Of a stretch of DNA of 42,847 nt, positions 1-42,847 are shown piece after piece. Numbering within the stretch: position 1 is the first letter of the stretch; each line of letters starts with the position of its first letter. Both the position numbers and the translations under genes were made by a program. Below the pieces are notes generated by a model. That model had not been told where the DNA came from, did no database searches, and saw only the letters and a program-made list of their open reading frames with translations. The DNA lies in NCBI GenBank assembly GCA_005843825.1, contig SZXX01000017.1, forward strand, positions 1 to 42,847, given 5' to 3'. This DNA is from Chlorobium sp. GTDB taxonomy: Bacteria; Bacteroidota; Chlorobiia; Chlorobiales; Chlorobiaceae.

Positions 1-125
1 TATTTTATTTTTGTGCAACTCCCGCTCTTCTTTTTCTTGACAATCTTTTCCCCAAACGCAGCGAACCCTATTTTTCCTTTCTGCCCAAGTCCTTCTTTCT
101 TAACTCGGCCCTCAGCACTCACGTC

Positions 126-1325
126 TCAGCACTTTATTTCCTTCATAATCGTCTCCATGTCCTTGTCGCCCCGGCCTGAAAGATTAACAACAAGCACGGC
201 ATCACTCTTCATTTCAGGTGCCCTGGTGATCGCGTAGTGTATGGCATGGGCCGATTCAAGCGCGCAGATAATGCCTTCGGTTTCAGCAAGCCTCTTAAGG
301 GCCGAGAGTGCCTCGATGTCGGTGACGGATGTGTAGGTTACCAGTCCGAGTTCCTGCAGATAGCAGTGTTCAGGGCCTACTCCGGGATAATCGAGACCGG
401 CGGAGATAGAGTGTGCTTCCTGTACCTGTCCGTCCTCATTCTGCAGAAGTTTTGTCATGGCACCATGGAGCACTCCGGGTGTTCCAAGAGTCATCGATGC
501 CGCGTGTCTGGCCATAAGACCTTCGCCGGCCGCTTCAACCCCGACAAGCTCTATTTCTCCTGCATCTTTTAAAAATTCATAAAACATGCCGATTGCATTG
601 CTCCCTCCTCCAACGCATGCTGTGATAACATCGGGAAGTCTGCCGGCCTGATCTATAATCTGTGATCGGGTTTCTTTTCCTATAATGGCCTGAAAATCTC
701 GTACAATCATCGGATAGGGATGCATGCCCACAACCGAGCCGATAATGTAAAAGGTCTCTTCAGGGTTATTCATCCAGTCGCGGATAGCTTCGCTTGTCGC
801 ATCTTTCAAGGTTTTAGAACCACTGCCGACTGCACGGACTTCCGCTCCGAGAAGTTTCATTCTTGCCACGTTCGGTGCCTGCCGCCGGATATCCTCCTCC
901 CCCATATAAACGATGCATTCAAGATCAAAAAGAGCGCATACCGTTGCGGTAGCTACTCCGTGCTGTCCCGCTCCGGTTTCGGCAATCACCCTTTTTTTGC
1001 CCATGCGACGGGCAAGCAGAACCTGACCGAGTGCATTATTGATTTTATGTGCTCCGGTATGGCAGAGATCTTCACGCTTAAGATAGATTTGTGCCCCCTT
1101 AAGTGTCCTGCTGAGCCGTTCGGCATGATAGAGCGGTGTCGGCCTGCCTACATAATCTCGAAGAAGGTGGTCCAGTGTCGACTGAAAGGTCGGATCGTTT
1201 TTCGCCTTGAGATACTCCAATTCCAGATCGGCAGCATTTTTTACAAGGGTTTCAGGGATGAACTTGCCGCCGAAAATGCCGAAATGACCGGCGGAATCGG
1301 GAGCGGAATAGACTGTCGGCACCAT
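126..1325 (-). CDS. trpB: Tryptophan synthase beta chain
   Basis: Catalyses the PLP-dependent condensation of indole with serine to tryptophan, as the beta subunit of the cytoplasmic TrpA-TrpB complex. The 399-residue length is normal. The PLP lysine lies in the [13 protein letters not shown] motif (Lys94), the catalytic glutamate in AETGAGQHG (Glu116), and the phosphate-binding loop GGGSN at about 239-243. All are intact. The gene stands alone: its partner trpA is at 12932-13735 on the opposite strand, not adjacent as in many bacteria. Identification is by motif and very high similarity of conserved blocks to the TrpB family; I am confident. Confidence 0.97.
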
Positions 1326-1472
1326 GGAACGACTAAAAGTTAAAGAATTATCAACAGAATGGTTCCTGCCCTTCCGGCATTACCAAAAACCCATCCTTCC
1401 CGCAAATATAAGTTTTTCCACCAATACAGTTTCATCCATCCGCAAGATTACAATAAAGCCAAACTCCCACCG

Positions 1473-1500
1473 CCCACTGCCAACTGCCGACTGCCAACTG
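1473..1500. repeat. Heptamer tandem repeat (CCNACTG x4)
   Basis: Four consecutive 7-base units, CCCACTG, CCAACTG, CCGACTG and CCAACTG. A second patch of three related units lies at 1633-1653. This resembles the short tandemly repeated heptamers found in intergenic DNA of cyanobacteria and other bacteria. No coding function is apparent. Confidence 0.85.
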
Positions 1501-1516
1501 ATTCACACTGCCCCCA

Positions 1517-1544
1517 GTCATCCCGAACTCCCGTGAGGGATCTA
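1517..1544. repeat. Dispersed 28-bp element, gtcatcccga/gagggatct type
   Basis: Begins gtcatcccga and ends gtgagggatcta, with ATCCC and GGGAT as short inverted ends. Related copies lie at 12171-12199, 39937-39964 and 41531-41558, always between genes. This is one of several small interspersed families in the window. Confidence 0.85.
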
Positions 1545-1580
1545 TCTTTTCTTCCTTCCCAATACAGCCAAATAATCAAA

Positions 1581-1624
1581 GCCTATAACTCCCATAAGTC
1601 CCATAGGCCCTATAAGCCCTATTC
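1581..1624. repeat. 9-bp-period 'ccataagtc/ctataggcc' repeat tract
   Basis: Degenerate 9-base units (cataactcc, cataagtcc, cataggccc, tataagccc) in tandem. The same period and similar wording recur at 17863-17902, 35501-35540, 40073-40107 and 41584-41618, in intergenic DNA at or just past gene ends. Confidence 0.85.
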
Positions 1625-1831
1625 CCCCAGTTTTCACTGCCCACTGCCCACTATTCACTTGCTCTAGTAATAAAGGCCAGTGCTTTTTGCTGATGGTTTT
1701 ATACTTTTAGTGGTATTCTGCTTAACTGATAAAAAATGTTGTTAAGTATCTGTTTTCCTTTTTGTTCTATATTTTTAACAGCACTCTTATCCCTGACCAT
1801 CAAAATATTTTATCTGAGCGATGCTGCCCTG

Positions 1832-4468
1832 ATGTTTCAAAAACGACACACTTTTATCGGGACAATTTTCTGCCTCGTTGTTCTGGCACTACCTCTTTTT
1901 TTTGGTGGGATTGGGTATGCTGCTGAACAGAAAGCAAAGCAGAAAACAGGTGTTTCTAAAAAACAAACCGTACCGCTCGATTCGCTTTCCGCTCAGGGAA
2001 CTCTCACAAGCACTATCCTCTACACGGCAAAGGATTCGGTTATATACAATCTCGACAGCCGCAACATGGAGTTGTGGGGGAAAGCCCGCATCGACAATAA
2101 AGAGAGCAATGTAAAAGCCCCGAAAATTGTTATTGACCTCGATACCTCTCTGTTTCGTGCATACGGTAATGCCGATACATCGAAAACGGTTGCAGAGCCA
2201 GCTGTTTTCACAGACCGGCAGGGGAGTTTCAATGCTGAAACAATGACCTATAACTTTAAAACGAAAAGGGGAGAGACAACGAATGTTATATCCTCTTCCA
2301 ATAATGTCTTTTTTCAGGGAGAGCATGTAACAAGGCGTGAAGATGGTGAGATGAACATTCAGGATGGCACGTTCACGACGTGCGATGAGCTTTCTCCTCA
2401 TTACTGGTTTTCCTCCTCTCACATGACCATTATTCCTGATCAGCGGATTATTGCAAAGCCACTCATCATGTATATCCGGCCTGAGATTTTTTCCAGGCAT
2501 CTCCCGGTCATACCTATTCTTGCCCTGCCGTATATGGTTTTTCCGTTAAAGGACGGTCGATCATCAGGTTTTTTGATGCCTCGTATCGGCAATAACAGCG
2601 ATGCGGGTTACTATTTGTCGAATCTCGGGTATTTCTGGGCCATCAACGATTATATGGACCTCAGGTCTGATGGCGACATATCGTTAAATGGAAGCTGGCG
2701 CCTCGGTGAAAGATTTCGCTACCAACAGGGTGCTGTTGTTTCAGGGGAGATTTCAGGAGAGTATAAAAGTTATCCGCGGTACACTGATTGGAACGCGAAA
2801 TATATCCATAACCAGGTTTTTGATTCCACAACCCGGCTTGATGTCAACATTCAGCTCCAGGGTCCCCCGCAGGGCTACGATCTGAATTCAATGAATTCCA
2901 TTACTGCGGTGACCCAGCAATCGAATGCACGTGCGGCACTGGCAAAAACCTTCAATGATGAGAACAGTATTGCGGCCATCACCTGGAATCGTACCGAAAA
3001 CCTGATCACTCTTGATGCTGTCCAGACCCTCGACGCATCATTCTACCAGAACCGCTTGTATCCCTTTCGTTCCGGCTCTTCCGCGGATGACTGGAGATCA
3101 GATGTTTCGCTATCGACCGCAGCTTCCTTAAGCGGGTCGTCAAGCGCTGTAAACGCTTCAACGTCTACCGGGTATGCTGCAAATGCCAATATTGAGTTGG
3201 GGTATTACCATGAATTTTCCGAAGGCAGCAAGGCCCTCGTTACAGAAGGGGTCAGCCTCCAGGCTTCAAAACCTGTATCCGGCCTTTATAATTATGCCTA
3301 CAGTGGTACAAGTGTTGTGTTTCCTCTGCGCATGCAATCCACCCTGTTTCATTATTTCAATGTCAACCCCAGTCTGACCTTTATTCACTCAATTTCTTCA
3401 GACGTTGCGAACCATGACGTATCAACAACCGTTTTTGCTGTCGACGCAGGCACAAGGCTTTACGGTACCCTTGAAACAGGACTCCTCGATTCTCTTTTTG
3501 GGCTCAAGGCAGTGCGCCATACCTTTATGCCCACCATCAGCTACTTGTGGAATCCATCTTTTTCAGGCAGCGCCTACAACTACTATGGAAATGTTTATGA
3601 CTGGACCGATCCTCAGCTTTTTGTAAGGCTTAACAATACGACTTACGCCGGTCTTCCTGAAGGTCAAAGTACAGTCGGTATATCTCTCAAAAATCTGATT
3701 CAGGGCAAAGTAAGGGGTTCAGGTTCCTCCGTCGAAGATGGCTCCCTTGCCGCTGACCCTACAGTGCAGCTCCTTTCTCTAAATGCCTCAACGTCATATA
3801 ATTTTAATGCCGACGCCATTCATCTGGCGCCATTGACCCTTACTGCATCGAGCAATGTATTGTCGCCGGGTCTTCTCTTTACCGCAGGTTCGATGTATGA
3901 TATCTACAGTTATAATGCATTGACGGGAGAGAGAATTAACCGTCTCAACACTGATGATGGCAATGGATTATTTCGCTTTATCAAGGGGTTTCTCAATATG
4001 AGCCTGAGTATTCAGGGCAGTAGCGATGCTTCTTCTTCAGCGTTTCCTTTACTCACAACCACGGCCCCTTTGTATGTGCCGAATACTGCACAATCCATAT
4101 TTCTCGATCGCTTCAATACGGAATATTTCAGAACCATAAATTACAGTCAGCCCTGGCAGCTTCAGTTTTCACTCTTTCTGCAGTCTGATAAAAGCAACCC
4201 TCTTGTGCCGGTGACATCCACTCTTCTAAATGCGTCGTTAATGGAGTCATTATCAAAAGAGTGGCAGATAGTGTTGAATACAGGGTATGATCTTCAAAAC
4301 AGGGAGTTTGTTTTTCCAATGCTCCAGGTCAATCGCGATCTGCATTGCTGGCAGGTGAGTTTTCAGTGCATTCCATTCGGGCTGTTCAAGAGCTATGCTG
4401 TCCAGATAGGTTTGAAAGCCCCATGGAGCGATTTCAACATCCGAACGGTACAGGGTACTGCCTATTAG
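1832..4468 (+). CDS. lptD: LptD-like outer-membrane LPS assembly protein
   Basis: Outer-membrane beta-barrel that inserts lipopolysaccharide into the outer leaflet. The start chosen gives MFQKRHTFIGTIFCLVVLAL, a good signal peptide ending near GYAAEQ; an in-frame upstream ATG at 1736 would put a second hydrophobic stretch before it and is less likely. The N-terminal third (about residues 40-200 of the chosen protein) is a jelly-roll OstA/LptA-like domain with stretches such as NLDSRNMELWGKARID and QDGTFTTCDE. The remainder has the alternating aromatic/polar pattern of barrel strands and reads as LptD to the end. The gene converges with the hydrolase on the other strand, with 3 bases between stops. 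No other lpt gene is in the window. Confidence 0.88.
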   Translation: MFQKRHTFIGTIFCLVVLALPLFFGGIGYAAEQKAKQKTGVSKKQTVPLDSLSAQGTLTSTILYTAKDSVIYNLDSRNMELWGKARIDNKESNVKAPKIVIDLDTSLFRAYGNADTSKTVAEPAVFTDRQGSFNAETMTYNFKTKRGETTNVISSSNNVFFQGEHVTRREDGEMNIQDGTFTTCDELSPHYWFSSSHMTIIPDQRIIAKPLIMYIRPEIFSRHLPVIPILALPYMVFPLKDGRSSGFLMPRIGNNSDAGYYLSNLGYFWAINDYMDLRSDGDISLNGSWRLGERFRYQQGAVVSGEISGEYKSYPRYTDWNAKYIHNQVFDSTTRLDVNIQLQGPPQGYDLNSMNSITAVTQQSNARAALAKTFNDENSIAAITWNRTENLITLDAVQTLDASFYQNRLYPFRSGSSADDWRSDVSLSTAASLSGSSSAVNASTSTGYAANANIELGYYHEFSEGSKALVTEGVSLQASKPVSGLYNYAYSGTSVVFPLRMQSTLFHYFNVNPSLTFIHSISSDVANHDVSTTVFAVDAGTRLYGTLETGLLDSLFGLKAVRHTFMPTISYLWNPSFSGSAYNYYGNVYDWTDPQLFVRLNNTTYAGLPEGQSTVGISLKNLIQGKVRGSGSSVEDGSLAADPTVQLLSLNASTSYNFNADAIHLAPLTLTASSNVLSPGLLFTAGSMYDIYSYNALTGERINRLNTDDGNGLFRFIKGFLNMSLSIQGSSDASSSAFPLLTTTAPLYVPNTAQSIFLDRFNTEYFRTINYSQPWQLQFSLFLQSDKSNPLVPVTSTLLNASLMESLSKEWQIVLNTGYDLQNREFVFPMLQVNRDLHCWQVSFQCIPFGLFKSYAVQIGLKAPWSDFNIRTVQGTAY

Positions 4469-4471
4469 TGA

Positions 4472-5353
4472 TCAGGCAGTTTTGTCAATCAGGTCAAGTA
4501 TCTTTTTCAGCCGTTTGTTAAACGCTTCATGCGCATCGTGGTGTATGCAGTGTGCTGCTTTCGGAATGATAAAGGCACCTGCCTGTGGCAGAAGCTGCTG
4601 AAATTCAGGTATGATTTTATGTGGAGGGAGTGCTGTATCCTCTGCACCCCAGACAAGATATGCCGGCCCGGTGTAATTGCATGGTTTCGGGAGCTGATCG
4701 AGCCTGAAATCAAGAGGTCTTTTCGAAGGAGAGAGGTACGACCATTGGGCTCCTTTGTCCTGAAGCGGAAGGGTGAATTGATTGATAAGTTTAGCATCAA
4801 CCTTTTGTTGATTAAAGTATGTAGGTATAAGACTCTGGCTTACTCCCATCTGGTTTGCAAAAGCGGTGAACAGAACCTCGCCGATCAACGGTGAACCTAT
4901 AATTCCGAAGAAAAAGCTGGTCATACCCTCCATGGTGTCGCCAAAAAGGCCGGAAGGGTTTGCAAGGATGAGGGCTTTTACTTTCTCAGGCTTATGGTGG
5001 GCAAAGAGGATGCCGCTCGCAGCCCCCATGGAGTGGCCGATAATAATGACCTTATCCAGTTTTTTCAGATAGAGAAATGCTTCAATCTGTGAGGCAAACA
5101 GTTCAAGGCTGTAACGGACATTTGGTTTCTGTGATTTTCCGAAACCAACAAGGTCGAGGGCATAAATTTTATGCTCATGAGCAAAAGCGGGAATATTCAG
5201 GTTCCAGTGCTCCAGCATGCCGCCGTAACCATGAATAAAAAGAAGCGGGGTTTTTTCAGGGTGATCGGTGCCGAACTCCTGATATCTTATTTTCGCTTCA
5301 TCTTCAGGTGAAAATTGCCACAAAAAGTATTGATCTTTGACAGCACTGCTCAT
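4472..5353 (-). CDS. Alpha/beta-hydrolase fold protein
   Basis: A 293-residue single-domain alpha/beta hydrolase of the lipase/esterase/haloperoxidase-like class. The nucleophile elbow is GHSMGAA (Ser108), the oxyanion region is FIHGYGG (about 39-45), the acid is in [10 protein letters not shown] (Asp239) and the base in KAAHCIHH (His268), so the triad is complete. A cap domain lies between about 135 and 210. There is no signal peptide, so it is probably cytoplasmic. The substrate cannot be told from sequence. It converges with lptD and is divergent from the Rrf2 gene; it is not in an operon with a recognisable pathway. Confidence 0.87.
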
Positions 5354-5441
5354 GACAAAAGTCTGTAAAATGTTACTGGGACAAAAACTTATAAAAGAAT
5401 ATATCCGTTACGTGGCAATATAAAAGGTATTGTTTCACAGT

Positions 5442-5471
5442 GGTAATAGGGTTAAATTAATCCTATTTACC
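5442..5471. promoter_or_regulatory. Candidate Rrf2 operator (inverted repeat)
   Basis: An imperfect palindrome: GGTAATAGG on the left and CCTATTTACC on the right around an AT-rich centre (gttaaattaat). The arms match except for one extra base. It ends 14 bases before the ATG of the Rrf2-family gene and lies in the divergent spacer with the hydrolase. Rrf2 proteins commonly bind such dyads and repress themselves, so self-regulation is a fair inference, but no binding data exist here. Confidence 0.5.
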
Positions 5472-5485
5472 ACAATACTTGTCAT

Positions 5486-5899
5486 ATGCTTCAGGTTTCC
5501 AGAAAATTTGAATATGGACTTCATGCTGTTACCTACCTGGCAACCAAGGGGCAGGACAGGGTGGTTACGGTCAAGGAAATGGCAGAGGATATCGGATTTT
5601 CCCAGGAGTTTCTTTCAAAGGCCATGCAGAGTCTCAAGCGGGCCGGTATAGCGACCTCAGTGCAGGGAGTAAAAGGCGGTTACATGCTCGGTTTGCCGAT
5701 AGCCGAAATAACAATAGCCGACATTGCCGTTGCCATCGAAGGAAAGCCTCATATTGTCCATTGTGGAGTGGATGCCGCCAGCTGTGAAATATTTTCCTCA
5801 TGCAACCATCGCAGCTATATGAACAAACTGCAGCTGAAAATTCAGAATCTTTTAGAGGAGACTACCATTCAAGGTCTGCTGCATCAGATAGTCAAATGA
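5486..5899 (+). CDS. Rrf2-family transcriptional regulator (IscR/NsrR-like)
   Basis: A 137-residue winged-helix DNA-binding protein of the Rrf2 family. The N-terminal helix-turn-helix covers about residues 1-60 (YGLHAVTYLA, VTVKEMAEDIGFSQEFLSKA), with the wing at GVKGGYML. Three cysteines, C93, C100 and C106 (spacing CX6CX5C), sit where IscR and NsrR bind an Fe-S cluster, one residue longer than the classical CX5CX5C of IscR. It probably senses Fe-S status, NO or redox. Which genes it controls is not shown; no isc/suf genes are nearby. uvrA follows 123 bases downstream on the same strand. Confidence 0.9.
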   Translation: MLQVSRKFEYGLHAVTYLATKGQDRVVTVKEMAEDIGFSQEFLSKAMQSLKRAGIATSVQGVKGGYMLGLPIAEITIADIAVAIEGKPHIVHCGVDAASCEIFSSCNHRSYMNKLQLKIQNLLEETTIQGLLHQIVK

Positions 5900-6022
5900 A
5901 CAAAGAGAGACGAGAAAAGGTTTTTTCCTTCAGTTTGTTCTGCGTTTATTACCTCCCGGGTTGAGGTACTCCTCTTTGATGTTTCCCCGGCCAATCATTA
6001 ATGCTCAACATTATTTTCAATC

Positions 6023-8869
6023 ATGACCACTCATAGACTCAACAATTCAGCAGTCGCTGAAACGAGTCTGCCTGATATTGTCCTCAAAGGCATCAATACT
6101 CATAATCTTGCCAATATCTCGGTTTGTATTCCCCGCAATCGTTTTGTGGTACTTACTGGCGTCAGCGGCTCAGGCAAATCAAGCCTTGCGTTCGACACCC
6201 TCTATGCCGAAGGTCACCGACGCTATGTGGAGTCTCTTTCAGCCTATGTTCGGCAGTTTCTCGAGCGGATGCCGCGGCCCGATATTGAAAGTGTCGAAGG
6301 AATAGCTCCGGCAATTGCCATAGAGCAGAAACCCATTCCTAAAAACCCGCGTTCCACTGTTGGCACGGTGTCGGAAATTTATGACTATCTCCGCCTGCTT
6401 TATGCCAGGATTGGCAAAATATACTCTCGCGATAGCAACGAACTTGTTCTGAAGCATACTCCGGATGATGTGAGCCTGCAGGCCGGTTTTTTTGATGAGG
6501 GAACAAAGTTTTATGTAGGATTTCTTTTCCCCGCCCATCAGGATGCCGGGCACCATAGTTGTTCTGTTCAGGATGAAATAGCAAATCTTCTGAAAAAAGG
6601 TTTTTTCAGAGTCGTTTCGGGTGACGAGGTGCTTGATCTTAACACTGAGAAAGCCTGTACACGGGTGCTTGAGATGCCGAAATCCGAACGAGCCTCTCTT
6701 CTTGTTCTTGTTGACCGTTTTGTAGCGAAGCACGATGAAAAAGTTTTCAGCCGCATCTCTCAGGCCGCAGAAAGCTCTTTCAATGAATCCGGAGGCTATG
6801 CTGCACTGAAGGTGGTTGGAGGAAAGACCTACCTTTTCAGTGACCGATTAGAATTGAATGGCATTGAATATCAGGAGCTTTCTCCCCAGCTTTTTGCATT
6901 CAACTCGCCGATAGGTGCATGTACCACCTGTCAGGGTTTTGGCCGGATTGCCGGCATTGATGAAGATGCTGTGGTCCCCGACAAGTCACTCTCCCTCGCA
7001 GAAGGTGCTATTGCGTGCTGGAACTCTGAAAAATACCGATGGAATCTCCGTCAGCTTCTTGCTGTTGCGCCAACTCTCGGCATTCCCCTTGATGTTCCCT
7101 ATGAAAAAATCTCCTATGCCCACAAGGAGATTATCTGGAAAGGACTGCCTGATGATCGATACAAGGGTATCTGGCCTTTTTTTGCTGAAATAGAGAAGGA
7201 TGCAGGTTACAAGATGCACTACAGGGTCTTTTTAAGCCGTTATCGCGGGTATGCAACCTGTCCTGATTGTGAGGGGAACCGTCTTAATCCCGATGCAAGG
7301 CTTGTGCGGGTTTCCGGTTGCACGATCGGCGAAGTTTCCCGCATGAATATCGCTGATGCCTCAGAGTTTTTCCGCAATCTTGATATTTCCCCGTTCGACC
7401 GCAAAGTGGCTGAAGTTATTTTGCAGGAGATTATAAAACGTCTTGGCTATCTGCTCGATGTCGGGTTGAATTACCTTACCCTTGACCGATTGACCCATAC
7501 ACTGAGCGGGGGTGAATTTCAGCGCATCAATCTTTCCACCTCCCTTGGTTCTCCGCTTGTCGGAGCAATCTATATCCTTGATGAACCGAGTATCGGCCTG
7601 CACCAGAGTGATTCGGCCCGCCTGATAACACTCCTCAGGCGGTTGCGCGATCTTGGCAACACTGTTGTTGTTGTCGAACATGACCGTGAAATTATAGAGG
7701 CCGCCGATGAAGTCATCGACCTTGGCCCTTATGCGGGGCGGATGGGCGGTGAAGTGGTTTTTCATGGCTCAGTCATGGCAATGAAGGAACACGGCACCTC
7801 ACTTACATCCCGGTATCTTCAAGGCATAAAACGGATTGCCGTGCCCGCGGTTCGCAGAACGCCCGATTTCACCTCCTGCATTGAAATTACCGGCGCCATG
7901 CAGAACAATCTCAAGAATATTGATGTGCGTTTTCCTCTCGGCGTCATGACCTGCGTGACCGGTGTGAGTGGTTCGGGCAAGTCAACCCTGGTCAACGATA
8001 TTCTCAACAAGGGGATTCTGAAGGAAAAAGTCGGGTTGAAGGAGAAGGTAGGAACTCATCGTTCAATTTCAGGAACATGGCTTGTCGATAAAGTTGAGCA
8101 TGTCGATCAGTCACCTATTGGAAAATCAAGTCGAAGCAATCCTGTAACCTACCTCAAGATATTCGATGATATCCGTACTCTTTTCTCGCAGACTAAGGAT
8201 GCAAAACAAAGAGGCTTGAAGGCAGGCTATTTTTCTTTCAACATTCCGGGGGGTCGCTGTGAAAGCTGTGCCGGAGAGGGCAGTGTTCACATTGAAATGC
8301 AGTTTCTTGCAGATATCGAGGCGGTGTGCGAAGATTGCAACGGGCTGCGTTACAAGCCCGATACTCTTGAAGTGAAGTACCAGGGGCTTTCCATTGCCGA
8401 GGTGCTCGATATGACCGTTGAGGAGGCTATTGTATTTTTCCGTAGCGAGAAGGGGATTGCAAAAAAACTGATGGTACTGGACGAGGTAGGGCTTGGTTAT
8501 ATCAGGTTAGGCCAGTCCTCAAGTACTCTTTCGGGAGGGGAGGCTCAGCGCCTCAAACTTGCCAGTTTCATTGCTCGAGCCGATGTGGATCATACGCTCT
8601 TTATTTTTGATGAGCCTACAACGGGTCTTCATTTCGAGGATATCAACAAGCTGATCCTCTGTTTTGAAAAACTCCTTGAGCAGAAGAACACTCTGGTCAT
8701 TATTGAACACAATCCGGATATCATCACGCAGGCTGACTGGGTTATCGATCTTGGGCCTGGTGCAGGTGATAAAGGTGGCAGTATTGTTGCAGAAGGGACT
8801 CCTGAAGAGATTGCGGCAATGGATCACTCTCTCACAGGCCGCTATCTGAAACCATCCCTTGAACGTTGA
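6023..8869 (+). CDS. uvrA: Excinuclease ABC subunit A (UvrA), variant with reduced first zinc module
   Basis: ATPase that recognises damaged DNA and loads UvrB in nucleotide excision repair. At 948 residues it has the usual size. It has two ABC modules: Walker A GVSGSGKS at 46-53 and again in GVSGSGKSTLVND, signatures LSGGEFQRI and LSGGEAQRL, and Walker B ILDEPSIGLH and IFDEPTTGLH. The C-terminal zinc module is complete (CESCAGEG ... CEDCNGLR). In the first module only the second pair (CTTCQGFGR) remains: the expected upstream CxxC, just before the SPQLFAFNSP motif, is missing. Bacteroidetes/Chlorobi-type UvrA proteins often look like this, and some genomes have two uvrA genes, so it could be a UvrA-2. 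Confidence 0.93.
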   Translation: MTTHRLNNSAVAETSLPDIVLKGINTHNLANISVCIPRNRFVVLTGVSGSGKSSLAFDTLYAEGHRRYVESLSAYVRQFLERMPRPDIESVEGIAPAIAIEQKPIPKNPRSTVGTVSEIYDYLRLLYARIGKIYSRDSNELVLKHTPDDVSLQAGFFDEGTKFYVGFLFPAHQDAGHHSCSVQDEIANLLKKGFFRVVSGDEVLDLNTEKACTRVLEMPKSERASLLVLVDRFVAKHDEKVFSRISQAAESSFNESGGYAALKVVGGKTYLFSDRLELNGIEYQELSPQLFAFNSPIGACTTCQGFGRIAGIDEDAVVPDKSLSLAEGAIACWNSEKYRWNLRQLLAVAPTLGIPLDVPYEKISYAHKEIIWKGLPDDRYKGIWPFFAEIEKDAGYKMHYRVFLSRYRGYATCPDCEGNRLNPDARLVRVSGCTIGEVSRMNIADASEFFRNLDISPFDRKVAEVILQEIIKRLGYLLDVGLNYLTLDRLTHTLSGGEFQRINLSTSLGSPLVGAIYILDEPSIGLHQSDSARLITLLRRLRDLGNTVVVVEHDREIIEAADEVIDLGPYAGRMGGEVVFHGSVMAMKEHGTSLTSRYLQGIKRIAVPAVRRTPDFTSCIEITGAMQNNLKNIDVRFPLGVMTCVTGVSGSGKSTLVNDILNKGILKEKVGLKEKVGTHRSISGTWLVDKVEHVDQSPIGKSSRSNPVTYLKIFDDIRTLFSQTKDAKQRGLKAGYFSFNIPGGRCESCAGEGSVHIEMQFLADIEAVCEDCNGLRYKPDTLEVKYQGLSIAEVLDMTVEEAIVFFRSEKGIAKKLMVLDEVGLGYIRLGQSSSTLSGGEAQRLKLASFIARADVDHTLFIFDEPTTGLHFEDINKLILCFEKLLEQKNTLVIIEHNPDIITQADWVIDLGPGAGDKGGSIVAEGTPEEIAAMDHSLTGRYLKPSLER

Positions 8870-8885
8870 ACAGGCTGTTCTTTGC

Positions 8886-9191
8886 TCAACCGTTAGTCGG
8901 ATCATCTTCAAGTGCGCCGCCGTGCAGCCGGATATGCGGAAAGTGCGACTGAGCTGTGCGCTCCACCCAGACAGGGTTTCCTTTACTGAATTCGGTTTCG
9001 TTTGCCGCTACCGACATGCGGTTTTTGGCAAGTGCGGCGATTTCCTGCAGCAAAGCAGCGAGCTGCCGGTCTTCGGCTGTAGCCGTGTCATCCTGCATCT
9101 TTGAAAGGCTGCTTGTCAGCTTTTCCATTGTGACTTTACCGATAATGTAATAGAGTGCGTCATCTATTGTTTTATTTGCTTCTGATGGCAT
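8886..9191 (-). CDS. Small conserved-looking hypothetical protein
   Basis: About 101 residues, acidic and helical, with no transmembrane segment or known motif that I recognise. The start at 9191 (MPSEANKTIDD) is preferred because an AAAGGAT Shine-Dalgarno-like string sits at a good distance; an ATG two codons earlier (9197) is also possible. The composition is normal for a real protein, rich in Ala, Glu, Leu and Lys. It converges with uvrA and is divergent from groES. The function is unknown. Confidence 0.6.
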   Translation of the reverse strand: MPSEANKTIDDALYYIIGKVTMEKLTSSLSKMQDDTATAEDRQLAALLQEIAALAKNRMSVAANETEFSKGNPVWVERTAQSHFPHIRLHGGALEDDPTNG

Positions 9192-9283
9192 AGGCATATC
9201 CTTTGATAGAGTGTAAATGTAGTTCCTTGAAGTAAAGAAACTTTTGGAAGGAACAATATTTTTTTTATTATTAGGTGTTCATT

Positions 9284-9310
9284 TTAGCACTCGAAGTGCT
9301 TGAGTGCTAA
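9284..9310. promoter_or_regulatory. CIRCE operator (HrcA binding site)
   Basis: A perfect TTAGCACTC, nine bases, GAGTGCTAA inverted repeat, 70 bases upstream of groES. It matches the canonical CIRCE consensus at every position. CIRCE binds the repressor HrcA, so groES-groEL are expected to be heat-induced by derepression. hrcA itself is not in the window. Confidence 0.97.
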
Positions 9311-9380
9311 AAGCGGGACAAATCAATTTACAAGTCAATAGTATTTTACTATTAATCTAAAACCCAAACAAGAGAAGACA

Positions 9381-9668
9381 ATGAACTTGAAACCCTTAGC
9401 TGATCGAGTTATTGTTAAACCTGCACCGGCAGAGGAAAAAACCAAAGGCGGCCTTTATATTCCCGATACCGGGAAAGAAAAACCGCAGTATGGTGAAGTC
9501 GTCGCAGTAGGAGCAGGCAAGATTGCTGACAATGGCCAACTGCTTCAAATTGAGGTAAAAGTAGGCCAGAAAGTGCTGTATGGCAAATATTCAGGCACCG
9601 AAGTCAGTGTGGAAGGTGAGGATTACCTCATCATGCGCGAGTCTGACATTTTTGCTATTCTCGGCTGA
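9381..9668 (+). CDS. groES: Co-chaperonin GroES
   Basis: A 95-residue heptameric lid of the GroEL chaperonin. It begins [20 protein letters not shown], the classic GroES start, and has the mobile-loop region around [10 protein letters not shown] that contacts GroEL. The GAGAAG ribosome binding site is just ahead of the ATG. It is the first gene of the CIRCE-controlled groES-groEL operon, with 47 bases to groEL. Confidence 0.97.
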
Positions 9669-9715
9669 TCCGTTCCTAAAATTTTCAAAAAAACTAACAG
9701 GAGGAATCTGTTACA

Positions 9716-11359
9716 ATGACTGCTAAAGATATTCTTTTTGATGCTGAAGCCAGGGCCAAACTTAAAGTTGGCGTTGACAAATTGGCAAACGCTGTTAAAG
9801 TTACCCTCGGACCTGCCGGACGTAATGTACTGATCGATAAAAAATTCGGTGCTCCTACCTCAACAAAAGACGGTGTAACCGTTGCAAAAGAGATAGAGCT
9901 TTCTGATCCTTTTGAGAACATGGGTGCTCAGATGGTTCGTGAAGTAGCGTCAAAAACCAGCGATGTCGCCGGTGACGGTACAACCACAGCGACTGTTCTT
10001 GCTCAGGCTATCTATCGTGAAGGTCTGAAAAACGTTACTGCAGGTGCTCGTCCGATTGACCTGAAAAGAGGTATTGACCGCGCTGTAAAAGAGGTGGTTC
10101 AGGAGCTGAGAAACATCAGCCGTAATATCACCGGTAAAAAGGAGATCGCTCAGGTTGGTACAATTTCCGCCAACAACGATCCTGAAATCGGTGAATTGAT
10201 TGCCGAAGCGATGGACAAGGTCGGTAAAGACGGTGTTATCACTGTTGAAGAAGCAAAAGGTATGGACACCGAGCTTAAGGTTGTTGAAGGTATGCAGTTT
10301 GACCGTGGCTACCTTTCACCTTACTTTGTGACCAATCCTGAAACAATGGATGCTGAGCTCGAAGATCCGCTGATTCTTATTTATGACAAGAAGATCAGCA
10401 ACATGAAGGAGCTTCTTCCTATTCTTGAAAAATCTGCACAGACTGGCCGTCCCCTGATCATTATTTCTGAGGACATTGAAGGCGAAGCTCTTGCAACGAT
10501 TGTAGTCAACAAGCTGAGAGGTACTCTGAAAGTATGTGCAGTCAAGGCTCCTGGCTTTGGCGATCGCCGCAAGGCCATGCTTGAGGATATTGCTATTCTT
10601 ACCGGTGGCACCGTTATTTCCGAAGAGAAGGGCTACAAGCTTGAGAATGCAACAATTTCATACCTCGGCCAGGCTGGTCGCGTTACTGTCGACAAGGACA
10701 ACACGACCATTGTTGAAGGTAAAGGTACAGCTGAAGAGATCAAGGCACGTATCAACGAAATCAAGGGACAGATTGAAAAATCAACCTCTGATTATGACAC
10801 TGAAAAATTGCAGGAACGTCTTGCAAAACTTTCAGGTGGCGTTGCTGTTCTTAACATCGGTGCTTCAACTGAAGTCGAGATGAAAGAGAAGAAAGCACGT
10901 GTTGAAGATGCTCTGCATGCAACCCGCGCTGCAGTTCAGGAAGGTATCGTTGTCGGTGGCGGTGTTGCTCTTATCCGTGCTATCAAAGGTCTGGATAGAG
11001 CTGTTGCAGACAATGAAGATCAGAAAACCGGTATTGAAATCGTCCGCCGTGCTCTTGAAGAGCCTCTCCGCCAGATTGTGGCAAACACCGGTACCACCGA
11101 TGGTGCTGTTGTTCTGGAGAAGGTTAAGGAAGGAACTGGCGATTTTGGTTTCAACGCCAGAACCGAAAAATACGAAAACCTTGTTGAAGCCGGTGTGGTT
11201 GATCCTACCAAGGTAACCAGAAGTGCTCTTGAGAACGCTGCATCAGTTGCCAGCATTCTTCTGACCACAGAAGCTGCAATTACCGACATCAAGGAAGAAA
11301 AATCAGACATGCCTGCAATGCCTCCGGGCGGAATGGGTGGAATGGGCGGCATGTATTAA
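9716..11359 (+). CDS. groEL: Chaperonin GroEL
   Basis: A 547-residue ATP-dependent protein-folding chaperonin forming two stacked seven-member rings. It has the ATPase loop [15 protein letters not shown], the N-terminal [14 protein letters not shown] and the Gly-Met-rich tail [11 protein letters not shown] strong AGGAGG ribosome binding site precedes the ATG. Cotranscribed with groES under CIRCE/HrcA control and ended by the terminator at 11382. It is a full-length, ordinary group I chaperonin with no oddity. Confidence 0.98.
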
Positions 11360-11381
11360 GCGTTGCCCGGTTCTATTTTTT

Positions 11382-11412
11382 AAAAAGCCAGCCTTCGGGC
11401 TGGCTTTTTTTT
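11382..11412 (+). terminator. Rho-independent terminator of groESL
   Basis: A perfect 12-bp stem (AAAAAGCCAGCC with GGCTGGCTTTTT) with a TTCG tetraloop, followed by a T-run. It lies 22 bases after the groEL stop. This is one of the clearest terminators in the window. Confidence 0.95.
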
Positions 11413-11458
11413 TGTTACCTTTCAGAAATTTTTTCCATCAATTTCTTATCTGTAAACC

Positions 11459-12139
11459 ATGAAAGCCGTAGTTCTTGTCAGTGGAGGAATGGACAGTCTT
11501 GTAACCACGGCGATAGCTCATGAGCGCGGTTTCGAATTGGCGGCCATGCATGTCAATTATGGCCAGCGTACCTGGCAGAAAGAGCTGGCATCATTCCGCT
11601 CTATCTGTTCACACTTCAATATAGAGTCTCGCCTCGAAGTCAGTGCTGACTTTCTCGCAGAGATTGGCGGCTCTTCACTGACAGATTATTCAATGCCTGT
11701 GAGCGGGGCAGACCTTCAGGGTTCAGCTATTCCAACCAGTTATGTTCCTTTCCGGAATGCCGGGTTTCTGTCGATGGCGGTGAGCTGGTCAGAAGTCATC
11801 GGTGCTGAGAGGATATTTATCGGTGCAGTCGAAGAGGACTCTTCCGGCTATCCCGACTGTCGAAAGGTGTTTTATGACGCTTTCAACAGGGTAATAGCAC
11901 TCGGAACAAAACCCGAAACAACTATCGAGATTCTTACACCGCTGATTGAAATGCAGAAATCTGACATTGTTCTTAAAGGGATGGAGCTTGATGTTCCTTT
12001 CGGATTCAGCTGGTCATGCTATAAAAGCGAGGGAAAAGCTTGCGGAGTATGCGACAGCTGTGCCCGAAGGCTCAGAGCATTTGAACTTGTCGGTGTGCGC
12101 GATCCAATTGAATATGAAGAGCGTCCTAAGTATATTTAA
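11459..12139 (+). CDS. queC: 7-cyano-7-deazaguanine synthase QueC
   Basis: Converts 7-carboxy-7-deazaguanine to preQ0 using ATP and ammonia, in queuosine biosynthesis. The ATP-pyrophosphatase P-loop is SGGMDS (residues 8-13), and the C-terminal zinc-binding cysteines are in [19 protein letters not shown]. The 226-residue length is usual. The start is the first ATG after the groEL terminator. queA, a later enzyme of the same pathway, is in the window at 25922, but the two genes are not linked in an operon. Confidence 0.96.
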
Positions 12140-12170
12140 ACTCGACGGGTAAGATATCTTCATGCAACAT

Positions 12171-12199
12171 TGTCATCTCGAACGCATGTGAGAGATCTC
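12171..12199. repeat. Dispersed gtcat..cga/gagagatct element (diverged copy)
   Basis: Reads tgtcatctcgaacgca then tgtgagagatctcc: a diverged member of the family at 1517, 39937 and 41531. It lies in the 91-base gap between queC and the CPBP gene. Confidence 0.7.
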
Positions 12200-12230
12200 C
12201 ACGTCATCATCCATAAATAAGTTCTCAACC

Positions 12231-12917
12231 ATGCACTCTTCAAAATCGCTCTCCTCATCTTCAGAGTCACTCTCGGCAAGATTCAACCTTTCATTCGGCC
12301 TGATGGCCCTGATCTGGATTGTTGGCCTGGCAGGTCATTTTACTGTGCTCCAGGAGTGGCCGGCCCTGGCTCTTTATGTTCTCGGTTCTATCGGTCTTGT
12401 GCTCTACCGGGGTAAAACGAGTGGTGAATGGGAGGAAATGTATCTGGCTGGCGGAGATCTTCGCAAGTCACTGAAGTGGGGAGGGATTGCCGGTATTCTG
12501 CTTTTCAGTATGGATGTCATGAATACGGTGATCTACTATAAGAATGGAGGCGTTCCGATGTCAGGGATGCAATTTATACTCGTCAATCGTTCATTGCTCT
12601 ATTTTTTCCCTGTTCTTGTTTTAGCCGAAGAGTTTCTTTGGCGGGGTATCATGTTTTCCGCCATGATTGAGCGGGGATTCAACAAGCATTTGACGGTGTT
12701 TCTGACAACTCTGTTTTATGTCATCAACCATTTTGCCGTTGCCCCTGTCGGTATGAAAGAGCGTGCCATGATGGCCATGATGGCGTTCCCGATAGGTATT
12801 TTTGGTGGTTATCTTGTGCTTAAAGCCCGTAATCTTTGGGGTAGTGTTCTGGTGCACATGATCACCATGTTCTCAATGGTGCTTGACATTTTTGTTATTC
12901 CTCAACTTTTGCGATGA
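12231..12917 (+). CDS. CPBP-family intramembrane metalloprotease (type II CAAX protease-like)
   Basis: A membrane protein of 228 residues with about six hydrophobic segments. The CPBP (Abi/CAAX protease) motifs are present: EEFLWRG (EExxxR, about residues 138-144), the FYVINHF histidine in a following helix, and the GSVLVHMITM histidine/asparagine-region helix near the C-terminus. Family members cleave within or near membranes, and some are linked to bacteriocin immunity; the substrate here is unknown. The stop overlaps the upstream ATG candidate of trpA (ATGA), suggesting translational coupling in a CPBP-trpA-glycosyltransferase operon. The gene has a Ser-rich N-terminus. Confidence 0.86.
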   Translation: MHSSKSLSSSSESLSARFNLSFGLMALIWIVGLAGHFTVLQEWPALALYVLGSIGLVLYRGKTSGEWEEMYLAGGDLRKSLKWGGIAGILLFSMDVMNTVIYYKNGGVPMSGMQFILVNRSLLYFFPVLVLAEEFLWRGIMFSAMIERGFNKHLTVFLTTLFYVINHFAVAPVGMKERAMMAMMAFPIGIFGGYLVLKARNLWGSVLVHMITMFSMVLDIFVIPQLLR

Positions 12918-12931
12918 TTACCTGCCGTACT

Positions 12932-13735
12932 ATGACGCATAATAGAATTTCCACTCTTTTGCAGCAGGATAAAAAACTGCTCATTGCCTATTACATGCCT
13001 GAGTTCCCTGTAGTTGGAGCAACGCTTCCTGTGCTTGAGGCTCTGCAGGAGAGCGGTGCAGATATCATCGAACTTGGTATGCCTTATTCTGACCCCATCG
13101 GGGATGGTCCCGTGATTCAGGATGCAGCTCATACAGCGATCCGCAATGGTGTCACCATAAAGCATCTTTTTGAGTTGGTGCAGCATGCACGCCTGGGTAG
13201 AGGGTGCAGGAAGATTACAACACCCATCGTTCTGATGGGTTACTGCAACCCGATGATAGTCTACGGTATTGAATCTTTTCTGCGGGATGCAGTGGAAGCG
13301 GGAGTTGACGGCCTGCTTATTCCTGATCTTCCGCCCGAGGAGGCAGCAGATTTTCTTGAGCGGGCCAAAGCCATCGGTCTCAGTGTTGTGTTTCTTGTTT
13401 CACCGGTAACTCCTCCCGAACGCATAGAGCTTATCGACTCCCTTTCGACCGATTTTTCCTACTGCATTGCCGTTAATGCGACAACTGGAACCGCCAAGCT
13501 TTCTGATCGCACAACCGGTGCCGCTGTCGATGAATACCTGAAAAGGGTACGCAATCATGCCGGAAAAAAATTTGTTGTAGGCTTCGGCATCAAGGACCGG
13601 GAGCGCGTGGAGCATATGTGGACTCTGGCCGATGGAGCAGTTGTCGGTACAGCCCTTCTCCAGTATATAGCAGCCTCCAGAACCCCGGAAGAGAGCGCCC
13701 GGTTAGCCGGTGAATTCTGGAAAACGCTGAAATGA
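12932..13735 (+). CDS. trpA: Tryptophan synthase alpha chain
   Basis: Cleaves indole-3-glycerol phosphate to indole, which is channelled to TrpB. The catalytic residues are visible: Glu in DIIELGMPYSDP and Asp in YSDPIGDGP. The phosphate-binding segments GFGIKDRERV and GAVVGTALL are also present. The start MTHNRISTLLQQDKK is preferred; an in-frame ATG at 12914 overlaps the CPBP stop (ATGA) and would add six residues. The stop overlaps the ATG of the next gene (aaATGAcc). It sits among non-trp genes, with trpB far off on the other strand. Confidence 0.96.
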   Translation: MTHNRISTLLQQDKKLLIAYYMPEFPVVGATLPVLEALQESGADIIELGMPYSDPIGDGPVIQDAAHTAIRNGVTIKHLFELVQHARLGRGCRKITTPIVLMGYCNPMIVYGIESFLRDAVEAGVDGLLIPDLPPEEAADFLERAKAIGLSVVFLVSPVTPPERIELIDSLSTDFSYCIAVNATTGTAKLSDRTTGAAVDEYLKRVRNHAGKKFVVGFGIKDRERVEHMWTLADGAVVGTALLQYIAASRTPEESARLAGEFWKTLK

Positions 13736-14757
13736 CCACCGCCACACAGACCTATCCCACCGTCGATATCATCATCCCGTTCTTCAAGAGGCGCGACATG
13801 CTTGAGCGCTGTCTTGATTCGCTTGAAAACACCATCTATCCCTCAATGAACATTGTCGTTGTGGATAACGGAGGTAAAGAGGCCGGGCTGATTTTTCTTG
13901 TAAAGCGATACAGAAACGCACGACTGGAGCGATTGGCGGAAAACAGGGGATATGCAGGAGGCTGCAATGCAGGGTTGAAGTGCTCCTCTGCCGATTACGT
14001 CGTCTTTATGAATGACGACACCGTTCATGATCCTCTGTGGCTTGAACGGCTTGTTTTAGTTGCCGAGAATGATGAACAGACAGGTGCCTTGCAGCCTAAA
14101 ATTCTTTCAATGAGGCCCGGTGGTAAAGGAAAAAAGCTTTTTGATTATGCCGGTGCTGCCGGCGGGATGATGGACCGGCTTGGTTATCCCTGGTGTCTTG
14201 GCCGTCGATCTGCCAAGCTGGAGTTTGATGAGGGGCAGTATGATATTGAACAGGATATTTTCTGGGCCTCCGGGGTTGCAATGTTTGTAAAAAGAGCAGT
14301 GGTCGAAGAACTCGGCGGGTTTGATGAAGATTATTTTATGCAGATGGAAGAGATTGATCTCTCCTGGCGAATGAAACTGGCCGGCTACCATGTGCGATCA
14401 GTTCCCTCCTCAGTCATACAGCACGAAGGAGGCGCTTCGCTGCAAGGCGGTACAGTGGAAAAAATTTATTTCAATCACCGCAACAATATTACCATGCAGC
14501 TCAAAAACCGGAGTATGGCAGGCTTGTGCTGGTTGCTGCCCATACGCTTTTTGCTTGAAATAGCAGCGTCGGTATATTATCTCACGCAACTCCCGGGTGG
14601 ACTGAAAAAATCGGCAGCAGTGTGGCGCGCGATGGCTTATAATTTCAGCAGGATGCCGGAAACTCTCAAAAAGCGCAACACTATCCAGCACTCAAGGGTC
14701 ATTGACGACCGAACCCTATTCCAACACTCCCCGATATCTCAGATGACCGCGAGGTAG
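13732..14757 (+). CDS. Family 2 glycosyltransferase
   Basis: A 341-residue GT-A fold glycosyltransferase. VDIIIPFFKRRDMLERCLDSL is replaced by the usual nucleotide-binding beginning of this family. The DxD-like motif is MNDDT, an ENRGYAGGCNAGL stretch is typical of rhamnosyl-type GT2 enzymes, and MEEIDLSWRMKLAGY is the catalytic-base (ED-like) region. A hydrophobic patch near residues 255-280 suggests membrane association. It probably adds a sugar to an outer-surface polysaccharide; acceptor and donor are not evident. It overlaps trpA by 4 bases and converges with the SRPBCC gene, with one base between. Confidence 0.9.
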   Translation: MTTATQTYPTVDIIIPFFKRRDMLERCLDSLENTIYPSMNIVVVDNGGKEAGLIFLVKRYRNARLERLAENRGYAGGCNAGLKCSSADYVVFMNDDTVHDPLWLERLVLVAENDEQTGALQPKILSMRPGGKGKKLFDYAGAAGGMMDRLGYPWCLGRRSAKLEFDEGQYDIEQDIFWASGVAMFVKRAVVEELGGFDEDYFMQMEEIDLSWRMKLAGYHVRSVPSSVIQHEGGASLQGGTVEKIYFNHRNNITMQLKNRSMAGLCWLLPIRFLLEIAASVYYLTQLPGGLKKSAAVWRAMAYNFSRMPETLKKRNTIQHSRVIDDRTLFQHSPISQMTAR

Positions 14758-14758
14758 T

Positions 14759-15409
14759 TCACTCTTTCTTCAGTTCAGGTAATGACGATAATTCAGCCTG
14801 TTTTTTCATTGCCGACATCATTGAAGGACAATCGTGCTTCTGCACATTTTTTACCGCAAACCGGGGGGCAAAAAAACCTGGTTTTACTTCAGCTTTGTAG
14901 GTGAGAAATGTTCCTGCTCCCTGCGGGTAATCCTCAAGTATCCACTCTCCATGATAGACCTTAAAATCTCCGGTGATTTGCTGAAAATACAGGCGCTTTG
15001 GAGCATCTCCCCACACTTTCATCTTTATATTGACCGTTTTTTGAAAGAAAAGCATCCCCGATTTCCCTTTCTCAAACATCACCTTCTCACTGCCGTTGTC
15101 CGAAATCACGCCGCTGTCCAGAACATTCGGCACAAATTTCTTATGATTATCATAATCTGTGATGACCTCCCATACCTTTTTTGGAGGTGCTGCTATATAG
15201 ATATGTCCCTCAACTCCAGTCACCCCGTCCGGCAGGTCAGAGAGGACGACAAGCACTTCACCCTTCAACAACTTCTGATGTTCTGTAGATAATGAGTCAG
15301 AAGAAACTGTAGCTATCGGCTGTGCCAATGAGAAGTTTGCAATAAAGGAGATCACTATGACAACGAGGAGCAGTATGGAGCGGTATACCTTTCTGATGGA
15401 GCTATGCAT
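14759..15409 (-). CDS. START/SRPBCC-domain protein with signal peptide (paralogue A)
   Basis: Begins MHSSIRKVYRSILLLVVIVI, a clear signal peptide or membrane anchor; a GTG five codons upstream (15424) is an alternative start. The mature part (about residues 50-210) is a START-like ligand-binding domain of the polyketide-cyclase/dehydrase (SRPBCC) superfamily, recognisable by AAPPKKVWEVITDYDNHKKFVPNV-like wording. These domains bind lipids or polycyclic molecules in a deep cavity. It is clearly paralogous to 16568-17080 (shared FxQITGDFxVYxGEW) and sits downstream of an SDR reductase, six bases or so away, so they probably share an operon. The ligand is unknown. Confidence 0.8.
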   Translation of the reverse strand: MHSSIRKVYRSILLLVVIVISFIANFSLAQPIATVSSDSLSTEHQKLLKGEVLVVLSDLPDGVTGVEGHIYIAAPPKKVWEVITDYDNHKKFVPNVLDSGVISDNGSEKVMFEKGKSGMLFFQKTVNIKMKVWGDAPKRLYFQQITGDFKVYHGEWILEDYPQGAGTFLTYKAEVKPGFFAPRFAVKNVQKHDCPSMMSAMKKQAELSSLPELKKE

Positions 15410-15429
15410 AAAGAATTCAAACACCGTGG

Positions 15430-16479
15430 TTACTTGTTGTTATTTTTCGGCGGCAGATGACCCCATTTCACCATATCTTTAACCGCATCAATAATGCTTT
15501 CCTTCACCGGTATAAAAGATAGACCTAATTCCCGCTTGATTTTGGAATTGTCATAGCGCATAGTCTGCCCTATGTTGGTGCGGATGTAGGTGCCTGTATT
15601 TCTGGGTTGTGTGAAAGAGAGCAGTTTCATGAGGAGTGTTCCAACTTTTCCCGAAAGATCAACCTTGGGCAATGAGTATCTATCAAAACCTGATGATGCA
15701 AGATGTGCCACCAGCTCTCTCATGTGCATTGCTTCTCCCGAGCAAAGGTAACGGCCACTAGCGCTATCGGTTTGCATGGCAAGAAGATGCGCTTTTGCAA
15801 CATCCCGTACGTCAACAAAGCCCCAGTTAATATCCATGATGCCAGGGTATACTCCGGTCATAATGTCACGAATGATCTGGTTACTGGTATTAAGTGAAGG
15901 GCCGAGCGAAGGGCCGATAACAATAAAGGGATTGATGGCAACCAGATCAAAAATTGGTCGTTTTCTCATTATGAAATCCCAGGCAGCCCGTTCAGCAAGT
16001 GTTTTAGAATAGTGGTACGGGTTGCGATCAAGAGATGACATGGTATTCCAGTCTTTTTCCGTAAAGACTTTCCTGCTGTCCGGTTCGTCCGTTATGGCGG
16101 CAATAGAAGAGGTGAAAATCACCCGTTTGACGCTGCCGGATTTCACGCAGCTATCCAGTACAGTTTCTGTTCCGTTAACTGCCGGATCGACAAGATCCGT
16201 TTGCGGGTTTTTAACGTTTATCACATAAGGGCTTGCTGTATGCATAACAACCTCACATCCGGCGACGGCCTTGTCGTATGCGCCCTCACCGAGCAGGTCG
16301 GCTTCAACAAGTTCAAGCCGTTCTGCAGCACCGGGAAGCGAGAGAAGGAAAGGGTAGTTCTTCGGGCTTTTGCGAACAGTCCCCCTGACGCTATATCCCT
16401 CTAGAAGCAGTTCCCTGACAATATGAGCGGCTATAAATCCTGATGCCCCGGTAACGCACACTGGTTTGCTGGTGATCAT
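15430..16479 (-). CDS. NAD(P)-dependent extended SDR, dihydroflavonol-4-reductase-like
   Basis: A 349-residue extended short-chain dehydrogenase/reductase. The Rossmann motif is TGASGFIA (about 10-17), the catalytic Tyr-Lys is YHYSK (Tyr155, Lys159), with Ser in IFTSSIAAI. The sequence pattern (MHTASPYVINVKNPQTDLVDPAVNGT) is that of the dihydroflavonol reductase/cinnamoyl-CoA reductase/3-beta-HSD-like branch, which reduces ketones or aldehydes on ring or acyl substrates. It lies between two paralogous SRPBCC proteins on the same strand, so all three may act on one hydrophobic substrate. The exact reaction cannot be assigned. Confidence 0.88.
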   Translation of the reverse strand: MITSKPVCVTGASGFIAAHIVRELLLEGYSVRGTVRKSPKNYPFLLSLPGAAERLELVEADLLGEGAYDKAVAGCEVVMHTASPYVINVKNPQTDLVDPAVNGTETVLDSCVKSGSVKRVIFTSSIAAITDEPDSRKVFTEKDWNTMSSLDRNPYHYSKTLAERAAWDFIMRKRPIFDLVAINPFIVIGPSLGPSLNTSNQIIRDIMTGVYPGIMDINWGFVDVRDVAKAHLLAMQTDSASGRYLCSGEAMHMRELVAHLASSGFDRYSLPKVDLSGKVGTLLMKLLSFTQPRNTGTYIRTNIGQTMRYDNSKIKRELGLSFIPVKESIIDAVKDMVKWGHLPPKNNNK

Positions 16480-16567
16480 AGTGTTTCAATCGAGAATGGT
16501 TGCTGCTGGTAACGTTGTATTAATACAAGGTTCAACGCTGGTTTCTTTCAATGTGTTCATCTGTTCT

Positions 16568-17080
16568 CTACACTGCTTCAGCTCGTTGTTTGTGAGCCTT
16601 CAGTATTCCAGGTAGATCCTGCCACTGCACAAAGCTGACAAGAATTGGGGGTGCAAAAAAAAGCGGTTTCAATTTCGCATTATACAAGAGCAGTGTGCCT
16701 TGTATTGCACTGCTGGTTTCAAGACGCCATTCTCCCTGGTACACCAGAAAATCCCCGGAAATCTGTTCGAAGGAGATGGATTCAGGAAATTTTTCCGTGA
16801 GTTTGAGCTGAAAATGCACAACTTTTTCAAAGATAAAAATACCGGTTTTTCCTGTCTGGTCAAGAGTGATTTCATTGCCATTTCGTTCAACGACACTGCT
16901 TGCCATAACCTTTGGCAGGTAACTGCTCAGATTGTCGTAATCGGTTAGCGTCTTCCATACCTTTGCCGGCGTGGCGTTAATATGGATTCTGCTGCAGACA
17001 CTGACCACGTCATCCGGCAAATAGGTAAGGCTGATAAGAACATCACCCTTTTTCAGTTGTTCTATTTCTTTTTCGTTCAT
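16568..17080 (-). CDS. START/SRPBCC-domain protein, soluble (paralogue B)
   Basis: About 170 residues, beginning MNEKEIEQLKKGDVLISLTY; an ATG seven codons upstream (17101) would add MLLQLTC, which I think is unlikely. It has the same START-like fold as the 14759-15409 product: TPAKVWKTLTDYDNLSSYLP matches PPKKVWEVITDYDNHKKFVP, and FEQISGDFLVYQGEW matches FQQITGDFKVYHGEW. Unlike that paralogue it has no signal peptide. It is the first gene of the minus-strand cluster SRPBCC-SDR-SRPBCC, separated by 88 bases from the SDR. The ligand is unknown. Confidence 0.78.
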   Translation of the reverse strand: MNEKEIEQLKKGDVLISLTYLPDDVVSVCSRIHINATPAKVWKTLTDYDNLSSYLPKVMASSVVERNGNEITLDQTGKTGIFIFEKVVHFQLKLTEKFPESISFEQISGDFLVYQGEWRLETSSAIQGTLLLYNAKLKPLFFAPPILVSFVQWQDLPGILKAHKQRAEAV

Positions 17081-17199
17081 GCATGTCAGTTGTAACAGCA
17101 AGAGCTATAGGGGGAAAATTTTCCGAATCTCTATTGAAATAATGTACATCCAGATAGGCTACTCTCCAATAATTCAGAGGGAGTGAAGTCGCTGAAATG

Positions 17200-17244
17200 A
17201 AAAAGGGCAACTGGATTTCTTAAGAATAGACCCGCCCTTTTTTT
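17200..17244. terminator. Long hairpin with T-tract in the divergent spacer
   Basis: AAAAAGGGC pairs with GCCCTTTTT around a 25-base loop containing the palindrome TCTTAAGA, followed by a T-run on the plus strand. It resembles a weak intrinsic terminator but sits between divergent genes, where none is needed. A small transcript or a stray element is possible. Confidence 0.35.
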
Positions 17245-17353
17245 GCAAACACTGCGCCTAATTGTTACAATAACATAAACATGCGTTTAATAATTGTGAA
17301 CATTCCGGTAACTCTTATTTTTTAGCTCCACTTAACAATTAACCAGTCAGTTC

Positions 17354-17866
17354 ATGATAGCGTCTTTCGAAGATCGCCTCTTAAGTGCTCTCCGTGCCTT
17401 TAATCATATCCTGCATGCTTTTCTGGCCATAGCGCTGGTCCTGGCGAGCATAATGGTATTGTGGGAGTTTACCATGGCTGTTGTTCATTCATTTGAGATA
17501 AATAATCTTGCTCACGGTTTTTTGCAGGCATTGGGAACCCTGTTTATTGTCTGGACCCTGTCAAGTCTTATTTCTGCTGAAATCAACTATGTCCAGACCG
17601 GTGTTTTCCATGTTGTCGTTTTCATTGAAGTTGCCATGATAACTCTGCTTCGCCAGCTGATTGTCGAACCTGTCCGTACTGTCACTGCCGGTCAGAGTTT
17701 AGAACAGGCAACCAATACATGGCATTACGGACTCCTGCTTGCATCCCTTCTCGTTATCGGTGTTCTGCACAAACTGGTGACCAGTTCAGAAAAAAAAGGT
17801 TTTGATCAAGACGTCGCAACTTCCTCTTCCGCTCTTTCCGACAAGAAAAAACAAAATCTTTCATAG
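17354..17866 (+). CDS. PsiE-like integral membrane protein
   Basis: A 170-residue inner-membrane protein with four hydrophobic segments at about 16-44, 51-74, 82-104 and 124-144. The layout and the sequence (WEFTMAVVHSFE..., QALGTLFIVWTLSSLISAEINYV) resemble the phosphate-starvation-inducible PsiE family, whose molecular function is unknown. The C-terminal 25 residues are hydrophilic and lysine-rich, likely cytoplasmic. The last codons run into a 9-bp-period repeat tract. It is followed 57 bases later by a DUF2461 gene on the same strand. Confidence 0.75.
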   Translation: MIASFEDRLLSALRAFNHILHAFLAIALVLASIMVLWEFTMAVVHSFEINNLAHGFLQALGTLFIVWTLSSLISAEINYVQTGVFHVVVFIEVAMITLLRQLIVEPVRTVTAGQSLEQATNTWHYGLLLASLLVIGVLHKLVTSSEKKGFDQDVATSSSALSDKKKQNLS

Positions 17867-17902
17867 GTCCTATAGGTCTTATACCTCCTATAGGACCTAT
17901 AA
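17863..17902. repeat. 9-bp-period 'ataggtcct' repeat tract
   Basis: Four to five degenerate 9-base units (ataggtcct, ataggtctt, atacctcct, ataggacct). The tract begins at the stop codon of the PsiE-like gene, so an insertion may have changed the end of that gene. Same family as 1581, 35501, 40073 and 41584. Confidence 0.88.
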
Positions 17903-17923
17903 CTCACTCTAACTTTTTATCTT

Positions 17924-18589
17924 ATGATCACTGAAAGCACTCTCCAATTTCTCTCAAACCTGAAAGCCAATAATACAAAGGCATGGTTTGAAGAGCATAA
18001 AAAAGAGTATCAGAAAGCACAGGGTGATGTTCTCGATACGGTCGTCAAACTGCTTGCTCATCTGTCCACTTTCGATGAGGATATTGCGTCGTCATATCTC
18101 GAGCCGAAAGCTTGTATGATGCGCATCAACCGCGATATTCGTTTTTCAAAAGACAAAACGCCCTACAAGACGAACTTCTTTGCCTTTATCAGCAAGGGAG
18201 GCAGAAAGAGTCCCTATGCAGGATATTACCTTCATGTGGAGCCAGGTGCCTCTTTTGTCGGAGGAGGTATCTATATGCCGGAACCTGCCATTCTTGATTC
18301 TGTAAGACGGGAAATTGACGGCTCCTTCAAAGAGTGGCAATCAATCGTTAATGCCAAAGAGCTGCTGCACTCTTTTCCTGAAAGCGTCCAGCCATCCGGA
18401 AAATTAGTCCGCCCGCCAAAAGGCTACGACCCCGACAGTCCAGCTATAGACTATATCAAATTCAAAGGCTACTACACCCAGCGCTTTATCGACAATAACG
18501 AACTCACCGATCCGGGACTTGCGGCTTCTCTTGCCGTCAAATTCCGATCGGTGAAACCGTTGATCGACTTTATCAACCGGGCGTTATAA
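17924..18589 (+). CDS. DUF2461 (TIGR02453-type) family protein
   Basis: A 221-residue soluble protein matching the DUF2461 family, recognised by the N-terminal TLQFLSNLKANNTKAWFEEHKKEYQ and the central RINRDIRFSKDKTPYKTNF. No catalytic role is established for this family. No membrane segment or signal peptide. It follows the PsiE-like gene and converges with the metalloprotease gene, 22 bases apart. Identification as a family member is firm; function is open. Confidence 0.88.
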   Translation: MITESTLQFLSNLKANNTKAWFEEHKKEYQKAQGDVLDTVVKLLAHLSTFDEDIASSYLEPKACMMRINRDIRFSKDKTPYKTNFFAFISKGGRKSPYAGYYLHVEPGASFVGGGIYMPEPAILDSVRREIDGSFKEWQSIVNAKELLHSFPESVQPSGKLVRPPKGYDPDSPAIDYIKFKGYYTQRFIDNNELTDPGLAASLAVKFRSVKPLIDFINRAL

Positions 18590-18611
18590 CCTTCAGAAGT
18601 TCCAGTGCTGC

Positions 18612-19649
18612 TCAGGTAACGATAATAGAGCCACTTTGCGTTGCCGGTTCATACATCACCCTGACATTGATTAAATAGCTCCTCCCTTTTACCAGGGGCA
18701 GTGTGATTTTGGAGTTTTTTTCATAACCGCTGTCATCATCCCCGGCAAGGTAATGGTTTTCACTCTTTGCTTTTTCAGAAATCACCATAACAGTATCCAG
18801 GTCCCCGACTGTTTGAAAAGTATATTTCTTTGTCGAGGGAGCTGTAAAAATAAAATCATCCTGCCCGCCTGTATGTGCTTTGATTTGAACCGACTTATGC
18901 AGTTGAAGCTTTACAATAGACTTTTCAGCGACAACGGGATAGAACGACTTTACTCCTTGTATATCATTTGCCGATAAAATTCCGGGAGGAAATATTCCCT
19001 TTTTATACTCAGCTGGTTGTAATACAAGTCCTGGTCCGAATTCATACTCCATGATTGATTTAGGATCCCATGAAGAACCCTTCACCTGATTTGCCGGTAA
19101 TTTATTGATGATGTTAGAATCAATTTCACTTTTCGGCCAATTATTTGGTGGTCCTGAAAACTCTTTGTAGACAGCATCGGTATCCCATTCAATACCTGAG
19201 AATGGACTTTGGTGTTCATGCTGGAAGCCAATGGTATGACCTATTTCATGAACAGCAGTTGTCATGCCATAGCTGTCGGCAGTCAAGTCCCAACCAAAAT
19301 TCATTGTTTTTTCAGCGGCAGGAATATTTAAAATTTCCCGGCCAACATAAGACCATGAGCCATCAGTGTAGTCAAACCCGATTCTAACCATTGAATCCTC
19401 AACACGCGTAACCTCTTTGAACGAGATACCAATACCCAGATCTTTCCATACCTTGAACCCCGTTCTCACAACATTTTTTTGTGGTTCATCACCTTCGATA
19501 AACAGGTACTTGATTTCTGTGCTATTTACCCATTTCAAACTGGTTGAAAGGATAAAACCCTGTCTGTGCAGTGATACGCTTGGGTCAAAAGTCCTCTGAA
19601 TAGTTTTAGGCTGTTTACAGAGTCTCTTTGAAAAATTTTTCATTGCCAT
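18612..19649 (-). CDS. Astacin-like zinc metalloprotease with C-terminal PPC-like domain
   Basis: A 345-residue protease. The zinc motif HEIGHTIGFQHEH (His134, Glu135, His138, His144) is the HExxHxxGxxH signature of metzincins, and SIMEYEFG about 65 residues later fits the Met-turn. This is the M12A (astacin-like) arrangement. The last 95 residues look like a bacterial pre-peptidase C-terminal beta-sandwich (FTAPSTKKYTFQTVGDLDTVM, then GDDDSGYEKNSKI). There is no evident signal peptide, which is unusual for a likely secreted enzyme, so the route out or its true location is unclear. It stands alone. Confidence 0.88.
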   Translation of the reverse strand: MAMKNFSKRLCKQPKTIQRTFDPSVSLHRQGFILSTSLKWVNSTEIKYLFIEGDEPQKNVVRTGFKVWKDLGIGISFKEVTRVEDSMVRIGFDYTDGSWSYVGREILNIPAAEKTMNFGWDLTADSYGMTTAVHEIGHTIGFQHEHQSPFSGIEWDTDAVYKEFSGPPNNWPKSEIDSNIINKLPANQVKGSSWDPKSIMEYEFGPGLVLQPAEYKKGIFPPGILSANDIQGVKSFYPVVAEKSIVKLQLHKSVQIKAHTGGQDDFIFTAPSTKKYTFQTVGDLDTVMVISEKAKSENHYLAGDDDSGYEKNSKITLPLVKGRSYLINVRVMYEPATQSGSIIVT

Positions 19650-19964
19650 CGCTGGGTAATTTATTTTTTACCTACTCTGTTCGGTTTTCGGTAACCCCGT
19701 TTATCTCGTTCCTCCGAATGACAGATTCAAGTGCAAAAAAAAAATTTACAAAGGCCGGACGCTGCCGCCAGAAAGATTAATCTCAATAGAAAGTATTTGC
19801 AGAGAGCGAATGAATCACCTTCTGTAAATAAAGGCAAAGATGAGGGAATCGTAATACATACGATGCAATGCCATTAACAGTGTAATTTAAAAAAATAAGT
19901 TCTGAAAAAACAGATATCAGGAGCGAGTAAACCGGGAAAAGGAAAGATCTCTTTCAATGACTAT
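19650..19964. other. 315-base spacer without a gene
   Basis: AT-rich DNA upstream of the metalloprotease (minus strand) and downstream of the HAD gene. I see a small perfect dyad TCGTA-5-TACGA at 19849-19863 and an A10 run near 19737-19746, but no gene, terminator or family repeat that I can support. Confidence 0.55.
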
Positions 19965-20669
19965 TTAACCGAAATGAGTATTTCTCCAGTCGGATATAGC
20001 GCTCTCAAGCTCACTGAGGCGATGAATTACAACGGTTGGTCCAATTTCCCATGGATCCATGATCACCTCAGGGGAGCGTCGCACCCATGCAGATTTCATC
20101 CCTGCTGACACGGCGCCGATGACATCAAAAGGATTTGCCGAAACCATCCAGGCATTTTCAGCCTTTACTGCTGCTTTTTCGAGAAAGTGCCGGTAAACGA
20201 GAGGGTCTGGCTTGAATGATTGCACCTCGTCGACACTGATGATATCGGTAAAATATCGACTGATGTCAGCGTGGTCAAGCAGCTGCCGGATGTCGGCTGC
20301 TTTTCCATTTGAAAATGCATAGAGCCGGAACCCGGCGTCCCTCGCATTTCCAAGCCCTTCCGCCACATCCTCAAAGATCGGCAATGCCCTGTATGCGTTT
20401 AGCAGTGTCGATGTTTCATTCTCTGTGAGAGATACTCCGAAAGCGAGGCATGCGTAATGAAGTGCCTGGGCGGTGCAAACCCCGAAGTCGAGGTATTGTC
20501 GCATCAGACCGCGTCTAAATGAGTATTCAAGCTGTTTCTGACGCCAGAGTTGCGAAAACCGGGAAGCATTCTCACCGGCATGGCATCGCAGCATAGCAAT
20601 AAGGCCATGGGTGTCAATCAGGGTTCCATAAATATCAAACGCAATCGTTTCCTGTATGGCTTCTTTCAT
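19965..20669 (-). CDS. Haloacid dehalogenase type II-like hydrolase (HAD superfamily)
   Basis: A 234-residue HAD-fold hydrolase. The motif I nucleophile is FDIYGTLID (Asp12), as in L-2-haloacid dehalogenases (FDxYGTL). Motif II is FSNG, the lysine/acid part is SFKPDPLVY, and SANPFDVIGA matches the dehalogenase subgroup. The YSFRRGLM helix region matches the substrate-binding part of the family. True dehalogenase activity cannot be assumed, since many relatives are phosphatases. The gene follows the CDF transporter gene with 2 bases between, so both are probably one operon. Confidence 0.85.
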   Translation of the reverse strand: MKEAIQETIAFDIYGTLIDTHGLIAMLRCHAGENASRFSQLWRQKQLEYSFRRGLMRQYLDFGVCTAQALHYACLAFGVSLTENETSTLLNAYRALPIFEDVAEGLGNARDAGFRLYAFSNGKAADIRQLLDHADISRYFTDIISVDEVQSFKPDPLVYRHFLEKAAVKAENAWMVSANPFDVIGAVSAGMKSAWVRRSPEVIMDPWEIGPTVVIHRLSELESAISDWRNTHFG

Positions 20670-20671
20670 GG

Positions 20672-22063
20672 CTACACATGATTGTTATGCAGAAAGGGTT
20701 CGGCGTGAATGATAATACGGTAGGCATCCGGCAGTGACTGATAGATAGCTCCTTCAAGCCGGCTCGTCAGAGAGTGAACCTCCTCTAAAAGCACTTCATC
20801 GTTAAATGAGCAGTGCAGGGTAATAAAGAGCTTCTGGTTCTCGTTTTTCCTTATCAGGATGTCGTGGACGTCCTGAACATTTTCTATGTTTTGTGCAACC
20901 CGGGTAATTGTATCGCGCACAGACTTTTCATCTTCAGATGCAAGGGATGTGGTGCTATGCTCATCATTGCGAAGAGGATCAATATGGATGCATATATCGA
21001 GTTCTCCGTCAAACTCCCTGTGAAGCTCCTCTTCAAGCGCTGTAACAGTGTCGTGCGCCTCTTTTATTGTAAGCCGATGGTCAATCTCAACATCAAAGGT
21101 AATGTGCTTGTTTCTGTCTGTCAGGTTTGTTGAAATGTTATGCGCGTGAAGGTTATGATTCAGCCCGATGACATGCACCCGTTCCGCTATAGTTTCGTTA
21201 TTGAGTGCGATAGGTTTCGTATTGATGGTAAAATCAGCCACAGGAAAATCTTCGCGCACTTTCTGTTCTATCTTTGTGCCTATTTGCTGAACCTTTTCAA
21301 CCGACAAGGTTCTATTGACACAGACCACCATTTCAACAAATACTTGAGGGCCGGTTGATTTAACCCTGAGTTTATCAATGGAAATTACCCCCTCTATGGT
21401 CATCGCAATCTCTTCAATCCGCTCAGAGAGTCCTTCCGGTGCAGCATCAATCAAAATATCGATTGTCTTTTTACCGAGTTTGAACGCTGCCCATCCTACT
21501 AAAAGGGCAACAGCAATACCCGCTGCAGCATCTGCCCAGGCGATGCCCATTCTGACAAAAATGAGGCCGACAAGAACAACTGCCGAGCTGAGAATGTCGG
21601 AGCTGAAGTGGAGTGCATCAGCTTCAAGCGCCTGGCTGTTGGTCTCTTTTGCAACCTTTTTCAGCGCTCTTGACCGTGAAAAATCAACCACGATTGAAAT
21701 AATCATAATGGCAAAGGCATACCAGGTAACCTCTAATTCGATGGCGCCTCCTTTCAGCCGGTCGATCGCCGCATAGATTATCCAGACGCTTGTAACAATA
21801 AGAAGGCCCGTTTCGATGAGCGCCGAAACACTTTCAACCTTTGCATGCCCATAATGGTGTTTACTGTCGGCAGGTTTGTCACTCATTCTGACCGCAAACA
21901 GGGTAAGGCCTGCAGCACCGAAATCAAGGGCAGAATGTGCCGCTTCAGAAATAATGCCGATACTGCCGGTCATGATGCCGACAACAAGTTTCATCGCCGT
22001 AAGCAGGAGGCTTGCTATTACAGAGCTTAAAGCTACAGCTTGTTTTTTTTGACTGTTTTCCAT
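20672..22063 (-). CDS. CDF-family cation efflux transporter with three C-terminal domains
   Basis: A 463-residue cation diffusion facilitator, exporting Zn2+, Fe2+ or another divalent metal in exchange for protons. The six-helix N-terminal part carries the metal-site motifs HSALD (His43, Asp47) in TM2 and HFSSD (His152, Asp156) in TM5. It is much longer than the ordinary ~300 residues: after TM6 there appear to be three ferredoxin-like dimerisation domains in tandem (about residues 210-290, 292-372 and 380-460), each with a beta-alpha-beta pattern and a closing I.I..P / IIIHAEP-type strand. Upstream of the HAD gene. Confidence 0.9.
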   Translation of the reverse strand: MENSQKKQAVALSSVIASLLLTAMKLVVGIMTGSIGIISEAAHSALDFGAAGLTLFAVRMSDKPADSKHHYGHAKVESVSALIETGLLIVTSVWIIYAAIDRLKGGAIELEVTWYAFAIMIISIVVDFSRSRALKKVAKETNSQALEADALHFSSDILSSAVVLVGLIFVRMGIAWADAAAGIAVALLVGWAAFKLGKKTIDILIDAAPEGLSERIEEIAMTIEGVISIDKLRVKSTGPQVFVEMVVCVNRTLSVEKVQQIGTKIEQKVREDFPVADFTINTKPIALNNETIAERVHVIGLNHNLHAHNISTNLTDRNKHITFDVEIDHRLTIKEAHDTVTALEEELHREFDGELDICIHIDPLRNDEHSTTSLASEDEKSVRDTITRVAQNIENVQDVHDILIRKNENQKLFITLHCSFNDEVLLEEVHSLTSRLEGAIYQSLPDAYRIIIHAEPFLHNNHV

Positions 22064-22205
22064 TCCTCTCTTTATGCGTTCATAATTTCAGACTGCATGT
22101 TGAATGTACCGACATGCATGGCACGCTGCAAATTTCGTTCCGGGCAACAGCAACTATTACCTTCGGTTATTGGTATATTTAAGTACACATCCAAATACAC
22201 ATACC

Positions 22206-23342
22206 ATGAAAATAGGCATTATCTGTCATCCCACCTACGGAGGAAGCGGTGCAATTGCAACCGAGCTTGGCAAGGCTCTCGCTGCCAAAGGGCACACCGT
22301 TCATTTTTTCAGCCAGTCGCTGCCTTTTCGGCTTGGTACCTTTTCCAGGAATATCTTCTTTCATGAAGTTGAATTAAAGCATTACCCGCTTTTTGAATGC
22401 TCTTTTTATTCCCTTGCCCTTGCGTCAAAGATAGCTGAGGTCGCCTATTATGAAAAGCTGGATGTTGTGCATGCTCATTATGCTATTCCTCATGCCCTCA
22501 GCGCCATGCTCGCCCGTCAGATTCTTGAGGACAAGTGTACCCGTTCAACGTGTTTCAAGATCGCCACTACCCTGCATGGTACAGATATAACGGTCGTCGG
22601 TGCCGATCGAAGCATGGAGGATGTTGTAAGGCTTGCTATCAACAAGTCTGATGGGGTAACATCAGTTTCCAGCTATCTGAAGGATGAAACTGTCAGGATG
22701 TTCAATCCAAAAAAGGAGATCACGGTTATTCCCAATTTTGTCGATACCTCGCTGTTCTTCCGTTCTCCAAAGCAGGAAATCCGTGAACAGCTCGGAATCA
22801 AGGATGAAAAAATTCTTATTCATATCTCCAATTTCAGGCCGGTAAAATGTATCTCTGATATTATCCGGATATTCAATGCCTTAACCAAACGTCTTGATGC
22901 CACGCTTCTTCTTGTCGGTGATGGTCCGGAACGAAGTGAATCGGAGATTCTCGTGCGCGAGTTGGGAATTACTGAGAGGGTAAGGTTTCTCGGCAAGCTT
23001 GACGATATTGTTCCGCTGCTCTCTATTGCCGATCTTATGCTGATGCCGAGCAATGTGGAATCCTTCGGACTTGCTGCTCTCGAGGCCATGGCCTGCGGAG
23101 TGCCGGTTGTGGCCACCAATGCTGGCGGGTTTCCCGAATTTATCGTTCCGGGTCTTCATGGCTATCTTCTTCCCCCTGGCGATATTGAGGGCATGACCGA
23201 AAAAGCCTTTCTTCTGCTCACTGACGATACGCACTGGCTTGCATGTTCCAAAGCGTGCGTCCGGCAAGCGAAGCACTACGAGACAGCTTCGCTTGTTGAA
23301 CAGTATGAAAGGTATTATACAAGGCTTCTTCAGGAGGGGTAA
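22206..23342 (+). CDS. bshA: BshA-like N-acetyl-alpha-D-glucosaminyl L-malate synthase (GT4)
   Basis: A GT4 glycosyltransferase of 378 residues. It begins MKIGIICHPTYGGSGAIATE and has the C-terminal donor motif SNVESFGLAALEAMACGVPVVA and GDGPERSE. The wording GGSGAIATELGKALA and KIATTLHGTDITVVG is that of BshA, the first enzyme of bacillithiol synthesis, which joins UDP-GlcNAc to L-malate. Green sulfur bacteria make N-methyl-bacillithiol, so a bshA gene is expected. The start at 22206 is preferred over a possible upstream one at 22104 because the Rossmann start fits there. It is divergent from the CDF gene and converges with mreB. Confidence 0.88.
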   Translation: MKIGIICHPTYGGSGAIATELGKALAAKGHTVHFFSQSLPFRLGTFSRNIFFHEVELKHYPLFECSFYSLALASKIAEVAYYEKLDVVHAHYAIPHALSAMLARQILEDKCTRSTCFKIATTLHGTDITVVGADRSMEDVVRLAINKSDGVTSVSSYLKDETVRMFNPKKEITVIPNFVDTSLFFRSPKQEIREQLGIKDEKILIHISNFRPVKCISDIIRIFNALTKRLDATLLLVGDGPERSESEILVRELGITERVRFLGKLDDIVPLLSIADLMLMPSNVESFGLAALEAMACGVPVVATNAGGFPEFIVPGLHGYLLPPGDIEGMTEKAFLLLTDDTHWLACSKACVRQAKHYETASLVEQYERYYTRLLQEG

Positions 23343-23356
23343 GGGCCGGATTCTTT

Positions 23357-24385
23357 TCAGTAGCGTTTGGTCGAAAGAAGCACGGTCCGGTACTTTTCAA
23401 GGTTTTCCAGTACCTCTCCGGTTCCTCTTGCCACGGCAGTCAGTGGATCTTCGCTGATATGCACGGCAAGTTTTGTTTCCTCATTGATTTTTTTGTCAAG
23501 CCCCTTGATGAGAGCTCCGCCTCCGGCAAGAAAGAGGCCGCGATCGAGAATATCGGCCGATAGTTCAGGCTTGGTCACCTCAAGGCTTTTTTTAATCGAC
23601 GTGATGATCTGGCTGATAGGGGTGGCAATGGCTTCCCTGATGGTGGCAGAGTTGATTTCCCTCTCTTCAGGCAAAGCGGTCACAAGGTTTCTGCCCCTTA
23701 CCATCATGGTCATTTCCTTTTCAAGCTTGTAGGCTGACGCAATTTTGATTTTAACATCCTCAGCAGTGCGTTCACCGATGGCCAGATTGTATGCTTTGCG
23801 GAAGTGTCGGATAATGGCGTTGGTGATATCTGTTCCGGCAACACGCAGCGATTCACCTGATGCAATGCCTCCGAGTGAAATAACGGCAATTTCCGTGGTT
23901 CCGCCACCGATATCGACAATCATATTTCCCATCGGTTCCTTGACATCCAGTCCTATACCGATTGCAGCAGCCATTGGTTCCGTAACCAGATAAACCTCTT
24001 TGGCCCCGACATGTTCTGCAGAGTCGCGGACCGCGCGTTTTTCAACCTCAGTGATACCTGAAGGAATGCCGATAACCATCCGCCTGATGCCGAATGAAAA
24101 TTGAGTTTTCGTTTTATTGATCAGTCCTTTAATCAACTCTTCAGTTGCTTCATAGTCAGCAATGACACCACTGGCAAGCGGCCGTATGGTGACAATTCCG
24201 GGATGGGTTTTTTCATGCATGAGCAGCGCTTCGTGCCCTATCGCCACAATCTTTCCAGTATTGCGCTCACGGGCGACAATTGACGGTTCATTTAAAACAA
24301 CGCCCTTGCCTCTGATAAAAATCAATGTATTTGCTGTTCCAAGATCAATGGCGATATCTCTGAACAGATTACTGAAAAAGCTCAT
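23357..24385 (-). CDS. mreB: Rod-shape-determining protein MreB
   Basis: Actin-like ATPase that organises cell-wall growth at the cytoplasmic membrane. DIAIDLGTANTLIFIRGKG is the phosphate-1 motif, and VDIGGGTTEIAV and GGGALIKGLD complete the actin fold. About 342 residues from MSFFSNLFRDIAIDL; an in-frame ATG nine codons upstream (24412) is an alternative, and neither has a Shine-Dalgarno site. No mreC or mreD is next to it; bshA converges with it and hisD is divergent. It is complete and ordinary. Confidence 0.96.
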   Translation of the reverse strand: MSFFSNLFRDIAIDLGTANTLIFIRGKGVVLNEPSIVARERNTGKIVAIGHEALLMHEKTHPGIVTIRPLASGVIADYEATEELIKGLINKTKTQFSFGIRRMVIGIPSGITEVEKRAVRDSAEHVGAKEVYLVTEPMAAAIGIGLDVKEPMGNMIVDIGGGTTEIAVISLGGIASGESLRVAGTDITNAIIRHFRKAYNLAIGERTAEDVKIKIASAYKLEKEMTMMVRGRNLVTALPEEREINSATIREAIATPISQIITSIKKSLEVTKPELSADILDRGLFLAGGGALIKGLDKKINEETKLAVHISEDPLTAVARGTGEVLENLEKYRTVLLSTKRY

Positions 24386-24638
24386 GTTAACATGGTTCTG
24401 TGGGTAACTCATAGTGGCTTGGAACGGAGCTGATTCAGGCTATATTCCAAGGTTTAAACTGAACCCTTAAGGTAGTTAATGCAACTTTTTTTTCAAATGA
24501 AAAGAGAGTTTTGATGCTGCTTTTTTTAGCATTTTCTCCTCTTTTCGGTTGATTGCACGGGGGTTTCTATAAATATAGCTATTGAGTACATTGTTACTAT
24601 GAATTTTTTGAAGCCAGATAAACAATAATCACTACAAA

Positions 24639-25925
24639 GTGCTGCCCCTCTATCGTTTTGCTGAAGACCGTTCAGCCTTAAAAGAGCAATTGCATAGAAG
24701 TGTCACTTTTGATGCTTCGGTCCAGTCTACTGTTGATGAAATTCTGCAGGATGTGCGCCGGAATGGCGACGCGTCTGTGTTGCGCTACACAGAGCGCTTC
24801 CAGGGTGTCCGGCTCGAGGATATGCGGGTTTCCCCCGATGAAATACAGCATGCATATAACCATGCGGATTCCTCTTTTCTTGATGTTCTTGAGGAGGCGT
24901 ACCGCAACATTGTTCGTTTTCATCAGCATGAAGTGGAAAAAAGTTTTTTTTATGAAGCTGATGGAGGAGTGATTCTCGGCCAGCGGGTAACCCCTATGGA
25001 AAAAGCTCTGCTCTATGTACCGGGTGGCAAGGCATCCTATCCATCTTCGCTCCTTATGAATGCTGCGCCGGCAAAAGTGGCAGGGGTAAAAGACATTTTT
25101 ATCACCACTCCCTGTGATGCGAAGGGAGAGGTCAATCCAAATATTCTTGCAGCGGCATCGGTTGCAGGCATTGGCAGTGTTTACAAGATTGGCGGTGCCC
25201 AGGCAATAGCGGCTTTTGCCTATGGCACAGACACAATACCGAAGGTCGATATTATTACCGGCCCCGGTAACAAATACGTGGCACTGGCCAAAAAACAGGT
25301 TTTTGGTCATGTCTCCATCGACAGTATAGCCGGTCCTTCTGAAGTCGTTATCATTGCTGATGAATCGGCCAATCCGGAATTTATCGTGCTCGACATGTTT
25401 GCCCAGGCTGAGCACGACCCCGATGCCTCGGCGGTGCTTATCACGACCTCTCCGATATTGGCAGCTTCCGTAAGGGAGTATGCGGAAACACGCCTCCCGG
25501 GAATGCTTCGACGCGATATAATTGCAGCATCGCTGCAGCATAATGGAGCCATTGTCCTTGTAGACTCTCTTGAAGAAGCGTGCATGGTCTCTGACATGAT
25601 AGCCCCTGAACATCTTGAACTGCATGTTCAGCATCCCTGGGATATTCTTCCTGGAATACACCACGCCGGTGCTGTTTTTATGGGAAGTTATTCCTGCGAA
25701 ACTGTCGGCGATTATTTTGCAGGGCCAAACCATACCCTTCCAACCAACGGAACCGCACGATTTTTCTCACCGCTTTCGGTTCGTGACTTTGTCAAGCATA
25801 CCTCGATTATCTCCTGGTCGAAGCAGCAATTGCACTTGAGTGGAGAAAAGATTGCTTCTTTTGCCGATTATGAAGGGCTTCAGGCCCATGCCGAAGCTGT
25901 CCGGGCAAGATTGAGAGTGCTATGA
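24639..25925 (+). CDS. hisD: Histidinol dehydrogenase
   Basis: Performs the last two steps of histidine synthesis, oxidising histidinol to histidine with NAD+ and Zn2+. It starts at a GTG, giving [20 protein letters not shown]. Motifs seen are [21 protein letters not shown] (NAD-binding), [22 protein letters not shown], and APEHLELH with the catalytic Glu-His. At 428 residues it is full length. The last four bases overlap queA (ATGA), so the two genes are translationally coupled. Other his genes are not in the window. Confidence 0.96.
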
Positions 25926-26947
25926 GAGTCGCAGACTTTGATTATGAACTGCCTGAAGAAAAGATTGCCAAATATCCCCCTCTGGAGAGAGGTTCAACCC
26001 GTCTTCTGGTGCTCAACAGTCAAACAGGTGCTATAGAGCATGCCCGGTACGACGGTCTGGATGCTTTTTTAAAAGAAGGCGATCTGCTTCTGCTTAATAA
26101 CACCAGGGTTGTCCGGGCAAGGTTGTTTGCCAATAAGCAATCAGGAGGCAGGATTGAGCTGATGCTTCTTGAAAAGCACCGTGAAGAGCAAAGTCTGGTT
26201 CTTTACCGTGGCAAGCTGAAAAAAGGCGATACGCTCACCACGCACAACCGCGAACTCGCTGTTACAGAGATTGTTGATCAGGGGATTGCCCGTATTTCTG
26301 TTTCCGGCGAGGGATCGTTAAGCGATCTTTTCGAGCATTTCGGTGCAGTACCCATTCCGCCATATCTCAAGCGTGATGCTGAAGCAATCGATCAGGAGCG
26401 TTACCAGACTGTCTTTGCTGAACTGCCGGGCTCCGTTGCAGCTCCTACAGCCTCACTGAATATGACCGGGGAGCTGTTTGAAAAGCTTCAACTGAAGGGC
26501 GTCGATGTTGCTGCTCTCGCTCTCCATGTCGGTCTTGGCACTTTTCTGCCCATCAGGGTCGATTCGTTTGAAGAGCATGTCATGCATCGTGAGTTTTACT
26601 CTATTCCGCCCCGTACAGTTGACAAAATTCGCCGTGCCAGAACTTCTGGAGGAAGAGTTGTTGCAGTAGGAACTACCGTTACCAGGGCGCTCGAACATGC
26701 CGGTGAGAGCATTACAAATTTTTCGGGTGACGCACCGCTTACCGGTGAGGCTGATATTTTTATTTATCCGGGGTATCAATTTCGTGTTATCGATCTCTTG
26801 CTTACCAATTTTCATGCACCCCGATCTACAGTACTGATGCTCACAGCTGCACTGGCAGGTCAAAGTAATCTGCAGAAAGCCTACAATGAGGCGCTTCTGG
26901 AGGGCTATAACTTCCTGAGTTATGGCGACAGTATGTTGATACTCTAG
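25922..26947 (+). CDS. queA: S-adenosylmethionine:tRNA ribosyltransferase-isomerase QueA
   Basis: Transfers and isomerises the ribosyl part of SAM onto preQ1 in tRNA to make epoxyqueuosine. A 341-residue protein with the family marks: [13 protein letters not shown] at the N-terminus, [26 protein letters not shown] and the end [11 protein letters not shown]. It overlaps hisD by 4 bases. queC is at 11459; together they show that the queuosine pathway is present. No anomaly. Confidence 0.97.
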
Positions 26948-27196
26948 TTATTTTTTTTCCCCCAATCGCCCTGTTTTTCCCTTATACGTTAAGAAACAAG
27001 TATAACCTTGTTTTCTGCCTAAAGAACTTCGGCGTTTACCTGAAGAGCCTGCTTGGTTATTTTGGTTTTAAAAGTATGGGGTGGTATTTTTATCGTTGGA
27101 TTTATTGTGGGATCGCCCGCGCGTTTTCCCCCGGCCATTCTTTTTTTTCTATAACACCTTCGTTTTAAACATCCATAACACTGGGAGATTTTCCTT

Positions 27197-29767
27197 ATGA
27201 GTCTTGTAGAACAATATCGTGCGCATACCGAAGAGCGAGCCAGGCTTTGTATTCCCCCTTTACCGTTAACTGCCGAGCAGGCACGCTTGCTTATCGATCT
27301 CCTGCGGCAGGATAACGTTCAGGAAAAAGAGTATCTGCTTGAGTTATTTCGCGAGCATATCAGTCCTGGTGTTGACGATGCTGCGTTTGAAAAAGCTGCG
27401 TTTCTTGACGGTATTGTAAAAGGGGATATTTCCTGTAGTGTCATCACTGCTATCGAAGCTGTCAGAATATTGGGAACAATGCTTGGTGGTTATAACGTCA
27501 AGCCCCTTGTCGACGCATTAAGTCATAAAGACCCGGCTATATGTAGCGAGTCCGCTGTTGTGTTAAAAAAGACCCTGCTGGTATACGACATGTTTGATGT
27601 CGTCGTCAGCCTTGCAAAAACCAACCGTTATGCCGAAGAAGTGCTTAAATCATGGGCAGATGCCGAATGGTTTACCACCAAGCCTCTTCTTCCTGAAAAA
27701 ATGACTCTGACGGTTTTCAAGGTGCCGGGCGAAACCAACACTGATGACCTCTCTCCAGCCAGTGAAGCCTTTACCCGCAGCGATATTCCTCTGCACTCCC
27801 TCTGCATGCTTGGCTCCAAAATGACCGACCCGATTGGAACTATTGCGAAATTGAAAGAAAAAGGCCATCCCCTTGCTTACGTTGGCGATGTTGTGGGTAC
27901 TGGATCAAGCAGGAAGTCCGGTATCAACTCTGTGCAGTGGCATCTGGGCAATGATATTCCGGCAGTTCCGAATAAACGGACTGCAGGTGTGGTTCTTGGC
28001 AGCACTATAGCGCCAATATTTTTCAATACGGCAGAAGACTCCGGTGCGTTGCCGATCCAGACTGATGTTACAGCAATGGAAATGGGCGACGTTATTGACC
28101 TCTATCTTTCCGATGGAAGAGTAGAGAAGAACGGGGAGGTTATATCCCGTTTCGAACTTTCCCCGAACACGATTTCTGACGAAGTTAGAGCTGGAGGACG
28201 TATTCCTCTCATTATCGGCAGAACTCTGACAAGAAAAGCCAGAAAAGCTCTCGGGTTGGGTGAGGACTCAATTTTTATTCGACCTGAACAGCCTGTTGAT
28301 AGCGGTAAAGGCTACACGCTTGCCCAGAAAATGATCGGCAAGGCATGCGGTTTGCCGGGTGTTCGTCCGGGCATGTATGTCGAACCTGAAACGTTGACGG
28401 TAGGTTCACAGGATACCACGGGAGCTATGACCCGCGATGAAGTCAAGGAATTCGCGGCGCTCAGTTTCAGTGCCGATCTCCTGATGCAGAGCTTCTGTCA
28501 TACATCGGCCTATCCGAAACCTTCCGATATTAAAATGCATCGCAGTCTGCCCTACTTTATCCAGAGCAGGGGAGGTGTTTCTCTCAAGCCGGGTGACGGG
28601 GTAATTCACACATGGCTCAACCGTATGGTACTGCCCGATACTCTTGGTACCGGAGCCGATTCCCACACCCGCTTCCCGATCGGTATATCGTTTCCTGCCG
28701 GATCCGGTCTTGTCGCGTTTGCCGGAGTTACAGGAACCATGCCTCTTAATGTTCCCGAATCGGTGCTTGTGCGTTTTTCAGGTAAACTCCAGCCGGGAAT
28801 CACCTTGCGTGATCTTGTCAATGCCATTCCATACGTTGCGATCAAACGCGGGTTGCTGACTGTCGAAAAGAAAGGCAAGAAGAATATTTTTGCAGGACGT
28901 ATTCTTGAAATTGAAGGATTGCCCAGGCTCAAGGTGGAGCAGGCGTTTGAGCTCAGTGATGCCTCTGCTGAACGCAGTGCCGCAGCATGTACAGTACGCC
29001 TCGATAAAGAGCCTGTAATTGAATATCTCAGCTCCAACATCACATTGCTCCAGCAGATGATTGAAGAGGGCTACGGTGACGCAGATACCCTGAAACGCCG
29101 TATCGGAAAAATGCAGGCCTGGCTTAAAAAACCATCCCTTCTTGAACCCGATGCCGATGCAGAGTATGCTGAAGTTATCGAGATTGATATGAATACAATC
29201 ACGGAACCTATTCTTGCCTGCCCTAACGATCCTGATGATGTCATGACCCTCACCGAGGTTCTTCGTGATGAAAAGAGGCCTAAAGTGATCGATGAAGTCT
29301 TTGTCGGAAGCTGTATGACCAATATCGGTCATTTCAGGGCTCTCGGGGAGATTTTAAGGAACAGGGGAGCTGTGCCGGTCAAACTCTGGATTGTGCCTCC
29401 TACGAAGATGGACATGAAAAAACTTACCGAAGAAGGCTATTATTCAGTTTTCGGCGCCTCAGGCGCCCGTATTGAGCCTCCAGGATGTTCGCTGTGTATG
29501 GGTAACCAGGCAAGAGTTGCCGATAATGCAGTAGTTTTTTCAACCAGTACGAGAAATTTCGATAACCGGATGGGTACTGGTGCACAGGTATATCTTGGCT
29601 CGGCGGAGCTGGCGGCATTAAGCGCGCTTCTTGGTCATCTGCCCAACAAAGAAGAGTATATGGAGGTTTTTTCCCGGCATCTCACAGGTGACAAGGAAGA
29701 AAATATATATCGCTATTTGAATTTTGATGAGCTTGAAAAAGCTGAATTGGAGATGCTTGTAGAGTAA
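27197..29767 (+). CDS. acnB: Aconitate hydratase B
   Basis: Iron-sulfur enzyme interconverting citrate, cis-aconitate and isocitrate; in green sulfur bacteria it would run in the reductive TCA cycle. At 856 residues it has the AcnB layout: an N-terminal helical HEAT-like domain (about 1-155), then the swivel and the Fe-S core. The three cluster cysteines are in [11 protein letters not shown] (about residue 704) and GCSLCMGNQ (about 763-767). [11 protein letters not shown] is the substrate/DSHT motif. A GGGAG ribosome site is just ahead of the ATG. Some AcnB enzymes also act on 2-methylisocitrate; this cannot be judged here. It stands alone with a 249-base leader. Confidence 0.95.
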
Positions 29768-29782
29768 AAAAAACATTTATTG

Positions 29783-29817
29783 TGGCGGGATATCGAAATA
29801 TTTTGCATATTCCGCCA
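29783..29817 (+). terminator. Hairpin after acnB
   Basis: TGGCGGGATAT pairs with ATATTCCGCCA (11 bp with one G-T pair) across a 13-base loop, 16 bases past the acnB stop. No clean T-run follows, so it may be a weak terminator or an mRNA-stabilising stem. Confidence 0.5.
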
Positions 29818-29909
29818 TACAGTAGTCTTTTGAAAAGTCGCTGTTTTTTTTTAATATTCGAGAGCTGATGAAGCTGTCAATTATCAAACAACAAAAATCA
29901 TATCCTGCA

Positions 29910-30137
29910 ATGAAAAAATTTCTCGTATTCCTCTTTCTTTTAAGCTCAGTTTCTTTCGTAGGCTGTGCAAAAAAAACTGAAGCTCCTGCAGAAGCTCCTG
30001 CAGCAGCACCTGCAGCACCAGCAGCAGAAGCCGCACCTGCAGCACCTGCAGCACCAGCAGCAGAAGCAGCACCAGCAGCACCTGCAGCACCAGCAGCAGA
30101 GGCAGCACCTGCAGCACCTGCAGCACCTGCAAAATAA
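29910..30137 (+). CDS. Small Ala/Pro-rich lipoprotein with 12-residue repeats
   Basis: A 75-residue protein beginning MKKFLVFLFLLSSVSFVGCA, which is a lipoprotein signal with the cysteine at position 19 (the lipobox, FVGC, is atypical in having Phe at -3). After AKKTEAPAEAP the mature part is almost only Ala, Pro and Glu, with a 12-residue unit (EAAPAAPAAPAA) repeated three times. Such tails may span the periplasm or bind cell wall. An in-frame start 14 codons upstream would destroy the signal and is rejected. It is followed by a strong terminator. The function is unknown. Confidence 0.7.
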   Translation: MKKFLVFLFLLSSVSFVGCAKKTEAPAEAPAAAPAAPAAEAAPAAPAAPAAEAAPAAPAAPAAEAAPAAPAAPAK

Positions 30138-30165
30138 GTTTCCGTTTATTCGGGCTCTTATCGCT

Positions 30166-30200
30166 AAAGAGACAGAACGAAAGTTCTGTCTCTTTTTTTT
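30166..30200 (+). terminator. Rho-independent terminator after the lipoprotein gene
   Basis: AGAGACAGAAC pairs perfectly with GTTCTGTCTCT around a GAAA tetraloop, with an A-run before and a T-run after. It starts about 30 bases past the stop codon. Confidence 0.95.
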
Positions 30201-30217
30201 TAATTGAAATTTCAGGT

Positions 30218-30257
30218 AAAAAAAAAGACACAGTTGGTTTAACTGTGTCTTTTTTTT
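30218..30257. terminator. Bidirectional terminator between lipoprotein gene and tRNA cluster
   Basis: GACACAGTT with AACTGTGTC around GGTTT, with an A-run on the left and a T-run on the right, so it works in both directions. It closes the tRNA transcription unit read on the minus strand, 2 bases from tRNA-Gln. Confidence 0.9.
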
Positions 30258-30258
30258 G

Positions 30259-30331
30259 CTGAGGAGGCAGGACTCGAACCTGCAATTGTCTGATCCAGAA
30301 TCAGGTGCCTTACCAATTTGGCCACTCCTCA
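30259..30331 (-). tRNA. tRNA-Gln (CTG)
   Basis: A cloverleaf of 73 bases. Acceptor TGAGGAG/CTCCTCA, with U1-A72 as typical for tRNA-Gln. Anticodon loop TTCTGGA gives CTG. T-loop TTCGAGT on a GCAGG/CCTGC stem. The 3' CCA is not encoded. The anticodon stem has one mismatch at 27-43. Confidence 0.93.
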
Positions 30332-30747
30332 ATAGCGTTGAGAATATATTAAAAAATTAATTATTCCAATTCCATTTTCTCTTTTTTCTTAAAGAAAAGT
30401 GAGAAGAACCGCAATGTCAATCGTTATTCCGGCAATGTAAAAGTGTGGCAAGTGTCGAAAAAAAATTCTCTGTTGAAGAGTTAAGGGCGCCTCTATTTAT
30501 TCAAATGCGATGCATTAAAAAAACTGATTATTAAAACCTTACCTCCGAACGCTGTTTTTATCTTATAAATAACCGTGCGCCTGTAGGTTGGGGTGATTCC
30601 TGAACCCCAATAAAAATATTACTCTGTATAGCGCATCGGGATAAAAAGTATTGCGGGTATAAAAGGAAGTATCAGGGTCAGAAGAAATGCTGGGAGAAGA
30701 TATCGGCTCGAGAGAAGAAAAATCGTTAAGTCGACTCTTTAAGAGAG
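30332..30747. other. Spacer between tRNA-Gln and tRNA-Arg
   Basis: 416 bases with no gene. It contains one copy of the composite dispersed repeat at 30484-30610 (listed separately). The remainder is AT-rich; I find no promoter or open frame of interest. Confidence 0.6.
30484..30610. repeat. Composite dispersed repeat, copy A
   Basis: A 64-base block (starts agggcgcctctatttatt, ends acctccg) followed by GTAGGTTGGGGTGATTCC and a complementary GAACCCCAA hairpin. The same two parts in the same order occur at 39156-39298, in a second intergenic region 8.7 kb away. The first block could be the end of a lost insertion sequence; the second is a palindromic unit known from other bacterial intergenic repeats. 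Confidence 0.85.
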
Positions 30748-30824
30748 TGGTGCACCCGAGAGGAGTCGAACCTCTAACCGTCTGATTCGTAGTCAGATAC
30801 TCTATCCAGTTGAGCTACGGGTGC
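30748..30824 (-). tRNA. tRNA-Arg (ACG)
   Basis: Acceptor GCACCCG/CGGGTGC, D-arm GCTC/GAGT-like, anticodon loop CTACGAA giving ACG, T-stem AGAGG/CCTCT. The 3' CCA appears encoded, unlike in its neighbours. It reads CGT/CGC (A34 would be deaminated to inosine). Confidence 0.95.
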
Positions 30825-30834
30825 TTTTTTTATG

Positions 30835-30908
30835 TAGCGTGTACGGGATTCGAACCCGTGATCTTCGCCTTGAGAGGGCGATGTCCTGGGCCACTAGACG
30901 AACACGCC
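30835..30908 (-). tRNA. tRNA-Glu (CTC)
   Basis: Acceptor GGCGTGT/ACACGCT (first pair G-T), anticodon loop CTCTCAA giving CTC, T-loop TTCGAAT on ACGGG/CCCGT. No encoded CCA. It lies 10 bases from tRNA-Arg and 24 bases from the CAT tRNA. Confidence 0.93.
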
Positions 30909-30932
30909 AGGTAGTTATAATTTCACAACCAG

Positions 30933-31006
30933 TGGGCCCTGTAGGACTTGAACCTACGACCCAGCGATTATGAGTCGCTTGCTCTGACCAACTGAGCTAA
31001 GGGCCC
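30933..31006 (-). tRNA. tRNA with CAT anticodon, probably tRNA-Ile2 (lysidine type)
   Basis: Acceptor GGGCCCT/AGGGCCC, anticodon loop CTCATAA giving CAT, T-stem GTAGG/CCTAC. A tRNA with CAT could be Met or Ile2. The anticodon stem-loop GCGACTCATAATCGC and the surrounding GTCAGAGCAAGC and TTCAAGT parts agree closely with the known E. coli tRNA-Ile2 and not with elongator Met. If so, C34 is converted to lysidine by TilS so that it reads AUA. Confidence 0.85.
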
Positions 31007-31085
31007 TCAATGCTTGGCTTTAGAGGCAGTTAATATAACGTTTCGTTGATAATATGCAAAAGAATAATCATTTTTCCAGCCCTGG

Positions 31086-32357
31086 TTAAAACTCGTTATA
31101 CTTTTCACGGCTGATATCAGCTCCGAGGCTGTTCAGTTTCACTTCAATCTTCTCATATCCCCGGTCCAGATGGTACACCCTCAATACCTCAGTCGTTCCT
31201 TCGGCCACAAGCCCGGCAAGCACCAGGCTGGCTGATGCTCTCAGATCGGTCGACATCACTTTCGTACCCGAAAGCTTTTGGGGGCCGTGCACAATTGCCT
31301 GGTTTTTGCGGATTTCAATATGGGCGCCAAGTCTGTTCAGTTCAGGGATATGATTGAATCGTTCATGATATACCTTGTCAGTGATATTGCTTGTTCCCTC
31401 TGCCTGGGTCATCAGCGCTATCCATTGGGCCTGCATGTCAGTGGGAAAGGCAGGGTAAGGTTTTGCCGTGACATCAGTCGGCAAAAGCTTGTCAGGACTT
31501 TTCAGGGTAACACTGTTGACGGTCGTTTCAACACTGCATCCAGCCTGGACAAACTTTTTAAGAACAGCTTTCAGTTGTTCGGGTTCAACACCGTTTACCG
31601 TAATATCTCCCCCGGTTATAGCTGCAGCGGCAAGCAGTGTTCCTGCTTCGATACGATCAAAAACATTATGAAATTCAACTCCATTGAGTGAATCGGTCCC
31701 CTCTATTTCCAGCTCTGTAGTGCCGGTACCCTTGATGGTGGCACCCATGGCGATGAGAAATTTGCAAAGGGTTTCAATTTCCGGTTCCGCTGCGGCATTG
31801 CTGATAGTCGTCCTTCCCTCGGCAAGCACAGCAGCCATTACGGCATTCCCTGTTGCCCCGACCGATGAAATGGGAAAATCGATATGTGCGCCATGGAGTC
31901 TGCCATCAGGAGCAGTTGCATCGATAAACCCGGTTTCAATAGTGATCGTAGCTCCGAGTTTTTCCATAGCCAGTAAATGAAGGTCTATCGGACGTGGGCC
32001 GAAAGCGCATCCTCCGGGAAGCGAAACCCTTGCATGGCCGAACCTTGCAAGCAGCGGCCCGAGCACATAGATTGAGGCTCTCATCTTTTTTACCAGCTCA
32101 TACGGAGCCTGCAGACTTTCCACATGTCGTGATGAAACCTTCAGCGTGTTCCCTGAGAATGAGGTTTCAACCCCCAGGTGATGCAGAAGCTGGGTAAAGG
32201 TCAGAATGTCCTTCAGGTCCGGGATATGATGCAGTGTGAATGTTCCCTTTCCTGTTAGAAGTGTGGCTGCAATGATCGGTAGGGAGGTGTTTTTTGAGCC
32301 TGAGGCGGTAATGCTGCCGGAGATCCGGCGTCCGCCTCTAATGACAAGCTTGTCCAT
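31086..32357 (-). CDS. murA: UDP-N-acetylglucosamine 1-carboxyvinyltransferase MurA
   Basis: Transfers enolpyruvate from PEP to UDP-GlcNAc, the first committed step of peptidoglycan synthesis. A 423-residue protein with KNTSLP (Lys22) near the start, the catalytic cysteine in [12 protein letters not shown] (Cys117), and [12 protein letters not shown] near the end. Because the cysteine is present, a fosfomycin-sensitive enzyme is expected. It is followed on the same strand by four tRNA genes. Confidence 0.97.
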
Positions 32358-32534
32358 GTATTGATGCGATGATGAAAAACCGATATTTACAATTATTTCA
32401 GGTCACGAAAAACAAAAAATTTTTTTAATAACCCTTTGCGAAGAAAAGGTTTTTATCCTTTACCTTTAACAGGTGTTCTTATAACGTTTCTCATTATTGT
32501 GTAACGCGTTTGAATTCAAGCTTAAGGACCTTCT

Positions 32535-34088
32535 ATGACCCTTATCGTTTCGCCCCGCCTGTTCTCGATGGTTCTGCGGAGGCATATAGTGCAGTTCCTC
32601 TCTCTCTGGCTGCTGTTTCTGGCTTCTATGCCCCTCAATGCAGCCTCTGCGCCAAGGGTAAACAGTGAGATATTGAAAATCATGAAAGAGCGCACAGCCG
32701 TGGAGCAGAATCTCAATGTGCTTAAGCTGCAGCTAAAGGAGTACCAGACAAAACTGAACACCACCACGCGTAAGGAATCTCAGTCGTTTAAAGCGCTTGA
32801 GAATATCCGCACACAGATTCTTATGCTTGAACGTATTATCAGTGAAAATCAGCACTACCTCGAAAAGCTTGACAGGGATATTGATCGGCTGCAGCATGAT
32901 ATACAGGGTAATCGCCAGGTTTACGGCAGGGTTTCCGATGATTTTCGCAGAACTGCTGTTTCAGTCTATAAATACGGGGGAACCAGGGATATTGAGCATG
33001 TCTTTGCTTCAGGCTCTGTGAATAAAGCCATTATGCGTGCCCAGTATATGGGATTTTTTACCAGAGCAGTGCGCCACAATGTTGATGAACTGCAAGAGGC
33101 AGCCCGGACGCTGGAAAGTAACCGTCTAGCACTCGAGCATACCTATAAGCAAAAAGCAGCAATGGTCAGGGAGCAGGAGCAGCAGTTAAAAAGCTGGTCA
33201 GCCAGTAAAAAAGAAAAAGAGGTGGTGCTTGATAACCTGAAAAAAAATAAGCAGGAATATGCAGCACAACTTGCCGATGTCCAGAAAAAACGTGCGCAGC
33301 TGCAGTCACGCATAGAGTCTCTGATTCTTGCTGAACAGCGGGCTGTGGAGCTTGAAAACATCCGGCAGCAGAAAATAGCTGAGGCCAGGCGGCGCGAAGC
33401 ACAGCGAGTTGCTGCAAGGCAGCGGGAGGTAAAGCAACTCGAGGCAAAACGGCAGGAAGCAAAACGACGGGAGGCGTTGCGGCTTGCTGAAAAACGTCGC
33501 GAAACAAAACATCCTGAGAAGGAACGACTGCCTTTGAAGCCCGAAAAACACTTCGTGCAGGAACCTGTAATTACTCAAAAAGAGACAAAACAGCCGGAAC
33601 AAGCTGAGCCGAGAGCCCCTGAGAAGGAGAGCGTTACTGTTGTGCCTGACGCGGGATTGCGTGAGCTTGAAAAAGTCTCTGCTGATTTTGACAATGCTGC
33701 AGGCTCTCTGCCATGGCCTGTACGCAATGGTGTTGTCGCTCACAAATTCGGAACAATTGAGGACAAGGATCTTAAAATCGTCACTACCAATAACGGTATT
33801 GATATCACTGTACCGGCCAATACTCAGGTAAGGGCAGTCTCGGGCGGCAAAGTCGTTCAGATCGCTTTTCTTCCAACCTTCGGCAATATCGTTATTATCC
33901 GGCACCCTAAATCCTACCTGACCGTGTACGCTAATCTTGGCCAGTTGCATGTGGTCAAGGACGACCTTATCAAGTCACAGCAGCTCGTCGGGCTTTCGGG
34001 CAAAATGACGGAGGGCGGCTCAGTTGTTCACTTTGAAATATGGAAAGGCCGGGTTAAGCAGAATCCGGAAAAATGGCTTAGACGATAA
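32535..34088 (+). CDS. envC: EnvC-like murein hydrolase activator (coiled coil plus degenerate LytM domain)
   Basis: A 517-residue periplasmic protein. The signal peptide ends near LNAASA. Residues about 40-330 are a long coiled coil rich in Glu, Gln, Lys and Arg, with a repetitive RREAQR/KQLEAKRQE stretch. The last 125 residues are an M23 (LytM) domain: PWPVRNGVVAHKFG ... VHFEIWKGRVKQNPEKWL. Two zinc ligands are replaced: the usual HxxxD reads NNGID, and HxH reads VVHFE. So, as in EnvC of E. coli, it should be inactive as a peptidase and act as an amidase activator in cell division. AAGGA precedes the ATG. It leads an operon with the YIP1-like gene and nadE. Confidence 0.87.
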   Translation: MTLIVSPRLFSMVLRRHIVQFLSLWLLFLASMPLNAASAPRVNSEILKIMKERTAVEQNLNVLKLQLKEYQTKLNTTTRKESQSFKALENIRTQILMLERIISENQHYLEKLDRDIDRLQHDIQGNRQVYGRVSDDFRRTAVSVYKYGGTRDIEHVFASGSVNKAIMRAQYMGFFTRAVRHNVDELQEAARTLESNRLALEHTYKQKAAMVREQEQQLKSWSASKKEKEVVLDNLKKNKQEYAAQLADVQKKRAQLQSRIESLILAEQRAVELENIRQQKIAEARRREAQRVAARQREVKQLEAKRQEAKRREALRLAEKRRETKHPEKERLPLKPEKHFVQEPVITQKETKQPEQAEPRAPEKESVTVVPDAGLRELEKVSADFDNAAGSLPWPVRNGVVAHKFGTIEDKDLKIVTTNNGIDITVPANTQVRAVSGGKVVQIAFLPTFGNIVIIRHPKSYLTVYANLGQLHVVKDDLIKSQQLVGLSGKMTEGGSVVHFEIWKGRVKQNPEKWLRR

Positions 34089-34093
34089 CCATT

Positions 34094-34648
34094 ATGGGCA
34101 TTAAAGAACTTTTTTCAGCGATTTTTACACTCTTGTTCCGATACAGAAAGTTCTGGCGCGACCTTAAAGAGGCTGCCCCGGAGGCGGAGTTCAATGTTCT
34201 GAAAGACTATGCCGCTCCTGTTATTGCCATTGTGCAGATAGCCAAGTTTCCTCTGATTGGGCAGCCTCGTCCGGCTATGATTTTTGCCATAGCTAATTTT
34301 CTGATCGATATTGCGGCACTCTACCTTATGATGGGAGGAGCGGCTTATCTGCTTTCCAGGGAGCGTTCCGAAAGGATAAAAGCCGGAATGGTAACGATTT
34401 TCTGTTACTCTATGACTCCCGTATGGATTTTCGAGCTTTTTTATTTTACCGGAAGCTGGAGTTGGCTTTTTGCTTTTCTTGCGCTAAGCTATGCTCTTGT
34501 GATCGCTAAAAACGGCCTGGCGGTCATGCTCGATTTCGAAGTCGCCGTCCCGGTTAATGTCCTGCGAAATACAGCCTTGTTTGTTGTGACGGTCAATACT
34601 TCCGTCTTTTTGCTGATCAGGGCTGTTATGCGATTGTTTAACTTTTAG
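34094..34648 (+). CDS. YIP1-like integral membrane protein
   Basis: A 184-residue inner-membrane protein with about five hydrophobic segments, of the type grouped with the YIP1 family (note [17 protein letters not shown] and [12 protein letters not shown]). Nothing catalytic is visible. It starts only 5 bases after the envC stop and is followed 14 bases later by nadE, so all three are probably cotranscribed; coupling to envC may hint at an envelope role. The assignment to YIP1 is by overall pattern and moderate. Confidence 0.7.
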
Positions 34649-34662
34649 ATGCCCTTTATAGA

Positions 34663-35496
34663 ATGAAGGTTCAGGAACTCCATCTCGATTACGCTATTGT
34701 TGAAGATATTCTTAAGGCATTTCTTCTCAATGAGATACGCAAGTTCGGTTTCAACTCCATTGTGCTTGGCCTTTCGGGCGGTATAGATTCAGCGGTAGTG
34801 TGTGAACTTGCCGTTCGTGCGCTGGGCCCCGACAATGTTCTTGCGCTCAAGATGCCCTATGCCTCCAGCAGTCCTGATAGCCTTGAGCATGCTGAACTCA
34901 TGATCCGCAAGCTTGGTATACGGGCTGAAGAGGTTTCCATTACGCCGGTTGTGGACGCTTTTTTCTCTACAGTCCCCTCCGGTCAGCTGTTGAGACGGGG
35001 CAATATTATGGCCCGCACCAGAATGGTTTTTCTCTATGATGTTTCTGCTCGTGACGGGCGTCTTGTTGCAGGAACAAGCAATAAAACCGAGTTACTTCTC
35101 GGTTATGGCACCATGTTCGGCGATATGGCTTCTGCCGTCAATCCCATTGGCGATCTCTATAAAACCCAGATAAGGGGCCTTGCACGCCATCTTGGCATTC
35201 CTGAAGAACTTATTGTAAAAGCCCCGTCGGCAGATCTCTGGGAAGGGCAGAGCGATGAGGATGATCTTGGTTTCAGTTATGAAGCAGTAGATCTTCTTCT
35301 TTTTATGATGCTTGAAAAAAGAATGGATAAAGAGGCTGTTCTTGGTGAAGGTATCCCTGAACCCTTTTACGACCGGGTAAGGAAAATGGTAGTTCGAAAC
35401 CAGTACAAACGCATGATGCCTGTCATTGCCAAAATTTCAGGCCGTACCCCCGGCATAGATTTCCGCTACGCCAGAGACTGGCAGGAAGTAAAATAA
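34663..35496 (+). CDS. nadE: NAD+ synthetase (ammonia-dependent type) NadE
   Basis: Amidates deamido-NAD to NAD+. A 277-residue single-domain enzyme with the PP-loop SGGIDS (38-43), [13 protein letters not shown] and [18 protein letters not shown], all typical. The short length shows it lacks the glutaminase domain, so it uses ammonia. It is directly opposite nadB (convergent), another gene of NAD synthesis. Confidence 0.96.
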
Positions 35497-35500
35497 AAAT

Positions 35501-35540
35501 ATAGGTCCTATAGGACTTATGGGACCTATAGGACCTATTC
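35501..35540. repeat. 9-bp-period 'ataggtcct' repeat tract
   Basis: Four 9-base units (ataggtcct, ataggactt, atgggacct, ataggacct) between the convergent ends of nadE and nadB. This is the most regular copy of the family. Confidence 0.9.
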
Positions 35541-35545
35541 TTTCT

Positions 35546-37141
35546 TCAAAAAGACCGTAAAACAGTATCCAAAAGAAAATGCTTGTCATCTTTTCCCGGA
35601 TAATCGGTCGTGTAGTGCAATCCTCTTGACTCCCGACGCTTTATCGCGCTTTCAATGATCAGGCTGGCAACCTTGATGATGTTTCTCAGTTCGAGGATCT
35701 GAGTGGTGATCTTTGTTTTTTTGAAGTATGACTCAGTCTCTTCCTTGAGAAAGTCCATTCTTCTTTTTGCCCGTTGCAGTCTGAGATCACTCCGCACAAT
35801 ACCGACATAATCGTTCATGACCTGCTGGGCTTCCCGCTTGTTGTGTGAAACAAGAATCCACTCCTCGGGATTGACGGTTCCGGTATCGTCCCAATCAGGA
35901 AAGTCGATGGTATTGTTTAAGCCGGAGAGCCGTTCACGGATATCGCCGCATGCCCTCCATGCAAACACAAGAGCTTCAAGCAGAGAGTTGCTTGCAAGAC
36001 GGTTTGCCCCGTGAACCCCTGTACAACTGGTCTCACCGCATGCATAAAGACGGTTGATGGTGGTTCGGCCCTTGTCGTCCGTACGAATGCCTCCGCATGA
36101 ATAGTGAGCTGCAGGCACAACGGGAATCATCTCCCTGGTCATATCAATTCCAAAGCCAAGGCAGGTCTCGTAGATATTGGGAAAATGTTCCTTTGTTTTT
36201 TCGGGATCGATATGGGTTACATCAAGAAAAACACAATCCTCACCACTTTTTTTGATTTCCGAGTCGATGGCCCGGGCAACAATATCCCGAGGGGCGAGAT
36301 TCTGGCGTTTATCATACTTATGCATGAACTCCTGACCATTTTTCAGCTTCAATACCCCTCCGAATCCCCGAACGGCTTCAGAAATCAGAAATGATTTTGC
36401 TTTCGGATGGAACAGCGAGGTTGGATGAAACTGGATAAACTCCATATTGGCAATTTCAGCACCAGCCCTGTATCCCATAGCCACGCCGTCTCCGGTGGCA
36501 ATTTCAGGGTTTGTCGTGTAAGGATAGACATGGCCAAGGCCGCCTGAAGCAAGAATGGTGATTTTAGCAAGAATCTTTTTTGGTTTCCGCTGCATCGAGT
36601 CAAGGACGTAGGCCCCGTAACAGCTGATATCATTTGTTTTGATCCCGAGGTGATGCTGAGTCAGCAGCTCAATGGCAAAATGGTGCTCAAGCAGGGTGAT
36701 ATTGGGATGGCTGTTGATGCGGTTGAGCAGTGCGGTTTCAACCTCTTTTCCTGTCAGGTCCTGTGCGTGAACAATTCTGCTCCTTGAGTGGCCGCCCTCT
36801 TTGCCCAAGTGAAGATTGTTATGGTCAGATGTTGTAAAGTTCACGCCAAGTTCTGTAAGCCGCCTTATGTGTTGAGGTCCTTCCTTCACCATAAGCGATA
36901 CCATTTCCTCATTACACAGTCCGGCACCGGCTTCGAGGGTATCGGCAATATGAAGTTCGGAGCTGTCGTTGTCATCGATGGTAGCGGCAATTCCTCCCTG
37001 GGCCCAGTTGGTATTGGAGGTGGAACTTTCCTTTTTTGTGATGATCGTCACGTGGGCGTATTCAGCCATATGAATGGCAAAATAAAGCCCTCCAATGCCG
37101 CTTCCGATTACCAGAACATCTGTCTTGATTGATTCAGTCAT
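35546..37141 (-). CDS. nadB: L-aspartate oxidase NadB
   Basis: FAD enzyme that oxidises aspartate to iminoaspartate at the start of NAD synthesis. A 531-residue protein with the FAD motif GSGIGGLY (13-20), [10 protein letters not shown], the [10 protein letters not shown] active-site region, [21 protein letters not shown]-like wording (here [18 protein letters not shown]) and the helical C-terminal domain. It is complete. It converges with nadE across a repeat tract. Confidence 0.97.
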
Positions 37142-37203
37142 AACCGCAATGCACCTCTATTGTTAAAGGTTACTCAGTAGAATCCTTATTCTCCACAATA
37201 ACA

Positions 37204-37241
37204 AACGGGGAAAAGGGCTGCTAATGTGCCTCTTCCCCGTT
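37204..37241 (-). terminator. Hairpin downstream of pdaD
   Basis: AACGGGGAA pairs with TTCCCCGTT (9 bp) across a 20-base loop, between pdaD and nadB. It may end the pdaD transcript on the minus strand; there is only a short T-rich tail, so it is a moderate call. Confidence 0.5.
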
Positions 37242-37291
37242 CAGCAAGCCTCTTTATTGTGTATTGGTTTTGTTAACCCGGCCCGTACTCA

Positions 37292-37837
37292 TTACGGCAG
37301 GAGAACCGCACACGAAATGACCGTTGTCCAAAGGCCGTTTTCGCCTTCAGCAGTCTGTGTGATATTGTAGGAATTAATAATTTTGCCGCTCATTTTATAA
37401 ATACCCTCACGCTCATCCCAATCCTTGTTTGGATCAAACTCAATGCCAAGGGTGGTTGCCAGCATTGTTGCCGCCAGATCTTCAGCATACTCTCCGGCCT
37501 GCTCGGCAGATTCTCCGAACGGATGGTGCTCAGAGAGATAACCGTACTGCGTTTCATCAGCGGGAATGGCAACACCGACTGAAGCTGCAATAAGGCGATT
37601 ATATTCATTGGTTGAATTACGGGCCATGACCGCAAAAGTGATCTGACCTGCAGAGAGATGCTTCAGGCCTTCTTCAACGGTTATGCGTTCACACTGAGGA
37701 GGAAAAATACTTGAAACAGTAACCAGGTTGCATTTTTCAATTTTGGCCTCTCTCAGGGCAAGCTCGAATGAGGAGAGATATTCTTTGTGCCTTCCCACAC
37801 CTTTAGTGAAAAAAACTTTTGATGGGACAAATGACAA
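37292..37837 (-). CDS. pdaD: Pyruvoyl-dependent arginine decarboxylase (PdaD-like)
   Basis: Decarboxylates arginine to agmatine for polyamine synthesis, using a pyruvoyl group made by self-cleavage. A 181-residue proenzyme. The cleavage site is [10 protein letters not shown], between Ser42 and Ser43, as in this family (V-S-S-I-x-P-P). The conserved [11 protein letters not shown] and [17 protein letters not shown] also match. This enzyme type is known in archaea and in some bacteria, including Chlorobi. It is not in an operon with other polyamine genes here. Confidence 0.93.
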
Positions 37838-37917
37838 TGCCGTGCCTCCGGATTTATATGTTGCTTAAATCGTTTACAGGTTCGAAATTGACGAATTATA
37901 TAAAAAAGAGGTGGCAA

Positions 37918-39135
37918 TCAAAATGTTTTTCTTGTGGCCACTTTAAAAAACTTTCTTTTTCCGACTTTGATAATTTTCGGCTCAATTTCGAGGGCAATGG
38001 ACTCGTGGATTCCTTCAACTTTGTTGTCGCCCACAAGCACCGATTTCTGCTCAATCATTCTTCTTGCCTCGCTTTTCGAGACCGCAGCTCCAAGAGTCAT
38101 CAAAAGGTCGATAATAGGCATCGACTCTTCGTCAAATTCCACGAGTTCAAGAGTGTCCGGTGCTTTTTTATGAATAAAAACCTGGTCAAAATGCGCCTCA
38201 GCGCCTTCTGCATCCTCTTCTGAGTAGTAAAGCGCTACAATTTTTTTAGCCATCGCCCGTTTGGCCGTTCTCGGGTCTGTTTCCCACGTCTCAAGAATTT
38301 CCGGGACGACAGTGTCGGCTGCTGGCAGAAGAAGTTTGCAGTAGGTCTCAATAAGCGTATCCGGAATTGAGAGCGACTTGCCGTACATGTCGGCAGGGGA
38401 GTCGTTAAAACAGATTGCATTGCCGAGTGATTTCGACATTTTCTCCTTTCCGTCAGTCCCCACAAGGAGCGACATGGTTATGCACACCTGCGGAGGTATT
38501 CCATACTCCCTTTGCAGATCCCTTCCGACAAGGAGGTTGAATTTCTGGTCTGTTCCACCAAGCTCAACATCGTTTTTCAGGTGTACTGAATCCATACCCT
38601 GGGCAAGCGGATAGAGAAATTCGTGAATGGAAATAGGTTCCTGGGCGCGATAGCGCCTCTCAAAATCATCACGCTCAAGCATACGGGCCACCGTGTAATG
38701 GCTTGAGAGTTTTATGACATCTGCGAAACTCATTTTCCCGAGCCAGTCGGCGTTATAGCAGATGGTTGTTTTTTGAGGGTCAAGAATTTTCGAAGCCTGC
38801 TCAAAGTAGCTTATACCGTTTTCCCGGGCCTCTTCAGCTGTAAGCTGAGGCCTTGTTTTGCTTTTTCCCGAAGGATCGCCGATCATGGCGGTAAAGTCGC
38901 CGATAATCAGGATGGCTTCATGGCCGAGATCCTGAAACTCCCTGAGTTTACGCAGAACAACCGAGTGTCCCAGGTGCAGGTCAGGCCGAGAAGGGTCAGC
39001 TCCAAGTTTTACCTTGAGCGGTTTGCGGGTTTTTATGCTTTGGAGAAGTTTTTGTTCGAGTTCGTCGACACTGATAATTTCAACTACATTGCCAACAATA
39101 ATATCAAGTTGTTCCTGTACAGATGGAAAAGGCAT
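37918..39135 (-). CDS. tyrS: Tyrosyl-tRNA synthetase
   Basis: Charges tRNA-Tyr. A 405-residue class I synthetase with HLGH (54-57), KMSKS (232-236) and [16 protein letters not shown], which places it in the clade of TyrRS enzymes with that wording rather than GGSDQWGN. The C-terminal 60 residues form an S4 RNA-binding domain ([18 protein letters not shown]). It is separated from pdaD by 80 bases and from smpB by a repeat-bearing gap. Confidence 0.97.
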
Positions 39136-39155
39136 GGATTCCCGTTTTTTTGTTT

Positions 39156-39298
39156 AGGGCACCTCTATTTATTCAAATGAGATGCATTAAGAAAATTGAT
39201 TATCAAAACTATACCTCCGCCCATGTATGGTTGGGCTGATTTCTGAGACCCAACAAAACTCCGCCCTATGTAGGTTGGGGTGATTCCTGAACCCCAAC
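39156..39298. repeat. Composite dispersed repeat, copy B
   Basis: The 64-base block (39156-39219) is nearly identical to 30484-30547. It is followed here by two hairpins, GGTTGGG-type at 39229-39254 and the perfect GTTGGGG/CCCCAAC stem at 39270-39298. Lies between tyrS and smpB. Copy A has only one hairpin, so the palindromic unit can be duplicated. Confidence 0.87.
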
Positions 39299-39315
39299 AA
39301 AACAAAAGTTGCCCT

Positions 39316-39789
39316 TTAGTATTGTTTTTTTATCTGCTCCATCTGCCGCTGGTTTTCCCTTGTCTTTATGGTTTCCCGCTTGTCGTAGAGCTTTTTACCT
39401 TTGGCAATGGCAAGGTCAATTTTGAGCAGCCCTTTCGAATTGAAAAAAGCCTTCAGGGGTACCAGGGTCAATCCCTTTTCATTGATCTTGGTCAGGATTT
39501 TCCGGATTTCAGCCTTGTGCAGCAGCAGTTTTCTGCTCCTTTTCGCTTCAATCATTTCTATATGGTTATGCTCGTAGGGAGTGATCTGCATATTCTCCAG
39601 CCATACCTCATTATGATGGATAATGGCAAAGCTGTCGCTGAGGCTGGCCTTTCCAAGCCGCACTGACTTTACCTCGCTCCCGAAAAGCTGGATCCCCGTA
39701 ACAATGGTATCGAGTATCTCAAACTCAAAGCGGGCCTTTCTGTTCTGTATGGCCTTTACGTATTCCTGAACCTGTTGTTTTTTCGCCAC
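39316..39789 (-). CDS. smpB: SsrA-binding protein SmpB
   Basis: Binds tmRNA and rescues stalled ribosomes. The start is the GTG at 39789 ([19 protein letters not shown]), which has a GAAGG ribosome site 5 bases upstream and gives the usual 157 residues; an upstream ATG at 39831 would add 14 atypical residues. [34 protein letters not shown] and the lysine-rich C-terminal tail [13 protein letters not shown] are signature parts. Confidence 0.96.
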
Positions 39790-39936
39790 CTTAACCTTCA
39801 ATGATTTTCTATTTCCAAATATGCAACTCAACCTCAGACCTCCAGAAACTGAGGCCGCAGATCAGTACAGGGAAGATCAGTCTTTATCCTGAGTTTTACA
39901 AGGGAACAGCTATTCCACCTGAAGGAAACTCCCCAT

Positions 39937-39964
39937 GTCATCCCGAAACGCAGTGAGGGATCTA
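39937..39964. repeat. Dispersed gtcatcccga/gagggatct element
   Basis: Almost identical to the copy at 41531-41558 (both have gtcatcccgaaacgcagtga and gggatct), so the two copies flank the Abi_2 gene and its upstream RNA. Confidence 0.9.
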
Positions 39965-40022
39965 TTAAGCGCTTCACAGAAAATGATTCCGTAATAAAAC
40001 ATACCAGAAACAAAACACTTAG

Positions 40023-40043
40023 GGGCGACCCTTGTGGTCGCCC
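40023..40043. repeat. Palindromic GGGCGACC repeat
   Basis: GGGCGACC, five bases, GGTCGCCC: a perfect 8-bp inverted repeat of a type seen as a dispersed unit in many bacterial genomes. One copy is visible in the window. Confidence 0.8.
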
Positions 40044-40072
40044 TGAACATTGCAGATCGCAAAGTCGTATTT

Positions 40073-40107
40073 GCCCTATTTGCCCCATGCGTCCCATAGG
40101 TCCTATT
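40073..40107. repeat. 9-bp-period 'cctataggt' repeat tract
   Basis: Degenerate units gccctattt, gccccatgc, gtcccatag, gtcctattc. Same family as 1581, 17863, 35501 and 41584. Confidence 0.8.
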
Positions 40108-40183
40108 CCTCTTTTGATTTCCGCTGCCATTTGCAACTCTTCCTTCGATTTCTCTCCTGTTGCTTTTGCCAATGTATTATCAG

Positions 40184-41098
40184 CTATGACTTCCAGAGCG
40201 GCTCTTTATCCCATATTTTCGAAAATCCTAACGCATCAAGATCAACACTCGGATATTTACAAAACAGGGTTTTCAGTTTCAGTGTAAACCTGTGTCCGGG
40301 GCTTATTGCATCCAAAAGATATTTCATACAGCAAACATGCACGTACAAAGCGTGATGCTGAGAAACTGGTGGCACCAAAGTAAGCCATGGTGCGGGAGGT
40401 CTCGGCAGCAACTTTGGGCGACCAGGAAGATTTTTGTTCCATAACCGTCCATGATGGGCACAAATATTTCGGATTTGCGACAGCGACTGAAGCCAGGTCC
40501 TTAAGAAGGTATGATTTACGGTATTAATCTCTTTCGCAATCGTATCCTTTGATTCGAAATGTGAACCAAGATTTCCATAGAGTTTAGATAAGAGGCCAAA
40601 ACTTACAACCTCAAGCGTTTTCCATGCTGGTGGTCGACGGCTATCAGCATGATACTTCTGATAATGCTGACGAATAAATACCTCTTTCGAATTTTTAAGA
40701 TCACGGTCAATTGCCTTCAAATTGACAGCAAATGCAAGTTTATTCTTGAAAATCGAAGGATTTTCAAACCACCAAGGATCAACTTCGTGAGCAAGATGAT
40801 TAATCATACGTGTTCGAAGACCAATCTCAATCCGTTTAATAGCATTGAATAGCAAAAGTCTCAATTCACTGTCAAAACTATAGAGAGCAACAACATTCTC
40901 GAAACGGCTGTTCGTTTTAAAGAGATGATTGACTTTATCGGCCTGCATTGGCCACCAATAACCAGCAAGCCGATAATAACTAATGTTGTTGAGATAATGT
41001 TCAGCGAGAGACTCATCTCCCATGAGCAGGCCTCTGGACTTCAGTAACTGTATCTGATCCTTAACCGGAATGGTCGGCTTGTGGTAATGCATAAGCAT
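40184..41098 (-). CDS. Abi_2 (AbiD/AbiF-like) HEPN protein, probable toxin
   Basis: A 304-residue protein of the Abi_2 family of abortive-infection proteins. The N-terminal signature HKP...QIQLLKSRGL...YLNNISYYRLAGYWWP (about residues 5-50) is characteristic. The HEPN RNase motif is RNICAHHGRLW: Arg210-x4-His215; a second Arg-rich pattern RTRMINH is at 95-101. Family members cut RNA and AbiF is linked to an RNA antitoxin. The ATG at 41098 is preferred; a second ATG is at 41092. A TTG start at 41122 would lie inside the terminator stem and is rejected. There is no Shine-Dalgarno site, only a T-run. It lies beside a CRISPR array. Confidence 0.85.
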   Translation of the reverse strand: MLMHYHKPTIPVKDQIQLLKSRGLLMGDESLAEHYLNNISYYRLAGYWWPMQADKVNHLFKTNSRFENVVALYSFDSELRLLLFNAIKRIEIGLRTRMINHLAHEVDPWWFENPSIFKNKLAFAVNLKAIDRDLKNSKEVFIRQHYQKYHADSRRPPAWKTLEVVSFGLLSKLYGNLGSHFESKDTIAKEINTVNHTFLRTWLQSLSQIRNICAHHGRLWNKNLPGRPKLLPRPPAPWLTLVPPVSQHHALYVHVCCMKYLLDAISPGHRFTLKLKTLFCKYPSVDLDALGFSKIWDKEPLWKS

Positions 41099-41138
41099 AA
41101 AAAAAAAGGCCTCACGGATCAATGAACCCGTAAGGCCT
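41099..41138 (-). terminator. Intrinsic terminator abutting the Abi_2 start codon
   Basis: On the minus strand AGGCCTTACGG pairs with CCGTGAGGCCT (11 bp, one G-T) around a 10-base loop, followed by nine T. The T-run ends exactly one base before the ATG at 41098. The same strand is being transcribed, so the mRNA of the Abi gene must read through it or start inside it. Confidence 0.9.
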
Positions 41139-41194
41139 AAGCAAAAGACTTACCCTGGTACGCTGTTCTTACGGGAAGCGTGATAAGTACTATT
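41099..41194 (-). ncRNA. Candidate structured small RNA, probable AbiF-type RNA antitoxin
   Basis: A ~95-nt RNA predicted from structure. From the 5' end: stem I is ACTTATC (41188-41182) with GGTAAGT (41154-41148), extended by ACGCT (41181-41177) with AGCGT (41164-41160); a 5-nt bulge is on the 3' side. The 12-nt loop of stem I holds CCCGTAAG (41175-41168), complementary over 8 nt to CTTACGGG (41134-41127) in the 5' arm of the terminator stem. That allows either a pseudoknot or a switch between structures. A 9-nt linker lies between the stems. It precedes the Abi_2 gene in the same direction, the layout reported for AbiF. Not in any track; found by reading pairing. Confidence 0.65.
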
Positions 41195-41200
41195 GTCTCA

Positions 41201-41229
41201 ATTATAAAAAAAATAATATTGATTCTATA
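41201..41229 (-). promoter_or_regulatory. Candidate promoter for the small RNA
   Basis: On the minus strand a perfect TATAAT lies at 41206-41201, with a weak TATAGA at the -35 place (17-base spacer, AT-rich). It predicts a start about 41194, just ahead of stem I. Confidence 0.55.
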
Positions 41230-41530
41230 AATCTTTTCACTGATAAACTCGCTAACACCAAGAAGAATCACCCCGGCCAATATCCTTGTGCGCTTTTATT
41301 ATACTCGTAAATTGATCTATAAAAATACATAATTTATACGTAACAGCCGGGCTATTTCAGAAATATCATCACAGGGTAGTCTTTCCGAAACCCATGAAGA
41401 AGCACATACACGGAAAAGGTGAGCGTCTCCGAGGTATTCACCAAATTTTGATCTTCTGAACCATCAATATTCTACAAGCCCCGAGAAAATCCTCGTAATC
41501 TTTTAGCGTCAACCCAATACAATTCCTCTG

Positions 41531-41558
41531 GTCATCCCGAAACGCAGTGAGGGATCTA
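41531..41558. repeat. Dispersed gtcatcccga/gagggatct element
   Basis: Nearly the same as the copy at 39937-39964, on the other side of the Abi_2/RNA unit, in the same orientation. Confidence 0.9.
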
Positions 41559-41583
41559 TTCCCCCCGCCAACATCATCTTTTT

Positions 41584-41618
41584 ATAAGTCCTATGCCCCA
41601 TGTCCTATAGGGCCTATT
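41584..41618. repeat. 9-bp-period repeat tract next to the CRISPR array
   Basis: Units ataagtcct, atgccccat, gtcctatag, ggcctattt: a diverged copy of the tract at 1581, 17863, 35501 and 40073. Confidence 0.75.
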
Positions 41619-41710
41619 TTTCTCTTATTTGGAAGATATGACTTCTCACCCTGTCCAAGAAAATATAGCAAGTTCAATACAGGCTTGCCATTGACAATCG
41701 GGATCACATC

Positions 41711-42847
41711 GTTTCAATCCACGCGCCCGCGGGGGGCGCGACTGCCGAGGTTGTTGATGAGAAAACGGGTGAGGTGTTTCAATCCACGCGCCCGCGGGGG
41801 GCGCGACCATCGGCATCAATGAGCTTGACCGGTGTTGTCCGGTTTCAATCCACGCGCCCGCGGGGGGCGCGACAGAGTATCGAGTTGACGCTCAGAATCC
41901 GAGAACAGTTTCAATCCACGCGCCCGCGGGGGGCGCGACGAGCGATGTAGAGCAGGAGCCTATACCGTTTGTAGTTTCAATCCACGCGCCCGCGGGGGGC
42001 GCGACCTCGCGTTGATGAGCCGTAGATGACATACGCTCCTGTTTCAATCCACGCGCCCGCGGGGGGCGCGACGTAAAAACTCAAGGAGATTAGCGGGATC
42101 GTTGTCGTTTCAATCCACGCGCCCGCGGGGGGCGCGACTATTTGAAACAACAGGAGCAGATAACCCCAAAGGTGTTTCAATCCACGCGCCCGCGGGGGGC
42201 GCGACCTCCCGTTGATGAGCCGTGGAAGACATACGCTCCTGTTTCAATCCACGCGCCCGCGGGGGGCGCGACCATCAATGAGGCTTTCCGGCAGGCTCAG
42301 CAGCTGGTTTCAATCCACGCGCCCGCGGGGGGCGCGACACGTTATACGCCGAGTCTGGGTGTTCCTGATGTTAGTTTCAATCCACGCGCCCGCGGGGGGC
42401 GCGACTTAGAGGAAGGCGAATAATGAGAGAACAGTTATTTGTTTCAATCCACGCGCCCGCGGGGGGCGCGACAGTATTCAAAGAGTGCCTTTAAGCCGTC
42501 ATAAGTGTTTCAATCCACGCGCCCGCGGGGGGCGCGACCTCTCTGTTGTGATTTTATAGAGTATAAAAACTTGTTTCAATCCACGCGCCCGCGGGGGGCG
42601 CGACATAAAACAATGGTTTACGGCAAGATTAAAAGATTAGTTTCAATCCACGCGCCCGCGGGGGGCGCGACACCCCTAGCGTCACGTTCATAGAGACGTT
42701 GTATCTGTTTCAATCCACGCGCCCGCGGGGGGCGCGACGCGACAGATGCATTCTTCAAAATTGACCTTCAAGGTTTCAATCCACGCGCCCGCGGGGGGCG
42801 CGACTTTCCGCCTCAGGGCGGTTTTCATTGTGATGGAGTTTCAATCC
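41711..42847 (-). CRISPR. Type I-C-like CRISPR array, 17 full repeats, open at the right edge
   Basis: Seventeen identical 32-base repeats (first 41711-41742, last full one 42773-42804) and a truncated 18th at 42838, with 17 spacers of 33-35 bases. The repeat starts GTTTCAATCCACGCGCCC and ends GGGGGGCGCGAC, with a CGCGCCC/GGGCGCG hairpin; this is the type I-C family. In that family the transcribed strand ends ATTGAAAC, so transcription should run leftward and the leader and cas genes should lie beyond the right edge. No repeat is mutated, including the leftmost (expected oldest) one. No cas gene is in the window. Spacers 5 and 8 are near-duplicates. Confidence 0.98.

Follow-up and report, generated by a model that had tools for sequence, protein, structure and literature searches.

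We conclude with considerable confidence that the Chlorobium sp. contig analysed here (SZXX01000017.1; 42,847 nt, hereafter the window) carries an AbiF-type RNA-antitoxin/HEPN-ribonuclease module, whose toxicity, RNA binding and release would resemble those of its studied relatives. A sequence-only reading of the window had proposed that positions 40184-41194 form a complete RNA-antitoxin/HEPN-toxin module, and since a conserved, covarying ncRNA is linked there to an AbiF-like HEPN gene, this proposal is very probably correct. Two hallmarks of an Abi_2 module are present, namely a PF07751 HEPN protein with an R-x4-H motif and a conserved same-strand ncRNA directly upstream of its gene (Table 1).

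An AbiF-like gene preceded by a structured RNA

The product of the downstream gene is AbiF-like. Its Abi_2 domain matches PF07751 with an E-value of 1e-53, and PADLOC labels the protein AbiD (2.6e-74), AbiD and AbiF being one group (PMC12373285). PbAbiF (PDB 8vz6) was the sole sequence match in the PDB (full length, E 5e-59) and also the best structural match, with an AlphaFold2 model of the window protein (pLDDT 93) aligning to it in Foldseek at TM 0.90. Residues R210 and H215, the R-x4-H pair of the HEPN domain, are invariant across 28 homologues, and the same pair is required for PbAbiF activity (PMC12373285). The start codon probably lies at 41098 or 41092, with the second ATG (41092) fitting the homologue alignment better.

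Table 1 Features of the RNA-HEPN locus in the window
Feature	Position	Strand	Evidence
-10 box TATAAT, RNA promoter	41206-41201	minus	sequence; retained in close relatives
Predicted ncRNA transcript, AATAGTAC to terminator U tract	41099..41194	minus	fold z -4.5; start position
Conserved abiF-like RNA element	41141..41197	minus	R1 match 78.9 bits; covariation
P1 stem, ACTTATC / GGTAAGT	41188-41182 / 41154-41148	minus	
P2 stem, ACGCT / AGCGT	41181-41177 / 41164-41160	minus	
Apical loop, 12 nt	41176-41165	minus	
3' bulge ACCAG	41159-41155	minus	
Loop octamer CCCGTAAG	41175-41168	minus	
Downstream arm octamer CTTACGGG	41134-41127	minus	
Intrinsic terminator hairpin	41138-41107	minus	terminator scan; retained in Chlorobium relatives
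abiF-like (Abi_2, HEPN) toxin gene, 304 aa	40184..41098	minus	PF07751, PADLOC, PDB 8vz6, Foldseek

The sequence elements named in the earlier reading (TATAAT, both stems, the octamers and the terminator) were all found where it had placed them. The 96-nt window RNA has a predicted folding energy of -32.9 kcal/mol, compared with -19.6 +/- 3.0 for shuffled sequences (z -4.5; 0 of 200 shuffles), and its terminator was picked up independently by a terminator scan. TATAAT was not called by a simple promoter scan of the window, as it lacks a good -35 element at the right spacing; the promoter call therefore relies on the -10 box and on the retention of this box in relatives. The predicted 5' end of the RNA (41194) lies 7 nt past TATAAT, in agreement with the fixed start AAYAG of the relatives. 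At the other end, the terminator U tract directly adjoins the first toxin ATG; a free Shine-Dalgarno sequence is missing at the toxin start, which counts against the module reading, and the only SD-like sequence is a GAGG inside the 3' arm of the terminator.

The RNA is conserved and covaries across phyla

The close relatives of the window contig are Chlorobium and Chlorobiaceae MAGs, and relatives at 50-96% protein identity carry the same upstream element, AAYAGTAC-P1-ACGCT-loop-AGCGT-bulge-P1'. Across 19 aligned sequences, 228 of 228 pair cells form standard pairs and two-sided changes occur in 5 of the 7 P1 pairs; no shuffle equals the observed pairing percentage or covariation score, and pairing falls to 24-44% when the register is slid. 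Two-sided changes extend to 9 pairs across 52 sequences, in an alignment that was fitted to the structure and is hence biased towards it.

A covariance model built from the 19 sequences (R1) placed the element immediately upstream and in sense in held-out relatives from Chlorobiota, Bacteroidota and, weakly, Alphaproteobacteria, where homologues at 33-38% identity gave marginal scores at the right position. Among 86 Chlorobiaceae genomes, all 22 full-length Abi_2 genes had a same-strand R1 match (17 of these genes were not in R1 training), 112-153 nt upstream of the Abi_2 domain. The earlier reading had staked its proposal on covariation and conservation of both stems and of the 8-nt loop complementarity upstream of other Abi_2 genes, and both stems are indeed conserved there; its claim of a structured RNA upstream of an AbiF-like gene is borne out by the fold, the covariation and this linkage. 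In one locus (L021:2864-2997), two tandem RNA copies precede a single abi gene, with their stem differences compensated, as in the RNA RCd22.

In Bacteroidota a TAnnTTTG box, the usual -7 element in this phylum, takes the place of TATAAT; in 23 of 26 loci (background 2.9%) its spacing to the AACAG that follows is constant, and it therefore provides an independent mark of the transcript 5' end.

Solitary chromosomal copies and alternative roles of the RNA

RNA matches without a Pfam-detectable Abi_2 neighbour made up 22 of 51 in Chlorobiaceae. Some of these solitary copies precede toxin fragments or contig ends, and roughly 14 have an intact hairpin with no recognisable toxin directly behind. 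Toxin-less chromosomal copies with intact stems were seen in L149, L150, L151, L153, L157, L159, L161, L162, L164, L166, L167 and L168, and in L155 and L160 a complete module follows the first copy at a distance of about 0.6 kb. Such a chromosomal pattern would be the expected remnant of toxin loss preceding antitoxin loss, and solitary copies in chromosomes and phages alike fit a trans-acting antitoxin.

Such covarying copies, which persist in chromosomes and phages without any Abi gene, argue against the reading in which the RNA serves the Abi gene only as a cis-acting leader (attenuator), governing read-through but not binding the toxin in trans. This reading is favoured by the same-strand position and by the terminator adjoining the ATG, and a precedent is discussed in PMC12373285, in which L. 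lactis AbiD1 is under the control of a structured 5'UTR. Copies in Bacteroidota, however, retain the hairpin and loop, often with no terminator behind them, and RCd22 of C. difficile binds and neutralises AbiF both in cis and in trans (PMC12373285), so we consider a purely cis-acting leader improbable.

The earlier reading had also proposed that the apical loop pairs with the downstream arm as a pseudoknot or switch. The two octamers are exactly complementary over 8 nt in the window, and when the downstream stretch is shuffled with its dinucleotides preserved, a Watson-Crick match of at least 8 turns up in 0.6% of cases. This pairing is nevertheless eroded in a comparison of ten Chlorobiaceae sequences: it is complete (8/8) in the window and in L053, the relative closest to it, and reduced to 7/8 in four sequences, 6/8 in two, and 5/8 and 2/8 in two more. 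Depending on the sequence, the mismatches fall in the loop or in the arm, compensation was never seen among the ten, and the terminator hairpin is preserved in most cases despite changes in the arm. Moreover, the loop CCCGTAAG is retained in paralogues at 38% identity, and is conserved in Bacteroidota, with no CTTACGGG downstream in either. Because the loop is kept where its partner is missing, its conservation must have another reason, most simply and probably contact with the toxin.

A conserved loop-arm switch or pseudoknot was rejected after this comparison. As long as the nascent window RNA does not yet include the 3' terminator arm, a fold with the loop-arm pairing is predicted to be favoured (-17.9 kcal/mol), and in the window alone the pairing could form transiently; the terminator by itself (-20.9) nonetheless outweighs the 8-bp loop-arm duplex (-11.4). 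A functional switch is thus unlikely, and we give very little credence to the specific reading in which CCCGUAAG with CUUACGGG acts as a functional pseudoknot or an anti-terminator switch that raises toxin expression.

The surroundings of the module contain a 40-nt direct repeat (39927-39966 and 41521-41560, 90% identical) on either side of it, possibly an interspersed repeat and a route for insertion or loss of the module. That the hairpin itself serves in processing or is a repeat element, without antitoxin function and tied to Abi_2 by shared mobility as these flanking repeats might suggest, has next to no probability, given that the RNA keeps its position in distant phyla, where its promoters are lineage-specific, whereas the search for the 40-nt repeats covered the window, and that 8vz6 holds PbAbiF together with its ncRNA.

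A CRISPR array (41711-42847; repeat GTTTCAATCCACGCGCCCGCGGGGGGCGCGAC, at least 17 copies) begins about 0.5 kb from the RNA promoter and runs to the contig end. We saw by eye no similarity between the array and the RNA, and found no counterpart of the array in the fetched stretches of relatives, so its proximity to the RNA looks accidental, and a CRISPR link of the RNA was set aside.

Proposed mechanism of the module

Returning to the RNA-antitoxin/HEPN-ribonuclease module, we propose that a short RNA would be made from the upstream promoter and that its P1-A-P2 hairpin, together with the 12-nt loop and the 3' bulge, would bind a dimer of the AbiF-like protein, blocking the R-x4-H active site. 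Because transcription would mostly stop at the terminator, the RNA would be in excess over the toxin, with occasional read-through giving a toxin mRNA whose ribosome site lies within the terminator stem. When phage infection halts transcription, the RNA would be depleted and the toxin freed, and RNA would then be cut and growth stopped.

Solitary copies in viral contigs and cultured phages

Scanning IMG/VR with a DNA pattern of P2 and loop only returned 95 contigs, and a paralogue-type pattern 7 contigs. A search of 87 viral loci with R1 yielded 81 matches, and in 45 non-identical viral RNAs 96.7% of the cells are paired, with a covariation score of 0.438 vs. 0.137 for shuffles; P1 was outside the main viral search pattern. 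Whole-record searches of 38 IMG/VR records found Abi_2 in 2 and missing from 36, and a terminase exceeded the Pfam cut-off in five records of 149-180 kb. Neighbouring viral genes include a phage RNA ligase/tail-fibre catalyst, a thymidylate synthase, a UvsX/DnaB-like protein and a homing endonuclease. A same-strand tRNA lies at most 200 nt away from 22 of 53 unique viral copies (4.5 expected); many copies start at the last bases of a tRNA, and the TAnnTTTG box is missing in most tRNA-adjacent ones.

A canonical-type pattern matched 24 IMG/VR contigs, only one of them with a nearby Abi_2, and whole records of this type contained Abi_2 in 1 of 18 cases and lacked it in 17. Abi_2 was present in all five alphaproteobacterial-type viral contigs, which shows that the searches do pick up paired modules where these exist. 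Solitary abiF-type RNAs in Abi_2-less IMG/VR phages include those of L190, L207, L235, L188, L261, L214, L185, L192 and L241, among others. Because most of the viral contigs are incomplete, Abi_2 can be called absent with certainty only in the complete genomes of cultured phages.

For these, INPHARED blastn with the Chlorobium/Bacteroidota-type RNA returned nothing usable, and with the canonical type returned 69 cultured-phage records resembling abiF RNA, 53 of them from Mycobacterium phages. The curated cut-off of the Rfam model RF03085 (37 bits) was exceeded in 8 of 8 complete genomes (S-SZBM1, S-CREM1, Acj61, vB_AhaP_PT2, T7-Ah, Thibault, CGphi29 and CRP-143), and whole-genome searches of these eight (L316-L323) found no Abi_2 anywhere. 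Mycobacterium phage Thibault (L319) carries a canonical abiF RNA at 54.9 bits, alongside 52 further records of Mycobacterium phages of the Thibault type. The RNA sits between tRNA genes in S-SZBM1 and S-CREM1, among head genes in the T7-like phages, and in the two Aeromonas phages of this kind (L318:1471-1504, L322:1471-1504) in the scaffold gene leader behind GACTATAGGGATAAC, which we take to resemble a T7-class promoter; the phage RNA polymerase could transcribe the Aeromonas-phage RNA after host shut-off.

The authors of the S-CREM1 genome annotated the abiF RNA in it (PMC9964418), and among the papers that we searched we found no statement that phages turn such RNAs against AbiF. A precedent exists in phage PhiTE, whose pseudo-ToxI RNA suppresses ToxN (PMC5449768). 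We lean slightly towards the view that many lytic phages carry a toxin-less AbiF antitoxin RNA as a decoy, often within a tRNA array or a late transcript, and that these anti-AbiF RNAs form a widespread class, in which case RNA-only phages would supply an AbiF inhibitor from their own transcripts during infection. If this is true, the solitary phage RNAs of 40-60 nt, among them those of cultured Mycobacterium, Acinetobacter, Aeromonas, Roseobacter and Synechococcus phages, would act in nature as inhibitors of AbiF-type defence. The Mycobacterium phage copies offer a convenient M. smegmatis system.

Comparison with known RNAs and toxin systems

An Rfam search of the window returned no RF03085 match up to E 10 and nothing significant, so the window RNA is not an RF03085 member by the Rfam criterion, a point against the module reading. 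When aligned to the RF03085 consensus (P1 6 bp, unpaired A, P2 3 bp, loop 11 nt, 3' bulge 6 nt), the window RNA displays the same succession of P1, unpaired A, P2, loop, 3' bulge and P1'. The two share a P1 of 6-7 bp, one unpaired or weakly paired A, a short P2, a loop of 11-12 nt, a 3' bulge of 5-6 nt, an AACA-type 5' flank and a downstream Abi_2 gene, but differ in the loop (UCCCGUAAGAAC in the window, CUCUCAACGAU in RF03085) and in P2 (4-5 bp vs. 3 bp). RF03085 scores above its cut-off in the relatives L029 (2942-2978) and L047 (2921-2957), and falls short of it, though at the expected position, in two alphaproteobacterial relatives (30.1 bits). Alphaproteobacterial members have an extra hairpin within the loop (L032:2906-2957). 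The RNA in the window is thus abiF-like and belongs to a Chlorobiota/Bacteroidota subfamily overlooked by Rfam, for which R1 provides a covariance model.

Among characterized systems, PbAbiF and its ncRNA (8vz6, Prevotellaceae) resemble the window module in full-length protein homology, fold and the R210/H215 pair, and 8vz6 presents an ncRNA-bound dimer; the proteins are about 35% identical, and the comparison with 8vz6 covers the protein. AbiF-Cd/RCd22 of the Clostridioides difficile phage phi027 shares with the window the order of promoter, ncRNA, terminator and read-through into abiF, as well as the Abi_2 R-x4-H motif (PMC12373285), but RCd22 has two abiF motifs and the window RNA one.

Type III toxin-antitoxin systems (ToxIN, AbiQ) likewise place an antitoxin RNA upstream of a ribonuclease toxin with a terminator in between, but combine a ToxN fold with a repeat array forming pseudoknots, whereas the window combines a HEPN toxin with a single hairpin. 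Membership in type III was rejected because its antitoxins are tandem repeats and the window has one motif (L021 has two). PbAbiF is cited as the origin of Cas13 in PMC12373285 (see also PMC12737573). The window protein shows one Abi_2 domain, Cas13 was not among its PDB structural matches, and membership in the Cas13 lineage, defined by two HEPN domains and a CRISPR-derived guide, was rejected. The module thus belongs to the known AbiF RNA-toxin kind, with an RNA subfamily beyond Rfam's model, and extends these systems, proposed as Cas13 ancestors, to green sulfur bacteria.

Follow-up and report, generated by a model that had tools for sequence, protein, structure and literature searches.

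How two spacers of a single CRISPR array came to share almost all of their letters is the question raised by one end of a 42,847-nucleotide Chlorobium contig (the whole stretch is hereafter called the window). The array and the two spacers, which we refer to as twins, are as follows:

41711..42847, minus strand: type I-C CRISPR array with 17 identical 32-nt repeats, GTTTCAATCCACGCGCCCGCGGGGGGCGCGAC as read on the plus strand
42006..42040, minus strand: spacer 5, the older twin, AGGAGCGTATGTCATCTACGGCTCATCAACGCGAG, reading as ERMSSTAHQRE of microvirus VP2
42206..42240, minus strand: spacer 8, the newer twin, AGGAGCGTATGTCTTCCACGGCTCATCAACGGGAG, likewise reading as ERMSSTAHQRE of microvirus VP2

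The plus-strand letters of the twins are CTCGCGTTGATGAGCCGTAGATGACATACGCTCCT (42006-42040) and CTCCCGTTGATGAGCCGTGGAAGACATACGCTCCT (42206-42240). An earlier note on this DNA had described them as nearly identical, with normal repeats and normal intervening spacers, and this description holds: 32 of 35 bases are common to both, the mismatches fall only at positions 4, 19 and 21, the full repeats in the window are identical (17/17), and the two spacers in between are of normal length. Elsewhere, the window contains a small ORF (29868-30137) that resembles a lipoprotein and has an extended run of Ala-Pro-Glu repeats and, on the minus strand at 19669-19701, a match to the DUF805b cis-regulatory RNA (Rfam).

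The array runs past the contig end of the window. At the end of contig C27 (locus L011) of the same genome, four further identical repeats adjoin a leader stretch and a type I-C operon, and from the identical repeats and the matching contig ends we infer that the window's contig (C38) and C27 carry parts of one array. The repeats known in this genome (G000) number 21, all of them identical. Type I-C repeats usually end in GTGGATTGAAAC; from this ending and the direction of the operon, the crRNA strand is the window's minus strand, so that the leader (newer) side is at the contig end and, of the twins, the one at 42006 is older than that at 42206. The leader side itself lies beyond the window end, on C27, together with the cas operon. 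This type I-C operon is complete and in the same genome as the array, with the order cas3-cas5c-cas8c-cas7-cas4-cas1c-cas2, and its Cas5c, Cas8c (Csd1), Cas7/Csd2, Cas1c, Cas4 and Cas2 products exceed NCBIfam cut-offs. In the assembly cas3 is represented by two overlapping ORFs (L011 898-1167 and 1160-3148), with the break inside the HD domain (L011:898-3148, contig C27), which reflects either a one-base frameshift or an assembly error. Given this frameshift, interference by the array today appears uncertain, while past acquisition is unaffected. The genome also encodes the FMO bacteriochlorophyll a protein (PF02327 at G000:C55:1985-3034, E 7.9e-227), and the host is therefore a green sulfur bacterium (Chlorobiaceae).

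In the crRNA orientation, frame 2 of both twins translates to ERMSSTAHQRE, with all three differences at codon position 3 and no amino-acid change. For three substitutions placed at random, the probability that none of them alters the peptide of the VP2 frame is 0.016, which by itself is only modest evidence. The same figure speaks against an origin of the pair within the array, whereby one spacer would have been duplicated by recombination and one copy would then have gained three mutations. Array rearrangement through repeat recombination is common, which speaks for duplication; however, all 21 of 21 repeats are identical, making three mutations in one 35-nt spacer versus none in more than 600 nt of repeats an unlikely outcome, the spacers flanking the twins are not duplicated, and silent-difference twins occur in other species as well. 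We consider duplication followed by mutation very improbable.

Frame 1 would point to a different source. There the twins read GAYVIYGSSTR and GAYVFHGSSTG, which by eye are FG-GAP-like, and the two spacers might have been taken from a single gene with paralogous repeats, such as one encoding an FG-GAP repeat protein. In this frame, however, all three differences change an amino acid, and our search of the host's own genome outside the array returned no related site within 3 mismatches, whereas in the VP2 frame the twins encode one and the same peptide, which matches over 100 viruses. On the strength of the own-genome search, the Microviridae VP2 matches and the comparison of frames, an FG-GAP repeat gene was dropped as the source, and we find an origin in paralogous repeats scarcely credible.

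A search of both spacers against viral sequences, as the earlier note had proposed, gave matches to the VP2/DNA-pilot gene in dozens of gokushovirus-like Microviridae records, in the same VP2 site of related microviruses and at one site per genome. Using a degenerate pattern for the ERMSSTAHQRE motif we recovered 103 IMG/VR contigs, mostly of 4-5 kb and again with a single site per genome; in the lone double match (L050), a contig of 4,412 nt, the two copies are separated by 4,289 nt, which represents the terminal redundancy of a circular genome. Because the VP2 site occurs once per virus genome, two related viruses are the most likely origin of the twins, as opposed to two locations within a single gene. 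The earlier note had suggested that they were taken from related but different sequences, being either phage variants or paralogous repeats; the former is borne out, with VP2 (DNA pilot) of gokushovirus-like Microviridae as the source gene, and the latter falls with the single VP2 motif per virus contig.

Among the viruses, all four bases are seen at each of the three positions at which the twins differ. IMG/VR contained no exact protospacer for either twin, and the exact two-spacer pattern was likewise without a match there. The site closest to the older twin (L071) has 2 mismatches and is flanked by GGC rather than TTC, and that closest to the newer twin (L018) has 3 mismatches and a TTC flank. 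Several single viruses match both twins, with 3-5 mismatches to each (3 and 3 in L086), and none matches either exactly.

We conclude, with a probability of roughly 0.9, that a single type I-C system acquired the twins on separate occasions, each from one of two related gokushovirus-like Microviridae, at the same VP2 site. The VP2 protein motif hardly varies, such that protospacers of different viruses differ only at silent third positions. Both source viruses would actually have infected this lineage, the newer twin would have been captured from a variant after the older twin, and the crRNAs of both twins may still act on such viruses.

Across 86 genomes of the family, the VP2 coding pattern was found in this array and in none of the other 85. 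Its one match in GTDB contigs is L115 (JAAXWV010000175.1), a 3.8 kb contig of a Roizmanbacteria MAG that is possibly a misbinned microvirus. When the same 86 genomes were searched for a microvirus major capsid protein (MCP), the own genome gave none and a single contig was found, in G078. Contig L358 (G078:C163, 4,373 bases), from this other genome of the same genus, carries Rep, MCP, pilot protein and VP3-like genes (PHROGs) and is a candidate green sulfur bacterial microvirus. By PHROGs, the contig closest to the newer twin, L018 (IMGVR_UViG_3300022690_000794), encodes a DNA-pilot protein, a major capsid protein, a VP3-like structural protein and a replication initiator. It also lies within 8 mismatches of 12 spacers from six Chlorobiaceae genomes, the most among the 303 contigs.

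Chance similarity of the twins is excluded. Random TTC-adjacent 35-mers drawn from two different microviruses come within 3 mismatches of each other with a probability of 2e-5 per pair, or about 0.004 expected pairs among 21 spacers, and a likeness of this degree is far rarer still between unrelated sequences. A microvirus genome has about 172 TTC sites, and for close-relative viruses the corresponding figure is about 1/172 per pair; with such viruses as the source, one twin per array is unremarkable by chance re-sampling.

The VP2 motif is directly preceded by Phe-Gln, the whole site being FQERMSSTAHQRE. Whichever codons are used, TTY CAR, the coding sequence of Phe-Gln, includes TTC in one of two registers. 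In the first, T[TTC]AR, the spacer starts with AG or AA, which is the case for both twins; in the second, [TTC]CAR, it starts with CA, as in a spacer of G034 (CAGGAGCGCATGTCCAGCACAAGTCATCAGCGTGAG). Because TTY CAR always spells TTC, almost all viruses of the group present a protospacer at the VP2 site, and TTC was present in one or other of these adjacent registers at the VP2 sites of 88 of 100 viruses (46 in the first, 42 in the second). Taking the homologous virus sites of 32 microvirus-matching spacers from the family, TTC is the commonest 5' flank with a weight of 10.45 (the next, TTT, has 5.55), while on the 3' flank of the same 32 its weight is 1.39. The type I-C PAM TTC thus appears to be recovered from homologous virus sites. 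Capsid spacers of the own genome, G034 and G020 likewise lie directly after Phe-Gln. In Rep, five spacers from four genomes fall in one common register. The downstream residues are Met-Lys in some viruses (ATGAAR always has GAA, which is TTC on the other strand) and Val-Lys or Thr-Lys in others, and because of the latter, codon locking of the PAM can only be suggested for Rep.

When the 21 spacers of this genome were translated and scanned against the 303 microvirus contigs, with shuffled-spacer controls, the twins were recovered together with further microvirus matches:

42073..42106, minus strand: spacer 6, DNDPANLLEFL, a VP3 (internal scaffold-like) motif; score 56 versus a maximum of 47 among 168 shuffled; virus flank TTC or TTT
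42139..42173, minus strand: spacer 7, PLGLSAPVVSN, probable major capsid protein; score 46, p about 0.006; weak nucleotide match with 10 mismatches
42672..42706, minus strand: spacer 15, IQRLYERDARG, a microvirus major capsid protein motif; score 56; virus flank TTC or TCC
42805..42837, minus strand: spacer 17, HHNENRPEAE, a borderline VP3 match; score 39, p 0.054; 7 mismatches

At least five spacers of the array are therefore predicted to target microviruses, namely two in VP2, two in the capsid gene (one of them probable) and one in the scaffold gene. In the other Chlorobiaceae type I-C arrays, some of which were covered only in part, a score of 46 was reached by 28 of 380 spacers versus 1 of 377 shuffled, and when coding-sense ORFs alone were considered in all genomes, by 33 of 401 spacers and no shuffled ones. 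These spacers were scanned locally against fetched virus contigs, a set chosen partly by VP2 and MCP motifs. Under a model that draws random TTC protospacers from the same viruses, about 53% would be detectable, and the real microvirus share is therefore probably above the 8% detected. A strand bias is not claimed: the microvirus matches of the own array are all in coding sense, but those of other genomes are mixed.

Related pairs are present in other arrays of the family. In G060, two neighbouring spacers have 7 nucleotide differences and no amino-acid change in Rep ESAAYVARYV. In G020 (L348, spacers at 534 and 931), a pair with 2 differences, both silent, reads GISETTLRAIE and has no microvirus match; by eye this peptide is helix-turn-helix-like. 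A second G020 pair has 4 nucleotide and 2 amino-acid differences. Two minus-strand spacers of G037 (L354, at 1861 and 3726) contain the same 34 nt and are 34 and 37 nt long, pointing to one protospacer that was captured a second time and not to duplication within the array. Several Chlorobiaceae arrays thus show repeated capture at homologous sites. Three sites recur between genomes, VP2 (4 spacers, 3 genomes), MCP RDARGGTRY (5 spacers, 4 genomes) and Rep ESAAYVARY (5 spacers, 4 genomes), and together they hold 14 of the 33 detected spacers.

This recurrence raises the possibility that, in Chlorobiaceae type I-C arrays, spacers at a few motif- and PAM-constrained microvirus sites are favoured or selectively retained, the twins being one result. 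We counted 28 same-site pairs versus a simulated mean of 8 and maximum of 24, and an approximately twofold excess persisted when the simulation was conditioned on conserved sites (23 versus 11, p 0.02; 22 versus 11.4, p 0.04), yet it was gone at the strictest conservation cut (9 versus 8, p 0.36). Furthermore, spacers from variable sites cannot be recognised, the source viruses may be more distant than those simulated, and spacers that share an array or come from related genomes are only partly independent. Once conservation is controlled, same-site sharing exceeds the random-acquisition model only modestly, and we entertain site preference as a tentative possibility. Bolder, and in our judgement rather unlikely, is the proposal that arrays across the Chlorobiaceae preferentially hold sites at which the genetic code fixes both the motif and the PAM (Phe-Gln in VP2 and MCP, with Met-Lys in Rep as a possible further case), such that a virus could not escape by a silent PAM change; the arrays would then amount to family-wide immunity, with silent twins as the mark of repeated capture. 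If site preference is true, it would show an array reaching targets that viruses cannot easily mutate.

With two separate acquisitions as the preferred reading, the twin pair is a readable record of a photosynthetic anaerobe that encountered related ssDNA phages on more than one occasion, storing one and the same gene site on each. Such silent twins may serve as a simple sign of repeated encounters with a virus family, even where the virus genomes are not known. Microvirus spacers that are missed at the nucleotide level can be found by searching translations of 10-12 residues.

Recurrent Microviridae encounters were reportedly described in Legionella by Deecker et al. in 2021. Legionella spacers match capsid genes of Gokushovirinae/Microviridae, which has been read as a sign of recurrent encounters (PMC5654357); the gokushovirus capsid targets are as found here, in another host, and no silent twins are seen in the available part of that report. 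During laboratory adaptation of a Legionella type I-C system, for which the PAM is given as GAA (the reverse complement of TTC), spacers from the same protospacer were acquired twice, in independent events (PMC5071653); this was an identical target on one plasmid as opposed to the homologous sites of two viruses in the present case. For green sulfur bacteria of Trout Bog, the same bacterial group, long-standing spacer turnover against viruses has been described in a text that makes no mention of microviruses, gokushoviruses or ssDNA (PMC8163819). Silent-difference twins, microvirus sites shared by several green sulfur bacteria and a codon-locked PAM were not found in the open-licence papers searched, and novelty is to that extent unproven. 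Closest to our system is the type I-C array of Chlorobium clathratiforme, in which two spacers matching microviruses were reported in 2021 (PMC8226683). It resembles the present array in bacterial group and subtype, and its repeat is one base different (GTCGCGCCCCCTGCGGGCGCGTGGATTGAAAC); as far as the accessible main text goes, that report concerns single matches in one species, without twins, a silent pattern, shared sites or a PAM analysis. Microvirus spacers in Chlorobium were thus already known, and what is new here is the cause of the twins, the silent-only pattern and the codon-locked PAM.
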